A DNA stretch of 64,000 bases, taken from NCBI RefSeq assembly GCF_000403785.1, contig NZ_APHJ01000021.1, forward strand, positions 434,001-498,000, given 5' to 3'. The notes beneath the pieces are model-generated. The model saw nothing but the letters and a program-made list of their open reading frames with translations. It was not told the DNA's origin and did not search any database. The stretch is from Gillisia sp. CAL575. GTDB lineage: Bacteria; Bacteroidota; Bacteroidia; Flavobacteriales; Flavobacteriaceae. Positions 1 to 64,000 of the stretch are shown one piece after another (the stretch's first letter is position 1; the number at the start of each line of letters is the position of its first letter). A program made the position numbers and the translations under genes.

Positions 1-157
1 CATAAAAAGTCAAATAGATTCTTCTGCGGATTCCGATTTTAAATCCAAACTTAAAAGAGCTTTACTTTATAGAAAGCTTCATCGCGTGTTTATTATCTTA
101 ATGATCGCTTCACTACCAGTTACAGTTGTTACTTATTTCACATTATTTTATACATAA
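1..157 (+). CDS. C-terminal end of an unknown membrane protein (partial)
   Basis: An open frame enters from the left edge and stops with TAA at 155-157, giving 51 visible residues. The visible part is polar and charged first (many K, S, D), then has a short basic stretch and one hydrophobic segment of about 20 residues at the extreme C-terminus (residues about 28-50 of the visible part). This looks like a tail-type membrane anchor or the last helix of a longer protein. The start and most of the protein lie outside the window, so no family can be named. It converges with the minus-strand genes that end at 492. Confidence 0.5.
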   Translation, partial: IKSQIDSSADSDFKSKLKRALLYRKLHRVFIILMIASLPVTVVTYFTLFYT

Positions 158-491
158 GAAATTTGTCGTAAGGATTATTATCCGTGTAATCTATCAAAAA
201 TAACAAGTCTAAATTATTTTAACTATTTGTAATTCAATTATTTGAAACAAATATAAATACTTCTGTAATAAATATAAAAGAACAATTTTTGAAGACAAAG
301 AGATTTTTTCAGAGAACCTAAAGTTTTAGAAAAGGGTTAAATCAATATTACAAAGTATAATATATCGATTAACTAATTTTGTAAGACAATTCCTTCGTAA
401 TTTGATTGTTGCGTAAGAATAATCATACGCATAAATTTAATTCTTAAGTAGATCAGGTTGCGTGATAATGAACTGATTAAAAATTCCTCAA
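158..491. other. Intergenic stretch, convergent ends
   Basis: This is 334 bp of AT-rich sequence between the partial plus-strand gene and the minus-strand MarC pair. I see no RNA gene, no strong terminator hairpin and no convincing small ORF. A TAnnTTTG-like word lies at 374-381 on the plus strand, but no plus-strand gene follows it, so I do not call it a promoter. Confidence 0.4.
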
Positions 492-692
492 TTACTTGCC
501 ATTCACTTTTTTATCTATTGCTTTAGATGTCAATAAAATTGAAAGCAAAACAATAACACAAGCTGCACCAACAATTCCAATAAGTGCTATTGAACTATCC
601 TCACTTAAAAGATCATCAAAATTTAAGACTGTAATATTGTAGGCAACAACAGCAGCAGAAAGCGCTATTAATATGTAGATAAATATTCTCAT
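492..692 (-). CDS. Small two-helix membrane protein next to marC
   Basis: A 66-residue protein with two hydrophobic segments, about residues 3-22 and 36-55, separated by an acidic loop, and a lysine-rich C-terminus (KAIDKKVNGK). Its ATG overlaps the TGA of the upstream MarC-like gene by 4 bp (689-692), so the two are almost certainly co-translated. I do not recognise a named family. The tight coupling suggests a small partner of the MarC protein, which is inference. Confidence 0.65.
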   Translation of the reverse strand: MRIFIYILIALSAAVVAYNITVLNFDDLLSEDSSIALIGIVGAACVIVLLSILLTSKAIDKKVNGK

Positions 693-1264
693 TTAAATAA
701 ATTCTGAATGTTAGCAGCAAATAATTTCACAGCGATAGCTAATAAAATTACACCAAATATTTTTCGGATTACGTTAATTCCTTGTTTTCCTAAAAAGTGC
801 TCAATCTTACCAGAAGACTTTAGCACTAAAAAGACAAAGATGATATTGATTACAATTGCAACAATAATATTAATTGTATCATATTCTGATCTTAAAGACA
901 ATAAGGTTGTCATTGTCCCAGCCCCTGCTATTAAAGGAAAGGCCAAAGGAACCACAGCAGAAGTTTCTGGTGTATCATCTTTATAGAGCGTTATTCCAAG
1001 AATCATTTCAAGAGCTAGAAAAAACAAGATAAAGGAACCTGCAACTGCAAAAGAGTTCACATCTATTCCAATTAAATTTAAGATCTCTGCTCCTACAAAC
1101 AGAAACATAATCATTAATATACCTGCTACAATAGAAGCCTTTTCGCTTTGTATATGACCTGCTTTTTTCTTTAGATCTATAATGATTGGGATACTTCCAA
1201 TGATATCTATTACAGCGAATAAAATCATGCTGGCGGTACCAATTTCACGAATATCTAATTTCAT
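689..1264 (-). CDS. MarC family (UPF0056/NAAT-like) integral membrane protein
   Basis: A 191-residue protein with about six transmembrane segments. Family signs are the N-terminal helix with FAVIDIIGSIPI, the mid-protein GSFILFFLALEMILGI, and the PLAFPLIAGAGTMTTLL helix typical of MarC proteins. MarC-type proteins sit in the inner membrane. Some were proposed as neutral amino acid or antibiotic-related transporters, but substrates are mostly unproven. It is the first gene of a two-gene minus-strand unit and is divergent from the DUF3109 gene at 1410. Length matches the family. Confidence 0.85.
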   Translation of the reverse strand: MKLDIREIGTASMILFAVIDIIGSIPIIIDLKKKAGHIQSEKASIVAGILMIMFLFVGAEILNLIGIDVNSFAVAGSFILFFLALEMILGITLYKDDTPETSAVVPLAFPLIAGAGTMTTLLSLRSEYDTINIIVAIVINIIFVFLVLKSSGKIEHFLGKQGINVIRKIFGVILLAIAVKLFAANIQNLFK

Positions 1265-1396
1265 AACAATAAACTTTAAAATCGCCGCAAAATTACTCTT
1301 AAATTGCAGAAAGCAAATAAATTCCTTAGGAAATTTACAAAAGCAGGAATCCTTAAAAAACCTAGGTTAAAGGGTCTATAAATTCAGTTTATATAA

Positions 1397-1404
1397 TATC
1401 TTTG
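1397..1404 (+). promoter_or_regulatory. Bacteroidetes -7 box for the DUF3109 gene
   Basis: TATCTTTG matches TAnnTTTG exactly and lies only 5 nt upstream of the ATG at 1410. Transcription would start at or very near the start codon. No clear TTG -33 box is visible at the expected distance. Confidence 0.45.
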
Positions 1405-1409
1405 CGGCT

Positions 1410-1979
1410 ATGTTCCAAATAGGTAAAACCATCGTTTCTGAAGATATAATCCAAAAGGATTTCGTGTGCAATCTAGCTGCATGTAAAGGCGCTTGTTGTA
1501 TAGACGGCGATGCCGGAGCACCTTTAGATGCCGAAGAAACTAAAATACTTCAAGATATTTATCCTAACGTTAAGCCTTTTCTACGTAAAGAAGGAATTGC
1601 AGCCATAGAAGCTCAAGGTACATTTATCACTACCGAGGATGGTGAGTTAGAAACTCCTCTTATAAATGGAGCAGATTGTGCTTATGTGACCTTTGATAAT
1701 AGAGGGACTGCCCTATGCGGAATTGAAGAAGCATATAATCAAGGTGAGATCGATTGGAAAAAGCCAGTATCCTGTCATTTATATCCAGTTAGAGTTCAGG
1801 ATTATTCTGAATTTGCAGCAGTAAATTATCATCATTGGCATATTTGCGATGATGCATGTACTCTTGGTAAAGAATTGCAAGTTCCCGTCTACAAATTTGT
1901 AAAACAAGCATTGATAAGAAAGTTTGGAGAAGACTGGTATGGCGAACTTGAAGAAACCGCACAGAAATTAAATAAATAA
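1410..1979 (+). CDS. DUF3109 family protein, cysteine-rich
   Basis: A 189-residue soluble protein. The N-terminal half has a dense cysteine cluster (CNLAACKGACC, residues 20-30), followed by further Cys residues in GADCAY, ALCGIEE, VSCHLYPVR and HICDDAC. This pattern is typical of the DUF3109 family common in Bacteroidetes and resembles metal-binding proteins of the zinc/iron-chelating CxxxCxxCC type. The biochemical role is unknown. It is a single gene with a very close -7 box, divergent from marC, followed by 710 bp without genes. Confidence 0.85.
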   Translation: MFQIGKTIVSEDIIQKDFVCNLAACKGACCIDGDAGAPLDAEETKILQDIYPNVKPFLRKEGIAAIEAQGTFITTEDGELETPLINGADCAYVTFDNRGTALCGIEEAYNQGEIDWKKPVSCHLYPVRVQDYSEFAAVNYHHWHICDDACTLGKELQVPVYKFVKQALIRKFGEDWYGELEETAQKLNK

Positions 1980-2286
1980 AATCTTCCTCTTCTGTATCAA
2001 AAACCTCAATTGTTTTCAATAATTTGAATTTTGAAAATCCCATTGATAGATAAAAATTAATTGCGAGTTAAAAATATCAAATAACAACTTAATTATAAGT
2101 TAATTATAACTATTGGTTATAATTATGGTTGTAAATTTCTGTCAGCATATTACCCAACATTTTTAGTATTCCCCTTCCCCCTTTTTATATACTTTCTCGA
2201 AAAATCTCACTTTTCAAGATTTTTTTAAATGTACTTCCAAAACAGAAATACAACTCTGACTGTTTATCATAATAATTAAATTTTAA

Positions 2287-2317
2287 AAAGATCTAAGCTT
2301 TTTAATCTTAGATCTTT
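2287..2317. terminator. Possible hairpin terminator
   Basis: Arms AAAGATCTAAG (2287-2297) and CTTAGATCTTT (2307-2317) pair perfectly around a 9-nt loop. On the minus strand the hairpin is followed by TTTTTAAAATTT, but no minus-strand gene precedes it. It could instead act in the long leader region upstream of nrdB. Confidence 0.3.
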
Positions 2318-2474
2318 CAATCTACTTTTAATTATTTTCTTTTCTACTCTCTTCTAGATCACATAAAACTCCATTCCTCGATTTGTTAAAATTTAGTCGG
2401 AAAAAGGCTAATTGTTAATAGCTATTAAACAAGCTTGTATCAGTCTGTTTTAAAGGGGTTCCACTGTATTTACC

Positions 2475-2482
2475 TATGTTTG
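2475..2482 (+). promoter_or_regulatory. Candidate -7 box for nrdB
   Basis: TATGTTTG matches TAnnTTTG. If used, it leaves a 5' leader of roughly 200 nt before the nrdB ATG at 2690. No clean TTG at the usual spacing upstream. Confidence 0.35.
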
Positions 2483-2689
2483 GTTAGTTTTTTACAAATA
2501 ATTACAATGAACTGATTGCCAATATATTATCGAGCTTATTTAATATTATTTTAAGAATTTAAAATTACAGCTCTGTTAAAAACTTTGTTGAAAACGTTTG
2601 TCCATTTTCCTTTCAAAATCTAATAGATTTTTCAATATTTGTTTGAACGAGAATTTCACGTTTAGATCACCTTAAAAAACCACTATTCT

Positions 2690-3667
2690 ATGGCACAACT
2701 TGAACCCATTTTACAAGAGAACAAAGATCGATTTGTAATCTTTCCAATTAAACATCATGATATTTGGGATTGGTATAAAAAAATGGAAGCAAGTTTTTGG
2801 ACTGCTGAAGAGATCGATCTTCATCAAGATCTTTCAGATTGGAACAATAAGTTGAACGCAGATGAGCGTTATTTTATAAAACATATTCTTGCGTTTTTTG
2901 CAGCGTCAGATGGTATTGTAAATGAAAATCTTGCTGAAAATTTCGTGAACGAAGTTCAATACGCAGAAGCAAAATTCTTTTATGGTTTCCAAATTATGAT
3001 GGAAAATATTCATTCTGAAACGTATTCTCTACTTATAGATACATACGTAAAAGATGAAAAAGAAAAAGATCAGCTTTTTCACGCTATAGAGACATTTCCT
3101 GCTATCAAGAAAAAAGCAGATTGGGCTTTACAGTGGATAGAATCTGATTCTTTTGCTGAAAGATTAATTGCATTTGCTGCAGTAGAAGGAATTTTCTTCT
3201 CTGGAGCTTTTTGCTCTATTTTCTGGTTAAAGAAACGTGGATTAATGCCAGGGCTTACTTTCTCTAACGAATTGATATCTCGTGACGAGGGTGTTCACTG
3301 TGACTTCGCAGTGCATTTACACCAAAATCACATTATAAATAAAGTGCCTAAAGAACGTATTCGCCAAATACTTACCGATGCTTTAACTATTGAGCGTGAA
3401 TTTATCACCGAATCTTTACCAGCAAGTCTTATTGGTATGAATGCCAAATTAATGACGGAATATCTGGAATTTGTTGCAGATAGATTGTTAGTAGAATTTG
3501 GATGTGAAAAAGAATATGGTAGTGCAAATCCATTTGACTTTATGGATATGATCAACTTACAAGGAAAAACAAACTTCTTTGAAAAACGAGTTGGTGAATA
3601 CCAAAAAGCGGGTGTAATGAATAAAGATAAAGACACCGATAAAATAAGTTTTGACGCTGACTTTTAA
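2690..3667 (+). CDS. nrdB: Ribonucleoside-diphosphate reductase class Ia, beta subunit
   Basis: A 325-residue R2 subunit that houses the diiron-tyrosyl radical cofactor for class Ia ribonucleotide reductase, converting NDPs to dNDPs with NrdA. The expected iron ligands are visible: D43, E105, H108, E166, E200 and H203. The radical tyrosine is Y112 in [14 protein letters not shown]. The motif wording ([23 protein letters not shown]) is the eukaryote-like subtype seen in Bacteroidetes. The C-terminus ends in SFDADF, a plausible R1-binding tail. It lies upstream of nrdA, separated by 194 bp with a terminator-like hairpin. Confidence 0.96.
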
Positions 3668-3682
3668 TTAAGCGTTTTTCAA

Positions 3683-3729
3683 TTAAATATGATCGTGCCC
3701 CCCATCGCGATCGTATTTAATATTTTTTT
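3683..3729 (+). terminator. Terminator/attenuator between nrdB and nrdA
   Basis: TTAAATA-T-GATCG pairs with CGATC-G-TATTTAA around a C-rich loop, followed by TATTTTTTTA. It starts 15 bp after the nrdB stop. It could end nrdB transcripts or lower read-through into nrdA. Confidence 0.6.
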
Positions 3730-3861
3730 AACCCGGAAAATATTCGAATAACTGAAATTGAGAACCCCAACTTCTCTACTTCTACTTTTCGGTTAATATA
3801 AATTTCTGTTTGTATTCCTTGATTACTCATAGAACACAAGCCCATTAAACACCACAAGTCT

Positions 3862-6336
3862 ATGTATGTACTAAAAAGAGACGGCCGTAAAGAGCCTGTT
3901 ATGTTCGACAAAATTACAGCCAGAATTAGAAAACTTTGTTATGGTTTAAACGAACTTGTGGATCCGCTTAAGGTTGCAATGCGCGTTATTGAAGGTTTAT
4001 ATGATGGTGTTACCACAAGTGAATTAGATAATCTTGCTGCAGAGGTTTCTGCAACCATGACTACTTCTCACCCAGATTACGCCAAACTTGCTGCAAGAAT
4101 TTCTGTATCTAACCTACACAAGAATACTAAGAAAACATTTTCTGAGGTAATGACAGACCTTCATGAATATGTAAATCCTAGAACTGGAAAAGATGCTCCT
4201 CTTTTAGCAGATGAAGTTCAAAAAGTCATTCAGGAAAATAAAGAACTACTAGATTCAACAATTATATATAATCGTGATTTTAATTACGATTACTTCGGAT
4301 TTAAAACCTTAGAGCGTTCGTATTTATTGAAATTGAATGGGAAAATAGCAGAGCGCCCACAACATATGTTAATGCGTGTTTCCATTGGAATTCATATAGA
4401 TGATATTGATGCGGCAATAGAAACTTACGACTTAATGTCTAAAAAGTTCTTTACGCATGCAACGCCTACGCTTTTCAATTCAGGAACACCAAAACCACAA
4501 ATGTCATCCTGCTTTCTTCTTACAATGAAAGATGATAGTATAGATGGTATATACGATACGTTAAAGCAAACCGCCAAGATCTCACAATCTGCAGGTGGAA
4601 TTGGATTATCTATACACAATGTTCGTGCAACTGGATCTTATATTTCCGGAACCAATGGAACTTCCAACGGGATTGTGCCTATGCTTAGAGTATTTAATGA
4701 TACTGCGAGATACGTAGATCAAGGTGGAGGAAAACGTAAAGGTTCTTTTGCAATGTATGTAGAACCATGGCATGCAGATATCTTCGATTTTCTAGATCTT
4801 AAAAAGAACCACGGAAAAGAGGAAATGCGTGCAAGAGATCTATTTTATGCAATGTGGATCCCAGATCTTTTCATGCAACGTGTAGAACAAGATTCAACTT
4901 GGACGCTTATGTGCCCTAATGAATGCCCGGGACTTTTCGATATTTATGGAGATGAATTCGAAGCTTTGTATCATAAATACGAAGAAGAAGGAAAAGGTAG
5001 AAAAACTATCAAGGCTCGCGAGTTATGGGAGAAAATCTTAGAATCTCAAGTAGAGACTGGAACTCCTTACATGTTGTACAAAGATGCAGCAAACAGAAAA
5101 TCCAATCAGAAAAACCTTGGGACTATTAGATCTTCCAACCTCTGTACAGAGATCATGGAATATACTAGCCCAGATGAAGTTGCGGTTTGTAACCTTGCTT
5201 CTATCGCTTTACCTATGTTTATAAAAGGTAAAGAATTTGATCATAAGGAACTTTATAAGATCACCAAACGAGTAATTAAGAATTTAAATAAGGTAATAGA
5301 TAGAAACTACTACCCTGTTAAAGAAGCAGAAAACTCTAATGTGCGTCACCGTCCTGTTGGATTAGGAGTACAAGGATTGGCAGATGCTTTTATAAAATTA
5401 AGAATGCCATTTACCAGTGACGAGGCAAAAGCTTTGAATCAGGAAATATTTGAAACCCTTTATTTCGCATCTGTTACGGCTTCTATGGAATTGGCAATTG
5501 AAGAAGGACCATACTCTACCTACGAAGGATCTCCAATTAGTAAAGGAGAATTTCAGTATAATATGTGGGGAATTAAAGATGAAGACCTTAGCGGGCGTTG
5601 GGATTGGGCTAAGTTGCGTAAGCAAGTAATGAAGAACGGAGTTAGAAACTCCCTTTTAATGGCGCCAATGCCTACAGCTTCCACTTCTCAGATTCTTGGA
5701 AATAACGAGGCTTTTGAGCCTTATACATCTAACATCTATACAAGAAGAGTACTTTCAGGAGAATTCATAGTTGTGAACAAGCACCTATTAGAAGATCTTG
5801 TAGAACGTAACCTTTGGACAGAAGATGTAAAAAATGCTATTTTACGGGCAAACGGATCTGTACAAGGAATAGATATTATCCCTCAAGACCTTAAGGAATT
5901 GTACAAAACAGTTTGGGAATTAAGTATGAAGGATATTATAGACATGTCCAGACAACGTGGATATTTCATAGATCAGTCACAATCGCTTAACCTGTTCATG
6001 GAAAATGCAAACAATAGCAAGTTAACTTCAATGCACTTTTACGCATGGAAGAGCGGACTTAAAACTGGAATGTATTACTTAAGAACTAAGAGTGCGGTAG
6101 ACGCTATTAAGTTCACCCTTTCTAAAGAAACTAAGAAAGAACCGGTATTAGAATCTTACGCAGAATTAGCGCAACCAGATGTAGTGGTTGCTCCAATAAA
6201 AGCGGCAGCTCAACCAACACCGCAACCTGCAGAAGTAGCTGTAGAAGGAGATGCACTTTCTCCAGACGAGCTAAAAGCACTTATTGCTCAAGCCAAGGAA
6301 GCAGAAGGTGATGATTGCCTGATGTGTGGGTCTTAA
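3862..6336 (+). CDS. nrdA: Ribonucleoside-diphosphate reductase class Ia, alpha subunit
   Basis: An 824-residue catalytic R1 subunit. The N-terminal ATP-cone (residues about 1-90, starting [15 protein letters not shown]) is the allosteric activity site. Redox cysteines are C217 and C443; the thiyl radical residue is C428 within N426-x-C428-x-E430. The numbering is nearly the same as in eukaryotic R1. The C-terminal shuttle cysteines C819 and C822 (CLMCGS) follow a Pro/Ala/Gln-rich linker. Two tyrosines typical of radical transfer lie in the C-terminal domain. It partners with nrdB, but the hairpin between them suggests partly separate expression. Confidence 0.97.
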
Positions 6337-6376
6337 AATTCAATTTTACCCCGACTAGTATATAGTCATCATTAAC

Positions 6377-6412
6377 AAAAGGGAAGTATTCGCAAGTTTA
6401 CTTCCCTTTTTT
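6377..6412 (+). terminator. Rho-independent terminator after nrdA
   Basis: AAAAGGGAAGTA (6377-6388) pairs with TACTTCCCTTTT (6399-6410) around a 10-nt loop, and the right arm runs into a T-tract. Perfect 12-bp stem. Confidence 0.85.
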
Positions 6413-6432
6413 AGTACTTTAAAAGAAATAAG

Positions 6433-6459
6433 CCCGCAGATCGCGCCGATAAACGCAGA
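6433..6459 (+). repeat. Left inverted repeat flanking the GxxExxY gene
   Basis: The segment contains CCCGCAGATC then GCG, then CGCAGA at 6454-6459. The same series, in reverse complement, occurs just after the GxxExxY gene at 6885-6913. The two copies face each other around the gene. Confidence 0.6.
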
Positions 6460-6475
6460 AAAGTAAGATTATGTT

Positions 6476-6853
6476 ATGGATGAAAACCAAATTTCTTATA
6501 AAGTTAGAGGAGCCATCTTTAATGTCTATAACAATTTAGGTCCTGGACTTTTAGAATCTGTGTATGTTGCTACATTGCTATATGAATTAAGTAAAGTAGG
6601 TTTAAAAGTTAAAAGAGAAGTTCCCGTTCCAGTTTACTACGAAGGCGAAAAATTAGAAGTAGGATTCAGGTTAGATCTTTTAATTGAAGACAAAGTGATA
6701 ATTGAAGTGAAATCTGTCGAGAACTTAGCCGAGGTTCATCATAAACAAACAATCACGTATTTAAAGCTCACAAAATTAAAATTGGCTATTTTAGTCAACT
6801 TTAATGTGGAAAATATAAACTCCGGTATTTTTAGGAAAGTAAATGGATTATAA
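6476..6853 (+). CDS. GxxExxY family protein (PD-(D/E)XK nuclease-like)
   Basis: A 125-residue protein of the GxxExxY family. The name motif is visible as G-LLESVY (residues 22-29, within NNLGPGLLESVY). A nuclease-type core follows: the VGFRLDLLIEDKVIIEVKSV stretch supplies D and the E-x-K pair expected of PD-(D/E)XK folds. The QTITYLKLTKLKLAILVNFN segment is the conserved C-terminal part. The function of the family is unknown. It sits between the nrdA terminator and dgt, bracketed by inverted CGCAGAT-type repeats, so it may be a small insertion module (inference). ATG at 6476 gives the usual family length. Confidence 0.88.
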   Translation: MDENQISYKVRGAIFNVYNNLGPGLLESVYVATLLYELSKVGLKVKREVPVPVYYEGEKLEVGFRLDLLIEDKVIIEVKSVENLAEVHHKQTITYLKLTKLKLAILVNFNVENINSGIFRKVNGL

Positions 6854-6884
6854 TTTTTTAAATATAAACAAAAGCGTAGATAAA

Positions 6885-6913
6885 AATCTGCGAAAATTCG
6901 CGAGATCTGCGGG
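6885..6913 (-). repeat. Right inverted repeat flanking the GxxExxY gene
   Basis: Read on the minus strand, this carries CCCGCAGATC, TCGCG, then CGCAGATTTTT, matching the copy at 6433-6459 with about 6-8 variable bases between the conserved words. It ends about 18 bp before the dgt start. Confidence 0.6.
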
Positions 6914-6930
6914 AGAAATAAAATTACAAC

Positions 6931-8280
6931 ATGATGAATTGGGAACAACTTCTTTCTTTAAAGAGATATGGAGATACTAATAAAAGATTACGAAAAGAAC
7001 AAAACGAAACCCGTCTTGGTTTCGAAGTAGATTACGATCGCATTATTTTTTCTTCGGCCTTTAGAAGCCTTCAAGATAAAACCCAGGTAATTCCGCTTTC
7101 TAAAACAGATTTTGTCCATACCCGTTTAACCCACAGTTTAGAAGTTTCTGTAGTTGGAAGATCCTTAGGGAGACTTGCTGGGCAAAAGATCCTAGAAAAG
7201 CATCCTCAGCTAAAGGAAACTCATGGATACCAAATGAATGATTTTGGAGCAATAGTAGCTGCTGCTGCTTTAGCGCACGATATCGGAAATCCACCTTTTG
7301 GACATTCTGGCGAGAAAGCAATTGGAGAATACTTTAGCCTTGGTAATGGAAAGCGTTTTAAAGAACAACTTTCAGATAAAGAATATCAGGATCTCATAAA
7401 ATTCGAAGGGAATGCTAACGGCTTTAAGATCCTAACAGAAAACAGACCTGGAATAGAAGGTGGTTTGCGTTTGTCCTATGCCACTTTGGGAGCATTTATA
7501 AAATACCCGAAAGAATCCCTTCCGCATAAACCCACAAAAAATATAGGCGATAAGAAATTTGGTGTTTTTCAAACGGAAAAAGAAATATTTGAAGAGATTG
7601 CAGAAGAACTAGGTCTTAATAATGTTAGAAATGGTGAATTTACAGCATACACAAGACATCCACTGGCATTTTTAGTGGAAGCTGCAGATGATATTTGTTA
7701 TACTATCATCGACTTTGAAGATGGCATTAATCTAGGTTTGATAGATGAGGAATATGCTCTGGAATATTTAATTAAGCTTGTAAAAAATAGCATAAACACT
7801 TCAAAATATAATTCCCTTACCAACACTGCAGATAGATTAAGCTATTTGAGAGCACTGGCTATTAATACGCTTATCACCGAAGCTGTAGATATTTTCCTGG
7901 AAAATGAAGAAGCGATCTTAAAAGGGGAATTTCATGAATCGCTATTTGATATGAGCAGTTACGAAGCGCAAATCAAGGACATTATTAAGATCTCTGTAGA
8001 ACGAATTTATCAAAGTGAAGAAGTAATCAATAAGGAAATTGCGGGCTATAAAATGCTCTCTCATTTACTAGACACCTATACGGAAGCCTTTTTACCGGAA
8101 TCTATAGAACTAGAAGACTCCAATTACAATAATCTGGTAAGAAAATCGGTTCCTAAATTAATAATTCAAGATGGACAAACAGTTTATGAAACTTTAATGC
8201 AACTTTGCACATACACTGCTTCTCTAACCGATGGGATTACTGTAGCGTCTTTTAATAGATATAAAGGAAACCGTATATGA
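6931..8280 (+). CDS. dgt: Deoxyguanosinetriphosphate triphosphohydrolase (dGTPase)
   Basis: A 449-residue HD-superfamily enzyme predicted to hydrolyse dGTP (or other dNTPs) to the nucleoside and triphosphate. The metal-binding HD signature is clear: THSLEV near residue 68, ALAHDIGNPPFGHSGE around residues 113-128, and a later D in the LVEAADDICY segment. The N-terminal RLRKEQNETRLGFEVDYDRIIFSSAFRSLQDKTQV is typical of the family. Two ATGs in tandem (6931, 6934) could serve as start. Location next to nrdAB places dNTP synthesis and dNTP removal side by side. Confidence 0.92.
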   Translation: MMNWEQLLSLKRYGDTNKRLRKEQNETRLGFEVDYDRIIFSSAFRSLQDKTQVIPLSKTDFVHTRLTHSLEVSVVGRSLGRLAGQKILEKHPQLKETHGYQMNDFGAIVAAAALAHDIGNPPFGHSGEKAIGEYFSLGNGKRFKEQLSDKEYQDLIKFEGNANGFKILTENRPGIEGGLRLSYATLGAFIKYPKESLPHKPTKNIGDKKFGVFQTEKEIFEEIAEELGLNNVRNGEFTAYTRHPLAFLVEAADDICYTIIDFEDGINLGLIDEEYALEYLIKLVKNSINTSKYNSLTNTADRLSYLRALAINTLITEAVDIFLENEEAILKGEFHESLFDMSSYEAQIKDIIKISVERIYQSEEVINKEIAGYKMLSHLLDTYTEAFLPESIELEDSNYNNLVRKSVPKLIIQDGQTVYETLMQLCTYTASLTDGITVASFNRYKGNRI

Positions 8281-8307
8281 TATTTTCTATTCCCTACAAC
8301 TAAAAAC

Positions 8308-9447
8308 ATGAGAAAAACTGCCAGACTACTAAAAAATAAACGTGATGAAATTATAGATCTCTGGGAAAAAGAGGTTCTAGAAGTAGTTAAAGCCGCCCCA
8401 AGTACTAATAAAATTGCACTTCACGATCACGTTCCAAATATTCTGGAAGATATTATTGATATTATGAATCATCACGAAAATACCGATGATTATTTTAATG
8501 ATGAAAAGCTCCATAAAATAGAAAAAAACAGTTTGGAGCATGGGAGACATCGGGCCACTTCTCCTAATTATACAGTAGATCAAATAATACATGAATATAT
8601 AATTTTCAACAACGTAATTATAAGAGTACTTCACCAAAATCAAATCACTGAAAAATCCTTATTTCATCTTATAAAATGCGCTATAGATAAAGCAATGCTT
8701 AATTCTGTTGCTTCATTTACAGAGTCTATAGAAGAAATGCAGCATAAATTAATTGGGACATTGGCTCATGATATTAGAAATCCTCTCGCAGCTGCTCGAA
8801 TGGCTATAGAAATGTTAGATTATAAAGCAGGAGAAGAAAGATTCAAGAAGGTAAAGAAAATGTCTTACAATAGTGTTAATAAAGCTATAGACCTTATAGA
8901 GGGCTTGTTAGATTCTATTACTGTTAAGGCGGGAGAAGGAATTATGCTATCATTTACACAAATGGATCTTAGCGCAGATATTCAAACTGTTTATGATGAA
9001 GCTTGCGAGGTGTTTTCAGAAGAAATAATTTTAGAGAAAAAAGAAGAAGCAGTTGAAGGTGTTTTTGATGCCACTGCAATAAGAAGACTTTTAGAAAATC
9101 TTGTAACCAATGGCATAAAATATGGCCATTCTGAAAAACCAGTAGTTATTAAGATTACTAATGAAGAAGAATGGTTACATATCTCTGTCCACAATTATGG
9201 AGAACCAATTCCTAAAGAAAAACAAAAAGAAATTTTTACCTTTTTAGAACATGGAAAACAGCAAAGAGAAAAGAAAATCCGGAGTTATGGAATTGGCTTA
9301 ACATTAGTGAAAATGGTTGCCGAAGCACATGGAGGGACAGTCATTTTACGGAGTGAAAAAGGTTTTGGAACCGAATTTCAGATCAAATTAAATAAATATA
9401 GCAATGTGCCCGGAAAAACGAGGACGCTTTTAAATGTAGAGGCTTAA
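8308..9447 (+). CDS. Cytosolic sensor histidine kinase
   Basis: A 379-residue histidine kinase without membrane segments. Residues 1 to about 140 form a helical sensory region resembling RsbR/RsbRD-type N-terminal domains. The HisKA phosphoacceptor is H154 in GTLAHDIRNPLAAARMA. The HATPase core has an N-box (LLENLVTNGIKYG, about 258-270) and a G-box (YGIGLTLVKMVAEAHGG, about 335-350). No response regulator lies next to it, so it is an orphan kinase here. Its stop codon abuts the stop of the convergent DUF3078 gene. The signal it senses cannot be told from sequence. Confidence 0.88.
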   Translation: MRKTARLLKNKRDEIIDLWEKEVLEVVKAAPSTNKIALHDHVPNILEDIIDIMNHHENTDDYFNDEKLHKIEKNSLEHGRHRATSPNYTVDQIIHEYIIFNNVIIRVLHQNQITEKSLFHLIKCAIDKAMLNSVASFTESIEEMQHKLIGTLAHDIRNPLAAARMAIEMLDYKAGEERFKKVKKMSYNSVNKAIDLIEGLLDSITVKAGEGIMLSFTQMDLSADIQTVYDEACEVFSEEIILEKKEEAVEGVFDATAIRRLLENLVTNGIKYGHSEKPVVIKITNEEEWLHISVHNYGEPIPKEKQKEIFTFLEHGKQQREKKIRSYGIGLTLVKMVAEAHGGTVILRSEKGFGTEFQIKLNKYSNVPGKTRTLLNVEA

Positions 9448-10464
9448 TTAAAACTCGTACATCACTCCCACCCCCAATAATTGTTTAAACTGAATTTTTG
9501 GCCCTAAAGTTTCTAAGGTGCCATCGTCATTTGTGTCTTCTTTGAATTTTACATCGTCATCGTAAATTAGATGAGACCCTATATTAGCCTTTACAAATTC
9601 ATTAACCACCAAATTCAATTTCAGCTCCCAGTCAACATCTATGTTTCCAAACTTATTAAGATAATCTGTATAAAAACTTACCTGGTTCTCCAGATTCACA
9701 TTGGTAAAAACCTCTTTACTAAAATTGTTAGTTACCAATATCCCAACTTCTGTGCGCACATTTTCCCCTCTGGTAATAATATTCCCAATACTGTCTCTTA
9801 CAGCTGGAGTTACCCCAAACATGCCTTCATCTGCCAACCTTTGGTCTAAAACAAAAGTAGACTTATCTGTTAAAGGAGATAGATAAACGGTAAGATCTTC
9901 CTTAGGCGCAGAATACTCTGCACCTACCCCCAAAAACACATATCCAGGAGCCATAAAACTAGAGATCTCTTTGTCCCGTTGCGGGTATTTATAACCATTT
10001 GCAAACTGTGTTTTAAAATTGAATTTTGCAGAATACCTGAAATTTGAAGTAGAATCCCGCTTATATCCATAAGTGGAATTTAAGGAGATCTCATCATCTG
10101 TCTTTCTAACTTTTCTGCCGTCTTGAGCATTAAGCCCGTACCTTACAGTTGCAGATGTCTTCCAAAGCAAAAGATCCTTTTGAAATTTTCTTTCGAAATT
10201 TCCATAGAACAGGGCCGAAATTGAATTGTTACCTCCAGCATTCCAGTTTACAAATGCAACTTCATTCATATTTATACCAACAGAGTTCTTCTTAGACCAC
10301 ATCATCAAAATATCCTGACTATCTTCTTTAATAGAATCTGTTTTAGTACTATCTACAGCAGTAGTGTCCGAAATGGTTTTTGGTAAACGATTTCCAAATG
10401 TCATGGAAACGGAAAAAAGAAAAACTAATACTATGGGTATGATTGGGGTAAACTTAAATCTCAT
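9448..10464 (-). CDS. DUF3078 family outer-membrane beta-barrel protein
   Basis: A 338-residue exported protein. It has a signal peptide (residues 1 to about 24) and then a Ser/Thr/Asp-rich linker. The DUF3078 signature around WNAGGNNSISALFYGNFERKF and alternating beta strands follow, and the final residues GVGVMYEF match a barrel C-terminus ending in Phe. It is probably an outer-membrane barrel of unknown function. It lies 17 bp downstream of dxs and is likely co-transcribed with it. Confidence 0.82.
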   Translation of the reverse strand: MRFKFTPIIPIVLVFLFSVSMTFGNRLPKTISDTTAVDSTKTDSIKEDSQDILMMWSKKNSVGINMNEVAFVNWNAGGNNSISALFYGNFERKFQKDLLLWKTSATVRYGLNAQDGRKVRKTDDEISLNSTYGYKRDSTSNFRYSAKFNFKTQFANGYKYPQRDKEISSFMAPGYVFLGVGAEYSAPKEDLTVYLSPLTDKSTFVLDQRLADEGMFGVTPAVRDSIGNIITRGENVRTEVGILVTNNFSKEVFTNVNLENQVSFYTDYLNKFGNIDVDWELKLNLVVNEFVKANIGSHLIYDDDVKFKEDTNDDGTLETLGPKIQFKQLLGVGVMYEF

Positions 10465-10481
10465 TATAAATTAGGCTAGTA

Positions 10482-12257
10482 TTATTTTAAAAAGTCATTA
10501 ATGGCATCAACTATACTTCTAACGTCCAATTTAACGATTTCATATAATTCTTTCATACTTCCTTGTTCTATAAATTGATCTGGAATTCCCAAACATTTAA
10601 TCTGACTGGTATAATTGTATTTCGCAGCGAATTCTAAAACTGCACTTCCAAATCCTCCAGAGATGGCTCCTTCCTCCACTGTAACCACTTTTTTAAATTT
10701 CGAAAACATTTTATGCAGCATAACTTCATCTAATGGTTTTATAAAACCTGCATCATAATGAGCTACTTTAACTTTGGCATTCAGGGATACAATTGCCTGC
10801 TTAACATTTTCAGCAATAGTTCCCACACTAATTACTGCTAAGTCTGTTCCTTCTCTCAGCAATTCTCCCTTCCCTAGCTTCAGTTTTTTGAATTCCTGCT
10901 TCCAATCTAAGCGCACTCCTCTTCCCCGAGGATAGCGGATTACTAATGGATGTTGTAAGTTTATTTGCGAGGTGTATAACAAATTTCGTAATTCCACCTC
11001 ATCGCGAGGCGCAGCAATTATTAAATTTGGGATACATCTTAAATAAGCAATGTCAAAAACACCATGATGCGTAGCTCCATCTTCTCCCACCAAACCGGCT
11101 CTATCTAAGCAAAAGATCACCGGAAGATCCTGTATTGCAACATCATGTATCACTTGGTCGTATGCACGTTGTAAAAATGTAGAATAAATAGCACAATACA
11201 CAACAAATCCCTGCGTACTCATTCCTGCAGACAAGGTAACCGCATGCTGTTCTGCTATCCCAACATCAAAAGCTCTTTCAGGAAAAGCTTCCATCATATA
11301 TTTTAAAGAACTCCCCGTTGGCATTGCTGGAGTAATCCCTATTATTTTTTCGTTTTTTTTAGCTAATTCTACTAAAGTCAGTCCAAAAACGTCTTGATAT
11401 TTTAAAGGTAATCCGGCTGAGTTAGAAGGTAATAACTCACCTGTTTCGGGAGTGAATTTTCCCGGAGCATGGTACTTTACCTGATCTTCTTCAGCTTTCT
11501 TCAAGCCTTTTCCTTTGGTAGTAATGACATGAAGGAATTTTGGGCCTTGTATTTTTTTTAATTCCTCAAAAGTCTTTAGTAATCCTTGAATATCGTGACC
11601 GTCTACAGGGCCAAAATAATTAAAATTCAAAGCCTCAACCATATTGTCTTGCTGTGGTTTGTGACCAACTTTTGCTTTTGTAAGATATTGTTTTAATGCA
11701 CCCACGCTAGGATCTATTCCAATAGCATTATCATTTAATATCACCAACAAGTTGGCTTTGCTCACTCCGGCATGATTCAAGCCTTCAAAAGCCATCCCGC
11801 TAGCAATAGAAGCATCTCCTATAACTGCAATGTGCTGCTTGTTAAATTCTCCTTTCAAATTTGAAGCAATTGCCATTCCTAATGCAGCAGAAATAGAAGT
11901 AGAAGAATGCCCAACTCCAAAAGTATCATATTTACTTTCAGATCTCTTGGGAAATCCGCTTAGACCATGTAATTGTCTGTTAGTATCAAATATATCGCGT
12001 CTTCCAGTAAGAATCTTATGCCCATAAGCTTGATGGCCTACATCCCAAACCAAGAGGTCATTGGGAGTGTTAAAGGCATAATGCAGAGCAATGGTTAGCT
12101 CTATAACCCCTAAACTAGCACCTAAATGCCCCTCTTTAGTAGCTACGATATCTATGATGAATTTCCTGAGTTCCTTTGCCAGAATCGGTAATTCTTCGAT
12201 AGAAAGTTTGCGTAGATCTAATGGGGAATCAATATTATTTAAAATACTTTTTTCCAT
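10482..12257 (-). CDS. dxs: 1-deoxy-D-xylulose-5-phosphate synthase
   Basis: This enzyme joins pyruvate and glyceraldehyde-3-phosphate with thiamine diphosphate, the first step of the MEP isoprenoid pathway. Visible signatures are DVGHQAYGHKILTGRRD in the N-terminal domain, the ThDP-binding GDASIASGMAFEGLNHAG, the central FDVGIAEQHAVTLSAG pyrimidine-binding motif, and the C-terminal transketolase domain (EEGAISGGFGSAVLEF). I place the start at ATG 12257 (591 residues); the frame also opens at a TTG (12266), but that TTG lies inside a TACCTTTG promoter box. Followed by the DUF3078 gene and divergent from tadA. Confidence 0.96.
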   Translation of the reverse strand: MEKSILNNIDSPLDLRKLSIEELPILAKELRKFIIDIVATKEGHLGASLGVIELTIALHYAFNTPNDLLVWDVGHQAYGHKILTGRRDIFDTNRQLHGLSGFPKRSESKYDTFGVGHSSTSISAALGMAIASNLKGEFNKQHIAVIGDASIASGMAFEGLNHAGVSKANLLVILNDNAIGIDPSVGALKQYLTKAKVGHKPQQDNMVEALNFNYFGPVDGHDIQGLLKTFEELKKIQGPKFLHVITTKGKGLKKAEEDQVKYHAPGKFTPETGELLPSNSAGLPLKYQDVFGLTLVELAKKNEKIIGITPAMPTGSSLKYMMEAFPERAFDVGIAEQHAVTLSAGMSTQGFVVYCAIYSTFLQRAYDQVIHDVAIQDLPVIFCLDRAGLVGEDGATHHGVFDIAYLRCIPNLIIAAPRDEVELRNLLYTSQINLQHPLVIRYPRGRGVRLDWKQEFKKLKLGKGELLREGTDLAVISVGTIAENVKQAIVSLNAKVKVAHYDAGFIKPLDEVMLHKMFSKFKKVVTVEEGAISGGFGSAVLEFAAKYNYTSQIKCLGIPDQFIEQGSMKELYEIVKLDVRSIVDAINDFLK

Positions 12258-12263
12258 GAAAAG

Positions 12264-12271
12264 CAAAGGTA
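12264..12271 (-). promoter_or_regulatory. -7 box of dxs
   Basis: Read on the minus strand this is TACCTTTG, an exact TAnnTTTG match, 6 nt before the dxs ATG. The predicted transcript would be leaderless or nearly so. It lies back to back with the tadA box at 12285-12292. Confidence 0.5.
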
Positions 12272-12284
12272 CATTTTGAATTTG

Positions 12285-12292
12285 TATTTTTG
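12285..12292 (+). promoter_or_regulatory. -7 box of tadA
   Basis: TATTTTTG matches TAnnTTTG and ends 3 nt before the tadA ATG at 12296, so the predicted mRNA starts at or within the first codons. A TTG that would extend the gene upstream is part of this box, which argues for the ATG start. Confidence 0.5.
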
Positions 12293-12295
12293 GAT

Positions 12296-12745
12296 ATGCA
12301 ATTGATTTTTGACGACGAGTATTTTATGCGAAAAGCCTTAGATGAGGCTTCTTACGCTTACGAAAAAGGAGAAATTCCTGTTGGGGTAGTAATTGTAATA
12401 AATCAGCAGATCATCGCGCGGGGGCACAACCTTACCGAAATGCTGAATGATGTAACTGCTCATGCCGAAATGCAGGCAATAACCGCTGCTGCTAATTTTT
12501 TAGGCGGAAAATATCTGAAGGATTGCACAATGTATGTAACCTTAGAGCCTTGCCAGATGTGTGCAGGTGCTTTATACTGGAGCCAGCTTTCCAATTTAAT
12601 CTTTGCGGCTACAGATCATGAACGTGGATATAGGAAAATGGGTGGGCAATTACATCCAAAAACAACTGTGAAAACTGGAATAATGGAAGAAGAATCTTCT
12701 AAACTTCTTAAACGCTTCTTTATTGAACGCAGGAATTTGAATTAG
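12296..12745 (+). CDS. tadA: tRNA-specific adenosine deaminase
   Basis: A 149-residue zinc deaminase that converts A34 to inosine in tRNA-Arg(ACG). The catalytic zinc site is complete: H56-A-E58 (TAHAEMQ), with C86 and C89 in PCQMCAG; E58 is the proton shuttle. The length fits TadA. ATG 12296 is chosen because the upstream in-frame TTG overlaps the promoter box. Divergent from dxs with 38 bp between the start codons. Some related flavobacterial proteins act on other nucleobases (guanine deaminase-like), but the sequence best fits TadA. Confidence 0.93.
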   Translation: MQLIFDDEYFMRKALDEASYAYEKGEIPVGVVIVINQQIIARGHNLTEMLNDVTAHAEMQAITAAANFLGGKYLKDCTMYVTLEPCQMCAGALYWSQLSNLIFAATDHERGYRKMGGQLHPKTTVKTGIMEEESSKLLKRFFIERRNLN

Positions 12746-12772
12746 ATTTTTTATTAGAAATTCTGACTCAAT

Positions 12773-12923
12773 GAGATCCTTCGGCCAGCTCAGGATGATA
12801 AACCCTTGTCATTCCGACAAAGTAGGAATCCATTATAAACCAAAATATTATTCCGCTGAGATCCTTCGCTCCGCTATGCTACGCTCAGGATGACAAAAGT
12901 CATTCCTATCGGGAGAGGAATCT
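12773..12923. repeat. Composite short dispersed repeat (REP-like)
   Basis: Four alternating units: GAGATCCTTCG...CTCAGGATGA (12773-12799), GTCATTCCGAC...AGGAATCC (12807-12831), a second GAGATCCTTCG...CTCAGGATGACA (12857-12895) and a second GTCATTCCTATC...GAGGAATCT (12899-12923). Each unit is a small imperfect hairpin (ATCCT/AGGAT or ATTCC/GGAAT). Such units are dispersed in many Bacteroidetes intergenic regions. Confidence 0.7.
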
Positions 12924-12930
12924 AGTTTAA

Positions 12931-12980
12931 ATAAAACCCCCTTCAAAAAGTAGTTTTATTACTCCGTGAAGGGTTTATTT
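12931..12980 (-). terminator. Terminator of the polysaccharide locus
   Basis: Read on the minus strand, AAACCCTTCA (12976-12967) pairs with TGAAGGGGGTTT (12945-12934), with two extra G residues in the second arm, and is followed by TATTT. It lies just after the stop of the sugar transporter and probably ends the operon. Confidence 0.65.
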
Positions 12981-12994
12981 GTATTATAAATACT

Positions 12995-14395
12995 TTATGA
13001 TTTCAAAGATTCCTCAGGAATATCCCACATATCTTCAAGCTCTTCTAAAGTTTTTCCTTTTGTTTCAGGGATATATTTATAGGTAAAAAATATAATTCCC
13101 AAGATGAATACTGAAAAGATAAAATATGGTAAAGATCCATTCCAAAAATCACTTGCGTTCACTTCACTTTCAGCAACCATTGGGAAAGATTGAGTTACCA
13201 TATAATTTGCTGCCCATTGTGCGGCAACTGCAATAGACATAGCGGCGCTTCTTATATTATTTGGGAACATTTCTGAAAGAATCACCCAAACAACTGGGCC
13301 CATAGACATAGCGAAAGAGGCTATAAATAACAATACTCCTATTAGGGATAGTATTCCTACAGAGTTGGTCATTAAGGTGGTTCCTAATAATATAAATCCA
13401 GCTAACATTCCTACCGCTCCAATATATAAAAGTGGCTTTCTACCAAACCTATCTACAGTGGCCATCGCAACAAAAGTGAATACTAAATTGATTCCTGCTA
13501 ATAATACTTGTTGTAGCAACACATCATCCTTTCCAAAACCTAAGGCTTTTTCAAAGATATCGGCTCCATAATATAACACCGCATTGATCCCTGTGAATTG
13601 CTGCAACATAGAAAGAACTGTACCTATAGCTATAATTGCAAAAACACCTTTTGCGAAAATACTCACCTTCAATTTGTTATTGTCTTTCTGAAGTGATTTC
13701 TCAATCTCGATAATTTCATTTTCAGCAATCTCTGCACCATGAATTCTGGTTAGGACTTTTAATGCATCAGATCTCAAACCTTTCATAGCAAGCCAACGCG
13801 GACTTTTAGGCACAAAGAATAATAAAAATAGAAATGATAAACTTGGAATAAGTTCAGACCAGAACATCATTCTCCAACCAGACTGAATATTTTCTGCTTC
13901 CGTAGCGCTATTACCAATAAAATAGGTCGCTAAAAAAACCACAAAGAAACCAACTACAATCGCTAGTTGGTAATAAGTAACTAAGGTCCCTCTAATTTTC
14001 GCAGGAGCGATTTCAGCAATATAAGTTGGGGCATTCATAGATGCTATTCCAATCCCTAAACCTCCAATAATTCTGAATACTACCAATAAGCTTACAGATT
14101 CTGGCAAAAAGGCTGGCAATCCAGAACCCCATGCGGAAATAGAAAATAATATCGCGGAAATGATCAACGAATATTTTCTCCCTATCCCCTTACTAAGTGG
14201 TCCCGATAAGATTGCACCCACAAAACAACCAATTAAGGCACTACCAACAACCCAACCTTTCATTCCTGCATCCAAATCGAAATACTGGCTAAAATAGTAT
14301 TGTGATCCGTTAATTACTCCGGTGTCATATCCAAAGAGTAAACCCCCTAAGGCGGAAACAATGGTGATTAAAATTAGAAATGTCTGGTTTTTCAT
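12995..14395 (-). CDS. MFS sugar:H+ symporter (sugar porter family)
   Basis: A 466-residue, 12-helix major facilitator. Sugar-porter signatures are GGLLFGYDTGVI in TM1, GRKYS in loop 2-3, PKSPRWL after TM6, QQFTGINAVLYYG in TM7, a second GRKP after TM8 and PETKGKTLEE at the C-terminus. It is predicted to carry glucose (or xylose/galactose type monosaccharide) into the cytoplasm. As the last gene of the polysaccharide locus, 28 bp after the GH16 gene, it would import the glucose freed by the glycosidases. Exact sugar is inference. Confidence 0.92.
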   Translation of the reverse strand: MKNQTFLILITIVSALGGLLFGYDTGVINGSQYYFSQYFDLDAGMKGWVVGSALIGCFVGAILSGPLSKGIGRKYSLIISAILFSISAWGSGLPAFLPESVSLLVVFRIIGGLGIGIASMNAPTYIAEIAPAKIRGTLVTYYQLAIVVGFFVVFLATYFIGNSATEAENIQSGWRMMFWSELIPSLSFLFLLFFVPKSPRWLAMKGLRSDALKVLTRIHGAEIAENEIIEIEKSLQKDNNKLKVSIFAKGVFAIIAIGTVLSMLQQFTGINAVLYYGADIFEKALGFGKDDVLLQQVLLAGINLVFTFVAMATVDRFGRKPLLYIGAVGMLAGFILLGTTLMTNSVGILSLIGVLLFIASFAMSMGPVVWVILSEMFPNNIRSAAMSIAVAAQWAANYMVTQSFPMVAESEVNASDFWNGSLPYFIFSVFILGIIFFTYKYIPETKGKTLEELEDMWDIPEESLKS

Positions 14396-14423
14396 TGTTG
14401 AAGAATTTGGTGGTAATATATTT

Positions 14424-15179
14424 TTATAATTTTGTAACCTTAATGTAATCTACGTAAAGTTTTTGAGGCAATGCATAATCATCCACAACTGCACCTCCTA
14501 AATTCCCACCAACTGCTAGATTGATCAAGAAATAAAAGGGTTTTCTAAAAGGATAATGTTTTTCATCATACTCTTTTGGAACAAATGTGTACAACAATAC
14601 CTCATCTACATAGAATTTGATATTGTCTTTACTCCAATCTGCCTTAAAAATATGAAAACCATCTTCTATCCCTTCAATTTTCGATTTTTTAGTATTTACA
14701 GTATTGCCATGACTTATTGGTGTATGAAGTGTAGTAAACACCACGCCAGGCTCTTTACCTACATATTCCATAATATCTATTTCTCCAGAAGCTGGCCAAC
14801 CAACTTCATTCACATCTGCTCCCAACATCCAAAGTGCCGGCCAAAAACCTTTAGCAGTTGCTAATTTAGCTCTAACCTCAATACTTCCATATTGAAATTC
14901 AATTTTATTTTTGGTATTGATTTTACCTGAGAAATATCGCTCACCTTTTTTTACTGCCGTAATCACCAGATTTCCGTCTTCTACTTTAACATATTCTCTA
15001 TCATAGATCTGAAGCTCATTATTTCCCCAACCGCATAGATTTGGGCACCCATCCCCTTCCTCATAACTCCAATGATCCATGTTAAGGGAATTTCCATTAA
15101 AATTATCCTGAAAGATCTTTGGTGCGCAAGATGTGAATGGCAACAGGCTTATTACAAGAATTGCTAATTTGTAATTCAT
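14424..15179 (-). CDS. GH16 endo-beta-glucanase lipoprotein (laminarinase-like)
   Basis: A 251-residue glycoside hydrolase family 16 enzyme. ATG 15179 is preferred over the upstream TTG (15191) because it gives a clean lipoprotein signal with lipobox LPFTSC (Cys18). The catalytic motif is GEIDIMEYVG, with nucleophile E133, D135 and acid/base E138. WPALWMLG and the terminal jelly-roll strands are typical of laminarinases. It would be membrane-anchored and cut internal beta-1,3 (or mixed beta-1,3/1,4) bonds. It lies 12 bp downstream of the GH3 gene. Confidence 0.92.
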   Translation of the reverse strand: MNYKLAILVISLLPFTSCAPKIFQDNFNGNSLNMDHWSYEEGDGCPNLCGWGNNELQIYDREYVKVEDGNLVITAVKKGERYFSGKINTKNKIEFQYGSIEVRAKLATAKGFWPALWMLGADVNEVGWPASGEIDIMEYVGKEPGVVFTTLHTPISHGNTVNTKKSKIEGIEDGFHIFKADWSKDNIKFYVDEVLLYTFVPKEYDEKHYPFRKPFYFLINLAVGGNLGGAVVDDYALPQKLYVDYIKVTKL

Positions 15180-15191
15180 GAAATGATCCAA

Positions 15192-17471
15192 TTAATTTTT
15201 AAATTTAAAGTTAGAAGACTTTAAATCTATGGAATTTCCTCCAACAAATATATTAAATTCTCCATCTTCAACTTCCCAAACTCTGTTAGCAGTATAAAAT
15301 TCTAACATTTTTGTTGTGATAGGGAATGTTACAGTTTTACTTTCTCCCGGCTCCAGCTCTACTAACTGAAAGCCTTTCAGCTCCTTTACAGGTCTTGTTC
15401 TGCTCCCGATAATGTCCTGAAGATATAATTGTACCACTTCTTTTCCTTTTACTTTCCCAGTATTTTTTATCGTGATCGTAGCTTCTATATTATTTTCTGA
15501 ATTCATTTCAGTTCTTGAAAGGGATAAATCACCATATTCAAATTGCGTATAGCTCAACCCATATCCAAAAGGATACAACGCATCTTTCTTAACATCGGTA
15601 TAATGAGAATAGGTTACATGTTCGCCATTTGTAGGTCTTCCAGTATTTTTTTGATTATAGTATAAAGGTTCCTGCCCTACTAATCTAGGAAATGATACCG
15701 GTAATTTTCCTGAAGGATTGTATTTTCCGAATAGCACATCTGCAATCGCATTTCCACTTTCTGACCCCAATTGCCATGCTACAACAATAGCTGGAAGATT
15801 TTCTGATGCCCAAGAGATCTCCATTGGTCTTCCGTTAATAAGCACCAAAACTATATTGCTATTTACCTTTTTAATTTCTTCTAAAAGTTCCTGCTGAAGA
15901 CCAGCCAAACCAATTTTCGCCTGACTTCTTCCCTCTCCAGCTTGAAATGCATCTTCTCCCAGTACCATTACCACTAATTCTGAATTCTTAGCAAGCTCTA
16001 TAGCCGCTTGAAATCCAGATCTATCAGAAGTATTAATATCTAATGGTAATAAAAAGGATCGTTCGCTAGTTCCTAAAATAGTCCCTAAAGCATATTCTAC
16101 CTTCGTATTCTTGTTCACTGCGCCTTTTATTCCTTCTAATACAGAAACTGCAGAATTTGCTTCTCCTTGTGCTCTCCAATTTCCAATTGGTGCATCTTTA
16201 TCATTAGCCAAAGGTCCAATAACAGCGATAGATTTCACAGTGTTATTTATTGGTAATAATTGTTTTTCATTCTTCAGAAGTACAATAGATTTTGCGGCAA
16301 TTGTTCTTGCTTCCTTTCTATGATCTTCATAAGATATATTCTTTTTAACATCTGGGTTAGAGTATTTATAAGGATCTTCAAAAAGGCCTAATTTAAACTT
16401 TACCCTTAAAACTCGCTTTACCGCGTCATCAATTAATGTTTCTTCTATGCTTCCTTCTTTAACTAATTCAGCAAGACTGGATTCATAAGCGCCGCCTTCC
16501 ATATCCATATCGCTTCCTGCATTCATGGCAATTTGTGCAGCATGCTTTTTGTCCTTCGCAAAACCATGATCTATCATTTCAGTAATAGAAGCCCAATCTG
16601 AAACCATAAAGCCTTTCCAATCCCATTCCCCTTTTAAAAGATCTCTTTGTAGATACTTGTTTCCTGTTGATGGAATTCCATCAATTTCATTAAAAGAGTT
16701 CATAAAAGTTGCTACCCCCGCCTCGGCTGCAGCTTTAAATGGAGGAAGGACTGAGTTTTGTAACTCATTCTCACCTAAATTTACCGTATTATAATCTCTT
16801 CCCGCTTCAGCAAAACCATATCCAGCAAAATGCTTAGCAGTTGCTGCTATTGTAAGATCTCCTGCCAGATCGTCTCCCTGATATCCTTTTATTTTAGCAA
16901 CACCAACTACAGAGGTAAGATAAGGATCTTCCCCTGAACCTTCCATAATTCGTCCCCAACGTGCATCCCTGGAAACATCTATCATTGGTGAAAAAGTCCA
17001 GTTCACTCCTTCTGCAACAGATTCTATAGCTGCAATACGGGCAGAACGTTCCATTGCATCCAAATCCCAACTTGCTGTTTCGCCCAGAGGAATAGGAAAA
17101 ATAGTTTTATAACCGTGAATTACATCGTATCCAAAAATCAAAGGGATCTTCATTCTCGAATTTTCCATGACCAGTTTTTGTGCTTCTCTTGTTGCTTCAA
17201 CAGAAAGCACATTTAACATGGAGCCCACCAGACCATTTTTGAGATTGTCTTCTTTTTGCTTACTACCAAGTTCTGATGCAGGACCTGTTAGGTCCCAACT
17301 ACCGTTGTATTGCACCAACTGTCCAACTTTCTCTTCTAAAGTCATTAAAGACAGGACAGAATCTATTTTCATTTCTATATTTTCAATAGAACTAGGAATT
17401 TTAGAATTCTGACCAAATGTTGTTAGGCAGCTTAATAGAAGGGTTATAATATATAAGGTTTGCTTTTTCAT
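15192..17471 (-). CDS. GH3 beta-glucosidase (BglX-like)
   Basis: A 759-residue exported enzyme with a signal peptide (residues 1 to about 20, LLSCLTTFGQ). The GH3 N-terminal TIM barrel has KHFAGYG and the nucleophile D292 in GFMVSDWAS. The GH3 C-terminal domain (LLKNEKQLLPI, GEDAFQAGEGRSQ) follows, and a fibronectin-III-like tail (from about residue 660) ends near FVGGNS. It is expected in the periplasm, releasing glucose from laminari-oligosaccharides made by the GH16 enzymes. It sits 64 bp after the PKD-GH16 gene and before the second GH16. Confidence 0.93.
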   Translation of the reverse strand: MKKQTLYIITLLLSCLTTFGQNSKIPSSIENIEMKIDSVLSLMTLEEKVGQLVQYNGSWDLTGPASELGSKQKEDNLKNGLVGSMLNVLSVEATREAQKLVMENSRMKIPLIFGYDVIHGYKTIFPIPLGETASWDLDAMERSARIAAIESVAEGVNWTFSPMIDVSRDARWGRIMEGSGEDPYLTSVVGVAKIKGYQGDDLAGDLTIAATAKHFAGYGFAEAGRDYNTVNLGENELQNSVLPPFKAAAEAGVATFMNSFNEIDGIPSTGNKYLQRDLLKGEWDWKGFMVSDWASITEMIDHGFAKDKKHAAQIAMNAGSDMDMEGGAYESSLAELVKEGSIEETLIDDAVKRVLRVKFKLGLFEDPYKYSNPDVKKNISYEDHRKEARTIAAKSIVLLKNEKQLLPINNTVKSIAVIGPLANDKDAPIGNWRAQGEANSAVSVLEGIKGAVNKNTKVEYALGTILGTSERSFLLPLDINTSDRSGFQAAIELAKNSELVVMVLGEDAFQAGEGRSQAKIGLAGLQQELLEEIKKVNSNIVLVLINGRPMEISWASENLPAIVVAWQLGSESGNAIADVLFGKYNPSGKLPVSFPRLVGQEPLYYNQKNTGRPTNGEHVTYSHYTDVKKDALYPFGYGLSYTQFEYGDLSLSRTEMNSENNIEATITIKNTGKVKGKEVVQLYLQDIIGSRTRPVKELKGFQLVELEPGESKTVTFPITTKMLEFYTANRVWEVEDGEFNIFVGGNSIDLKSSNFKFKN

Positions 17472-17535
17472 ATTTGATAAATAAATACCTGGAGGAAACT
17501 ATTTCCTCCAGATAATCTTGGCTAATACATTTTAA

Positions 17536-19188
17536 TTATTGGTAGACTCTTACATAGTCTATTTCCATAGATGACTCTTGAAAATCATCTGCTATAGTTC
17601 CTCCAAGAGTTCCACCCATAGCGACATTCAAAATTAAGAAGAAATCTTTATTGAATGGTTTTGAGATGTCATTATCAAATATGAAATATACTTCCCCATC
17701 TAAAAGGAAAGTGATATTTTCTTCAGTCCACTCAGCCGTGTAAGTATGAAATTCAGAAGTGGCATTGGTAATTGTTGTCTCACCTACTGAGGCATTTCCT
17801 CCTGAATTTCCAGGAAAATGAAGCGCTGAAGAAGTTCTGATTGGGTTATTACCTACCCACTCCATAATATCGATCTCACCCGTCGCAGGCCAGTCCACTT
17901 CAGAAAAATTAGCCCCCAGCATCCAAATCGCAGGCCAGGTTCCGCCGCCTCCCGGCATTTTAGCCTTTACTTCAATCCTTCCATAGGTAAATTCAAATTT
18001 ATCTTTTGTTGTAATTCTTGCTGAAGTAAAATCAAACCCGCTTTCAGACTCTCTTTTAGCCGTTATAACAAGATTTCCGTCCTGAACTTTTACATTATCT
18101 TCAGAGTTTGTATAGTACTGAGCTTCTCCATTACCCCAGCCATTGTCACCATTACCAATTTCGTAATTCCAGTTCGCTGTATCTAAAGCATTCCCATCGA
18201 ATTCATCTGACCATAACAGGTCCGTAAATTCAGTTTGAAAGCTTTGTTCTTCAGGCTCTTCTTCATCTCCGGAATCAGCTGTAAGTATAAACCACCAATC
18301 AAATTCACCATTACCATCAGTAGATTTAAGTATTAATTCATTAGGCACTGAGCGATCGAAAATTTCATATCTATGATTACCCCCAATGTAATAGCCAATA
18401 AAACCTATTCCAGTAAGGTTAATTGATTCTGCACCACCGGGAGCTGAAATAGACCAATTCACAGAATAATCTGAGTACGGAAGGTTTAGAACGTCTGCAC
18501 CGCTAACTTCTCCGCCACTAACTCCTAACTGATCAATTAAATTAACTCTACCAAAAACAGTCCCTGATGGATCTAAAGTTGGATCATCATTAGTGTTATT
18601 TGTAATATGAGTAAAGGTTCCACCCTCACCAAAGATATATCTATCATCATACATTCCAACAGCGGCTTTCTCATTGGGCCCTGCACTGTACCATTCAGAA
18701 ACAACTACACCTCCTACTGGTCCCAACCCAAAATGACCTGGAACATCAGCTTTAATACGCCATTCTTTAGCTCCATCTCCAACTAATTTATCAATTAAAT
18801 CTTGTGGTGGAGAATAAGTAACTAATACATCTACATCCACAGTTTTAGAACTAGATGCACCCCCTGCACCATAAGCTATAATACTTACGTTGTTGGTGGA
18901 CACCCCGGATTCTGAGAATTGATGGGTGTAATCTCCATCTGAACTTATAGCAGAACTCCCATTACTAAAAATAAACTTATAGTTCATAGCTCCATTGGCA
19001 GTTGCCTTGAATGTCACCATCCCACTTCCGTCCCCAAAAGGCATGTCTTCTGTTGCTCCTACTACCTGGGTAGTAACATTTAATCCTGTTGGTACTGTGA
19101 TCTTCCCAAGCTCGTAGTCATCTTGATCACAACCAACGAAGAGAAATACCAGCATCAGAGAAAATATAATACTCTTAATATTTTTCAT
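17536..19188 (-). CDS. PKD-GH16 lipoprotein, endo-beta-1,3-glucanase type
   Basis: A 550-residue lipoprotein. The signal ends with lipobox LFVGC (Cys20), followed by acidic DQDDYE, which fits the surface-export signal of Bacteroidetes lipoproteins. A PKD-like domain (about 30-125) and a middle beta-rich region (about 126-305) are followed by an acidic linker (GDEEEPEEQ) and the GH16 catalytic domain (about 318-550). Catalytic residues are E438, D440 and E443 in GEIDIMEWVG. It probably makes the first cut in laminarin at the cell surface. The middle domain is not one I can name; it resembles regions seen in other flavobacterial PUL lipoproteins. Confidence 0.92.
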   Translation of the reverse strand: MKNIKSIIFSLMLVFLFVGCDQDDYELGKITVPTGLNVTTQVVGATEDMPFGDGSGMVTFKATANGAMNYKFIFSNGSSAISSDGDYTHQFSESGVSTNNVSIIAYGAGGASSSKTVDVDVLVTYSPPQDLIDKLVGDGAKEWRIKADVPGHFGLGPVGGVVVSEWYSAGPNEKAAVGMYDDRYIFGEGGTFTHITNNTNDDPTLDPSGTVFGRVNLIDQLGVSGGEVSGADVLNLPYSDYSVNWSISAPGGAESINLTGIGFIGYYIGGNHRYEIFDRSVPNELILKSTDGNGEFDWWFILTADSGDEEEPEEQSFQTEFTDLLWSDEFDGNALDTANWNYEIGNGDNGWGNGEAQYYTNSEDNVKVQDGNLVITAKRESESGFDFTSARITTKDKFEFTYGRIEVKAKMPGGGGTWPAIWMLGANFSEVDWPATGEIDIMEWVGNNPIRTSSALHFPGNSGGNASVGETTITNATSEFHTYTAEWTEENITFLLDGEVYFIFDNDISKPFNKDFFLILNVAMGGTLGGTIADDFQESSMEIDYVRVYQ

Positions 19189-19199
19189 GTTTTTTAATT

Positions 19200-21899
19200 T
19201 TAATTACTACCAAATGTGATATTATCAAAATAAACTACGTTATCCGAAGTTCTGGATTGAAAATCCGGAAAAATGATTATTTGATCAATAATTCCAGTTA
19301 TTCCTTTACCAATACTTCCTGACATGTCAAAGGTTAATTCTTCCCATTCATTTATTTTGGTATTGGCAACCTTTACTTCAGGCTGAGCCTCCCCGTTTGA
19401 TTCTGAAAATTTCAATCCTACATCACTTATTACAGATTTATACACCATAATTCTGACAATTTTGTTTGATTCATCAAAGGTAAAAGACCCAATATCTGAA
19501 CCGTGTTCAGATTCAACACCTGCATAAGGTTGTCCTCCCTGTAAAGCTGTAAATTTGGCAACAGTTGAAGATGTATTGATCCCGGATGCACCCGGATTTG
19601 TTACAAATTCCAACGCAGGATTTGTATCATTTTCAAATACGCTCCAGGTCCAGTTTGCGCCATTTCCACCTGTTTCAAAATCGATTGGAGAATGTGGAGC
19701 GGTACCGGAAGTGCCGCCACCGTCACCACCGTCGCCGGTTTTATGGAAATACAGATTGTCTATGAATATAGTACCTCCATCATTAGGCTGAACATCAAAT
19801 TTAAATTCTTTAAGGTCACTAATTACAAGCCCCTGGCCTGTAAAATCTGATAGTGGTATATCAATGCTATTCCATTGATTTGGAATCAAAGTCAGTGTGA
19901 CACTTTTTTCTCCTGACCCACTAATGAGAAAGAAAGGAAGGGAAGTATAATCCGCAGACCATACATCAATATGAACAAATTCGAAAGTAGATGCATCTAC
20001 AACCTCCCCAGTAAGGATTCCCTGGTAATTTATATTACTATATTTAATAGTTTCATTTCCGCTTATATCAATCATTTCAAAAGCGGTAGACTGACCCCAG
20101 TCCGGGTAATAGTTTACTCCGGCAGGATCTGAATATACATCACTAAATATAGACTTCACGTTTCCCGCGGAGTTGGTTGGAGTTGGTGCTGCAGCAGTTG
20201 GATTGGTTCCGCCATTTGTTCCACCACCGGTTCCCCCATCTGCAGCTAACTTAATATCATCGAAATAAAACAGCTCTCCTTTTCCAGCAGTTCCAAAATC
20301 TGGAAATACTATAGCGGTATCGTAAGAATTTGATGCATCGAAAGATGCAATAGAACTTAGGTCGAATGTTATTTCTTCCCAAGTATTTACCATGGTTGAG
20401 CTCGTCTGAATTTCTACAAAGACCGTTGGATTTCCATTATTGTCTTTTGGAGAGTTGGAATCTTCAATTTTGAACAAGATTGGTGTTCCTGCTCTTGGAG
20501 ACCAAACCTTCAATGAAACAGTGGTTGAATTTGAAAAGTCAATAGGACCCGCAAGTGGAATACTTGCTCCTGCCCATACCTGTGCATCTTGTAGTTTATT
20601 AACTGAAAGAACTTTTGCAGTAGTATTTATTCCCGAAGCATCCGGATTATTGATCACTTCTGCAGGGATTGGTCCAAAATCTGCGGCTCCAAAACCATTA
20701 ACGGTATAATTTACGGTAGCATCATCGAATGTGATTGGAAGCTTCACTGGTTCAGAAGCTCCTTCCCCATCTAATTTGATATCATCAAAATAAAACAATT
20801 CCCCTTTTCCAGCAGTTCCAAAATCTGGAAATACAATAGCGGTATCATAAGAGTTTGCTGCATCGAAAGAATCAATACTACTTAAGTCGAATGTTATTTC
20901 TTCCCAGGTATTTACCAAGGTAGTGCTCGTTTGAATTTCTACGAAGACCGTTGGATTTCCATTATTGTCTTTTGGTGAACTGGAATCTTCAATTTTGAAC
21001 AAGATTGGAGTTCCTGCTCTTGGAGACCATACCTTAATAGAAACAGTCGTTGAATTTGTAAAGTCTATAGGACCTGCAAGCGGAATGCTTGCTCCTGCCC
21101 AAACCTGTGCATCTTGTAGTTTATTAACTGAAAATACTTTTGCAGAAGTATTTATTCCGGATGCATCCGGATTATCGATAACTTCAGCAGGGATTGGTCC
21201 AAAATCTGCGGCTCCAAAACCAGATGCAGCATAATTTACGGTTGCATCTTCAAAAGTAATTGGAAGTGTAACTGCATTAACTGCTCCTGTAATTGTTACC
21301 TCTTCGGTATACTCTAAGGTGGCTGCTCCTCCACCTCTTGCTACAACTCTTACAATATAATCGCCAACTTCAGTATACACATGAGAAGCAGTTTCTGTAT
21401 CCATTATAGTAAGAGGTTCTTCATCTTCTACATCTCCAAAATACACGTCGTAAACCGTTGCGTTGGTTGCTGTAGGAGTCACTAACAGTTCAAAAGGATT
21501 TGTTGTAGATATTTTTATATCTACTTCAAGATCTGTTGGAGGATCGAAAGAGACCGTTACTACTCGAACTAATTCACTTGTTAAGCCGGTTAATCCTACC
21601 GCCACAATTCTTAAGTTGTATTCTCCCTCTGCATAGGTATGACTTATAGTCTCCCCAGGATTCACAATGGTTGGAGATTCATTTTCCACATCCCCAAAAT
21701 AAACTTCAAAGCTAGAAGCACCCTGACCAGTTGGCGTTAATGTTACTAATCCCACTTCATCTTGTGAAATATCGAATATTGCATTAACATCTGTTGGTGC
21801 AGAAATGTCCTGCAATGCGTAGGATACTTCCTCTTTCTCACAGGAGGTAATCCCACTAAAAACTAAAAACAACACTAATAATTTTTTAATATGTCTCAT
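19200..21899 (-). CDS. Multidomain surface glycan-binding lipoprotein of the PUL
   Basis: An 899-residue lipoprotein with no recognisable catalytic motif. The lipobox is GITSC (Cys20), followed by acidic EKEE. Two PKD-like domains (about 33-118 and 119-205) precede two nearly identical domains (about 211-377 and 387-551). A Gly/Thr-rich linker follows, then a distinct jelly-roll-like domain (about 572-719), another Gly-rich linker and a fourth domain (about 738-898) distantly related to the duplicated pair. Carbohydrate-binding roles fit the SusE/SusF position after susD. Specificity for beta-1,3-glucan is inference from the neighbours. Confidence 0.82.
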   Translation of the reverse strand: MRHIKKLLVLFLVFSGITSCEKEEVSYALQDISAPTDVNAIFDISQDEVGLVTLTPTGQGASSFEVYFGDVENESPTIVNPGETISHTYAEGEYNLRIVAVGLTGLTSELVRVVTVSFDPPTDLEVDIKISTTNPFELLVTPTATNATVYDVYFGDVEDEEPLTIMDTETASHVYTEVGDYIVRVVARGGGAATLEYTEEVTITGAVNAVTLPITFEDATVNYAASGFGAADFGPIPAEVIDNPDASGINTSAKVFSVNKLQDAQVWAGASIPLAGPIDFTNSTTVSIKVWSPRAGTPILFKIEDSSSPKDNNGNPTVFVEIQTSTTLVNTWEEITFDLSSIDSFDAANSYDTAIVFPDFGTAGKGELFYFDDIKLDGEGASEPVKLPITFDDATVNYTVNGFGAADFGPIPAEVINNPDASGINTTAKVLSVNKLQDAQVWAGASIPLAGPIDFSNSTTVSLKVWSPRAGTPILFKIEDSNSPKDNNGNPTVFVEIQTSSTMVNTWEEITFDLSSIASFDASNSYDTAIVFPDFGTAGKGELFYFDDIKLAADGGTGGGTNGGTNPTAAAPTPTNSAGNVKSIFSDVYSDPAGVNYYPDWGQSTAFEMIDISGNETIKYSNINYQGILTGEVVDASTFEFVHIDVWSADYTSLPFFLISGSGEKSVTLTLIPNQWNSIDIPLSDFTGQGLVISDLKEFKFDVQPNDGGTIFIDNLYFHKTGDGGDGGGTSGTAPHSPIDFETGGNGANWTWSVFENDTNPALEFVTNPGASGINTSSTVAKFTALQGGQPYAGVESEHGSDIGSFTFDESNKIVRIMVYKSVISDVGLKFSESNGEAQPEVKVANTKINEWEELTFDMSGSIGKGITGIIDQIIIFPDFQSRTSDNVVYFDNITFGSN
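20247..20741 (-). repeat. Internal tandem domain repeat, copy 2
   Basis: This encodes residues about 387-551 of the surface glycan-binding protein. It matches the preceding copy closely at both protein and DNA level, with long identical runs, so the duplication is recent. Confidence 0.8.
20769..21269 (-). repeat. Internal tandem domain repeat, copy 1
   Basis: This encodes residues about 211-377 of the surface glycan-binding protein. Copies are offset by about 525 bp and share motifs GFGAADFGPIPAEVI, SVNKLQDAQVWAGASIPLAG and KDNNGNPTVFVEIQTS. Confidence 0.8.
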
Positions 21900-21921
21900 T
21901 TTAAACTTGATTTAAATTTTA

Positions 21922-23382
21922 TTAATATCCAGGATTTTGACTCCAATTACCTTGTGAAAACTCTATTTCTTCTAATGGAATAGGAAATAATTCGTTTTTA
22001 CCAGTGGTAAAACCATCAATATTTTGAGCGGCTCTATCTGTTCTTACCAGATCAAAGAAACGATGCCCTTCTCCAATTAACTCTAATCTTCTCTCTTGAA
22101 AAATTACATCGGCCAAGCTATTCCCAGACTCTGTTGCAGGGTCTAATTCAGCTCTATCTCTTACCAGATTCAGGTAAGTTCTAGCTTTCTCATCGCTCCC
22201 ACTTTTTTGGTATGCTTCAGCAGCCATTAACAGAACATCTGCAAAACGTATCGCTCTGTAATTATTGGGTTGTGTAAGATTGGCGTCCCCAGCATTCTCA
22301 TTCTTTCTTGGAAGATATTTTCTATTGAAATATCCGGTGTGTTTATATCCTTCTATATACGATGCTCCGGTTTCGTCTGCCCAAGCCTCAATATCTAGAA
22401 TTGAGATATCTTTTCTTATATCATTATCAGCGAACATATCGTATGCTTCCTGAGTAGGCACATTAAAACTAAATCCAGATTCAAACAAAGGACCTGTATA
22501 ATTTCTTATTCCTTGAAACCCTACGGCAACATTTCCTTCACTACATTGTAAACAATCAAATCCTGCGCCTTCTTCTCCTGTATATTGAATTTCAAAAACC
22601 GATTCTGAATTATTCTCTCCTTCTTGTTCAAAAAGTGTAGCAAAATCTGAAAGGGAATATGGTCCATTTACTATTAAGTTATCAAGTACATCTGCCGCTT
22701 CTGGATATTTTCTCTGATATAAATATGCCTTTCCTAACAATGCCTGTGCAGCACCCTTAGTAACTCGACCTATTTGCGGTGCCGTATAATCCAGATTGTC
22801 AATTGCGAATTTAAGATCGCCTTCAATTTGTGCATATACCTCAGTTACCGGAGATCTTGGAATAGACTTTTCGTCTCCTAACACAAAACGTGCATCCCCC
22901 TTTAAAGGTAATGGCCCGAACCATTTAACAAGTTCGAATGTGAAATAGGCCCTTAAAAATCGAGCTTCTGCTATAATTTTATTTTTCCCGTCAAATTCTG
23001 TTTTGTCTTGAAACTCAAGGATGTAATTAGCACGTTGAACTCCTGCAAAATTCCAATCCCAGACATCATCCAGATTATCATTTACCTGAGTGTGTGTCAT
23101 TTCATCTACTTGCTGAAAACCTATCACATCTGTAGCGCTTTCTCCACCACTTAAAGTGTTATCTGATGCTATTTCACCTAATAAAACATTTACATAGGTT
23201 GATTGCAAAATATCATAAGCTCCTATTAAGGCGTTGTAATAATCTGCTTCAGAATTAAAATAATTTTCGGAATCTATATTGTATTCCTTAGTCTTTTCCA
23301 GATAATCCTCACTACAGCCAAGGAGCATGGCGAATAGCATGACTAACGAAATGGATTTAAAAATTGAACTGTTTATTTTCAT
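21922..23382 (-). CDS. SusD-like starch/glycan-binding lipoprotein
   Basis: A 486-residue RagB/SusD family protein. The signal ends at lipobox MLLGC (Cys23), followed by SEDYLE. The N-terminal NYFNSEADYYNALIGAYDIL, TPR-like helices, and C-terminal blocks NYRAIRFADVLLMAAEAYQKSG and ERRLELIGEGHRFFDLVR are diagnostic. It caps the partner SusC porin at the outer membrane and delivers oligosaccharides. The gene starts 11 bp after susC ends, as in nearly all such pairs. Confidence 0.95.
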   Translation of the reverse strand: MKINSSIFKSISLVMLFAMLLGCSEDYLEKTKEYNIDSENYFNSEADYYNALIGAYDILQSTYVNVLLGEIASDNTLSGGESATDVIGFQQVDEMTHTQVNDNLDDVWDWNFAGVQRANYILEFQDKTEFDGKNKIIAEARFLRAYFTFELVKWFGPLPLKGDARFVLGDEKSIPRSPVTEVYAQIEGDLKFAIDNLDYTAPQIGRVTKGAAQALLGKAYLYQRKYPEAADVLDNLIVNGPYSLSDFATLFEQEGENNSESVFEIQYTGEEGAGFDCLQCSEGNVAVGFQGIRNYTGPLFESGFSFNVPTQEAYDMFADNDIRKDISILDIEAWADETGASYIEGYKHTGYFNRKYLPRKNENAGDANLTQPNNYRAIRFADVLLMAAEAYQKSGSDEKARTYLNLVRDRAELDPATESGNSLADVIFQERRLELIGEGHRFFDLVRTDRAAQNIDGFTTGKNELFPIPLEEIEFSQGNWSQNPGY

Positions 23383-23393
23383 TATGCTATTTT

Positions 23394-26300
23394 TTAAAAG
23401 TTAAGGTTTAAACCAGCCATGTAAATTCTTGGAACAGGATAGAACCCAAAATCAATTCCACCACCAATTGGTGATCCGGAACTTGCTGAAGGATCATATC
23501 CATTATACTCTGTTAGCGTAAATAAATTACTTACAGAACCATAGATTCTAATCTTATTTACCCCTATTCTGGTTAGAAGATCTGCGGGAAGCAAATAACC
23601 TATTTGAACATTCTGCAGTCGAACATATGAAGCATCCTCTACATAGAAATCTGAAAAGGCAATGTTGGAAGAAGCTGCTGTGGTAAGTTTCGGCACCTCA
23701 TTACTTGTTCCTGCTCCTGTCCATCTATCAAGGTATAAGGCATGTCTGTTAACATTAGGCTGAGTTCTGCCGTAATTTCTAACCATATCATTTCCTATGG
23801 AAGCATAGGTATATGCTGTAAAGTCGAAATTCTTATAGTTAAGATTAATATTTAATCCCATAGTTACCTCTGGAATTGGATCTCCAATATTAGTTCTGTC
23901 ATTGGTATCTATAACATTATCTCCATTTATATCTACAAAGCGTAGATCTCCGGGAGTTGCTGGGGAACCAAGTGCATCTTGTGCAGGATGTGCGTCTACT
24001 TCTGCCTGGGTTTGAAAGATCCCATCGGTCCTATACCCATAGAAGTATCCAATTGGGAATCCTTCCTGGAATCTGGAGGGTTGTGGTTGCCCCACACTAA
24101 ATTGGCCTCCTTGTAAAAATTCAGCTCCATTTACTTCTACTACCTCATTATCTAAATAAGTAGCATTATACCCAAAACTATAACTAAAATCATCTCCAAT
24201 ATTATCTCTGTATTTCAGGGATAATTCTACTCCTTCATTTCTAGTAGTACCAGCATTTATTGTTGGTGCGCCTGCTCCAGGAGCAGATCCTCCAAATATT
24301 CCTGAAACAGGAATACCTGAGATCAATAGATCACGTCTGTCTTCGCGAAAGATATCGGTTGTTATGTCTAACTTATTATTAAAAAGCCTTAAGTCTATTC
24401 CAATGTTGGTTTTTTCAGCTTCTTCCCATCCTGCATCGGGATTAGCAATTCCGCCAATAGCAATTCCATTAACTAAATTCCCATCCAGTACATAAGTTGC
24501 TTCACCATTCAATAAGGACCTGTAGAATTGCGCTCCTCCTGCTTCATCATTTCCTAAAATCCCGAAACTTCCTCTCAGCTTTAAGAATGAGATAACCTTG
24601 GAGTCCTGCATAAATGCTTCTTCAGAAATTATCCAACCAGCCGTTGCCGACGGGAAATATCCAACTCGGTTATCCTTACTGAAACGAGTAGACGTATCTC
24701 TACGCAACATCCCGGAAATTAAATATTTTCCTTCGTAATCGTATTGAAGGCGTCCAAAAAAGGAAAGCTTACGAATATCATAAACATATGCCCCGTTATT
24801 TAGACCGTCATTTGTACCGGTAGTTAAACTTATATCGGCAAATTCATAAGTGTTATTCGGCACATCGTATCCTGTAGCGAACAAACCATCACCCCAGTTT
24901 CTTATAACCGTCATCCCTGCAGTCCCTGTTACATGATGAACTTCTGCGAAGGTATTATCGTAGTTCCCAAAGAGATCGTAGGTGTACCCATTATCATTAA
25001 TTCTGTTTTGGTTAACTCTACTCCTATCATTATTAAATACCTTTCCGGGACCAAATATATTTATAACCGGCGCAAAATCTTTTCCCTTGCTCACACTCAT
25101 GTTGTAACCAATACGGGAGGTAAATTTTAATGCTTCTATTGGGGAATAATCCAAACTAAAGGACCCGTTAAGTTTGCTTAAATTATAATCGTTGAAAGTG
25201 TTCTCTATTTGAGTAAGTGGATTTACCACCTCATTTCCTAATGATCCATTCACATCCTGCTCATCTACTGCAAAGGTTGGCGCATAATTAAGAGCATTAA
25301 ACAAAACAGAACCTAATCCATTTTCATTAATAGAACGTCTGTCTATACTAGTGAAAATAGAGTTTCCGCTAAGCGCGAATTTATCACTGATGTCTATACC
25401 TAAACTGAATCGTGCTGTACTTCTTCTGAAGTCAGATTTTTCTGATCCAACAATTCCCTCCTGGTATAAATGAGACCCTCCAATAGAATATGTAACTTTT
25501 TCTGAACCACCTGAAAGGGTGAGATTATGACTTATAATTGGCACTTCATCAAAAACTGCATCTTGAAAATCGGTTCCCTCGCCTAATTGACTTACATCTG
25601 GGTAAGGTAAATTCTGCCCATTATTTGCATAACTCTCATTTAAAAGCAATGCATATTCTGTAGCATTCAATAATGGAAGTTGTCTGGAGGTTTGTTGAAT
25701 TCCCACATAAGTATCATATTGTACTGTTGCTGCAGTATTTTTCTTACCCCCTTTTGTAGTTATCAAAACCACCCCATTTGCACCAGCTATTCCATAAATG
25801 GCAGCTTGAGCATCTTTTAATATAGAAATGGATTCAACATCATTAGGATTTAAAGTTCCAAGGTCACCTTGATATCCATCTATTAAAACTAAAGGACCGT
25901 TCACACTATTAGAAGCAATACCTCTAATAGTTATATTTAAACCAGCACCTGGTGCCCCGGAAGTAGGAGTTACATTAACCCCCGCTGCTGTTCCTTGTAA
26001 AGCTTGTTCTAATTTTATTGGATTTAACTCCTCAATGGTTTTAGAGGAAACTACCGAAACAGCACCTGTAATATCTTTTCTTTGTTGAGTACCATATCCA
26101 ATTACAACAACCTCATCTAATGATTCAGAATCGGTTTGTAAAACGACATTTAAAGTTTGTGTAGAAGAGACCGAGATCTCTTTCGGCAAGAATCCTATAT
26201 AAGAGAATTGAAGTACATCACCTACATTCACATTCTCTATCTTAAAATTACCATCAAAATCGGTGGTCGTTCCACGCGATTCATTCTTAACTAATACGTT

Positions 26301-26420
26301 TACCCCTAACAGTGGGACATTATTCTCATCTATAACACTCCCTTGGACCGAAATCGATTGCGAATACATAGAAAAAATCCCCCCAAAAAGGACAATTAAT
26401 AAACATGTAAATCTCTTCAT
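23394..26420 (-). CDS. SusC-like TonB-dependent outer-membrane transporter
   Basis: A 1008-residue SusC/RagA family receptor. It has a signal peptide (1 to about 20), a carboxypeptidase-D regulatory-like domain (about 23-97), the SusC linker motif SLDEVVVIGYGTQQRKDITGAV, a plug domain (about 115-225) with the SusC signature NGVVLITTKGGKK, and a long barrel ending in GLNLNF. It would import laminari-oligosaccharides together with SusD. It is the first structural gene of the locus, 240 bp downstream of the regulator gene. Its leader contains a pair of direct repeats that may bind the regulator. Confidence 0.96.
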   Translation of the reverse strand: MKRFTCLLIVLFGGIFSMYSQSISVQGSVIDENNVPLLGVNVLVKNESRGTTTDFDGNFKIENVNVGDVLQFSYIGFLPKEISVSSTQTLNVVLQTDSESLDEVVVIGYGTQQRKDITGAVSVVSSKTIEELNPIKLEQALQGTAAGVNVTPTSGAPGAGLNITIRGIASNSVNGPLVLIDGYQGDLGTLNPNDVESISILKDAQAAIYGIAGANGVVLITTKGGKKNTAATVQYDTYVGIQQTSRQLPLLNATEYALLLNESYANNGQNLPYPDVSQLGEGTDFQDAVFDEVPIISHNLTLSGGSEKVTYSIGGSHLYQEGIVGSEKSDFRRSTARFSLGIDISDKFALSGNSIFTSIDRRSINENGLGSVLFNALNYAPTFAVDEQDVNGSLGNEVVNPLTQIENTFNDYNLSKLNGSFSLDYSPIEALKFTSRIGYNMSVSKGKDFAPVINIFGPGKVFNNDRSRVNQNRINDNGYTYDLFGNYDNTFAEVHHVTGTAGMTVIRNWGDGLFATGYDVPNNTYEFADISLTTGTNDGLNNGAYVYDIRKLSFFGRLQYDYEGKYLISGMLRRDTSTRFSKDNRVGYFPSATAGWIISEEAFMQDSKVISFLKLRGSFGILGNDEAGGAQFYRSLLNGEATYVLDGNLVNGIAIGGIANPDAGWEEAEKTNIGIDLRLFNNKLDITTDIFREDRRDLLISGIPVSGIFGGSAPGAGAPTINAGTTRNEGVELSLKYRDNIGDDFSYSFGYNATYLDNEVVEVNGAEFLQGGQFSVGQPQPSRFQEGFPIGYFYGYRTDGIFQTQAEVDAHPAQDALGSPATPGDLRFVDINGDNVIDTNDRTNIGDPIPEVTMGLNINLNYKNFDFTAYTYASIGNDMVRNYGRTQPNVNRHALYLDRWTGAGTSNEVPKLTTAASSNIAFSDFYVEDASYVRLQNVQIGYLLPADLLTRIGVNKIRIYGSVSNLFTLTEYNGYDPSASSGSPIGGGIDFGFYPVPRIYMAGLNLNF

Positions 26421-26619
26421 TATGATTGATTGTTAAAATTGTAGTTGAAATATATTAATAGAATGTTAAGAACCTGAGAAATATACCTTTACAAAAAACA
26501 TACAATTGAGAAATTAATAATTAGCGATGGCCAATTTTACCATACTCACAATTAAACAGGAGGATAGAGGATGTTTTAACAATAAAAATTAATTTACTGA
26601 AAGTCTGGAAATAATACTA

Positions 26620-26638
26620 ATGTAGAGGTGATGTAGAG
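26620..26638. promoter_or_regulatory. Direct repeats upstream of susC, candidate regulator site
   Basis: ATGTAGAG occurs at 26620-26627 and 26631-26638, with an 11-bp period (one helical turn). The pair lies about 200 bp before the susC start and just after the regulator's stop. A near copy (ATGTAGGAG) lies close to 29480 upstream of the regulator gene. A role as operator for the locus regulator is inference. Confidence 0.35.
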
Positions 26639-26660
26639 TTATTTCACTGCTCTGTTAAGT

Positions 26661-29438
26661 TTATATGGCTAGAATATAATCTGTAAGATTCGTATTTCGG
26701 TCTAAATTCATCTTTTTACGCAATCGATATCGTTTAATCTCTATACTTTTTACAGAAATATTTAACAAAGGAGCAATTTCTTTAGAGGATAAATTAAGTC
26801 TTAAATACGCACAAAGTTTAAGATCATTAGATGTTAATTCTGGATGCTTTTCTTTTACCTTTTTAAAAAAATCTTTATCTGCATTACTGAAAGCTTTTTT
26901 GAAAAACTTCCAGTTATCTTCATCGCTAATATCTTTATCTATAGTTTTAATAACAGATCTAACTTTAGATGAGTCTTCAGAATCTTTAAGCTTTTCTTTG
27001 ATACTAGTAAGAAATTCATTTTTCTTAATTAAGCTCATGGTAGATACGGCCAGTTCTCTATTTTTATTGGCCATGTCCTGCTCAAGTTTCTCATTTTTTA
27101 AATTGATGATCTGCTTTTCAGCCTCAAGGTTTTTCAATTTCAATGTTCGCTCGTTTCTTATAACAATTTTTCTGTGATGTTGCCGATTAACAAAATGAAC
27201 TATTATTAGAATAAGGAAGAACAATAAAAAATATCCTATAATTGCTAGTGTACTAAAATAAAAAGGAGGATCTATGCTGAAATTATAACTAGTAACACTA
27301 GTTATTTTATCTCCTATTTTTGCTTTAACCTCAAAACTATATTGACCAAATCTTAAATTTTTAAAGTTTACTTGAGAAGAATGATCCCAACTACTCCATT
27401 TGGAAGATAGCCCCTTTAGTCTGTAACTATATAATGCCTTTGAGTATTTATCGTATACGGGAGTTGAAAAATACAAAGAGATATTATTTTCCTTTGTTTT
27501 TAATTTTTTATCTATTCCTAAAACGGCTCTCTTCGGCTTTTCGTCTAAAGCGCTAAATTGAATCTCAGTAATTCTGATTTCAAAATTCTTCTCTTTTTTC
27601 GGTGTATCCTTCATTCTAAGGTAACCGTTAGCTATACCAATAAGATATTCATCCTCATTAATAGGAGTAATATTTTCGTATCCTTCAGCAATATTCCTAA
27701 AGGACTGCTCTATATTAAAAAATTCTAGTTCATAATCTCCTGTAATATTTGAAGGTTTCAGTTGAAAAATTTGGTTGTTGGCGAAACCCCATAGTTTTTC
27801 ATTATTCTCATTGATCATCTTTCCAGATATTTTATCTAGCCCCGAAACTAATTCGTTCAACCGATTATCATCTGAAAACTTATTTTTTGTCTTATTGAAC
27901 TGGTATATTTTAGTTTGAGTACTATAATATAATGTATCTACAAACTGAAACATCCCAGATGTTGCCCATATACTATCTGAGAACTTAAAATTCTCGAGCT
28001 TCTCTATCTTATTCGCATTCACATTATATTTTACCCTAAATACCCCTTTATGCTCATTATTAACCCATAGTACACTATCCGACTCCTTTTCTATATATCT
28101 TGAAGAATGCGGAAAACCTTTTACTAAAGGGGAAGCAATTAATTTACCATTGACATTTTTAATGAAACTAAATCCATAATAATGGCCTTGTACATAGGTG
28201 TCTTCACTTAATTTTTTCACGAACCAAGTTCCTAAGCGATCACTTATTTTTTCTGCTTTATTTCCATTAATCAAAAAAGTCCCAGTATCATGGCTACAAA
28301 ACAATAATCCATCAATATAATTTATATTCCACACTTGACCATTTGTTCCCGGAATTAGTAATAAGTCATCACTTTCCTTTTCCTTAAAATAAAGCCCTTG
28401 ATTAGTACCCAAATAAAGATTTCCGTTTTGAACATGTGAGGCATATACAGATCCTATTTTCCCTTTTACATCATTAAATGAGGTGATGTCTGATCTTGAG
28501 TTGATCATACTAATACCATAGTCTAGACCTGCCCAAATGTTTCCCATTTTGTCATTATACAAAGAAAGAACGGTGTTATTGAGAAGAACATTCTCTTGAT
28601 TAAAATTGTGAACTATTTTACCAGTTTCATCAATTTGAAGAATTCCCTTTCCAACCGTTCCTAAAATCATTCCCTCGCCTGGTATAGCAATTGCTGCGAA
28701 AATATTTGTGTAATCTATCTTTTGGCTCAATTCCCTGTTTATCTCTAAAAGAACACCCTCTTTCCAACTAAAAAATCCAGAATTTTCAGTTACAAATTTA
28801 AGATTGGAAGAAGCACCATAAATATGTTTTATGGTTAAATCTCCAAGTGACTTATAAGGAATAATAAGTTGCGGCCGTCCTTTCTTAATTTCATATAAGC
28901 CTCCGCCAACAAGTTGAAAATACAACTCATCTTTAAGCTTGAATAAACCAGATACCGGTTTATTTTCAGGAATATTTAATTCAAGTACCTTGTCCTTTTC
29001 AGGATCGTAAAAATAAATTCCAGAGAAGCTTCTAAATATAATAAGTCCTTCAAGAGTTTTAATATCCCAGAACAATTCACCATCAAGCACGCCGTTGGGA
29101 AATTTTTCTATAATACTTTTATAACATAACACTCCAAAATCATCCTTGACCCAATACCCAGCTTCCATATATGCACCGGTATAAACTCTGCCATCAAAAT
29201 TTATAACTGAACGCACTATAGAATTATTAGGAACAGGATATAGCTGAAAACGCTCACCATCATATTCCAGTAAACCAGCACCATTGGCAAAGTAAAAATT
29301 GTCATTTTCTCCCTGAGAAATCATCCAGTTCTGATTACCTCCACCATAATCGTTGGGATCAAAATTAATAACAGGTGGTAGTTCCTGTGAGAATCCAGAA
29401 ATACTATATAAAATAAAAATAAGGAAGAATAATCTCAA
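26661..29438 (-). CDS. Membrane-spanning PUL regulator: beta-propeller sensor, Y_Y_Y, LuxR-type HTH
   Basis: A 925-residue one-protein regulator. Signal-like N-terminus MRLFFLIFILYSISGFSQ, then a long periplasmic beta-propeller-like sensor (about 20-640), a Y_Y_Y domain (about 650-722), one transmembrane helix (about 726-750), a coiled coil (about 755-815) and a C-terminal LuxR-type helix-turn-helix (about 866-925, SSKEIAPLLNISVKSIEIKRYRLRKKM). Unlike hybrid two-component systems it has no kinase or receiver domain. The start appears to be TTG at 29438, since no in-frame ATG gives the signal sequence. It likely senses oligosaccharides and switches on susC and downstream genes. Confidence 0.87.
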   Translation of the reverse strand: MRLFFLIFILYSISGFSQELPPVINFDPNDYGGGNQNWMISQGENDNFYFANGAGLLEYDGERFQLYPVPNNSIVRSVINFDGRVYTGAYMEAGYWVKDDFGVLCYKSIIEKFPNGVLDGELFWDIKTLEGLIIFRSFSGIYFYDPEKDKVLELNIPENKPVSGLFKLKDELYFQLVGGGLYEIKKGRPQLIIPYKSLGDLTIKHIYGASSNLKFVTENSGFFSWKEGVLLEINRELSQKIDYTNIFAAIAIPGEGMILGTVGKGILQIDETGKIVHNFNQENVLLNNTVLSLYNDKMGNIWAGLDYGISMINSRSDITSFNDVKGKIGSVYASHVQNGNLYLGTNQGLYFKEKESDDLLLIPGTNGQVWNINYIDGLLFCSHDTGTFLINGNKAEKISDRLGTWFVKKLSEDTYVQGHYYGFSFIKNVNGKLIASPLVKGFPHSSRYIEKESDSVLWVNNEHKGVFRVKYNVNANKIEKLENFKFSDSIWATSGMFQFVDTLYYSTQTKIYQFNKTKNKFSDDNRLNELVSGLDKISGKMINENNEKLWGFANNQIFQLKPSNITGDYELEFFNIEQSFRNIAEGYENITPINEDEYLIGIANGYLRMKDTPKKEKNFEIRITEIQFSALDEKPKRAVLGIDKKLKTKENNISLYFSTPVYDKYSKALYSYRLKGLSSKWSSWDHSSQVNFKNLRFGQYSFEVKAKIGDKITSVTSYNFSIDPPFYFSTLAIIGYFLLFFLILIIVHFVNRQHHRKIVIRNERTLKLKNLEAEKQIINLKNEKLEQDMANKNRELAVSTMSLIKKNEFLTSIKEKLKDSEDSSKVRSVIKTIDKDISDEDNWKFFKKAFSNADKDFFKKVKEKHPELTSNDLKLCAYLRLNLSSKEIAPLLNISVKSIEIKRYRLRKKMNLDRNTNLTDYILAI

Positions 29439-29750
29439 GATTATAGTTTTAAAGCTAATTTAAATTTTATTCGACAATAATGTAGGAGAAAAGACAAAAG
29501 CTACCTAGAAACCTTGAATTAATTGGTTTTAAGATGGAAAATTTACTTTATATAAGGGGATTCTTTTTAAACTGATCCTTAGGCTTTTTTTAGAATTGAA
29601 ATAAATTTAACCGATTATATGTGATTTAGAAAATGTTATAGTAAGTTAAAATTCATCTACATATCTTTTTTTTTTTGAAACTTGCTTGTTTTTAGCGGTT
29701 GTCGCCCTATATAAAAACTATCTAAACAAGATCTTAACAACTAGTATAAT
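29439..29750. other. Divergent intergenic region
   Basis: This 312-bp AT-rich gap separates the minus-strand PUL regulator from the plus-strand fusion gene. It contains a run of at least 12 T residues (from about 29665) and an ATGTAGGAG word near 29480. I see no exact TAnnTTTG box with a spaced TTG for either gene. Confidence 0.35.
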
Positions 29751-32700
29751 ATGCACATGTCTACTACTCCAAAAAGTACTCATCAATTTTTAAACTTCTC
29801 GAACCTTAGTCTTTTAATGGTTCTTAGTATTTTTTCTTCCAGTTTTGCACAAGACAACAGTGCCACTCAAGGAAAAGAGATAACTCACACCTTCTATATC
29901 ACCGCTAATACCGGATTAGATAAAACCAATATAACTTCCCAAGAAGTATTAAATGGAATTATAAGATCTTCTCAAGAAGATAAGGATGCTACATTATTAA
30001 TTGTTGGAAATATCACAAAAGAGAAGGGCTATCCTTCTCAAAAAGAGGCAAAAAGTAATACAGAGTCCTATTTAAAGAATTATTTATTAAATCCAATTGA
30101 TAAATTTAATGGTAATGTGATCTTCACTCCTGGAAAAAATGAGTGGAATAAAAAAGGGCATAAAGGATTAGACGATCTGGAGTCATTTTTACAGGATAAT
30201 AGCAAAGCAAAATTTTGGCCAAATGATGGTTGCCCAATTGAAAGTGAAGAAATTAATGAGGATGTCGTACTTATTATGATAGATTCTCAATGGTATTTAG
30301 AAAATTGGGATGACTATCCTTATATCAATAATAAATGTGAGATCAAAACAAGAGATCAATTCTTTGCCGAATTTAAAGATGAATTAAAAGATAATTATGG
30401 CAAAACCATTATTGTAGCGGTTCATCATCCAATTTTAAGTAGTACGAAATATGGTTTTATAAAAAAGGTGGCTGGATTTTCAGACCAAACTTATCAAAAT
30501 GCAGAGCAAAGCAGACTTCATAATATTTTAGAAGCGACGGCGCGTGAATTTGACGACGTAATATTTGTTTCTGGAAACGATCAAAATTTACAGTATTTAG
30601 ACCATCATGAAGTGCCACAAATTATAAGTGGAGCGGCAGCTAAGACTCAAAAAGCAAGAGCAGAAAAGAAAGGACATTTTGCTTCAGATAAAAATGGTTA
30701 TGCAAAACTAATCTTATTTAAAGATGGAAGTTCTTTGGTTCGATTTTATGAAACCACTGCAACCGATTCTAAATTTCTATTCGAAAAAGAAATTCAGAGA
30801 AAACGGACTTCTTTAGATGAAGTTTCATATAAGCCTAAAGATACTTATGGAAAAACCCAACTTTCTTCAGTATATTCTTCAGAAGAAACAGATAAAAGTG
30901 GGTTACATAAATGGGCGTGGGGGGAACATTACCGTGATATATACAGTAAACAAATTAATGCTCCCGTGTTATTTTTAGATGATCTATCTGGCAATGTGAA
31001 ACCAATATCTGAAGGTGGTGGAAATCAGTCTAGATCACTTAGACTGATTAATGACAATGAAAATGAATACACATTAAGAGCTTTAAGAAAAAGTGCTATT
31101 CGTTTTATTCAAAATAACATGAAAGAGCATTATTTGGCAGATATTGTAGATAATACAGTTGCAGAAAGAATTGTGATGGATTATTATACAACGGCGCATC
31201 CTTATGCTCCATATGCATTAAATGATCTAATGGACGATGTTGATATCCCTCATGTGAGCCCAAAAATATATTTTGTTCCTAAACAAGAGGCCTTAGGTGT
31301 TTTTAATGATGAATATGGAGATGAATTATATATGTTAGAAGAACATGTGGGTGATGAAAATAAAGACTTGGAGATCTTTGGAAGCCCAGATGATATTTTA
31401 AGCTCATCTGATCTTAGAATGGCATTGTTGGAATCTAAAGATGCTAGGGTAGATGAAGATGAATATATTAAAGCCAGAATGTTCGATATGCTTGTTGGAG
31501 ACTGGGATAGACATGATGACCAATGGAGATGGGCAGAAATTGAGGGGGATGATGGTAAGAAAGTATATAAGACGATCCCACGAGATAGAGATCAAGCGTT
31601 TTCTAAATATGATGGACCAATTATCTCTTTACTAAAATTAGGTTTTCCACCTTTTAGAGCTATGCAATCTTTCAATTCCTCCATCAAGAGCGTAAAGTGG
31701 TTTAATACCGCAGGTTATGCCATGGATAAAATGATCATTCAGACTTCTAATTGGGAAGATTGGGAAAAGCAAGTAAAATTTATTCAAGCTAATATCACCG
31801 ATGCTAAAATTGAAGATGCATTTGCAAATTTACCTGAAGAAGTAAAAGACCAAAGCATGGTGAATATTAAGAAGAATTTGAAAATTCGCCGAGATAATTT
31901 GATGACAGTGGCTCAAGATTATTATAAATATTTAAATAAATTTCATGTAGTTACAGGAACAGATGAGGATGATAAATTCCTTATTACTAGAAAGAATGAT
32001 GGAATTACAGAAATTCAAATTTCCAGCGAGGATAAGGTTGTATATGAAAATAGCTATAATTCTAAGGATACTAAGGAGATCTGGATCTATGGTTTAGATG
32101 GTGATGATGAGTTTAAAATTGAAGGAAAAGGGAATAACCTTATAAAACTAAAAGTCTTAGGTGGTGAGGAAAATGATATTTATAATTTCGAAAATTCAAG
32201 AAACGCGAAGTTATACGATTATAAAAGCAAAGACAATACTATTATAAATGCAGGTAAAAAATGGTTGGTAGATTCGTATGAGATCAACAATTTCGATTAT
32301 ACCAAAAGGAAAACTTCCAATAACAGTATTTTCCCAACTGTAGGTTTTAGTTCGGATGCCGGAGTTAATGTTGGAGTTTCAGACACCTATACTACATATG
32401 GGCTGGCTAAAAACCCTTTTACAACTCAGCATACTTTAGGAGTAAATTACTTTTTTGATACTCAAGGCCTTGAATTAAGCTATTTCGGAGAATTTGCTCA
32501 TATTTTTTATAATTGGAATCTTGGGATAGATGTTTATTATACAAGCCCAAATTTCACCTTAAATTACTTCGGAAATGGAAATGAAACCATGTACGATGAT
32601 AGCGAAGTAGATCTAGATTATAATAGAGTTAATATTGAGCAATGGCGCTTTGCACCATCCTTAATATGGACCAATAGAAGGGGAAGTAGATTTCAATTCA

Positions 32701-33362
32701 GTGCTATGATTGAGTCATTGGAAGTAGAAAGGGATGTAGAAAGATTTATAGGAGATAGATTTCAAGCTAATAATGACATATTTGAAGATCAACTTTATGC
32801 AGGAGCAGAAGTTGAATATCAATATTTAAACAAAAGAAAGAATCCTGCTTATCCAAATTTAGGAGTGCAGTTGGATCTTACAGCTGGATATAAGAAAAGC
32901 ATTGATGATAGTGATAATGAACTAGGGTATCTAAAACCCTCTCTATCCATAGATTATCCATTACATAGTAGTGGAATAATTGTATTCGCTACAAAAATTG
33001 GTGGAGAAGTGATTATTAGTGATAAGTATGAATTTTATCATGGTGCCATGTTAGGTGGAAATGATAATTTAAGAGCTTTTAGAAATCAACGTTTTAATGG
33101 AAAGAGCAGCTTTTATCAAAGCAGTGATATTAGAATTGGTTTAGGAAAAGTTAAAACTTCTTTTATGCCTTTACGTTTTGGAGTAACTGGAGGTTTTGAT
33201 TATGGTAGAATCTGGGTAAATAATGATAACTCTAAAGATTGGCACACCAGTTATGGTGGCTCTGTTTTTATAAACGGGTTTAGTGCTTTTACAGGAAATG
33301 TAGGGTACTATACGAGTGAGGAAGGAAATAGAGTAGTGTTCACCTTCGGATTCAAGTTCTAA
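29751..33362 (+). CDS. Exported fusion: degenerate metallophosphoesterase, kinase-like middle, outer-membrane barrel
   Basis: A 1203-residue protein with a signal peptide (to about residue 33). Residues 45-335 align by eye with calcineurin-type phosphoesterases, but the metal motifs are altered: TANTG (51-55), VGNI (85-88) for GDN, PGKNEW (127-132) for GNHDW, and SGNDQN (274-279) for GHEH. Only HH at 225-226 stays. Residues about 395-720 carry GGGNQSRSLRL, GDWDRHDDQW (583-592) and PRDRDQAF (610-617), resembling kinase-like loops. From about 855 to the end is an Omp85/surface-antigen-type barrel ending in FTFGFKF. Function unknown. It stands alone with its own strong terminator. Confidence 0.8.
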   Translation: MHMSTTPKSTHQFLNFSNLSLLMVLSIFSSSFAQDNSATQGKEITHTFYITANTGLDKTNITSQEVLNGIIRSSQEDKDATLLIVGNITKEKGYPSQKEAKSNTESYLKNYLLNPIDKFNGNVIFTPGKNEWNKKGHKGLDDLESFLQDNSKAKFWPNDGCPIESEEINEDVVLIMIDSQWYLENWDDYPYINNKCEIKTRDQFFAEFKDELKDNYGKTIIVAVHHPILSSTKYGFIKKVAGFSDQTYQNAEQSRLHNILEATAREFDDVIFVSGNDQNLQYLDHHEVPQIISGAAAKTQKARAEKKGHFASDKNGYAKLILFKDGSSLVRFYETTATDSKFLFEKEIQRKRTSLDEVSYKPKDTYGKTQLSSVYSSEETDKSGLHKWAWGEHYRDIYSKQINAPVLFLDDLSGNVKPISEGGGNQSRSLRLINDNENEYTLRALRKSAIRFIQNNMKEHYLADIVDNTVAERIVMDYYTTAHPYAPYALNDLMDDVDIPHVSPKIYFVPKQEALGVFNDEYGDELYMLEEHVGDENKDLEIFGSPDDILSSSDLRMALLESKDARVDEDEYIKARMFDMLVGDWDRHDDQWRWAEIEGDDGKKVYKTIPRDRDQAFSKYDGPIISLLKLGFPPFRAMQSFNSSIKSVKWFNTAGYAMDKMIIQTSNWEDWEKQVKFIQANITDAKIEDAFANLPEEVKDQSMVNIKKNLKIRRDNLMTVAQDYYKYLNKFHVVTGTDEDDKFLITRKNDGITEIQISSEDKVVYENSYNSKDTKEIWIYGLDGDDEFKIEGKGNNLIKLKVLGGEENDIYNFENSRNAKLYDYKSKDNTIINAGKKWLVDSYEINNFDYTKRKTSNNSIFPTVGFSSDAGVNVGVSDTYTTYGLAKNPFTTQHTLGVNYFFDTQGLELSYFGEFAHIFYNWNLGIDVYYTSPNFTLNYFGNGNETMYDDSEVDLDYNRVNIEQWRFAPSLIWTNRRGSRFQFSAMIESLEVERDVERFIGDRFQANNDIFEDQLYAGAEVEYQYLNKRKNPAYPNLGVQLDLTAGYKKSIDDSDNELGYLKPSLSIDYPLHSSGIIVFATKIGGEVIISDKYEFYHGAMLGGNDNLRAFRNQRFNGKSSFYQSSDIRIGLGKVKTSFMPLRFGVTGGFDYGRIWVNNDNSKDWHTSYGGSVFINGFSAFTGNVGYYTSEEGNRVVFTFGFKF

Positions 33363-33388
33363 AATATTCAGAGTTTAAATTTTTAATA

Positions 33389-33426
33389 GAAAGCCAGATC
33401 TTATAGATCTGGCTTTCATTTTTTCG
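33389..33426 (+). terminator. Rho-independent terminator
   Basis: GAAAGCCAGATCT (33389-33401) pairs perfectly with AGATCTGGCTTTC (33405-33417) around a 3-nt loop and is followed by ATTTTTT. It ends the 1203-residue fusion gene. Confidence 0.88.
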
Positions 33427-33522
33427 GGTAGGTCTTATCAATTTCTTCGACTATTATTTTAGGTATTGAAATAGTTTTAGATATTATCTTATCTTCACTA
33501 TTATTCAAAAGTAGAACAGAAC

Positions 33523-34083
33523 ATGAGCAGAATTAGAGTTATTCAGCATGAAGCTGCTGAAGGTAGATTGAAAGAAATCTATGAAGGTATTGTTGAAAGT
33601 CGTGGTCAATTAGCTGAAGTTCTTAAGATCCAGAGTTTACGTCCAGAAAGCATAACAAAGCATGTAGATCTTTATATGGAAATCATGTTTACAAAATCGG
33701 AACTTTCAAGAGCTCAAAGGGAAATGATGGCTGTTATTGTTTCTGTAGCCAATAAGTGTGCTTATTGCGCAACCCATCATGGGAGCGCACTACTGCATTA
33801 CTGGAAAGATGAGGAAAAATTAAAAACTCTAAAAACGGATTATCCTATACTTGATATTTCTGAAAAGGAGATGGCATTATGCGATTTTGCCCACCTCCTC
33901 ACTCTACACCCAGAAGCTAATAATAAATCTGATCTTACCGAAAACTTAAGAAATACTGGCTGGAGCGATGCTGCAATTTTAGATGCAACACTTGTGGTAT
34001 CATATTTCAATTTTGTAAATCGAATGGTTCTAACATTAGGTGTAGAGCTGGAAAGTGACCAAGGAAAAAACTATAAATATTAA
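33523..34083 (+). CDS. AhpD-like peroxidase-related protein (carboxymuconolactone decarboxylase fold)
   Basis: A 186-residue helical protein of the AhpD/CMD superfamily. The redox motif is C79-A-Y-C82-x-x-H85-H86 (KCAYCATHHGSAL), preceded by the family helix SRAQREMMAVIVSVANKC. These proteins act in thiol-dependent peroxide reduction or as alkylhydroperoxidase-like enzymes. The gene is 3 bp from the next one, a pyridine nucleotide-disulfide oxidoreductase, which could supply reducing power (inference). Confidence 0.86.
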   Translation: MSRIRVIQHEAAEGRLKEIYEGIVESRGQLAEVLKIQSLRPESITKHVDLYMEIMFTKSELSRAQREMMAVIVSVANKCAYCATHHGSALLHYWKDEEKLKTLKTDYPILDISEKEMALCDFAHLLTLHPEANNKSDLTENLRNTGWSDAAILDATLVVSYFNFVNRMVLTLGVELESDQGKNYKY

Positions 34084-34086
34084 AAG

Positions 34087-35463
34087 ATGAGTATAACCAA
34101 ATTTGATGCAATAATAATTGGTACTGGACAAGCTGGACCTCCACTCGCAGCAAGCCTTGCTAAAAACGGATTAAAAACTGCAATAATAGAAAAAGGACAT
34201 TTAGGTGGAACCTGTGTGAATGTGGGTTGTACTCCAACTAAGGCCTATGTTGCAAGCGCCAGACGCGCCTATATTGCAAAAAACAGCGAATCTCTGGGCA
34301 TAGAGGTTAAAGGTGAAATAGTTGTAAATCTTAAAACAATTAAAGACCGAAAAGATAAAATTATTCAGGATTCCAGAGATGGGCTCCATAAAATGCTGAC
34401 TGAAACAGAGAACATTAGCCTTATAGAAGGAACTGCAGAATTTGTAGATGAACATACACTTAGTGTGAATGGTAAAAAGTATTCTGCAGATAAAATCTAC
34501 ATTAATGTTGGAGGAAGAGCTCGAATTCCTGAAGGATTTTCCACAGTGCCATTTTTGACAAATACAAACATTCTGGAACTTGAAGAAATTCCTGAGCATC
34601 TCATCATTGTTGGAGGAGGTTATATAGGTCTTGAATTTGGACAGATGTTCCGCAGATTTGGAAGTAAAGTCACGATTCTTGAAAGCGGAGATAAATTGCT
34701 GAAACGTGAGGACGATGAATTTGCTGAAGAAATAGCTAAAATCTTTAAAAATGAGGGAATAGACATTAGATTAAATTCTGAATGCATCAGCGCTAAAAAA
34801 CTGGGAGATCAAATTGAAGTAACTGTGGAATGTACGGAAGGAGCTCCCACTTTAAAAGGCTCCCATATTTTAATTGCCACAGGAAGAGTCCCAAACACAG
34901 ACGATCTTGGACTGAGAAAAATAGGGATGAAATTAGACAAAAGAGGTTACATTAAAGTAAACGATGAGCTTCAAACAAGCCTCGACCATATTTGGGCATT
35001 AGGAGATTGTAATGGCGAAGGTGCATTTACTCATACTGCTTATAATGATTTTCAAATAGTGAACTCTCAATTATTTCAAGATAAAAAGAGAAAACTCTCA
35101 GATAGATTTATGTGCTATGCAGCATTTATAGATCCACCAATTTCACGAGTAGGTATGAATGAAAAAGATATCAGAGATAAAGGAATAAAAGCAAAAGTAG
35201 CTACCCGCCCAATGTCCAAAATTGCAAGAGCTAAAGAAATGGGCGAAACTCAAGGAATGCTCAAAATCTTAATCGACGATAAAACAGACAAAGTTTTAGG
35301 TGCCACTTTTCTAGGAACAGGTGCAGATGAATATATTCATACAATTATAGATCTAATGTATGCCGATGCTCCTTACACCGTTATAAGAGATGCTGTACAC
35401 ATACATCCCACAGTAAGTGAATTAATACCTACAATGCTGGAAAATCCGAAACCATTGGAATAA
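34087..35463 (+). CDS. FAD-dependent pyridine nucleotide-disulfide oxidoreductase (MerA/Lpd-like)
   Basis: A 458-residue flavoprotein. N-terminal FAD site IIGTGQAGPPLAASLA, active-site disulfide C43-VNVG-C48, NAD(P)H motif IVGGGYIGLEFGQMF (around 174-188), second FAD segment HIWALGDCNGEGAF, and a dimerisation domain ending HIHPTVSELIPTML. It has the MerA-like core but no N-terminal heavy-metal domain and no vicinal C-terminal cysteine pair, so mercuric reductase activity is unlikely. It probably reduces a disulfide or quinone-type partner, perhaps the AhpD-like protein encoded just upstream. Confidence 0.87.
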   Translation: MSITKFDAIIIGTGQAGPPLAASLAKNGLKTAIIEKGHLGGTCVNVGCTPTKAYVASARRAYIAKNSESLGIEVKGEIVVNLKTIKDRKDKIIQDSRDGLHKMLTETENISLIEGTAEFVDEHTLSVNGKKYSADKIYINVGGRARIPEGFSTVPFLTNTNILELEEIPEHLIIVGGGYIGLEFGQMFRRFGSKVTILESGDKLLKREDDEFAEEIAKIFKNEGIDIRLNSECISAKKLGDQIEVTVECTEGAPTLKGSHILIATGRVPNTDDLGLRKIGMKLDKRGYIKVNDELQTSLDHIWALGDCNGEGAFTHTAYNDFQIVNSQLFQDKKRKLSDRFMCYAAFIDPPISRVGMNEKDIRDKGIKAKVATRPMSKIARAKEMGETQGMLKILIDDKTDKVLGATFLGTGADEYIHTIIDLMYADAPYTVIRDAVHIHPTVSELIPTMLENPKPLE

Positions 35464-35464
35464 T

Positions 35465-36139
35465 TTAAAAACTTATTAATGTTTCTGCGATTTCTTTTAA
35501 ATTAGAACCAATAATTTCTGGTTCTATAGCTAATGGATATAATGATTTTCCTGGTCTGGCTATAAAAGCTGCTTGAATACCCGCTCTTTTTGCACCTGCA
35601 ATGTCCCAACCATGGGCTGCTATCAACATAGTATCCTCTGGTAAGACATTCATTAATGAATAGGCGCAATGATATGTAGAAACATGCGGCTTATAATTTT
35701 TAACTTCCTCTATGCTCAATACTTTATCAAATAAGTGATGGATCTCTGCATATTTTAATTGTTCATCTACAACCTGCGGTTTTCCATTGGAAAGCGCAAC
35801 GAGTTTAAATCCTTTTTCTTTTAAACCTTCAAGAGTATTTGAAACCTCAGGATATGCCGATAATTTTGTAATAGGACTTAAGACACTTTTTATCTGTGCT
35901 TCTGTTAAAGAAACATCCAGTTGGTGAGCTGTCATTTTTAAAGTAGCTTCAGCAATCTCAGAAAAATCCCTATAATTTTTAGTGATAGTTTCCACTAATG
36001 AGTATTGCAATAAAGTAGGAAACCAGATATCAAAAGCTCTATCATCTTTTAAAGCATCATTTATAGAATTCTGTAAAGGTTCCATATTTAGCAATGTTTC
36101 ATTAACATCAAATATCAATAATTTAGGTCTAGTGGTCAT
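35465..36139 (-). CDS. HAD family hydrolase, haloacid dehalogenase type II
   Basis: A 224-residue HAD-superfamily enzyme. The nucleophile is D11 in LLIFDVNETLL, the motif typical of L-2-haloacid dehalogenases. Motif II is LVALSNGKP, the lysine is in VKNYKPHVSTYH, and motif IV is MLIAAHGWDIAGAKRAG. Substrate might be a 2-haloacid or another small organic acid. It converges with the oxidoreductase gene, the stops being 1 bp apart, with no terminator between them. Confidence 0.87.
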   Translation of the reverse strand: MTTRPKLLIFDVNETLLNMEPLQNSINDALKDDRAFDIWFPTLLQYSLVETITKNYRDFSEIAEATLKMTAHQLDVSLTEAQIKSVLSPITKLSAYPEVSNTLEGLKEKGFKLVALSNGKPQVVDEQLKYAEIHHLFDKVLSIEEVKNYKPHVSTYHCAYSLMNVLPEDTMLIAAHGWDIAGAKRAGIQAAFIARPGKSLYPLAIEPEIIGSNLKEIAETLISF

Positions 36140-36171
36140 GATATATTAATTTTTAAATTTTCAAATTTTAT

Positions 36172-36211
36172 AAATAAAAAAACCGACCATGGATTGAACA
36201 ATGATCGGTTT
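36172..36211 (-). terminator. Terminator after the SYLF lipoprotein gene
   Basis: On the minus strand AAACCGATCAT pairs with ATGGTCGGTTT (one T-G wobble) around a 9-nt loop and is followed by TTTTTTATTTAT. Confidence 0.8.
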
Positions 36212-36230
36212 AATACTATTTGAAAAGCTA

Positions 36231-36776
36231 TTATTTAGCGTTAAATTCAAATTTTTGACCTCCAACAGAAATTCCTGCCATTGCTCCAGCTTTCGCTTTA
36301 GTTACTACTCCAACTCCATCTCTAAACTCTACATCTCTAGACACTCCTTCTTCTAAAAGAACTGCAGATGCATTTCCAGACAATTCGTAACTACCACTCT
36401 TAAATCTATTTAAAGCCTCTTTGGTTTGAAAGAAAATAACTTCAATAAAAGCTTTTCCTCCTGCTTGTAATCCAATATCTACTTGCTTCATACTTGCATA
36501 TCCAATTAAAGTCCCATTTTCATAAACTGTTCCATTTCCAGAAGCAGCTCCAATTATATATGCACCTTTACCAACATTTGGAAAAATTGCATATCCAACT
36601 GAATTTTGAAAAAGCTCTGAAATATTTTGATGATTTTCAGAAACAGTTGCTTTTGCATTTCTTGAGTCGACCATAATATCTCCAGAAGTGTTCTGACTAG
36701 ACCCACAACTTACCAACAATAAAACCATCACCGACATTAGCAATGGTACTAAAACTTTTTTGTTAATTGCTTTCAT
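36231..36776 (-). CDS. SYLF/Ysc84-domain lipoprotein
   Basis: A 181-residue lipoprotein with lipobox LLVSC (Cys24). The SYLF-type core is visible in VGYAIFPNVGKGAYIIGAASGNGTVYENGTLIGYASMKQVDIGLQAGG and ends in GGQKFEF. SYLF/Ysc84 domains bind lipids in other organisms. Bacterial copies are often envelope-associated with unknown roles. It is a single gene with a promoter-like TAAATTTG box upstream and its own terminator. Confidence 0.86.
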   Translation of the reverse strand: MKAINKKVLVPLLMSVMVLLLVSCGSSQNTSGDIMVDSRNAKATVSENHQNISELFQNSVGYAIFPNVGKGAYIIGAASGNGTVYENGTLIGYASMKQVDIGLQAGGKAFIEVIFFQTKEALNRFKSGSYELSGNASAVLLEEGVSRDVEFRDGVGVVTKAKAGAMAGISVGGQKFEFNAK

Positions 36777-36804
36777 TCTAAATTCTTTTTTTTGGTTAAT
36801 AAAG

Positions 36805-36812
36805 CAAATTTA
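36805..36812 (-). promoter_or_regulatory. -7 box for the SYLF lipoprotein gene
   Basis: Read on the minus strand this is TAAATTTG, an exact TAnnTTTG match 28 nt before the ATG at 36776. A TTG lies upstream but with a shorter gap than usual. Confidence 0.4.
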
Positions 36813-36930
36813 TAACAAGCTTAAAATCAATGATGTTAAGTGCTTGTTATTTCACTTAAAATTGGCATAATAATCCACCAAATGTTAAATTTATTAAGTT
36901 GAAAGCAAAAAGAAATTATCAACTAATTTT

Positions 36931-37950
36931 TCAGTTAAAAATTGTTGAATCCAAATGTATAATCTCCGTTTTCAAGACTTTATCCTCTACCTCTTTAGGT
37001 TGTGGTTCCTTAATTCTTTTAACTAATAACTTTGTAGCAGTTTCTCCTATATTTATAGGATGCTGATCTATATATGAAATTGAAGGCCAGAGAAATGGCG
37101 CAAAATCTTCGTTAACATATCCAATTATTTTGATGTCATTTGGGATATTAAGTTGTTTCTCCTGGATAATTCTAGAAGTTAAAAGAGTGCTTAAATAATC
37201 TAAAGTAACAAAGGCTTCCATATTATGCTTATCTAGAACAGCCCCAAGTTTCTTACTGAGCACTTCGTTATCATTAGAGACTATAAGAAATTCATTATTA
37301 AATGGAGTATTTGGGTCTTTAATTGCTGCTTTATATCCATCTATCCTAGCTTGTGCTAGCCCAAGTTCACCAATACTGCAAACTAAACCTATTTTGCTAA
37401 GACCTTTAGACTTTAGATATTGAACTGCATTATAAATACTTTGCATATCATCTACCCCAACTTTATCCAATGTGATATCTATATTGATCCTATCAAACAG
37501 AACCACAGGAATTTCATACTCAGTAAACCTATAAATATGATCGTAATTCTGGGTTGTTTGAGTTTCGGCAGAAACAGACATTAATATCCCATCTGCCAAT
37601 CCATTAGAAATTAAATCCATTATCTGTTTTTCCACAGCTAAAGATTCATTGGAGATGTAAGTTATTAATTGATATCCACTTTTTCTGGCTTCATTCTCTA
37701 TACCACCAAGGACTTTTGCAAAAAATGTATTGGATATATTGGGAACGATAACAGCAATATTCCCTGTACTCTTACGCTTGAGATTAATTGCGGTTAGGTT
37801 AGGACTGTAATTATGCAATTCTGCCAATTCCTTCACTCTCTTAACCGTATTATCGCTTATCTCCGGGCTTCCATTCAATGATTTTGAAACTGTAGAAACA
37901 GAAACGTTCAATAATTTAGCCAGTTCTTTTAGGGTGATCTTGGATCTCAT
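36931..37950 (-). CDS. LacI family transcriptional regulator
   Basis: A 339-residue regulator. The N-terminal HTH (ITLKELAKLLNVSVSTVSKSLNG, residues 4-26) is followed by the hinge helix and a periplasmic-binding-protein-like sugar sensor domain (about 63-335). It would bind DNA as a dimer and respond to a small ligand, commonly a sugar or sugar phosphate. No sugar-metabolism operon lies directly beside it, so the target is unclear. AT-rich palindromes sit in its upstream region. Confidence 0.93.
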   Translation of the reverse strand: MRSKITLKELAKLLNVSVSTVSKSLNGSPEISDNTVKRVKELAELHNYSPNLTAINLKRKSTGNIAVIVPNISNTFFAKVLGGIENEARKSGYQLITYISNESLAVEKQIMDLISNGLADGILMSVSAETQTTQNYDHIYRFTEYEIPVVLFDRINIDITLDKVGVDDMQSIYNAVQYLKSKGLSKIGLVCSIGELGLAQARIDGYKAAIKDPNTPFNNEFLIVSNDNEVLSKKLGAVLDKHNMEAFVTLDYLSTLLTSRIIQEKQLNIPNDIKIIGYVNEDFAPFLWPSISYIDQHPINIGETATKLLVKRIKEPQPKEVEDKVLKTEIIHLDSTIFN

Positions 37951-37971
37951 AAGTGTAAATAATTACTTAAA

Positions 37972-37985
37972 ATCTAAATTTAGAT
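37972..37985. promoter_or_regulatory. Perfect 14-bp palindrome upstream of lacI-type gene
   Basis: ATCTAAATTTAGAT lies 21 bp before the LacI-type start codon. It could be an auto-operator, but it lacks the central CG usual for LacI operators, so another regulator is possible. Confidence 0.35.
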
Positions 37986-38047
37986 AAGTTATGTTAATTT
38001 ATCTCTGTTAAAGCTTTAATTTCTTCCGTTTTTTCACTTTCAAATAG

Positions 38048-38083
38048 CAAAAATCTAAATTATTTACAAAATTTAGATTTTTG
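38048..38083. promoter_or_regulatory. 13-bp inverted repeat with the same half-site
   Basis: CAAAAATCTAAAT (38048-38060) and ATTTAGATTTTTG (38071-38083) form a perfect inverted repeat with a 10-bp spacer and share the ATCTAAAT half-site with 37972-37985. Alternatively it is an AT-rich terminator for the minus-strand tRNA-Arg. Confidence 0.35.
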
Positions 38084-38200
38084 TTATAAATAAGAGATGC
38101 CGAAAATGAATTGAAACCTCACCTATGCAAGCATTTTTCAATTGTATGATTTGATTCATAAATAGCTCAAAACTCTTAGTCCATTAAAAATTACTAAAAG

Positions 38201-38272
38201 TGACCTCGCCAAGAATCGAACTTGGATCTAAAGTTTAGGAAACTTCTATTCTATCCGTTGAACTACGAGGCC
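38201..38272 (-). tRNA. tRNA-Arg(CCT)
   Basis: The minus strand folds into a 72-nt cloverleaf. The acceptor stem GGCCTCG pairs with CGAGGTC (one G-U), the anticodon arm GAAGT-TTCCTAA-ACTTT places CCT at the anticodon, and the T arm is CCAAG-TTCGATT-CTTGG. The discriminator base is A and CCA is not encoded. It reads AGG arginine codons. Confidence 0.9.
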
Positions 38273-38408
38273 TTTTATATGAAATATAAATTTATCACTT
38301 CTTAGAGGTTTAGCTATTACTTAGTCCTATTCATTTTGAAAATTATGTAAAAAGAATCAGCAGTATCAAATAGCTATATTTTTCCTATTTTTAAATAAAA
38401 TTCAAAAT

Positions 38409-39407
38409 ATGATTTTAAATTATAAACACACACTTATATTCCTCATAGGCTTGATGTTTTCCGGGACTATAACTGCCCAAACTCATCCTATTATGAAAGA
38501 CCCCTTCGCTCATACTTTTTCTATTGTTGCCCGAGATTCAATTACTGGAGAAATGGCTGTGGGTGTTCAAAGTCATTGGTTTTCTGTAGGACCACTGGTG
38601 GCTTGGGGGAAATCTGGAGTTGGCGTGGTTGCAACTCAGTCCTTTGTAAACCCGGCTTATGGCCCTAATGGATTGAAACTAATGGAGGATGGAAAATCTG
38701 CCTCTCAGGCTTTAGAAAAATTAATTGCTGAAGATGATGGTGAGGAATATAGACAGGTAGCATTTTTAGATTCTTCTGGAAGAACAGCTGCACATACTGG
38801 TAGTAGCTGCGTAGAATCTGCTTTTCATTACACAGGGAAGAATTACTCCGTACAAGCCAATATGATGCTTAATGATAGAGTTGTGCCGGCAATGAAATCT
38901 GCTTTTTTAGAGCATTCTGAACTTCCCTTGGCAGAAAGAGTTGTAAAAGTTTTACAAGCTGCACAAAATGCTGGCGGAGATATTCGCGGTAAGCAATCTG
39001 CTGCATTGATAGTGGTAGGCGCCAACAAGGTAGAGAACTCTTGGGAAGATAAAAAGATAGACCTTAGGGTAGACGATAATGCAGATCCTTTAGTAGAGCT
39101 AGAAAGACTTTTAACTGTAGCCAGAGCCTATGAATTTATGAATAAAGGCGACCTTGCAATGGAAGCTGGAGATGTAGATGAAGCTTTGAAGCAATATGGG
39201 AGTGCAGAAAAATTATTCCCCGATAATTTAGAGATGAAATATTGGAAAGCGGTTGCACTAGCAAATAGTAAGAGATTTGGAGAAGCAATTCCTATATTTA
39301 AAGGTATATTTGAAGTAGAAGATAATTGGAGAACGATGACCATGAGATTACCAGCTTCTGGGCTTTTAAACGTAACGGAAGCCGAATTAGATAAGATTGT
39401 GAATTAA
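38409..39407 (+). CDS. Exported DUF1028 family protein with TPR-like C-terminus
   Basis: A 332-residue protein with a signal peptide (to about residue 23). The DUF1028 core runs from about residue 32 (PFAHTFSIVARDSITGEMAVGVQSHWF) through GDIRGKQSAALIVV. Members have an Ntn-hydrolase-like fold but unclear substrates. From about residue 230, helices with TPR character (YEFMNKGDLAMEAGDVDEALKQYG) form an added domain. It appears monocistronic or linked to the small lipoprotein gene 42 bp downstream. Confidence 0.85.
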   Translation: MILNYKHTLIFLIGLMFSGTITAQTHPIMKDPFAHTFSIVARDSITGEMAVGVQSHWFSVGPLVAWGKSGVGVVATQSFVNPAYGPNGLKLMEDGKSASQALEKLIAEDDGEEYRQVAFLDSSGRTAAHTGSSCVESAFHYTGKNYSVQANMMLNDRVVPAMKSAFLEHSELPLAERVVKVLQAAQNAGGDIRGKQSAALIVVGANKVENSWEDKKIDLRVDDNADPLVELERLLTVARAYEFMNKGDLAMEAGDVDEALKQYGSAEKLFPDNLEMKYWKAVALANSKRFGEAIPIFKGIFEVEDNWRTMTMRLPASGLLNVTEAELDKIVN

Positions 39408-39449
39408 ATAGCAAAATTGATTTTTACTGAATTTTAAAAAATTTCTATT

Positions 39450-39812
39450 ATGAAAAAGAGACTCTTAAATATTGCTATCATTGCTTTAAGTTTAACTGCA
39501 ATGATTTCATGCAAGGAAGACAAAAAAGAAACTGAAGTAGCTCCGGCAAATTCAGAAGCACAAGCAACAGACAACTCTAAAGATACTGCTGCATTGAATC
39601 CTTTTCATGGCGAGCCAGGCCATCGTTGTGACATTCCCGTGGGAACTCCTTTAAACCAAGCTGCAAGTACAAACCTTCAACAAAGTAGTACTACAATTAA
39701 TCCAAATATATCTCCTGTAAGAGTTAATGGAGGGGATACACCTTCTATAAATCCGGCTCATGGACAACCAGGTCATGATTGCTCGAAACCTGTTGGAGCA
39801 GATCTTAATTAG
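39450..39812 (+). CDS. Small lipoprotein with duplicated NPxHGxPGHxC motif
   Basis: A 120-residue lipoprotein with lipobox AMISC (Cys21) and acidic KEDKKE after it, consistent with surface export. After an Ala/Ser/Thr-rich linker, the motif LNPFHGEPGHRCDIPVG (about 50-66) and its repeat INPAHGQPGHDCSKPVG (about 100-116) each place two His and one Cys in fixed spacing. I recall similar motifs in other uncharacterised flavobacterial proteins. Metal or haem binding is a guess from the residues. Confidence 0.75.
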   Translation: MKKRLLNIAIIALSLTAMISCKEDKKETEVAPANSEAQATDNSKDTAALNPFHGEPGHRCDIPVGTPLNQAASTNLQQSSTTINPNISPVRVNGGDTPSINPAHGQPGHDCSKPVGADLN

Positions 39813-39817
39813 GTAGA

Positions 39818-39877
39818 AAAAAATTTCAATACACCCTTCTATGTTTTTTCAATAAAATATGGAAGGGGAAATTTTTT
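39818..39877 (+). terminator. Terminator after the small lipoprotein
   Basis: AAAAAATTTC (39818-39827) pairs with GAAATTTTTT (39868-39877), and inner CCCTTC pairs with GAAGGG. The right arm ends in a T-tract. Confidence 0.6.
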
Positions 39878-39910
39878 AGTTTCTAAATCGACTAATTTCT
39901 AAAATTAACT

Positions 39911-41065
39911 ATGGCTACCTCAACCAGTTTGAATTTTTATTCCAGCCTCGATTTACAAACGAGTTCTATTAGTGATCTGGTTGCAAATAAATCTCTTTTC
40001 TCTAAAGTTCCTGAAGATTGGTATGCAGTTGCCGCAGATATCAAAAACTCTACGGAAGCAGTTAGAAATGGAAATCATGACCAAGTTAATTTAGTAGCGA
40101 CGGGAAGTGTAATTGCCATTTTAAATTTAGCCTATTCGAAAAACATGACTATCCCATTTTTCTTTGGAGGTGATGGTGCTACAATGCTCATTCCTTCAGA
40201 ATTACTTGATAGTACGATGGCAGCCTTAAGTCAGCATAGAATTAATACATTAGAAAATTTTGGCCTAGAACTTAAAGTCGGTTCACTTTCCATAAAAGAA
40301 ATTTATGAAAAAGGGGTCTCGCTGGAAATTTCAAAGGTTAAAGTGAGTGATATTCTTACAATTCCTATCGTTTTAGGTGAAGGTCTTCAGTACGCAGAAA
40401 ACCATATAAAAGCCAATTTCACTAACTCCAATAATGCGAGTACTAAAACTCCATACCTCTTAAATTTAGAGGGAATGGAATGTAAATGGGATAAAATAAG
40501 TCCGCCAGAAACTAATCAAGAAGTTGTAAGCCTGATTGTTATTGCTTGTAAAGATGTAGATCCTTCAGAAGTATTCTCGAAGGTCCTGCAAAATATAGAT
40601 ACTATCTACGGAACTTTAAACAATAGAAAACCTATTTCAGTAAAAAGATTAAAATTAAAAGCTAGTCTTAAAAAACTGAATGATGAGATGCGCACTAAAC
40701 TTGGAAAATATAACGGCCTCTACCTTCTAAAAAACTGGATAACTACCATATTTGGAAAGTATTATTTGAAAAATACTGGCGCAGGAAAAACTTATCTTCA
40801 GAAATTAGTGGAGCTAACAGATACACTTACTATAGACGGAAGAATAAATACAGTTATTACAGGTACACCACAACAGCGTAAATCACTGACCTCCTATTTA
40901 AATCATTTAGAAGAAAAAGGAAAGATAAAATATGGGCTTCACGTAAGTGAGCAAAGTGTAATGTCCTGTTATGTTAGAGATATGAAGAAAGATGACCATA
41001 TTCACTTTGTAGATGGTGCTGGTGGTGGTTATACAAAAGCAGCAAACCAACTAAAAAACAAATAG
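39911..41065 (+). CDS. DUF3095 family protein with nucleotide-cyclase-like motifs
   Basis: A 384-residue soluble protein that fits DUF3095. The N-terminal half has AADIKNST (41-48) and FFFGGDGAT (83-91), which resemble the two metal-binding strands of class III nucleotide cyclases or GGDEF-type domains. The central part is variable. The C-terminal half has a winged-helix-like region (LTDTLTIDGRINTVITGTPQQRKSLTSYLNHL) and ends HIHFVDGAGGGYTKAA. Enzymatic activity has not been assigned to the family as far as I know. The gene's last codons are part of a long terminator hairpin. Confidence 0.78.
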   Translation: MATSTSLNFYSSLDLQTSSISDLVANKSLFSKVPEDWYAVAADIKNSTEAVRNGNHDQVNLVATGSVIAILNLAYSKNMTIPFFFGGDGATMLIPSELLDSTMAALSQHRINTLENFGLELKVGSLSIKEIYEKGVSLEISKVKVSDILTIPIVLGEGLQYAENHIKANFTNSNNASTKTPYLLNLEGMECKWDKISPPETNQEVVSLIVIACKDVDPSEVFSKVLQNIDTIYGTLNNRKPISVKRLKLKASLKKLNDEMRTKLGKYNGLYLLKNWITTIFGKYYLKNTGAGKTYLQKLVELTDTLTIDGRINTVITGTPQQRKSLTSYLNHLEEKGKIKYGLHVSEQSVMSCYVRDMKKDDHIHFVDGAGGGYTKAANQLKNK

Positions 41066-41084
41066 TCTTTTAGTTGGTTTGCTG
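41040..41084. terminator. 17-bp hairpin overlapping the DUF3095 stop codon
   Basis: CAGCAAACCAACTAAAA (41040-41056) pairs perfectly with TTTTAGTTGGTTTGCTG (41068-41084), with the stop codon in the loop. It lies between convergent genes and may terminate from both sides, although T-tracts are weak. Confidence 0.65.
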
Positions 41085-41108
41085 TAATTCTATTAATTTT
41101 TAACTTCC

Positions 41109-42656
41109 TTAATCCAATCCACCTTTTCTAGTTGCATCTCTAGCCTCAGGCCAAGTCATTTGCTCCCCAGATCTCTTGCTAATTGGTAAAACTCTTTTTT
41201 CTCTTGAAGTCTTCTCTGGATCTTCACTTGCCATATATGCCATAATTGCTGTAAGTATCACGTTGCTACGAACATCATCAAACACAATCTTATCATAAGT
41301 ATCCAAATTGGTATGCCAAGTATAATTCCAGTAAGACCAGCTTATAGAACTTAAACTGAAAGCTGGAACTCCTGCTGCTAAGAAAGAAGCATAATCAGAA
41401 CCGCCACCACCTGGAATTCCAGGAAATGTTGTTTCAATTTGACTAGAAATTTCTTCTGGCACTGCTTCCAGCCATCTACCTAAATAATCGTAAGAATTTA
41501 AAAATCCTCCTCCAGAAAGATTTACCACTCTCCCCGTTCCATTATCTTGATTAAATAATGCCTGAACATTGTCTACGATTTCCGGGTGATCCTTTACAAA
41601 GGCTCTAGATCCATTTAAACCTTGCTCCTCACTTCCCCAATGTCCTGCAATAATAGTACGTTTTGGATTAGGATACATTTTTTTAAGAATTCTCATTGCT
41701 TCCATCATCACCATAGTACCAGTTCCGTTATCTGTAGCTCCTGTTGCTCCATCCCAAGAATCGAAATGCGCTGAAAGAATTACATACTCCTCAGGTTTTT
41801 CAGTTCCTTTAATGGTTGCTATGGTATTAAAAGTTGGAACATCTCCCAATTCTTCAGATTCTGCAACTAATCTTAATTTAGGTTTATCCCCATATTCTGC
41901 CAATCTATAAACCATCCCATAATCTTCTAATGAAAGTTCAACTGTAGGAATTTTTTTAGTTGAGGCAGAAAAAATCTTATTTGCTCCAAATCCTCTCGAC
42001 CAGTTTAAAGTGATTATTCCGGCAGCTCCTGCATTTTCTAAAGCTTCAGAAATGTTTCTGTTAGTATAACCTGTTTTGGTCATTCTGTCTGACCATGCTT
42101 CAGATTGTGCTTTTCTTTCCTCTTTCATTTTAACAAAAGAAGAATCTGTAGCGAATTCTTCCCAGTTCTCATCGGGTCTACCAGTCATTTGAGGCATAGA
42201 AATCATTACTAATTTCCCTTTAACTCCAGATAATAATTTTGCGAAATTAGAAGAATCTTTTGCTTCTGGTAAAATAACTACTTCAGCAACAATTGGCTTT
42301 TTCCCAGAGCTCGGGCTCCAAGCTAATTGCATTCCAGAAAGAGATCTTATTCTAGGTTCTATTAGGTCTATATGTGTAATTCCACGTTTCCAACCGCGCC
42401 ATTCTCCCCATTGCTGATTTTCTGCGGAAATATTCCATTCTTTATATTTATTCACCGCCCAATCATTAGCTTGTTTCATCTCTGGAGTTCCTACTAATCG
42501 CGGTCCAACAACATCTAAAAGTTCGTGACCTAGCTTTTCCAGCTGAGAATTTTCTGATGCTTCTTTAATAATGTTTTTTACAATTACATCTTGATCCTGA
42601 GCAAACAGAACTGTAGAGAAACATAAAGAAATAATGAATAAATACTTGTTTTTCAT
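41109..42656 (-). CDS. Exported M28 family zinc peptidase
   Basis: A 515-residue peptidase. ATG 42656 is preferred because it begins a clean signal peptide (MKNKYLFIISLCFSTVLFAQ); the longer frame starts at TTG 42689. An inserted PA-like domain (about 100-285) precedes the M28 core with metal ligands in SAHFDSWDGATGATDNGTG (H and D), GHWGSEEQG (EE), LFNQDNGTG (D) and WHTNLDTYD (H). It probably acts as a periplasmic or secreted aminopeptidase/carboxypeptidase on peptides. Divergent from the aminotransferase gene at 42801. Confidence 0.92.
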   Translation of the reverse strand: MKNKYLFIISLCFSTVLFAQDQDVIVKNIIKEASENSQLEKLGHELLDVVGPRLVGTPEMKQANDWAVNKYKEWNISAENQQWGEWRGWKRGITHIDLIEPRIRSLSGMQLAWSPSSGKKPIVAEVVILPEAKDSSNFAKLLSGVKGKLVMISMPQMTGRPDENWEEFATDSSFVKMKEERKAQSEAWSDRMTKTGYTNRNISEALENAGAAGIITLNWSRGFGANKIFSASTKKIPTVELSLEDYGMVYRLAEYGDKPKLRLVAESEELGDVPTFNTIATIKGTEKPEEYVILSAHFDSWDGATGATDNGTGTMVMMEAMRILKKMYPNPKRTIIAGHWGSEEQGLNGSRAFVKDHPEIVDNVQALFNQDNGTGRVVNLSGGGFLNSYDYLGRWLEAVPEEISSQIETTFPGIPGGGGSDYASFLAAGVPAFSLSSISWSYWNYTWHTNLDTYDKIVFDDVRSNVILTAIMAYMASEDPEKTSREKRVLPISKRSGEQMTWPEARDATRKGGLD

Positions 42657-42772
42657 AAAATAGTGTTTAGTTAATTCTAAGTTCTTCAAATATATCTTTT
42701 TTTGGTTTAATAATTCTTAATGAGATTTCGACTTTATTAGTTAGAAACCACAAATCACATTTATAAACCACC

Positions 42773-42780
42773 TATTTTTG
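42773..42780 (+). promoter_or_regulatory. -7 box for the class V aminotransferase gene
   Basis: TATTTTTG matches TAnnTTTG, 20 nt before the ATG at 42801. Confidence 0.45.
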
Positions 42781-42800
42781 ATTGATAAGAAAATACTATT

Positions 42801-44024
42801 ATGGATCTAGAATTTATACGTAAACAATTCCCATCCCTTAAAAACGGATACACTTTTATGGATAATGCAGGAGGATCTCAAATTTTGGGAACTGCCGTTA
42901 AAAATATTCAAGACTATTATCTAAATTATAATGTACAGTTGGGAGCTAGTTACGATGTTTCAGCAAATGCCGGAAAAGCGCTATTAAAGTCAACCGAAAA
43001 AGTTGCTCAGTTTATAAATGCTTCAGATCCAAAAGAAGTGATCATGGGTGCTTCTTCAACAATGCTTTTGAGAATCTTAAGTATTTGTATTAGCCATAGC
43101 TGGAAAGCCGGGGACGAGATTATTATAACTAATACAGATCATGAAGCCAATGTTTCATGCTGGAGAGATTTAGAAAATAAAGGTGTTAAAATCAAGATCT
43201 GGAAAGTGGATCCAAATTCTTTTGAATTGGAATTAAATGAACTTTCTAATTTACTTTCCAACCAGACAAAATTAGTAGCGGTAACTCATTGCTCGAATGT
43301 TCTAGGAAGTATTAATCCCATAAAACAAATCGCACAAATCGTTCATGAGGCAGGCGCGCTTATTTGTGTAGATGGCGTTGCTTTTGCACCTCATAGAAAA
43401 GTAGATGTACAAGAATTGGATGTAGATTTTTATGTGTTTAGTTGGTATAAAGTGTATGGCCCACATTTGGCTGTGATGTATGGAAAATTGCCATTATTGA
43501 TTGGGATGCCCGGCATTAATCACAATTTTTTTAAAGCTGAAGATGTGCCCTATAAATTCCAACCGGGGAACTATAATTTTGAACTTACTTATAGTTTGAA
43601 AGCTATTCCTGAATATTTGGAAGAACTTTATGATCATCATTTTGAAGGCAATAAATTTAGTGAAGTCGAAAAACACGATGCTAGTTTTGAGCTTATTGCA
43701 GAATATGAAGCGCAACTTGCACAAGAATTACTTTCCTATTTAAACAGCGTTCACGAAATAAGAATTATTGGTAATACCTCTGCTGCTTCCAATAAAAGAG
43801 TTCCCACGATCTCCTTTATACATAAAAATTTGAAGAGCTCAGAGATCGTAGAAAAGGTGGATAAAGACAAGATTGGAATAAGGTTCGGAGATTTTTATGC
43901 AAAGCAATTAATTAAAGATCTCGACCTAGAACATTGTAATGGGGTTGTAAGAGTAAGTTTGGTACATTATAATACTTTGGAGGAAGTAGCAAAATTAATC
44001 GAATCCTTCAAAAAGATCTTTTAA
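42801..44024 (+). CDS. Class V aminotransferase, cysteine desulfurase-like
   Basis: A 407-residue PLP enzyme of fold type I. N-terminal MDNAGGSQI, the THCSNVLGSINPI block, CVDGVAF for the PLP-stacking/aspartate region, and Schiff-base lysine in FSWYKVYGPH support the class V assignment. It resembles the cysteine desulfurase-like proteins not linked to suf or isc genes. There are no neighbouring Fe-S assembly genes, so a role in sulfur mobilisation is uncertain. The 3' end overlaps the convergent pncA gene by 4 bp. Confidence 0.86.
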   Translation: MDLEFIRKQFPSLKNGYTFMDNAGGSQILGTAVKNIQDYYLNYNVQLGASYDVSANAGKALLKSTEKVAQFINASDPKEVIMGASSTMLLRILSICISHSWKAGDEIIITNTDHEANVSCWRDLENKGVKIKIWKVDPNSFELELNELSNLLSNQTKLVAVTHCSNVLGSINPIKQIAQIVHEAGALICVDGVAFAPHRKVDVQELDVDFYVFSWYKVYGPHLAVMYGKLPLLIGMPGINHNFFKAEDVPYKFQPGNYNFELTYSLKAIPEYLEELYDHHFEGNKFSEVEKHDASFELIAEYEAQLAQELLSYLNSVHEIRIIGNTSAASNKRVPTISFIHKNLKSSEIVEKVDKDKIGIRFGDFYAKQLIKDLDLEHCNGVVRVSLVHYNTLEEVAKLIESFKKIF

Positions 44025-44629
44025 TCGAGCTCTTTTGAAATGATTATACCTCCACCAGCTCGAAGAATATCCTTTTTAGCTTCGATAAATTTTTCTTCAG
44101 AAATTGCTTTTGTGGCGTCTTCTATAAGAATGGCTTCAAACCCTTCATTTAAAGCGTCCATTATAGAATAATAAACACAATAATCTGCGGCAAGACCACA
44201 GAAGTAAAGTTTAGTAACACCTTTATCTTTTAAATATCCCGAAAGTCCTGTAGATTTTAAATGTGCATTATCATAAAATCCGCTGTAACTATCTATTTCT
44301 TTATTGGTCCCTTTTCTGAAAATAGCTTCTATTTTTTCTGAATTTAATTCAGGAGAAAACGCTGCTCCTTTTGAATTTTGAACACAATGGACTGGCCATA
44401 GAGTTTGATCAATTCCATTCAGTTTGATAACTTCAAACTCCTTATTTCCAGAATGATTTTCAGCAAAACTGGAATGATCTAAAGGATGCCAGTCTTGAGT
44501 AGCTATTACCAAATCAAATTTATGCTGAAGTTCATTAATGATAGGAACAATTTCATCTCCACCATGAACTGCAAGCGATCCACCTGGAATAAAATCATTT
44601 TGCAAATCTATTATTACCAATGCTTTCAT
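44021..44629 (-). CDS. pncA: Nicotinamidase
   Basis: A 202-residue isochorismatase-fold hydrolase that converts nicotinamide to nicotinate. The catalytic triad is D8 (IIDLQNDF), K106 (FRKGTN) and C151 (GLAADYCV). The metal-binding DWHPLDHSSF segment and IDSYSGFYD are present. It starts 2 bp after pncB ends, so the two form an NAD salvage operon in which PncA feeds PncB. Overlaps the 3' end of the convergent aminotransferase gene. Confidence 0.94.
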   Translation of the reverse strand: MKALVIIDLQNDFIPGGSLAVHGGDEIVPIINELQHKFDLVIATQDWHPLDHSSFAENHSGNKEFEVIKLNGIDQTLWPVHCVQNSKGAAFSPELNSEKIEAIFRKGTNKEIDSYSGFYDNAHLKSTGLSGYLKDKGVTKLYFCGLAADYCVYYSIMDALNEGFEAILIEDATKAISEEKFIEAKKDILRAGGGIIISKELD

Positions 44630-44631
44630 CC

Positions 44632-46035
44632 TTATTTTTTATATTTCTTCAACAATTTCTCGCGTTCTTTCTTCAACATTTTAGATATTCCCACCTTGTA
44701 TTTATGAGGATTGTCAAATCGCTTATACTCCATAGGAAGATCTGCTAATCTATCTAGAGAATATGCCGCGATCTCTTTTAAGCTCCTAGTTTCTTGGGTT
44801 CTTTTACCATTTTCCATCACTAAATGAAGTAAAGCTTCCGACTTACAATTTTTTACTGGTAAAGATTTCAGTATTTCTTGAGGATCATAGATCCTTGAAA
44901 CCTCTTCCTCATCTCTCATTGTAATAGCATCGGCACCTATAAGTTCTCCTTTTACATTCATCAATCTGTAAACCTGCTTTTTATGGGGAATGGTAACTTT
45001 GGAAAGACTCTCAGAAATTTTCAATCTTGGAACGCCATTAGAAACAGAAAGTTTATAAACCCCATCTAAAGCACTATCTGGCTCACCAGTCACTAAATTA
45101 GTTCCAACTCCAAATATATCTATAGGTGCTTTTTGTTCTAACAAACTCTTGATCACGTATTCATCTAACTGATTGGATGCTGCTATTTTCACATAATTTA
45201 ACCCCGCCTCGTCTAGCATTTTTCTGCTTTCTTGAGCCAAATAAGCCAAATCCCCACTGTCCAGTCTAATTCCTGATAATTTTTCTCCACGTTCTTCCAT
45301 CTCCTTTCCAACCTTAATGGCATTTGGAAGACCGCTCTTAAGCGTATCATAAGTATCTACAAGAAGTACACAGTCTTTTGGTCGGCTTTGGGAAAAGGCT
45401 CTAAAAGCCGTTAATTCATCATCATAACTTTGAATAAAGGAATGTGCCATAGTTCCATAAACAGGGATATCAAAATCTTTGCCTGCTACCACATTACTAG
45501 TGCCATCAAAACCACCAACTATTGCTGCTCTACTTGCATAATATCCACCAGACCCATGAGCTCTTCGCAAACCAAATTCTAGTAAAATACTATCTTTTGC
45601 CACCAATCTTATTCGGCTAGCTTTCGTGGCGATCAGGGTTTGAAAATTTAAAAGATTTAATAGAATCGTTTCTATAAGCTGAGCTTCTATAATATTTGCT
45701 TCTACTTGAAGAATTGGCCTATTAGGAAATAAAACATCTCCCTCTCTAGCAGCCATTATATTACCAGAAAATTTAAAGTTTTTTAAGTATTCTAGAAATT
45801 CTTCAGAATAATTCTGACCTTTTAAATACGCAAGATCATCATCACTAAATTTTAGTTCTTCGAGAATCTCCAAAAGATCTTCTAAACCTGAAAAAATAGC
45901 ATATCCTCCTTCAAAAGGAAGTTTTCTAAAATAATAATCGAAAACTGCAGAATGTTCTTTTTGTCCATTTTCAAAATAAACTTGAGCCATGGAAAGTTGG
46001 TACTGATCTGTATAGGTAGCGGTAAAATTCATCAT
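44632..46035 (-). CDS. pncB: Nicotinate phosphoribosyltransferase
   Basis: A 467-residue enzyme that makes nicotinate mononucleotide from nicotinate and PRPP, the entry of NAD salvage. Typical blocks are TDQYQLSMAQVYFENGQ, the central RRAHGSGGYYASRAAIVGGFDGTSNV, VYGTMAHSFIQ with the phosphorylatable His, and SGIRLDSGDLAYLAQ. Two consecutive ATGs (46035, 46032) could start it. It precedes pncA by 2 bp. The promoter region carries a TATTTTTG box and a tandem repeat at the -33 position. Confidence 0.94.
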   Translation of the reverse strand: MMNFTATYTDQYQLSMAQVYFENGQKEHSAVFDYYFRKLPFEGGYAIFSGLEDLLEILEELKFSDDDLAYLKGQNYSEEFLEYLKNFKFSGNIMAAREGDVLFPNRPILQVEANIIEAQLIETILLNLLNFQTLIATKASRIRLVAKDSILLEFGLRRAHGSGGYYASRAAIVGGFDGTSNVVAGKDFDIPVYGTMAHSFIQSYDDELTAFRAFSQSRPKDCVLLVDTYDTLKSGLPNAIKVGKEMEERGEKLSGIRLDSGDLAYLAQESRKMLDEAGLNYVKIAASNQLDEYVIKSLLEQKAPIDIFGVGTNLVTGEPDSALDGVYKLSVSNGVPRLKISESLSKVTIPHKKQVYRLMNVKGELIGADAITMRDEEEVSRIYDPQEILKSLPVKNCKSEALLHLVMENGKRTQETRSLKEIAAYSLDRLADLPMEYKRFDNPHKYKVGISKMLKKEREKLLKKYKK

Positions 46036-46068
46036 AAATGCTCTAATTGGAATGATAGGGTGAAATTA

Positions 46069-46076
46069 CAAAAATA
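46069..46076 (-). promoter_or_regulatory. -7 box of pncBA
   Basis: On the minus strand TATTTTTG, an exact TAnnTTTG match, 33 nt before the pncB ATG. The position where a -33 TTG would be expected is occupied by the AGGTTTG repeat array, which starts 9 bp upstream of the box. Confidence 0.5.
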
Positions 46077-46085
46077 AGGTAGAAC

Positions 46086-46134
46086 AGGTTTGAGGTTTGA
46101 GGTTTGAGGTTTGAGGTTTGAGGTTTGAGGTTTG
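46086..46134. repeat. Tandem repeat, seven exact copies of a 7-bp unit
   Basis: AGGTTTG is repeated seven times without error over 49 bp. On the minus strand the unit reads CAAACCT. It lies directly upstream of the pncBA -7 box and within the 307-bp gap shared with the divergent dehydrogenase gene. Such arrays change copy number by slippage. Confidence 0.95.
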
Positions 46135-46342
46135 CAAAACTAAGAAAGTGGATTACACTTTTTATCACTGCTGTAAATATTTATTACATGCAAAAGTTTA
46201 AAATATTAAAATCCCGAGTGCCATAAAGCTTTTTCAGAATAGATTGCAAAAGTGATAAGGGTCATATTATATATCTTATTCTTAACCTAATATTGTTATA
46301 GGTATAATCCTAATAATCAATTATACTTAAATACTACAAAAG

Positions 46343-47446
46343 ATGTCAAATACAATTGTTCCTGCTAAAAAAAACCTTTCAAAGGGTTCTTCTTCTGAAA
46401 ATAAAACAAGTATGAAAGGGCTTGTGTATAATGGACCAGGTAAAATAGAGTATAAGGAAATCCCGAGACCTGAGGTAAAAAAGCCTACAGATGCAATTGT
46501 GAAAATAATTAAAACGACGATCTGCGGAACAGATCTGGGAATTTTACATGGTAAAACACCTAGTGTAAAACCTGGAACTACTTTAGGTCATGAAGGTGTT
46601 GGAATAATAGAAGAAGTAGGTACTGGGGTAAGGAACTTTAAAAAAGGTGATCGAGTGATAATTTCCTGTATTACAGCATGTGGTTCTTGTGAGTATTGCA
46701 AGAAGCAAATGTATGGGCACTGTAAAGATGGAGGTTGGATATTAGGAAATCTTATAAACGGCACACAAGCAGAATATGTTCGTATCCCTCATGCAGATAA
46801 TAGTCTGTATATCGCGCCGGAAGATGTGGATGATGAAGCTTTGGTTATGTTAAGTGATATTTTACCAACAGGCCACGAAATGGGGGTTATTAATGGCTGC
46901 GTAAAACCAGGTGACACCATTGCAATTGTAGGTGCAGGGCCAATTGGAATGTCTGCTCTACTCACGGCTCAATTTTACTCTCCTGCGAAAATCTATATGA
47001 TAGATTTAGATGATAACCGTTTAGAACTGGCAAAAAAATGGGGTGCAACAGATACTATTAATTCAGGTTTGGAGGATGCCGCCAAAATGATCCTTTCTGA
47101 AACGGCAGATGGTGTAGATGTAGCTATAGAAGCGGTGGGTGCTCCTGCGACTTTCAATATTTGTCAGCAAATAGTTCGTCCTGGCGGCCATATTGCTAAT
47201 ATTGGTGTTCATGGAAAAAGTGTTGATCTTCAAATTCAGGATCTATGGATTCAGAATATCACAATTACAATGGGACTAGTAAATACCAACACCACACCAA
47301 TGCTTCTGAAAACCGTGACTTCAGGAAAAATTCAAGCAGAACAATTGATCACACACCACTTTAAGCTGGATGAGATCATTCGTGCTTATGAAGTATTTGG
47401 AAATGCTGCTGAAGAAAAAGCTTTAAAAATAATTTTGACCAACTAA
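46343..47446 (+). CDS. Zinc-dependent alcohol dehydrogenase (medium-chain)
   Basis: A 367-residue MDR-family dehydrogenase. After a Lys/Ser-rich N-terminal extension of about 24 residues, the catalytic zinc ligands are in TICGTDLGIL (Cys) and GHEGVG (His, Glu). A structural zinc site lies in CGSCEYCKKQMYGHC (four Cys), and a Rossmann motif in IVGAGPIGMSALL. It is NAD(P)-dependent, acting on a small alcohol; the layout resembles class III-like or sorbitol/threonine types. It stands alone, divergent from pncB. Confidence 0.9.
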   Translation: MSNTIVPAKKNLSKGSSSENKTSMKGLVYNGPGKIEYKEIPRPEVKKPTDAIVKIIKTTICGTDLGILHGKTPSVKPGTTLGHEGVGIIEEVGTGVRNFKKGDRVIISCITACGSCEYCKKQMYGHCKDGGWILGNLINGTQAEYVRIPHADNSLYIAPEDVDDEALVMLSDILPTGHEMGVINGCVKPGDTIAIVGAGPIGMSALLTAQFYSPAKIYMIDLDDNRLELAKKWGATDTINSGLEDAAKMILSETADGVDVAIEAVGAPATFNICQQIVRPGGHIANIGVHGKSVDLQIQDLWIQNITITMGLVNTNTTPMLLKTVTSGKIQAEQLITHHFKLDEIIRAYEVFGNAAEEKALKIILTN

Positions 47447-47636
47447 ATCTTAAATACTCAAAATGATTATTAAATTTTCATTTAGTATTATAAATTAAAA
47501 TAGACCTTCATTTTGTCTAATACCTTCGGGAGTTTCAGTATGCCGTTAAAATTATAATGAATTGTCGGTTGAAATTATTAAACTGATTAATTTCATTTTA
47601 CAGAAAGGTTTAAATTGATAGTCTATTATATTTTAA

Positions 47637-48350
47637 ATGAACGAAATACAACTTATAATCCTTTATTCCCTTCTATCGGGTTCAACGGTCTTTCTAGGAG
47701 GACTTTTATCTCATTATTTCGGGGAGCATGTTAAAAATGGATTGGTAAAATCTGAAATTATTCATAGTACCACTGCTTTTGGAGGAGGAATATTGATTGC
47801 CGCAGTTGGATTGGTCTTAGTTCCAAAAGGAATGCAAATGCTCTCTTTAGCACCTATGGTACTGTTTTTTGCTATAGGTGCTATCGCATTTTTTTATTTA
47901 GACCAGTTTATAGAGAAAAAAGGAGGTACAGAGGCACAGCTATTGGGAATGCTTTCAGATTTTATCCCAGAATCTATTGCGATGGGCGCTGTCTTTAGTC
48001 AGGATCCGGAACTAGGAATTTTACTAATGGTAATTATTGCACTTCAAAATTTTCCGGAAGCTTTTAATGCCTACTTAGACCTTAAATCGAACTATTCGTC
48101 AAGGAAAAGTTTGTGGATACTATTTCTATTAAGTTTTTCAGGAATTCTGGCTGCTCTTTTGGGATACTATTTCCTATCTGAAATGCCTATGGTGATAGGT
48201 GCCCTAATGCTGTTTTCTGCAGGAGGAGTAACCTATCTAATCTTTCAGGATATAGCGCCAATGTCTAAATTAGATAAAAGCTGGATCCCTGCCCTTGGGG
48301 CTAGCCTCGGTTTTCTTGTAGGCATGATAGGGGTTAAAATTTTAGGATAA
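47637..48350 (+). CDS. ZIP-type metal transporter family protein
   Basis: A 237-residue protein with about seven to eight transmembrane segments. It carries the ZIP-like helices with SDFIPESIAMGAVF and ALQNFPEAFNAYLDL, where classic ZIP proteins have HNxPEG and HExPHE. The His residues are replaced, so metal specificity is uncertain. An early His in IIHSTTAFGGGI is kept. It is followed 82 bp later by a VIT-type transporter, so the two may serve the same metal economy. Confidence 0.75.
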   Translation: MNEIQLIILYSLLSGSTVFLGGLLSHYFGEHVKNGLVKSEIIHSTTAFGGGILIAAVGLVLVPKGMQMLSLAPMVLFFAIGAIAFFYLDQFIEKKGGTEAQLLGMLSDFIPESIAMGAVFSQDPELGILLMVIIALQNFPEAFNAYLDLKSNYSSRKSLWILFLLSFSGILAALLGYYFLSEMPMVIGALMLFSAGGVTYLIFQDIAPMSKLDKSWIPALGASLGFLVGMIGVKILG

Positions 48351-48398
48351 TTTGCCTATCTTCAACTTCCTCATTTTTATTCAGTAAAAATATTAGAA

Positions 48399-48411
48399 AT
48401 CTAATTTAGAT
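48399..48411. promoter_or_regulatory. Palindrome upstream of the VIT-type gene
   Basis: ATCTAATTTAGAT is a 13-bp palindrome with a central T, 21 bp before the ATG at 48433. It may be an operator for a metal-responsive regulator (inference). A similar half-site occurs upstream of the LacI-type gene at 37972. Confidence 0.35.
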
Positions 48412-48432
48412 ATTATTATTAAAGGCAAACCA

Positions 48433-49140
48433 ATGAACGATCAACCAGATGAATATTTAGATAATCATTATATCCATAAAAGTAATTGGTTGCGAGCAGC
48501 AGTTCTTGGTGCCAACGATGGAATTTTATCAACTGCAAGTCTTGCCATTGGTGTTGCAGCAGCAACGGATATGAGAGAGCCAATAATCTTGGCTACACTA
48601 GCTGGTTTAGTTGCCGGCGCCTTATCTATGGCCGCGGGAGAATATGTTTCTGTGAGTTCTCAAACAGATATTGAAAGAGCTGATATTGAAAGAGAAAAAA
48701 TAGAATTGGAAGAGACTCCGGAAATAGAACTTCAACGCCTAGCTGAAATCTATGAGAACAGAGGTTTAAAGAAAGAAACTGCTTTAATTGTGGCTAAAGA
48801 GTTGACGGAGCACGATGTTCTGGCCGCTCATGTTAGAGATGAGCTAGGAATCAATGAAATAAGTCAGGCCAATCCTATTCAAGCTGCATTGGCTTCGGGA
48901 GCGTCTTTCACTGTTGGAGGGATCCTTCCGCTTTTGGTGGTCTTGTTTTTACCACTTTTATTTATGGAGTATTATTTATACGGATTTGCAACCTTATTTT
49001 TAATAATATTAGGTGCTTTGGCAGCTAAAACAGGAGGTTCCAATATTGGAATTGCCATTCTTAGAATCACATTTTGGGGAACAGCAGCGATGGGTCTTAC
49101 TGCATTTGTAGGATATTTATTTAGTACTAACGTTGGATAA
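48433..49140 (+). CDS. VIT1/CCC1 family iron/manganese transporter
   Basis: A 235-residue membrane protein. The N-terminal LRAAVLGANDGILSTASLAIGVAAA and GLVAGALSMAAGEYVSVSSQTD motifs define the VIT1/CCC1 family. A cytoplasmic charged stretch (residues about 77-140) follows, then three hydrophobic segments. Family members export Fe2+ or Mn2+ from the cytoplasm or into vacuoles. It lacks the ferritin-like N-terminal domain found in some bacterial members. Confidence 0.92.
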   Translation: MNDQPDEYLDNHYIHKSNWLRAAVLGANDGILSTASLAIGVAAATDMREPIILATLAGLVAGALSMAAGEYVSVSSQTDIERADIEREKIELEETPEIELQRLAEIYENRGLKKETALIVAKELTEHDVLAAHVRDELGINEISQANPIQAALASGASFTVGGILPLLVVLFLPLLFMEYYLYGFATLFLIILGALAAKTGGSNIGIAILRITFWGTAAMGLTAFVGYLFSTNVG

Positions 49141-49459
49141 AATATTTATATGGTCAAAAAATCGAATGTTTTTAAAATTCGATAAAAGGCAAAGTCTAGC
49201 AGATTTTGTAAATAAGGATGTATGTAAAATATAATTGTAATTATAAATTTTTTACAAGTGGCTTACATATTTAAACACTTATTGTGGTACTTTAAAGAAT
49301 ATAAAATCCTCTACACTACTATATAGTAAAAACATAGCACATTATAGATTGAGCACTTATATGGTCTTGATTGCTTTCTTTAAGTGCTACTTCACTCACT
49401 AAATTCTTTTCCTATAAATACAATTCAATCTTTAAGTATCTTTGAATAAAAAACAGATA
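49141..49459. other. Intergenic region before miaE
   Basis: 319 bp without a gene. It contains an 8-bp inverted repeat (AGCACTTA at 49352-49359 and TAAGTGCT at 49381-49388, 21-nt loop) and the -7 box at 49437-49444. No RNA gene recognised. Confidence 0.4.
49437..49444 (+). promoter_or_regulatory. -7 box for miaE
   Basis: TATCTTTG matches TAnnTTTG, 15 nt before the ATG at 49460. The in-frame TTG at 49442 is inside this box and is unlikely to be the start. Confidence 0.5.
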
Positions 49460-50041
49460 ATGCTTCACCTTAAGTTAGAAACAGATCCTCGTTGGGTAAA
49501 TATAGTTGAATCCAATATAGAAGAAATCCTTACCGATCATGCTTGGTGTGAACAGAAAGCGGCAACAAATGCTATTACTATTATCACATTAAATTCTGAA
49601 TATCCAGACTTGGTAACGGAATTATTAGAGCTTGCAAAAGAAGAATTAGAACATTTTGAAATGGTTCATGAGATCATAAAAAAAAGAGGCTTTAAATTGG
49701 GGCGAGAACGAAAGGATAGCTATGTTAATGAGCTTTATAAATTCATGAATAAAGGAGGTAGTAGATTGAATTCTATGGTAGACAGACTCCTATTTTCTGC
49801 AATGATCGAAGCAAGAAGTTGTGAACGTTTCAAATTACTTTCCAAAGAAATTAACGATCCAGAGCTATCTAAATTTTATCACGATTTAATGATAAGTGAA
49901 GCAGGACATTATACCACTTTTATAAGCTTTGCACGAAAATACGGAAAAGATATTGATGTGGATACGCGTTGGAAAGAACTGGTGGAATTTGAAGGCGAGT
50001 TAATAAAAAGCTATGGCAAGCATGAAACTATCCATGGGTAA
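49460..50041 (+). CDS. miaE: tRNA-(ms2io6A)-hydroxylase
   Basis: A 193-residue ferritin-like diiron protein that hydroxylates ms2i6A at tRNA position 37. Start at ATG 49460 gives the usual N-terminus (LKLETDPRWVNIVESNIEEIL). Iron ligands are expected in HAWCEQKAA (Glu), KEELEHFEMVH (E and H), MIEARSCERF (E) and SEAGHYTTF (E, H). It is the last chromosomal gene before the displaced tRNA-Asn fragment and the integrated element. Confidence 0.92.
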   Translation: MLHLKLETDPRWVNIVESNIEEILTDHAWCEQKAATNAITIITLNSEYPDLVTELLELAKEELEHFEMVHEIIKKRGFKLGRERKDSYVNELYKFMNKGGSRLNSMVDRLLFSAMIEARSCERFKLLSKEINDPELSKFYHDLMISEAGHYTTFISFARKYGKDIDVDTRWKELVEFEGELIKSYGKHETIHG

Positions 50042-50196
50042 TTCCAAAACTACCTATTATCTTAAAATACAATCCCTAAAATATACAGATCTAATCTCGA
50101 GGAAAACTAGAAATTCGTTTAGAAAAATTTCTTTCTGCTAAAATTTTTAAAATTAAGATAGCCACAATATTAAGAATTTGAGTAATTCTATAAAAC

Positions 50197-50226
50197 AAAA
50201 AAGCCCGACATTAATGTCAGGCTTTG
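50197..50226. terminator. Terminator between miaE and the element boundary
   Basis: AAAGCCCGACATT pairs with AATGTCAGGCTTT with one mismatch, flanked by an A-tract on the left. It probably serves the original minus-strand tRNA-Asn as well as miaE. Confidence 0.65.
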
Positions 50227-50230
50227 ATTG

Positions 50231-50272
50231 CTCCTCCTCTTGGGCTCGAACCAAGGACCCTCTGATTAACAG
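50231..50272 (-). other. Element attachment site: displaced 3' part of tRNA-Asn(GTT)
   Basis: On the minus strand this reads CTGTTAA (anticodon loop, GTT), TCAGA, GGGTC, T arm CTTGG-TTCGAGC-CCAAG, AGGAGGA and discriminator G. The 5' half of the tRNA is missing: the bases before the anticodon loop are unrelated. This is what remains of the tRNA gene after site-specific integration, with the recombinase gene beginning 150 bp away. Confidence 0.82.
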
Positions 50273-50400
50273 CCGCGAAAATGGTGTTTCAGATAATTTC
50301 ATTTAGCTTCTTATGTATTGATAATCAATATTTTACAACTTTTTCCTTGTCATTTAGTTTTACAATATTTACCTTTATTTGCCCATTTGTTGTACCTATG

Positions 50401-50481
50401 TTGTACCCAATTTAAGCCGCATGATTACTATAAAAATTGTACAGAGAACAAAGAAATTAACCGATGGGTTGTACCCAATTT
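50401..50481. repeat. Direct repeats near the recombinase start
   Basis: TTGTACCCAATTT occurs exactly at 50401-50413 and 50469-50481, and the core TTGTACC occurs a third time at 50390-50396. They lie between the tRNA remnant and the recombinase coding region (the last copy is inside it). They may be arm-type binding sites for the recombinase. Confidence 0.45.
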
Positions 50482-51629
50482 TCTTGCGTGTGACCAAAGA
50501 TCGACAAACTAAATATTACAAAACCCCATTTAGTTCGGAGATTTCCGAATGGTCAGCTTCAACAGGAACCTTTAACAAAAAGCTGAAAAATCATTTTCAG
50601 TATAATCGGTTACTGGTAAAAATTAAGGATCGGGCTTACCAGGTAGCAGCGGAAATTGAAATTCAAAACCCCGATTATACACTGGAAGATTTTGATAAGC
50701 TTTATAGAGTTACCTTCAATCCAGTTAAAAATGATGTCTTTGCCTTTTTTGATGAAATAGTAGAGGAAATGACTTACGCCGGTCGTGTAGGAAACGCAAA
50801 GTCCTATAAAGACACTAAAACATCGGTGCAAATTTTTCATAAGAGCAAAAAACTTAGTTTTCGGGAAGTTAACTCTACTTTTTTAAGTAAATATGATGCT
50901 TTCTTAAGGTCCAGAGGTGGAACCGACGGAGGGGTTGGAGTAAAGATGAGAGCCATAAGGGCATTGTTCAACAAAGCCATAGAACGCGGAATTGTGAAAG
51001 AAAGTTTATACCCCTTTAAGAAATATAAAATTTCAGGCTTAAGAGGCAAAGGTTTTAAACGTGCCCTGGATTTTGAAGAAATAATGCGCATTGTTAATGT
51101 AGATTTGAGTAATCATTCGCATTTAGTTGATACCAGAAACTACTTTGTTTTTAGTTTCTATACTAGGGGAATGAACTTTGCCGACATGATGGGTCTCGAA
51201 TGGAAAGATGTGGAAAAAAATGCTATTTATTACACCCGGGCTAAAACCAAAGGAAATTTCTCAATTGCCATAATGCCCCCTGTAAGAGAAATTCTTGACC
51301 ATTACCGAATTAATGGGTATGGAAATAAATATGTATTTCCATTACTGTATCGTGAAAACTATACTCCTACCCAACTTGCAGATCGAAAACATAAAATGCT
51401 AGGGATCTATAACAAAAATCTAAAGGAACTGGCTACAATATGTGAGATCACAAAAAACGTTAGCAGTTATGTGGCCAGGCATAGTTTTGCTAATTGCCTT
51501 AAACAAAAAGGGGTTGCAACTGATGTGATTAGCGAATCTTTAGGACATCAAAACCTAACTGTAACCCAGGCATATTTAAAAGAATTAGATACTCAGGTTG
51601 TGGATAAAGCGCTGGAAGTATTGTTGTAA
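50421..51629 (+). CDS. Tyrosine recombinase / integrase
   Basis: A 402-residue Bacteroidetes-type integrase; ATG 50421 is preferred to an upstream TTG. An N-terminal arm-binding domain (about 1-90), a SAM-like core-binding domain (about 95-185) and a catalytic domain follow. Catalytic residues are visible as R in FYTRGMNFADMMGLEW, R and H in SYVARHSFANCL, H in SLGHQNLTVT and the nucleophile Y in TQAYLKELD. It would integrate and excise the element at tRNA-Asn. Confidence 0.93.
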   Translation: MITIKIVQRTKKLTDGLYPIFLRVTKDRQTKYYKTPFSSEISEWSASTGTFNKKLKNHFQYNRLLVKIKDRAYQVAAEIEIQNPDYTLEDFDKLYRVTFNPVKNDVFAFFDEIVEEMTYAGRVGNAKSYKDTKTSVQIFHKSKKLSFREVNSTFLSKYDAFLRSRGGTDGGVGVKMRAIRALFNKAIERGIVKESLYPFKKYKISGLRGKGFKRALDFEEIMRIVNVDLSNHSHLVDTRNYFVFSFYTRGMNFADMMGLEWKDVEKNAIYYTRAKTKGNFSIAIMPPVREILDHYRINGYGNKYVFPLLYRENYTPTQLADRKHKMLGIYNKNLKELATICEITKNVSSYVARHSFANCLKQKGVATDVISESLGHQNLTVTQAYLKELDTQVVDKALEVLL

Positions 51630-51768
51630 TTATTCTACTTTAGGGTTGAAGTCTGATTATTTCCTTAAACGATCTTCAATTTCAAAGTCATAAACTCTTT
51701 TTAATTCGAATTTTCTCAAAGTCCTGATGTAAAACTTTGATTACATTAATTACCTAATTGGTATTTTA

Positions 51769-52878
51769 TTAATTAATACTAAATACTTCCAATTTAGCCT
51801 CCCTACCTTTAAGAGTTCTAAATCCTAGGGAGGATACCTTGTATTTTTTATCTACCATTGTTTTTTTTATTAGTGCGCCTGAAAAAAGTACAGATCTATC
51901 TAATTCTTTACACAATCCTTCTAATCTTGCAGTCACATTTAAAGTGTCTCCATGGTAGGCAAGATTTCTTTTTATATTTCCTACCTCAACTCTGGTAACT
52001 ACACCGACGTGAGCCCCGGCTTTAAAGGACGGAGTAACACCAAATTTATCCGTGTAATATTTTGAACGCTCCTGTAAAAGTGCCATAACCCCAAAGAAGA
52101 ATTCTATATACACATATTCTTTCATGCCCTCCAAGGGCCAACTTACAACAATTTCGTCTCCCACGTATTGATATATTTCAGCATTATATTTTTTTACCAT
52201 CTTATTAATATCAAGAAAGCATTCCTGTATAAGATTACTGTAGGCAATGTGACCCAATTGTTCAGCCATTCTTGTAGAGTTAGAAAGATCCAGGAACATA
52301 AAAATGCGTTCTTCTTCTCTCGGATATCTAAACCAGCCCAATAAAATAGGAAGTAGGTAGCCAGGACCAAGTATTTTTTCAATTTGGCTGATAAAACTGA
52401 TTATTAAGGTCATAAACAAGGTGTAGACGAGTAGGATAGCATAATGATATATCCAGTTATCTCTTAAAATCACCTCTACAAAACCTATATCCATATGTAA
52501 TAATTCCAATACCCAAAAGATGATAAGTCTTGTTAAACTTATCAAACCCATAATTGTTATGAAATAAGCAAAGCTTCCTATAAGTATTGTGAGACCTAAG
52601 CTGTTATTTAAATTGGATTTTTTATTTAAGAAGTATTCAAAAATACCTAGGATGATTCCATTCATAAAACCAAATATTAATACTGTTAGTATTAACATTG
52701 CTACACTTAGGGTAAATGGGGAATTCGTGCCTTCAAAAATTGAAAGACTTGAAAAATATAATATAAAGCCCAGCACTCCGTAAGCTATGATCCAAAAAAT
52801 TACCTGTTTGATAATAATAGTTAGTAATGGAAATCTATAACTTAAACGAATAATCTCATATAAGTAATTTTGTTTCAT
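51769..52878 (-). CDS. Membrane-bound class III adenylate/guanylate cyclase
   Basis: A 369-residue protein with four to five hydrophobic segments in residues 20-165, then a cytosolic class III cyclase domain (about 190-369). Metal-binding aspartates are D197 (MFLDLSNST) and D241 (YVGDE). Transition-state residues N314 and R318 (DTLNVTARLEG) are intact, so it should be active. Product (cAMP or cGMP) cannot be fixed from sequence. It sits in the mobile element next to an ACP-like gene and a TetR-controlled efflux operon. Confidence 0.88.
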   Translation of the reverse strand: MKQNYLYEIIRLSYRFPLLTIIIKQVIFWIIAYGVLGFILYFSSLSIFEGTNSPFTLSVAMLILTVLIFGFMNGIILGIFEYFLNKKSNLNNSLGLTILIGSFAYFITIMGLISLTRLIIFWVLELLHMDIGFVEVILRDNWIYHYAILLVYTLFMTLIISFISQIEKILGPGYLLPILLGWFRYPREEERIFMFLDLSNSTRMAEQLGHIAYSNLIQECFLDINKMVKKYNAEIYQYVGDEIVVSWPLEGMKEYVYIEFFFGVMALLQERSKYYTDKFGVTPSFKAGAHVGVVTRVEVGNIKRNLAYHGDTLNVTARLEGLCKELDRSVLFSGALIKKTMVDKKYKVSSLGFRTLKGREAKLEVFSIN

Positions 52879-52949
52879 TAAAAATGTTCTTTAAGCTTTC
52901 TAATTAATAGACGGAGAAGGAATCTGACAGAAATTTTAGTAGCGGAGGG

Positions 52950-53228
52950 TTAAGGCCAAGGTGTTAACTTAAATCTTTTAAAAGAAGGTGTCATTTTAGG
53001 CCTGGATTCTATCCAATCTATAAATTCCTTTATGGTGGTAAAATCCTGGCGGGTTTTATCAGATTCTACTAAATTTATTAAAAATGCGTTCTCTAAAAGC
53101 ATAAGTATTTCTATAAAATCAACATCACATTGACAGATACTATCTAAATAATCTTCAATCTTAACCGGATATCCTGACCAGAGGCTTAGCTTTTTTTCAT
53201 AAATTAAATTTTTTTCGTAGCGCTTCAT
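52950..53228 (-). CDS. Acyl-carrier-protein-like small protein lacking the carrier serine
   Basis: A 92-residue protein. Residues 33-72 resemble helices 2-4 of acyl carrier proteins (VDFIEILMLLENAFLINL...FTTIKEFIDWIES). The place of the phosphopantetheine-bearing serine (DSL in ACPs) is taken by D35 (CDVDF). It may be a non-carrier protein with an ACP-like fold. I see no family name. It is encoded between the cyclase and TetR genes on the same strand. Confidence 0.6.
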   Translation of the reverse strand: MKRYEKNLIYEKKLSLWSGYPVKIEDYLDSICQCDVDFIEILMLLENAFLINLVESDKTRQDFTTIKEFIDWIESRPKMTPSFKRFKLTPWP

Positions 53229-53357
53229 AAGTATGGTATTTAGTAATGAGCTGTGTATTAGTAATCAAAAACAAGAATGATAATTTTCAGTGAAGAAGTA
53301 TTGCTGAAATTTTTCCAGAGCAGTATTTTTTCTAAAACATTTAATTCCAGATAGGGG

Positions 53358-53966
53358 TTATAATTTTTTTATTTCAAGACCTCTCATTACTTCTTTGCCC
53401 TTTTCGGTGGTAATTGCATTCATATAGAATAAGAGAGCTTCCTCCTGATACCTGGACCTGCTTATCTCTTGGTTATCCAGATAAGGGGTGTTATCATAGC
53501 TCATAGTCATTTGGAAAAATAATTTCGAATAAAAATAGGCATCAAAATCTTTTCGGTATAAGCCTTGACTTCTTCCTCTTTCAACATTATGCATAAGTAT
53601 TTCCGAAAGTTTTCCGGAAAAATATAGCATATGTTTATTGAAGATCTGGGGATAATACTTCAGGAGTTGACGAAGAAAGATGGAATCATTGGTTCTTGAT
53701 GCCTTTTCAATTTCTGTATCTCTGGCAAACATTCTTTCTATGGCATTCTCGATTGTTTCATCCAGGTCATTCAATTTTTCCAGGACTTTCTCTAAACTGT
53801 AACTTAACACCTCCTCAAGAAGTATATCTTTATTTTGATACTTTTCATAAAGTGTCTTTTTAGAAACCCGAAGTTCCCTTGCAATCTCGTCCATGGTCAC
53901 AGTCTTGGCACCATTCTTTAGAAAAATCTGGGAAACCTTACTTAATAATTCTGTATCTTTTTCCAT
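53358..53966 (-). CDS. TetR family transcriptional regulator
   Basis: A 202-residue regulator. The N-terminal HTH (AKTVTMDEIARELRVSKKTLYEKYQNKDILLEEVL, residues 19-53) is typical of TetR, followed by a helical ligand-binding domain. It lies directly downstream of the RND efflux operon on the same strand and most likely represses it in response to pump substrates. A perfect inverted repeat at 54037-54065 lies in its upstream region. Confidence 0.9.
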   Translation of the reverse strand: MEKDTELLSKVSQIFLKNGAKTVTMDEIARELRVSKKTLYEKYQNKDILLEEVLSYSLEKVLEKLNDLDETIENAIERMFARDTEIEKASRTNDSIFLRQLLKYYPQIFNKHMLYFSGKLSEILMHNVERGRSQGLYRKDFDAYFYSKLFFQMTMSYDNTPYLDNQEISRSRYQEEALLFYMNAITTEKGKEVMRGLEIKKL

Positions 53967-54036
53967 ATCTCTTAAATTTTTTGCTACTTCTTCAAAGATC
54001 TACATTTAATAGAAGTATCGAAATATTAGATTAATA

Positions 54037-54065
54037 AATCTGGTTACTTAATCAGTAACCAGATT
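54037..54065. promoter_or_regulatory. 11-bp inverted repeat between the pump and tetR-type genes
   Basis: AATCTGGTTAC (54037-54047) and GTAACCAGATT (54055-54065) with a 7-nt spacer. It is either the efflux operon terminator or an operator for the TetR regulator. The T-tract on the minus strand is weak, which favours an operator. Confidence 0.5.
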
Positions 54066-54076
54066 CTATTGATCTA

Positions 54077-57000
54077 CTAGAATTCAAGCTCACTCTTTGG
54101 ATTGAGGTGCTCGTATTCTGCATGCATTAATTTATCATAATCTTGTTTTTCTTTAGAAGAGAATTTCTCTTCAAGCCGAACAAAGATCAGGTAAACCACC
54201 GGTACAATGATTAGGGTAAGGAATAACGAGGATAATAGGCCTCCAATAATAACGATGGCTAAACCATTGTTCATTTCCGCTGCTGCGCCAGATGCCAGAG
54301 CAATTGGTAGCATTCCAAAAACCATTGCAATTGTGGTCATCAAAATAGGACGAAGCCTGGCGTGGTTTGCCTGGATTAAAGCTGTTCTTATCTTTTCTCC
54401 ATGGGCTAACCTATGATTAGCAAAATCAACCAGCAAAATGGCATTTTTCGCCACCAGGCCTATTAACATAATGATACCAAGAATGGTAAAAATATTCAAA
54501 CTCTGATCAGTTAAAGCCAGTGCCCACAATGCACCTATAAATGAAAGCGGAATGGAAAACAATACAATAAATGGTTTAATAAAATCATCATACAGCACCA
54601 CCATAATCATATATACCAACATAATAGCAGCCAATAGCGCAATTCCTAAGGTTCCAAAACCTTCACTTTGATTTTCCATGTTTCCACCCCAGGTCCATTC
54701 CACACCTTTTGGCCGCTCAATATTTGCTAGTTTTTCTTCCCATTCCTGCGCTACTGCTCCCAAGGTTTTCCCTACGGTTTGGGCAGAAATAGTTACAGAA
54801 GGAGACCTATCATAACGCTCTAATAAGGAAGGACCTGATTCATAACTAATATCAGCGAACTGTGCCAGGTTTATTAATTCTCCATTGTTATTGGTGAACT
54901 GGATGTTTTGCACGTCTTCTATATTGTTTCTTGAGGCTTCATCAAAAATAATATTGATATCATATTCATTATTTCCAGTTCGAAATTTATTGTCGGTATT
55001 TCCACTAAAAGCTGTACGCATTGTTTGACCAACTGTAGCAACATTTAATCCCAGGGAAGTCATTTTATCTCTGTTTACATTTACAGAAATCTCAGGATTT
55101 CCTTCCTCAACACTACTTTCAATTTCGGTTGCTCCTTCTACAGTTGTTAATGCTTGTTCAGCAGCTTTTGCATAAGCTAAAGCTTCCTCAAAAGAGTTCC
55201 CTGTTATGGTCATTTGAAGAGGTGCAGCTTCAACTCCAACCAATCCAACAGAAACAGTAGTAACATCGGCTGCAACTAATTTTTGTTCCAGATCTCGTTT
55301 TATCCTCGCAGCTATAACGCTAGTTTTTTCCTCTCTTTCAGATTGATCCACCAGGGTAACCGATACTTCTGATTTGTTATTGGTTGCCTGTGCACCTCCC
55401 ATACCTCCACTACTGGATTGCCCCACAGTGGTAATTAGTCTTTCTACTTCAGGAATTTGTGAAAGGTAATTCTCTGCTTTTTGAGTGATAAAATTTGTCT
55501 CTTCAATGGAGGCGTCTTTATCTATTTCCAATTGAACTAAAAATTCGCCCCTATCGGTTGAAGGAAAAAAGTTGGAACCAATATAACCCATTGCCACTAG
55601 GGCGATTGAACTTATGAAGAGCCCAGCTACAACTACAAAGGTTTTTACTTTATTATCTAAAGACCATTTCAGGATTTTTGTTACTTCCTCTGTAAACCAG
55701 GTCAAACCTTTTTCAAACTTATGGATGATTTTTCCAAAGAATGATTTATTGCTTATAAGCTCCAATTTTCCAAATCTTGAAAATAACCAAGGCACTACGG
55801 TAAAGGAAACCAATAAAGACAGTAAAGTTGCTATAACTACAGTTACACAGAATTGTCTAATAATGTCGGCCACTAGACCGTCACTTAATGCAATTGGTAA
55901 AAATACTACTACAATCACCAGAGTGATCGCCGTTACTGTAAATCCAATTTCTGAAGCACCATCGTAGGCGGCACGTACTTTGTTCTTACCCATCTCCATA
56001 TGACGGTGAATGTTTTCAATAACCACAATGGCATCATCTACAAGGATACCTACAACCAATGAAAGTGCAAGCAAACTCATTAGGTTAAGACTGTATCCCA
56101 ATAACCACATCCCTATAAAGGTTGCAATTAACGATGTTGGAATTGCTACCATTACAATAAGAGCATTCCTGTAACTATGCAGGAAAAATAACATTACGAA
56201 AGCCACAAGACCTATTGCGATGAAAAGGTCTTTTATTACTGAGTTTGCTGCTTCCAACGTAAAGACAGAATTGTCATTGGCAATATTTATATCCACACCC
56301 TGATCAGCATACTGCTGTTCAATTTCACTGATATTTTCCTGTACAAGTTCACTTACGGCCACTGCATTTGCATCAGTTTGCTTTTGAACCTGGAGCAGGA
56401 TCGTATTATCACGATTTATACGTGCAATCTTTTCAACTTCTTTTTGAGTATCCTGAATTTCAGCAATATCAGAAAGTTTAATGTTCTGCCCGTTTTGTGA
56501 AGCTATGGTAAGGTTTCTAAGCTTATCTACAGACTGTATTTTTCCCGCAAGACGAATAAGTGTAGTATTCTCTCTAGTTTTTAAATTTCCAGTCGGAAAA
56601 TCCAGGTTTGACGCAGTGATTATTTGCTGTACCATTGGTACAGTAAGCCCATAACCCTGAAGCCTGTTAGGATCTAAATTCACCCTAATTTCTCTTTCCT
56701 GGCCACCTACAAGGTTTACCTGAGCAACCCCTGTAAGACGTGAAAAAGCAGGTTGAATTTTTTGATCAATTAAATCATATAATTCATTTTCTGAAAGATC
56801 TGCAGTAACTCCCAGACTCATTATAGGCATATCAGAAACCGAAACCTGCGAGAGGGAAGGTTCGTCAATATCATCCGGAAGATCTGAACGAATAGCGTTT
56901 ATGCTTCTTTGTGCTTCATTCAATGCAAAATCTACATCAGCTTCATTATTAAATTGAATGGTTACTACCGACAGACTTTCAAAGGAACTTGTCTGTATTT

Positions 57001-57235
57001 TTTTAATATTCTCAAGAGAAGAAACAGCATCTTCGATCTTGCGGGATACCGTATTTTCCACCTCGGCAGGTGAAGCCCCGGGATAAACCGTCATAACGGT
57101 TACTACCTTTACTTCGAATTTTGGAATCAACTCATAGTTTAATTGACTATAGCTGAAAAGACCTCCAATAATAAGTAATGCAAGCATCACGATTACAAGA
57201 CTGGGCCTTTTTATAGATACTTCTGCTAATTTCAT
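54077..57235 (-). CDS. RND multidrug efflux permease (AcrB/HAE1-type)
   Basis: A 1052-residue inner-membrane pump. N-terminal helix, then the large porter loops (PGASPAEVENTVSRKIED, NEAQRSINAIRSDLPDDID), TM4 with the proton-relay pair VDDAIVVIENIHRH, a second loop domain, and TM helices with GLVAKNAILLVDFANHR. The lack of heavy-metal ligands suits drug-type rather than metal-type substrates. It forms a tripartite pump with the adaptor and TolC-like protein encoded just upstream. Confidence 0.93.
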   Translation of the reverse strand: MKLAEVSIKRPSLVIVMLALLIIGGLFSYSQLNYELIPKFEVKVVTVMTVYPGASPAEVENTVSRKIEDAVSSLENIKKIQTSSFESLSVVTIQFNNEADVDFALNEAQRSINAIRSDLPDDIDEPSLSQVSVSDMPIMSLGVTADLSENELYDLIDQKIQPAFSRLTGVAQVNLVGGQEREIRVNLDPNRLQGYGLTVPMVQQIITASNLDFPTGNLKTRENTTLIRLAGKIQSVDKLRNLTIASQNGQNIKLSDIAEIQDTQKEVEKIARINRDNTILLQVQKQTDANAVAVSELVQENISEIEQQYADQGVDINIANDNSVFTLEAANSVIKDLFIAIGLVAFVMLFFLHSYRNALIVMVAIPTSLIATFIGMWLLGYSLNLMSLLALSLVVGILVDDAIVVIENIHRHMEMGKNKVRAAYDGASEIGFTVTAITLVIVVVFLPIALSDGLVADIIRQFCVTVVIATLLSLLVSFTVVPWLFSRFGKLELISNKSFFGKIIHKFEKGLTWFTEEVTKILKWSLDNKVKTFVVVAGLFISSIALVAMGYIGSNFFPSTDRGEFLVQLEIDKDASIEETNFITQKAENYLSQIPEVERLITTVGQSSSGGMGGAQATNNKSEVSVTLVDQSEREEKTSVIAARIKRDLEQKLVAADVTTVSVGLVGVEAAPLQMTITGNSFEEALAYAKAAEQALTTVEGATEIESSVEEGNPEISVNVNRDKMTSLGLNVATVGQTMRTAFSGNTDNKFRTGNNEYDINIIFDEASRNNIEDVQNIQFTNNNGELINLAQFADISYESGPSLLERYDRSPSVTISAQTVGKTLGAVAQEWEEKLANIERPKGVEWTWGGNMENQSEGFGTLGIALLAAIMLVYMIMVVLYDDFIKPFIVLFSIPLSFIGALWALALTDQSLNIFTILGIIMLIGLVAKNAILLVDFANHRLAHGEKIRTALIQANHARLRPILMTTIAMVFGMLPIALASGAAAEMNNGLAIVIIGGLLSSLFLTLIIVPVVYLIFVRLEEKFSSKEKQDYDKLMHAEYEHLNPKSELEF

Positions 57236-57251
57236 TTTCTTTTCTTCTCTA

Positions 57252-58307
57252 TTATTTAATCACTTTTACTGCAGTATTATCTGTCAGGTTAATCTGCCCG
57301 CTGGTTACCACTACATCTCCTTCATTAAGCCCATTGTTTACTTGCACCTTGTTTCCGTAATTAATACCGGTACTAATTTCTGTGAGGTATGCAATACCTT
57401 CTTTTATAACGAAAACCCGGTTGTCGCTCACGCTTCCCACGAAAGCTTCCCGGGGTATTACAAGTACATTATTCTCTCCTTTTTGATTAAACATTGCCGT
57501 AGCATACATTCCTGCTCTTAAGTTTGTTTGGGAATTATCTACAGAAATTTCTACAGGAAATTTTAAGGCTCCATTAGAGGCCGGAGCGATAAAAGTTATC
57601 CTACCGTCAATGGTTTTTTTGGTAGCACTTGGAGTTACTTTAACTGAATCTCCAAGCTTAAGTTGACTTACGAGAGATTCGTCTACTTCTACTTTTAAGT
57701 CTAACAAAGAAATGTCTACTACTTCTATTATTGATGTTCCCGGAGCTACGACCATTCCAACTTCAACCATTTTTTTATTTACCACTCCACTCATCTTTGA
57801 GCGTACATTGGTGTCGCCGGAATTTAGTTGGGCAGATTGATACTGCGCCCGTGCATTTTCTACCTGTAGTTTTGCCTGGTCAAGCTGTGAGGCAGTTACT
57901 CCCCCCGTTTTGTAAGCAGCCTCGTATCTGTTTAGGTTAGACACAGCGTTATCAAGATTGGCTTTTGCATTCTCCATATTGACATTTGCTTTATCTCCAA
58001 TTAGTTTCGCTATTACCTGACCTTTCTTTACATCATCACCTTCTTCAACATTCACAGCTCCTATTTGTCCTGAGATCTCGGCAGAAATATTTGCAGTGGC
58101 TGTGGGTAAAAAGGTGCCGTTAACCGTAAACATGGATCCAATTCTTTCTTTTTTTGCAATTGCAGTGTTCACTGCTACTTCTGTATTTTCCTGTGTAACG
58201 AGACTTAATTCTCTTTCGTTCTCTTTCTTATTGTTTTGTAGGATAAGGTAAAACGCTACGGCTACGCCTAATAGCACTACTATTGCGATGATTGTCTTTT
58301 TTTTCAT
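57252..58307 (-). CDS. RND efflux periplasmic adaptor (membrane fusion protein)
   Basis: A 351-residue adaptor with an N-terminal membrane anchor (residues 5-23). A lipoyl-like half motif (NISAEISGQIGAVNVEEGDDVKKGQVIA) flanks a coiled-coil hairpin (about 107-150), followed by the second lipoyl half (SGVVNKKMVEVGMVV), a beta barrel and a membrane-proximal domain. It bridges the RND pump and the TolC-like channel. It lies 16 bp from the pump gene and 1 bp from the TolC-like gene. Confidence 0.93.
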   Translation of the reverse strand: MKKKTIIAIVVLLGVAVAFYLILQNNKKENERELSLVTQENTEVAVNTAIAKKERIGSMFTVNGTFLPTATANISAEISGQIGAVNVEEGDDVKKGQVIAKLIGDKANVNMENAKANLDNAVSNLNRYEAAYKTGGVTASQLDQAKLQVENARAQYQSAQLNSGDTNVRSKMSGVVNKKMVEVGMVVAPGTSIIEVVDISLLDLKVEVDESLVSQLKLGDSVKVTPSATKKTIDGRITFIAPASNGALKFPVEISVDNSQTNLRAGMYATAMFNQKGENNVLVIPREAFVGSVSDNRVFVIKEGIAYLTEISTGINYGNKVQVNNGLNEGDVVVTSGQINLTDNTAVKVIK

Positions 58308-58308
58308 T

Positions 58309-59649
58309 TTAAAAGTTATTTTCGTTTAATGTGTCTAATTTTCCCTGGGATTTTAAAAGCTCTACTTCCGCTAGTTTATAATCTAACCTGGCATTGGTTA
58401 AATTGTTTTTAGCATCAGCAAGTTCTCTTTCAACATCCAGCATTTCGTTAAGAGTAGCTAAACCCAACTCATAATTATTCTGGGTGTCTTCCAATACTTT
58501 TTGCGCAAGCTCCACATTTTGTTCTTGTGTATGAATTGATATAAAGCTGTTTTCTAATTGTGAGATGGCATTTTCGTAGGCAAGCTGTAGAGCTAATTCA
58601 GTTTCTTGAAGATCCTCTTCAGCTTTCTCTATCTCTACCTGGTTCTGCTTCACCTTTGCCCGGGTAGCACCTCCATTAAAAATAGGAATACTAATATTTA
58701 ATCCTATAGCGCTGAAATCTGACCAAAAAGCACCTTCGTTTTTTCCATTCCATAGAGGAACAACATCTCCCTGTCCCAGCCAGCCATAGTTAGCCACCAA
58801 TGAAGCTGAGGGATAATATTCGGCCAGGGTTGATTTTTTCTGAAAATTTAAAAGTTCAATTTGCTTATTAAGTAATTCTAGTTCCGTACGACTGGAAAAT
58901 TCAAGCTCTATTCCTGGTAAAAATTCCGGTTGGAAATTTTGTTGTGGCAATCTTATTTCTTGAGAAATGGACATTCCTATCATAAATTTTAATGCATTCT
59001 CACTTAATTCTACTGCATTAATGGCTTGCTGTTTATTACTTTTCAAATTATTTAGTGCTACCATGCTCCGGTCATAATCAATCTTTTTTGCAAGTCCGTT
59101 CTCGTATAACCCCTTAACGATACCTACCGTTCTTTCTGTGAGTTCTAAATTATTCTGAAGGTTTTCCAGAATCTGCTTTGATTGGAACACCTGATAGTAA
59201 GCAACTGCTACTTTTTCAATTATTTCTTCGTTGGTAAGCTGTGCATTAAGCTTATAAAATTCTTTTGTAGATTTTGCAGCTTTCAAACCCACAAAGACGG
59301 CCTGATTGAATATGGTTTGGGAAAGCTGTGCATTGGCTGTGGAATTCCATTTCCTTCCAAAAGCTACCGCAATACTTTCTCCGGGAGCCCCAAAAATTTC
59401 TCCGGGTAATATATTTTCCTGCAAAAGGGCATTATAGGTAGTTCCCGCATTAGCCGATAAGTTCGGTAAAGCTTTGGCCCTGACCTCAGAGATTTGTGCA
59501 TCGGCGTTAGTAATATCTAGCCTGGCCTTAGCTGCATCTGCCTTATGCTCTAAGGCATACGAAACAGCATCTGAAAGTTTGAGCTCCAAGGGTTCCTGAC
59601 CAAAGGTAATCCCATATACAAAGAGAAAACCAATTATCATTTTTTTCAT
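58309..59649 (-). CDS. TolC-like outer-membrane efflux channel
   Basis: A 446-residue outer-membrane protein with a signal peptide (residues 1-17, GITFGQ). Two outer-membrane efflux repeats (about 22-210 and 235-430) have the coiled-coil pattern of TolC. The AVSYALEHKADAAKARLDITNADAQI and YELGLATLNEMLDVERELADAKNNL segments are typical. It is first in the efflux operon and has a well-formed promoter upstream. Confidence 0.92.
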   Translation of the reverse strand: MKKMIIGFLFVYGITFGQEPLELKLSDAVSYALEHKADAAKARLDITNADAQISEVRAKALPNLSANAGTTYNALLQENILPGEIFGAPGESIAVAFGRKWNSTANAQLSQTIFNQAVFVGLKAAKSTKEFYKLNAQLTNEEIIEKVAVAYYQVFQSKQILENLQNNLELTERTVGIVKGLYENGLAKKIDYDRSMVALNNLKSNKQQAINAVELSENALKFMIGMSISQEIRLPQQNFQPEFLPGIELEFSSRTELELLNKQIELLNFQKKSTLAEYYPSASLVANYGWLGQGDVVPLWNGKNEGAFWSDFSAIGLNISIPIFNGGATRAKVKQNQVEIEKAEEDLQETELALQLAYENAISQLENSFISIHTQEQNVELAQKVLEDTQNNYELGLATLNEMLDVERELADAKNNLTNARLDYKLAEVELLKSQGKLDTLNENNF

Positions 59650-59680
59650 ATTAGGTACAATTTTTTTGTGATTTAGAATG

Positions 59681-59710
59681 CAAATATAAAACTAAAAAAC
59701 TATAAAACAA
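59681..59710 (-). promoter_or_regulatory. Promoter of the efflux operon
   Basis: On the minus strand, TTG (59710-59708), a 19-bp spacer and TATATTTG (59688-59681) match the Bacteroidetes housekeeping promoter pattern well. The -7 box lies 31 nt before the TolC-like start. Confidence 0.7.
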
Positions 59711-59736
59711 TAAAAGTTTTTTTGTTTTTTAGTTTT
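59688..59736. promoter_or_regulatory. Inverted repeat straddling the efflux promoter
   Basis: AAAACTAAAAAAC (59688-59700) and GTTTTTTAGTTTT (59724-59736) form a perfect 13-bp inverted repeat with a 23-bp spacer that covers the promoter. It is a candidate operator for the TetR-type regulator encoded in the same element. Confidence 0.5.
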
Positions 59737-60035
59737 TGATATCTGGGTAGGAGGTATATTTAGCTTCCTTATTTTTATCTTGAATCAGAATTTATTTTCA
59801 AAATTGTGGAGGCTCCTTAGTAAGATGAGAAATGAGGATTTAAGACGATAATTCTATTAAATTGAGAGTAAATCGAAACATGTTAAACTTAATTTCTTAT
59901 TAGTTTTCTTGAGCCTTTTAATATTTTATTGAATCTATTGATAGAACTACAATTAACTTGCATTCGCATTTTATCGAAATAGAATATTGACCTTTGGGAG
60001 GCTATTAAATAACTTCGGAAGTCAAATTGAAATAT

Positions 60036-60161
60036 TTAATAAAACTTTTGTAGTAAGGAAAATACCTTAATAGCATCAGCCGTGGCATAACCCCAGAGCT
60101 TAGATTCCAAAGAATTCGTTTTCCTACTTTTTACTAAATCTCCCGCCCCAATATCTGCCAT
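60036..60161 (-). CDS. Possible small ORF, 41 residues
   Basis: ATG at 60161 opens a 41-residue frame that begins MADIGAGDLVKSRKT and ends IKVFSLLQKFY. The composition is not obviously random, but there is no family match I know and no clear promoter. It could equally be the remnant of a longer gene. Confidence 0.25.
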   Translation of the reverse strand: MADIGAGDLVKSRKTNSLESKLWGYATADAIKVFSLLQKFY

Positions 60162-60181
60162 AATCTTGCGCGTGGTTCCTG

Positions 60182-60228
60182 TGCTGTTTTTATAGTGTAC
60201 GGGAAGTTAAGCGTGAGTAAAAACAGCA
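60182..60228. repeat. 11-bp inverted repeat downstream of the mob genes
   Basis: TGCTGTTTTTA (60182-60192) and TAAAAACAGCA (60218-60228) pair perfectly with a 25-nt loop. A second small hairpin (CGCATA/TATGCG) follows within 60233-60250. Confidence 0.55.
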
Positions 60229-60254
60229 TAGGGCGCATACCACTTATGCGACAA

Positions 60255-60309
60255 TATTTACTGTAAATAATTACCTGTTTATAAGGCTTCCCAAAGTATT
60301 TACTGTAAA
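60255..60309. repeat. Pair of iteron-like repeats
   Basis: TATTTACTGTAAA occurs exactly at 60255-60267 and 60297-60309, 42 bp apart (about four helical turns). Each contains a small TTTAC-T-GTAAA palindrome. They may be binding sites for an initiator or relaxosome protein. Confidence 0.5.
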
Positions 60310-60320
60310 AATTAGGATAA

Positions 60321-60347
60321 TTTGCGACAAGTAAATTGTCATGACAA
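60321..60347. repeat. Palindromic block, copy 1 (downstream of mob module)
   Basis: TTTGCGAC (60321-60328), AGTAAA and the palindrome TTGTCATGACAA (60336-60347). The same three words in the same order occur at 61992-62030 upstream of the mob genes. Confidence 0.6.
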
Positions 60348-60350
60348 ATG

Positions 60351-60797
60351 CTACTTATTTGCTTCCAGCCACTGGTAATATTCGTTCTTGATTTCAGGAT
60401 TTTCTGAAAGATAATTTTTAAAGAGTTCACTTTCAGATTTAATCATCTGGTACATTTCAAACTTTTCATCCCCAGCTTTCGTGGCGGAAGATTTAAAATA
60501 TCCTAATAAGCTTAACATCAGTATTCCGAAAATACAGAATAGGAAGAGCATATAATTAGGCATGAGCCGGGCATTCTTCAGTTTCTGGTCAATGCTTTTA
60601 AGTATGTCATCCTTCAACCGATCATTCTCTTCCTGCTTTTCCAGGAAAGCGTTCAGGTTTTTATCCAATGCCTCAGTACTTATGGGAATACTCATTTGCT
60701 CAATTTCTCCGGAAAGCTCCTGCAGCTTTAGAATAGCCAGCTTGAAATCGGCCATTTCATCGGTCATCAATTCCATGATCTCATCTAGTTTTTTCAT
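60351..60797 (-). CDS. Mobilization-associated membrane protein of unknown function
   Basis: A 148-residue protein with an N-terminal coiled-coil region (about 1-75), a single transmembrane segment (about 81-101, YMLFLFCIFGILMLSLLGYF) and a charged C-terminus. It lies 19 bp downstream of the relaxase gene on the same strand. Similar small one-helix proteins are common next to Bacteroidetes mobB genes. Perhaps it helps relaxosome docking at the membrane (inference). Confidence 0.7.
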   Translation of the reverse strand: MKKLDEIMELMTDEMADFKLAILKLQELSGEIEQMSIPISTEALDKNLNAFLEKQEENDRLKDDILKSIDQKLKNARLMPNYMLFLFCIFGILMLSLLGYFKSSATKAGDEKFEMYQMIKSESELFKNYLSENPEIKNEYYQWLEANK

Positions 60798-60816
60798 AAT
60801 TTATAAAGTTTTAATA

Positions 60817-61683
60817 TCATATTCCAATTCCGGTATCCAGCGCCTTTTTTATCACCTGTTTCACCAGGTCTTTGGCTATTTTAGTGGCCATATTAGAGCT
60901 GATTTGTACAGTCTTATCTAACAGCTTTAAGCTTTGAGGGATTTCCTTCAGTCTGGAATAACTTCTGTTTTGACTGATTTCTCCAATTAGTCGGCCACCG
61001 GTCATCGAACGGTGCACCTCACTGCCTTTTAGATTGGCTCCTTTATATTCAAACCGAAAGCCCTGCAACTGGTTAGACTTATTGATGCAGGGGATTACCT
61101 TTACCTGGCAGTCCTTCATTTTACCGATATATTCATCCAAAGATTTAGGCCTGGATTCCAGTACCCGGTCGTTAATATATTTGATGGCCAGTCGCTGCAC
61201 TTTCAATTCCTGCAATCTCTCCTGCTGTACTTCACATACTCGTTTTAGCCCTAATTCTTTGGCCACATTATCTGCTGCGATCTGGCTTCTTTTACCTATA
61301 AAGCTATCTTTATAGACTTCTCCTTTTAGACTTATCCGGTTGGCGTAAATATGAACATGGGTATGAGCTTTATCCCGATGTACAAAGCCAATGGCCTGGT
61401 TATTTTGCAGGTTCATCTCCTTTATAAATCTTTTAGCGATATCTTCAAGCTCTCTTTTGGTCAGCTCCTTTCCATCTTCGATGGTGGGGCTGACCACAAA
61501 ACTCAGGGTGTTGTTAATGCAGCGTTCGTTTTGAGATTGAATGATCTTAAACTCTTCAGTAATTTCTTTGGGATTTTCCCCCGCCAGGTATTCCTTAAGC
61601 ACTACCTCGGCATTCTTCTCCTGGTTCCAGCCATATGCTATGGAGGCCCCGGTACTTGCTATGGCATGTCCTTTCCCTATCAT
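60817..61683 (-). CDS. MobB-like relaxase / mobilization nuclease
   Basis: A 288-residue relaxase of the MobA/MobB type found in Bacteroidetes mobilizable elements. An N-terminal tyrosine candidate is Y17 in SIAYGWNQEK. The three-His metal site lies in HRDKAHTHVHIYANR (H107, H109, H111). The GENPKEITEEF segment is typical of the group. It would nick oriT and pilot the strand. It overlaps the MobC-like gene by 4 bp. It is short, with no added helicase or primase domain. Confidence 0.9.
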   Translation of the reverse strand: MIGKGHAIASTGASIAYGWNQEKNAEVVLKEYLAGENPKEITEEFKIIQSQNERCINNTLSFVVSPTIEDGKELTKRELEDIAKRFIKEMNLQNNQAIGFVHRDKAHTHVHIYANRISLKGEVYKDSFIGKRSQIAADNVAKELGLKRVCEVQQERLQELKVQRLAIKYINDRVLESRPKSLDEYIGKMKDCQVKVIPCINKSNQLQGFRFEYKGANLKGSEVHRSMTGGRLIGEISQNRSYSRLKEIPQSLKLLDKTVQISSNMATKIAKDLVKQVIKKALDTGIGI

Positions 61684-61976
61684 TTTCTGAAATTTCTTAA
61701 GTGCATCCTGATCTCTTCTGCGAGCTCCGCCACATCTTTGGCTAGCTTAGGGTTCCCTTTTTTAAACATATTGGCAATACGGGCAAAGTTGTTTTTGTAT
61801 TGTATCAGCATCTGATAGCTTTCCAGTTGTTCCGGGGTTATACGTTCTACAATATTTCTCTCAAAGGCGGTGGATCGCAAGTATTCGGAAAGGGAAATTC
61901 CAGCCCTGGCCGCTCTTTTTTTGAGCAGCTTTTTCTCGTAGATCGAGCAGCGTATCTGGATATATTCCCTTTTCAT
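61680..61976 (-). CDS. MobC-like relaxosome accessory protein
   Basis: A 98-residue basic protein with a ribbon-helix-helix-like N-terminus (YIQIRCSIYEKKLLKKRAARAGISLSEYLRSTAF) and a helical tail, characteristic of MobC/BmgB-type accessory proteins. It is translationally coupled to the relaxase gene (ATGA overlap) and lies 34 bp downstream of an oriT-like hairpin, to which it may bind. Confidence 0.87.
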   Translation of the reverse strand: MKREYIQIRCSIYEKKLLKKRAARAGISLSEYLRSTAFERNIVERITPEQLESYQMLIQYKNNFARIANMFKKGNPKLAKDVAELAEEIRMHLRNFRK

Positions 61977-61983
61977 TTTTCTT

Positions 61984-62145
61984 TTAAAATCTTTGCGACC
62001 TGCGGGAGTAAAGCAAGATTGTCATGACAATGACACATCTTGCTTTCCCTTCCGCAACTGCGATTGGTCCTCCTGAACCTACCCAAGCTAAATCATCAAA
62101 TTCAGTATAAGATTCAGTAGCCAATACTGTTTTCACTTTTTGCAT
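61984..62145 (-). CDS. Possible small ORF, 53 residues, across the oriT-like site
   Basis: ATG at 62145 opens a frame that begins MQKVKTVLATESYTEF and runs through GSGGPIAVAEGKA, then the palindrome, to TAA at 61984. It would cover the inverted repeat at 62010-62046. The first 35 residues look protein-like, the rest less so. No family recognised. Confidence 0.25.
   Translation of the reverse strand: MQKVKTVLATESYTEFDDLAWVGSGGPIAVAEGKARCVIVMTILLYSRRSQRF
61992..62030. repeat. Palindromic block, copy 2 (upstream of mob module)
   Basis: TTTGCGAC (61992-61999), AGTAAA (62007-62012) and TTGTCATGACAA (62019-62030), matching the block at 60321-60347 but with insertions between the words. Confidence 0.6.
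62010..62046. other. Candidate origin of transfer (oriT) hairpin
   Basis: A perfect 10-bp inverted repeat AAAGCAAGAT/ATCTTGCTTT (62010-62019, 62037-62046) encloses 17 nt that contain GTCATGAC. It lies 34 bp upstream of the mobC start, the usual position of oriT in mobilizable elements. The nick site is not known. Confidence 0.5.
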
Positions 62146-62996
62146 TGCATTAATTTTTCATTGAGGTCTTTATAGTTTTTGAAGGAATTCCGTTCATCGG
62201 TAGCACTCCTAAATAGTTTTAAAATCTTCGCTGTAGCTTGATCTCCCGCGGGATCATTATCGAGATATAGACGAATGTTCTCATAATTAGTAAGATGTCC
62301 CGTAATTTTATTGGTAAAGGCCAGAGAATTCAGGATGATAATATCTGATGCCTTTACCAGGTCTTCCTCCAATATTGCCAGAGATAAAAAATCAAACATG
62401 CCTTCAGTAATTAATAAAGTTTTAGATTTCCTTTTGATATAGGTATAGGATTTTGGAGAGCTGGACCCCTTGAAGTAGCTGTTTCGCAGTTCCCAGCCGC
62501 CTAGGGGGTTCTCTAATCCTATAGCGAAGTATTCCTTGCCGCTATAGCTAAACCAGACCTCTTTGCAATAAGGCTGGGCTATTTTTACAGGGATCTCTCT
62601 TTTTGCCAGATACTGGGTCAAGGCCTCATGTTCGATTTCTCTAGTCCTTAAAACTTCAATTTTAGAAGCAGTTCTCTTTTTTAAAATGGGCTGCTGAAAA
62701 GAAAAAGAGTCACAATTGTCTTCTAGAAACTCCAGAGCCTGTTTAACAGAAAAGTTCTTTATCGCTACGATTAAATCTAGCCCATTTCCGCCCTTTCCAA
62801 GCCCATGGTCATACCAACGGTTCAATTTTAAAGAAACCTTGAAAGAGGCCTGTGTTTCTGACCGTAGGGGACTCAGAAACCAGGCTTCTTTCTCCGCTAT
62901 CCTGCTTGGAAAGTGCCCTAGTTTTGCGAGTATTTTCACGATGCAAATACTACGGGCTCTTTCGCAGGTCACACCAATCTCTTTTTCTTTTTTCAT
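62133..62996 (-). CDS. Toprim-domain DNA primase of the mobile element
   Basis: A 287-residue primase-like protein. The N-terminal part (about 28-80, AWFLSPLRSETQASFKV...RWYDHGLGKGGNGLDLI) resembles the CHC2 zinc-finger domain, but cysteine ligands are replaced. A Toprim domain follows: LLITEGMFDFLSLAIL (Glu) and IRLYLDNDPAGDQAT (DxD type). It likely primes replication of the element or of the transferred strand. It precedes the mob genes and follows the helicase gene on the same strand. Confidence 0.87.
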   Translation of the reverse strand: MKKEKEIGVTCERARSICIVKILAKLGHFPSRIAEKEAWFLSPLRSETQASFKVSLKLNRWYDHGLGKGGNGLDLIVAIKNFSVKQALEFLEDNCDSFSFQQPILKKRTASKIEVLRTREIEHEALTQYLAKREIPVKIAQPYCKEVWFSYSGKEYFAIGLENPLGGWELRNSYFKGSSSPKSYTYIKRKSKTLLITEGMFDFLSLAILEEDLVKASDIIILNSLAFTNKITGHLTNYENIRLYLDNDPAGDQATAKILKLFRSATDERNSFKNYKDLNEKLMQCKK

Positions 62997-63115
62997 TAGC
63001 CTGTTTTTAATATTAAATGACTATAAATCATTATACTTCTGCGCATCATTTTTTTTGATGACAAAACGATGCGAAAGTGATGACCCTCCAAAAGCGTTGT
63101 TATCACTGGTCTTAT
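62997..63115. promoter_or_regulatory. Leader of the primase gene with nested inverted repeats
   Basis: The gap contains CGCATC, CATCA, TGATG and GATGCG words arranged as overlapping inverted repeats around an eight-T run (about 63032-63074). It may be an operator or an attenuator. No exact TAnnTTTG box was found. Confidence 0.35.
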
Positions 63116-63247
63116 TTATATTTCCTCATCATTCATCAAAAAAAAGAAATACCTAAGGCTGCTTTCTTTGGTGATATCCTCCGAATTACCCGGAATGATG
63201 ATTTTCCTGGCGGAAAGATCTTTAAACCGGTCATTCAGCAGGTTCAT
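63116..63247 (-). CDS. Possible small protein, 43 residues, coupled to the helicase gene
   Basis: ATG at 63247 lies 3 bp after the helicase stop and opens a 43-residue frame (MNLLNDRFKDLSARKIIIP ... FFFLMNDEEI). The tight spacing supports real translation. No family recognised. Confidence 0.45.
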   Translation of the reverse strand: MNLLNDRFKDLSARKIIIPGNSEDITKESSLRYFFFLMNDEEI

Positions 63248-63250
63248 CAA

Positions 63251-64000
63251 TTATGCATCACTTTTCTGTTCCTCACTAAAATACCGCAGCAGAAAAGATT
63301 TGGTAATAGTATAATAACGTCCCTTAGCAGGAGTTAATCCCAGACCTCCTTCCTGCCACATGATCATCTTCTGATAGTTTAGGGAGTTATCCTGGTTACT
63401 CAGTTTCCAGTCTTTTTTTAAGATCTGCCGCAATTGCGTTAAATCCGTTTTAATACGGGTTCTGTTTAAAACCTGTAAGGCATCCGTGGGGCAAACATTT
63501 ATTTCGTCCACTTCACAAGTTTCCATTAGACTGAAGAGCATGCTAGCCAGTTCCTTTTCCACACGATTTCGGTTATTCTGCATCAAATTTGTCAAAGCAT
63601 CCGTACTTATCTCTTTAGGGCTAAACCACATCCTGGTGCTGTGTTTAGTGATCAACTGACGCTGATCCAAAAAATATAGAAATGCCGGAATTTCTGCTTT
63701 AAGATCTTCTAAAAAATGTGTTTCTTCTTTTTTTAGGCTAGGGACTTTCAGCACCCAAAAGCGTGTTTCCTCACTATCGATTTTAATGAAGTTATCTTCA
63801 TTGTTACTGCAAAGAATAAACTTGCTAAAGAACTCCACCTCGCGCTTATCCTTGCCTTTAGCTTCCAGTTTATTAAAATCGGTGGTGCTTAAATATTTGA
63901 TCCGTTCGGTAAGCTCTTCTTTGTTGAACAACACTTCATCAATACAGATAAGAAGTTTGTTGGCCCAATCGGCATTAAACTGGCTGCTGAAATTGTCATT
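63251..64000 (-). CDS. Phage/plasmid-type replication helicase (C-terminal part)
   Basis: The frame is open to the right edge, so the protein is partial (249 residues seen). Near the edge LLICIDEVLFNKEE looks like a Walker B segment, followed by KFILCSNNEDNF and SEETRFWVLKVP, which fit the sensor-1 and arginine regions of SF3-like or VirE/DUF5906-type helicases. A winged-helix-like C-terminus follows. It probably works with the Toprim primase in replication of the element. The TTG/ATG at about 63934 is internal, not the start. Confidence 0.8.
   Translation of the reverse strand, partial: NDNFSSQFNADWANKLLICIDEVLFNKEELTERIKYLSTTDFNKLEAKGKDKREVEFFSKFILCSNNEDNFIKIDSEETRFWVLKVPSLKKEETHFLEDLKAEIPAFLYFLDQRQLITKHSTRMWFSPKEISTDALTNLMQNNRNRVEKELASMLFSLMETCEVDEINVCPTDALQVLNRTRIKTDLTQLRQILKKDWKLSNQDNSLNYQKMIMWQEGGLGLTPAKGRYYTITKSFLLRYFSEEQKSDA

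Follow-up and report, generated by a model that had tools for sequence, protein, structure and literature searches.

Facing arrays of short words around GxxExxY nuclease-like genes: a candidate gene-repeat system resembling REPIN/RAYT pairs

Facing arms around GxxExxY genes, words whose spelling is linked to the protein clade, gene-less hairpins, and the co-occurrence of gene and arrays together support a linked gene-repeat system with mobile hairpins. The locus at the center of this report lies in a stretch of 64,000 nucleotides from Gillisia sp. CAL575 (contig NZ_APHJ01000021.1, positions 434,001 to 498,000; hereafter the window, with positions numbered from its first letter). We lean narrowly toward regarding the window gene and its arms as a resident copy of such a nuclease-plus-repeat system, whose protein-driven steps we infer, and we favor the reading, drawn by analogy, that the protein would act on the repeats. 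GxxExxY genes occur in many bacteria and some archaea.

A nuclease-like gene between facing arms

The original prediction placed a GxxExxY gene with facing arms between the nrdA terminator and dgt (neighbor names that we take to be correct from the sequences), and the arrangement held up in two domain searches and in shuffles of the arms. The features of the junction are as follows.

6377..6410, plus strand: terminator-like hairpin with a 12-nt perfect inverted repeat, the left border of the variable junction, outside the module
6433..6459, plus strand: left arm, CCCGCAGATCGCGCCGATAAACGCAGA
6476..6853, plus strand: GxxExxY / PDDEXK_3 gene, 125 aa, with residues E27, D67, E77-x-K79, Q91, and Y95
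6887..6913, minus strand: right arm, facing the left arm, reverse complement CCCGCAGATCTCGCGAATTTTCGCAGA
6931..8280, plus strand: dgt, the right border of the junction, with 86-95% identical relatives in 14 other genomes of the genus

The reading frame 6476-6853 is intact, and its product matches PF13366 with E 1.5e-39 (135.4 bits against a cut-off of 22) and TIGR04256 with E 5.3e-41 (139.6 bits against a cut-off of 35); up to E 1, PDDEXK_3 is the only Pfam family found in it. Residues E27, D67, E77, K79, Q91, and Y95 are invariant across 20 aligned proteins of the genus, and the predicted active-site residues of PD-(D/E)XK, RecB/Cas4 type are intact in the window's protein; the catalytic roles that we assign among E27, D67, E77, K79, and Q91 are presumed from the PD-(D/E)XK fold. 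The AlphaFold2 model of the 125-aa protein has a mean pLDDT of 95, and its best fold match is 4ic1 (SSO0001, which we take to be a Cas4), the sole solved protein with chains at E 0.001 or below (TM 0.46-0.59 of the query), followed by lambda exonuclease, Bax1, AdnAB, and RecE at E 0.003-0.03. A search for solved structures related by sequence gave a single match, at E 0.18. The protein also matches PHROG 1706, 'CRISPR/Cas system associated', at E 4e-5 and, weakly, the PADLOC Cas4b model at E 0.03; a defense-system identity, for which the weak Cas4b match was the sole pointer, was dropped. So were a phage origin (viral_contigs gave one relative among 130 pattern matches) and a plasmid origin (seven plasmid records, all less than 60% identical and predicted to be non-mobilizable).

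In genome G053 a GxxExxY domain of the FQEVIY type, a type without repeat arms, is fused to a RecQ helicase with DEAD, Helicase_C, RecQ_Zn_bind, and RQC domains (L374:1435-3339, plus strand); an 883-aa frame in G041 resembles this fusion, judged by its length alone. The fusion of this FQEVIY-type relative is consistent with action on DNA that is unwound or folded.

The arms are 27 nt long, 78% complementary, and 427 nt apart, the longest inverted pair listed in 6200-7200. The left arm (6433-6459) is composed of CCCGCAGATC-GCG-CCGATAAA-CGCAGA and the right (6887-6913), reverse-complemented, of CCCGCAGATC-TCGCG-AATTTT-CGCAGA. Of 2000 dinucleotide shuffles one reached their ungapped score of 15, as did four of 3000 stretch pairs drawn at random from the window; both frequencies are nominal, because the 64 kb had been scanned for features beforehand. 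The arms are rather degenerate: strict units spaced 8-11 bp apart form no pair in the left arm, and the gapped flank score of the locus, 15.2, is produced by an alignment other than the arm pairing, so that the window locus is counted neither among the 77 nor among the 60 positive loci of the 119-locus survey described below. At the nrdA-dgt junction of the window gene's orthologs the arms are clearer than in the window, and a hairpin resembling 6377-6410 is present in most of the nrdA-dgt junctions displayed.

The window's genome has three PF13366 genes, the window's included, and the other two carry the words CACGGAT/CGCGGAT and CACGAAT. The pattern CGCAGAN{2,14}CGCAGA occurs at three sites in this genome, the two arms and one solo hairpin, and the idea of an amplified CGCAGA repeat there was dropped on this count; the third CCCGCAGATC site of the genome is an isolated match without an array. 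The solo hairpin (C20:735650-735674, L081), of CACAGAT/CGCAGAT words, is about 295 kb away from the window gene and close to a contig end, with no GxxExxY gene within the stretch read.

Facing arrays at other GxxExxY genes

We collected 132 loci: 21 of 28 matches in the genus, 80 genome_contigs loci, one viral contig, and 30 loci from a phylum sample of 148 genomes. The set is mostly Bacteroidota and, since matches were taken best first, overrepresents high scores and the window's clade. The seven genus matches removed were three fragments, a truncated copy, a broken copy, and two in proteins of more than 300 aa; other broken genus copies were retained. Usable flanks (120 bp on both sides) were available for 129 of the 132 loci, and far flanks too for 119; L185, a duplicate of L004, is included in the 129 and excluded from the 119-locus counts, and seven rows with wrong starts (L109, L118, L143, L149, L168, L179, and L184) were kept in the flank counts, where they add noise, if their flanks sufficed.

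In reverse complement, the right flank of a gene resembles its left flank (mean score 20.0) more than the right flanks of other loci do (11.6), and the own-flank score lies above the 95th percentile of mismatched pairs in 74 of the 129 loci and above the 99th in 39. Near the gene the inverted-repeat score is 20.2 versus 10.6 far from it, and it reaches at least 17 at 77/119 loci near and 0/119 far; the far flanks are presumably mostly coding, and hence the mismatched-pair control matters too. Hexamers enriched near the gene include CGCAAA, CGCAGA, CACAGA, and CACAAA. Units of the form CRC[AGT]RA[AGT] number 9.0 per 500 bp near the 119 genes versus 2.4 far, with at least four units at 110/119 loci near and 23/119 far, and the commonest spacing between them is 9 bp, a second rise following at 18-22 bp. 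Facing arrays, which the original prediction expected at other family members, surround the gene at 60/119 loci, as against 0/119 in the far flanks; arrays in the same direction only occur at 7, and an array of any kind at 106/119 near versus 13/119 far. Some words fall outside this unit, namely AATCCGAATT at L010 and L014 and CGCAGCG at L013 and L019.

In a second, less selected sample, facing arms were found at 9 of 37 genes and any array at 18; none of its five FQEVIY-type members has an array. This sample omits loci that duplicate L333-L335, first-sample rows, fragments, a contig-end copy, and the RecQ fusion, and one of its 37 genes (L344) repeats L189 of the first sample. Given the 9 of 37, facing arms as a rule for every GxxExxY gene were dropped.

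As a control we used the S23 genes of the same genus (28 of 30 loci fetched, from a larger number found), at which CRC[AGT]RA[AGT] units show no excess (1.36 near versus 1.29 far). Facing repeats scoring at least 17 occur at 9/28 of these genes near and 0/28 far. S23 genes (23S_rRNA_IVP, PF05635, L032-L061), whose product is a four-helix bundle, are present in 15 of the 16 genus genomes, often between facing repeats, with flank words of about 7 bp such as AGTGAAG, TTAGTAT, CAGTTGG, and GAATCAA; S23 genes and their own words are perhaps a parallel gene-repeat system.

Word spelling and protein clade

The spelling of the word is linked to the clade of the adjacent protein. On a tree of 121 proteins (eight rows excluded, seven for wrong starts and one as a duplicate), letter 7 of the word (T or G, 100 rows) changes 4 times versus a shuffled mean of 21.8, letter 2 (100 rows) 14 times versus 31.6, and letter 5 (91 rows) 13 times versus 30.2, and for each letter none of 1000 shuffles matched the count; the tree was built from few columns and leaves 58 of its 118 inner branches open, so these numbers describe a clade pattern and not a settled history. 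Restricted to the genus (15-16 rows), the shuffles give p 0.001 for letter 7, 0.023 for letter 2, and 0.025 for letter 5. A single genome, G004, has four GxxExxY clades with four words (L007, L017, L025, and L028). The exact word CGCAGAT, which the original prediction sought throughout the family, belongs to one group only; other clades bear other words, and a single CGCAGAT repeat for the whole family was given up.

Common descent of the gene and its flanks may account for part of this agreement. It accounts less easily for the persistence of words between proteins about 50% identical and between hosts labelled as different phyla, although several of the cross-phylum records are metagenome bins and at least one record, L125, may be misbinned, since it is titled Rhizobium but falls with Flavobacterium.

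Filled and empty junctions across the genus

Some species have a filled junction where others have an empty one at the orthologous site. We located dgt in 15 of the 16 genus genomes. The nrdA-dgt junction holds the gene with CGCAGA arms in the window's genome (G000), G003, G004, G011, and G001, with a broken gene in G009; CGCAGA arrays are present in G010, as read from only about 245 bp of contig, and a relic-like left arm is kept in G013. G007, G015, G005, and G002 have neither the gene nor CGCAGA arms, the empty junction that had been expected among relatives; G012, with too little contig, was left unjudged. In G006 and G008 the junction holds a different ORF (224 aa in G006, L068:676-1350, and a similar one in G008, L067), and the G006 ORF has no Pfam match over cut-off. 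In the gene-less junctions of G007 (L063), G015 (L075), and G005 (L069) a different hairpin-like repeat occurs, with the sequence GGGCGTTACCCTTCGGGTCGGGCTTTCGC or a variant of it and CCCTAACGCAA at its end.

The suggestion that the unit can be amplified is supported in two relatives: G003 has two tandem copies of it, one broken, and the displayed stretch of the G004 junction has one full gene and three truncated copies with hairpins between, the truncated copies sharing one internal deletion. The direction of the arms also flips, the CCC end facing outward in G000 and inward in G011.

In 13 of the 16 genomes we also read a second junction, between a gene that we take to be ftsX and a small gene. 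It carries a GxxExxY gene with CACGAAT arms in G000, in G013, and, with two stops, in G007; gene remnants remain in G006, G003, and G015, with an arm also kept in G006 and G003, and in G012 and G002 the words and a gene or gene fragment lie nearby. The junction is clean in G009, at 11 bp, and measures 39 bp in G005 and 82 bp in G001; G011 has no word within the part displayed, and G004 was left out of the filled and empty calls. Neither a target-site duplication nor a movement intermediate was seen at the filled and empty junctions, whose borders are imprecise. The mobile module of the original prediction is supported in part by the filled and empty junctions, and its classical form, an element bounded by terminal inverted repeats, is not established, the arms being variable in length and direction.

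Gene-less hairpins and co-occurrence

Arrays matching CRCARAGNNCRCARAG, a pattern whose unit CRCARAG covers G-ending words only, were counted in the 148 genomes of the phylum sample. The 74 gene-bearing genomes (73 of which exceed the family's cut-off) have 696 sites and the 74 without a detected gene 67, versus 26 and 28 for the reversed pattern; at least three array sites occur in 40/74 genomes with the gene and 5/74 without, and the co-occurrence of gene and arrays has a within-family permutation p of 0.00025. The window's own genome has zero CRCARAG arrays. All 18 genomes not labelled Bacteroidota hold arrays (843 sites versus 45 for a reversed control, with a similar pattern), a set chosen throughout for having the gene and thus with no gene-free group.

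Many arrays stand apart from any GxxExxY gene. We chose 28 solo sites in five genomes, and at 19 of them arrays face each other within 160 bp, with a median length of 107 bp; as folded DNA these 19 hairpins have a median z of -5, 15 of them below -3, and many solo hairpins start with TTAACC and finish with GGTTAA. The original prediction had set repeats lying without the gene against itself, and the gene-less arrays, which are numerous, count against it in part; we read them as mobile hairpins. Of ten array-rich genomes, eight have at least one gene with CRCARAG units in its flanks; in the other two, G064 (19 array sites) and G053 (26 array sites), none of the four and three genes read, respectively, bears the array word. 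G040 has 83 array sites, mostly CGCAAAG among those listed, and the sole array-bearing gene read there has a mix of words led by CACAGAG.

Comparison of congeners shows hairpins present in some genomes and absent from others at the same site. A three-gene operon of G040 (L298; genes presumably cusA, tolC, and cusB) was read in 14 of 41 congeners searched. The gap between genes 2 and 3 has a hairpin in G040, G186, G195, and G188 and none in ten others. The gap between genes 1 and 2 has a CGCAAAG hairpin in G040, a CGCAGAT-class hairpin in G195, and a CGCAGAT-class hairpin plus apparent CGCAAAG remains in G186 and G188; in the ten other genomes it measures 102-105 bp with neither hairpin. The L298 hairpins reach into reading frames, giving C-terminal additions such as NRKERKDLREER, and they also lie within the predicted N-terminal part of the next protein. 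Elsewhere, at L207 (G027) and L254 (G122), there are tandem arrays whose repeating unit spans about 212-232 bp or about 108 bp and itself contains repeat arrays.

Proposed mechanism and alternatives

Our best reading, by analogy, is a REPIN/RAYT-like pairing of hairpins and enzyme in which the enzyme would be an unrelated, RecB/Cas4-like nuclease. Both the reading of the word and movement by the protein are proposed from what PMC3116915 and PMC8266576 describe for REPIN/RAYT. Specifically, i) the word is a 7-base unit, approximately C-R-C-N-R-A-K, arrayed at 8-10 bp spacing so as to lie on one helix face; ii) two facing arrays make either a free hairpin or the arms around a nuclease gene; iii) the protein would bind phased units of its own spelling; iv) it would cut the hairpin or its base in single-stranded DNA during replication or repair; v) repair or template switching could then copy hairpins to new sites; and vi) the gene would reside long at a site and be lost through internal deletion or point mutation.

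The gene might instead be a passenger, the cargo of MITE-like hairpins spread by another enzyme such as a RAYT or an IS200/IS605 transposase. Array sites do far exceed genes in number, G064 and G053 are rich in sites and have no gene read with that word, five genomes without a detected gene have at least three sites, and arms are absent from many family members. We nevertheless think this unlikely, as the letters of the word vary with the protein clade and not with the host, several words coexist in one genome, each at its own clade, arrays co-occur with the GxxExxY gene within families, and the word is missing at the 28 S23 genes of the same genus. It is improbable that the arms act at the RNA level, pairing in the transcript to protect or process the mRNA in the manner of 23S rRNA intervening sequences: S23-family genes of the genus also lie between facing repeats, of other words of about 7 bases (9/28 near and 0/28 far), but gene-less hairpins occur at many junctions and extend into reading frames, the predicted fold is of DNA-nuclease type, and the arms are imperfect (78% in the window).

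A classical transposon of about 480 bp with terminal inverted repeats would explain a gene flanked by facing arms at junctions both filled and empty, yet it seems quite improbable when arm length, unit number, and arm direction vary among copies, gene-less hairpins resemble complete units by themselves, and the same junction is occupied in several species with the gene decaying there. Phased units both upstream and downstream of a small gene would also suit an operator, that is, binding sites for control of the gene by the protein itself or by a different regulator; the many copies elsewhere, as hairpins and tandem arrays, make this highly improbable.

A broader form of the pairing of a nuclease with its repeats, which we think less likely than not, would be a repeat code: each GxxExxY clade would have its own word of about seven letters, read in helical phase, and its own hairpin population in the host, a second and independent REPIN/RAYT-like invention with a minimal Cas4-like nuclease as its engine, found in bacteria and archaea, with S23 and its own words as a third. 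Many proteins are annotated as GxxExxY, a name to which no role is attached, and arrays of CGCAAAG or CACAGAG type are scattered in many genomes; once the two are paired, a function can be tested for each. Should the nuclease read its word, the table of clades and words would supply natural pairs of enzyme and site, and REPIN-like hairpin populations would have evolved with at least two unrelated enzymes.

Comparison with known systems

The open literature passages on the GxxExxY/PF13366 family make no mention of flanking repeats, and repeat strings such as CGCAAAG and CACAGAG, taken as text, return only unrelated titles there (connexin 26 in heart muscle, optic cup development), subscription literature lying outside the scope of both statements; one annotation pipeline is reported to have assigned the name GxxExxY to a gene at a place where cas4 should have been. 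The predicted fold is like that of Cas4, lambda exonuclease, and RecB. Unlike these, GxxExxY is a single small domain, and its neighbors here are nrdA and dgt. The S23 ORF lies in 23S rRNA intervening sequences (PMC4990558); like S23 (PF05635) ORFs of the same genus, GxxExxY is a small gene between facing repeats, but it belongs to another protein family, and the flanks of S23 have words of about 7 bases and no CRCNRAK excess.

The closest comparison is with REPIN/RAYT (TnpA-REP, 'REPtron'), in which, as PMC3116915 and PMC8266576 describe it, hairpins of inverted short repeats are dispersed, the enzyme gene is linked to repeats of the same class, enzyme groups co-evolve with repeat classes, and there are ordered tandem clusters and hairpins inserted into or beside other hairpins. 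The GxxExxY system likewise has dispersed inverted-repeat hairpins (19 of 28 chosen solo sites). On the linkage of enzyme and repeat the counts are mixed: facing arms stand at 60/119 and 9/37 genes, and eight of ten array-rich genomes have a gene with CRCARAG units, G064 and G053 being the exceptions. RAYTs are HuH transposases close to IS200/IS605 (PMC8266576), and the RAYT-linked repeat is a palindrome of 20-40 bp belonging to the GTAG or CGTC groups (PMC3733652). By contrast, the GxxExxY enzyme is a 125-aa predicted PD-(D/E)XK nuclease of RecB/Cas4 type, and its repeat consists of 7-base units that recur every 8-10 bp. Since the gene encodes no HuH transposase, only PDDEXK_3/GxxExxY with a predicted RecB/Cas4-like fold, we do not file the system as a RAYT.
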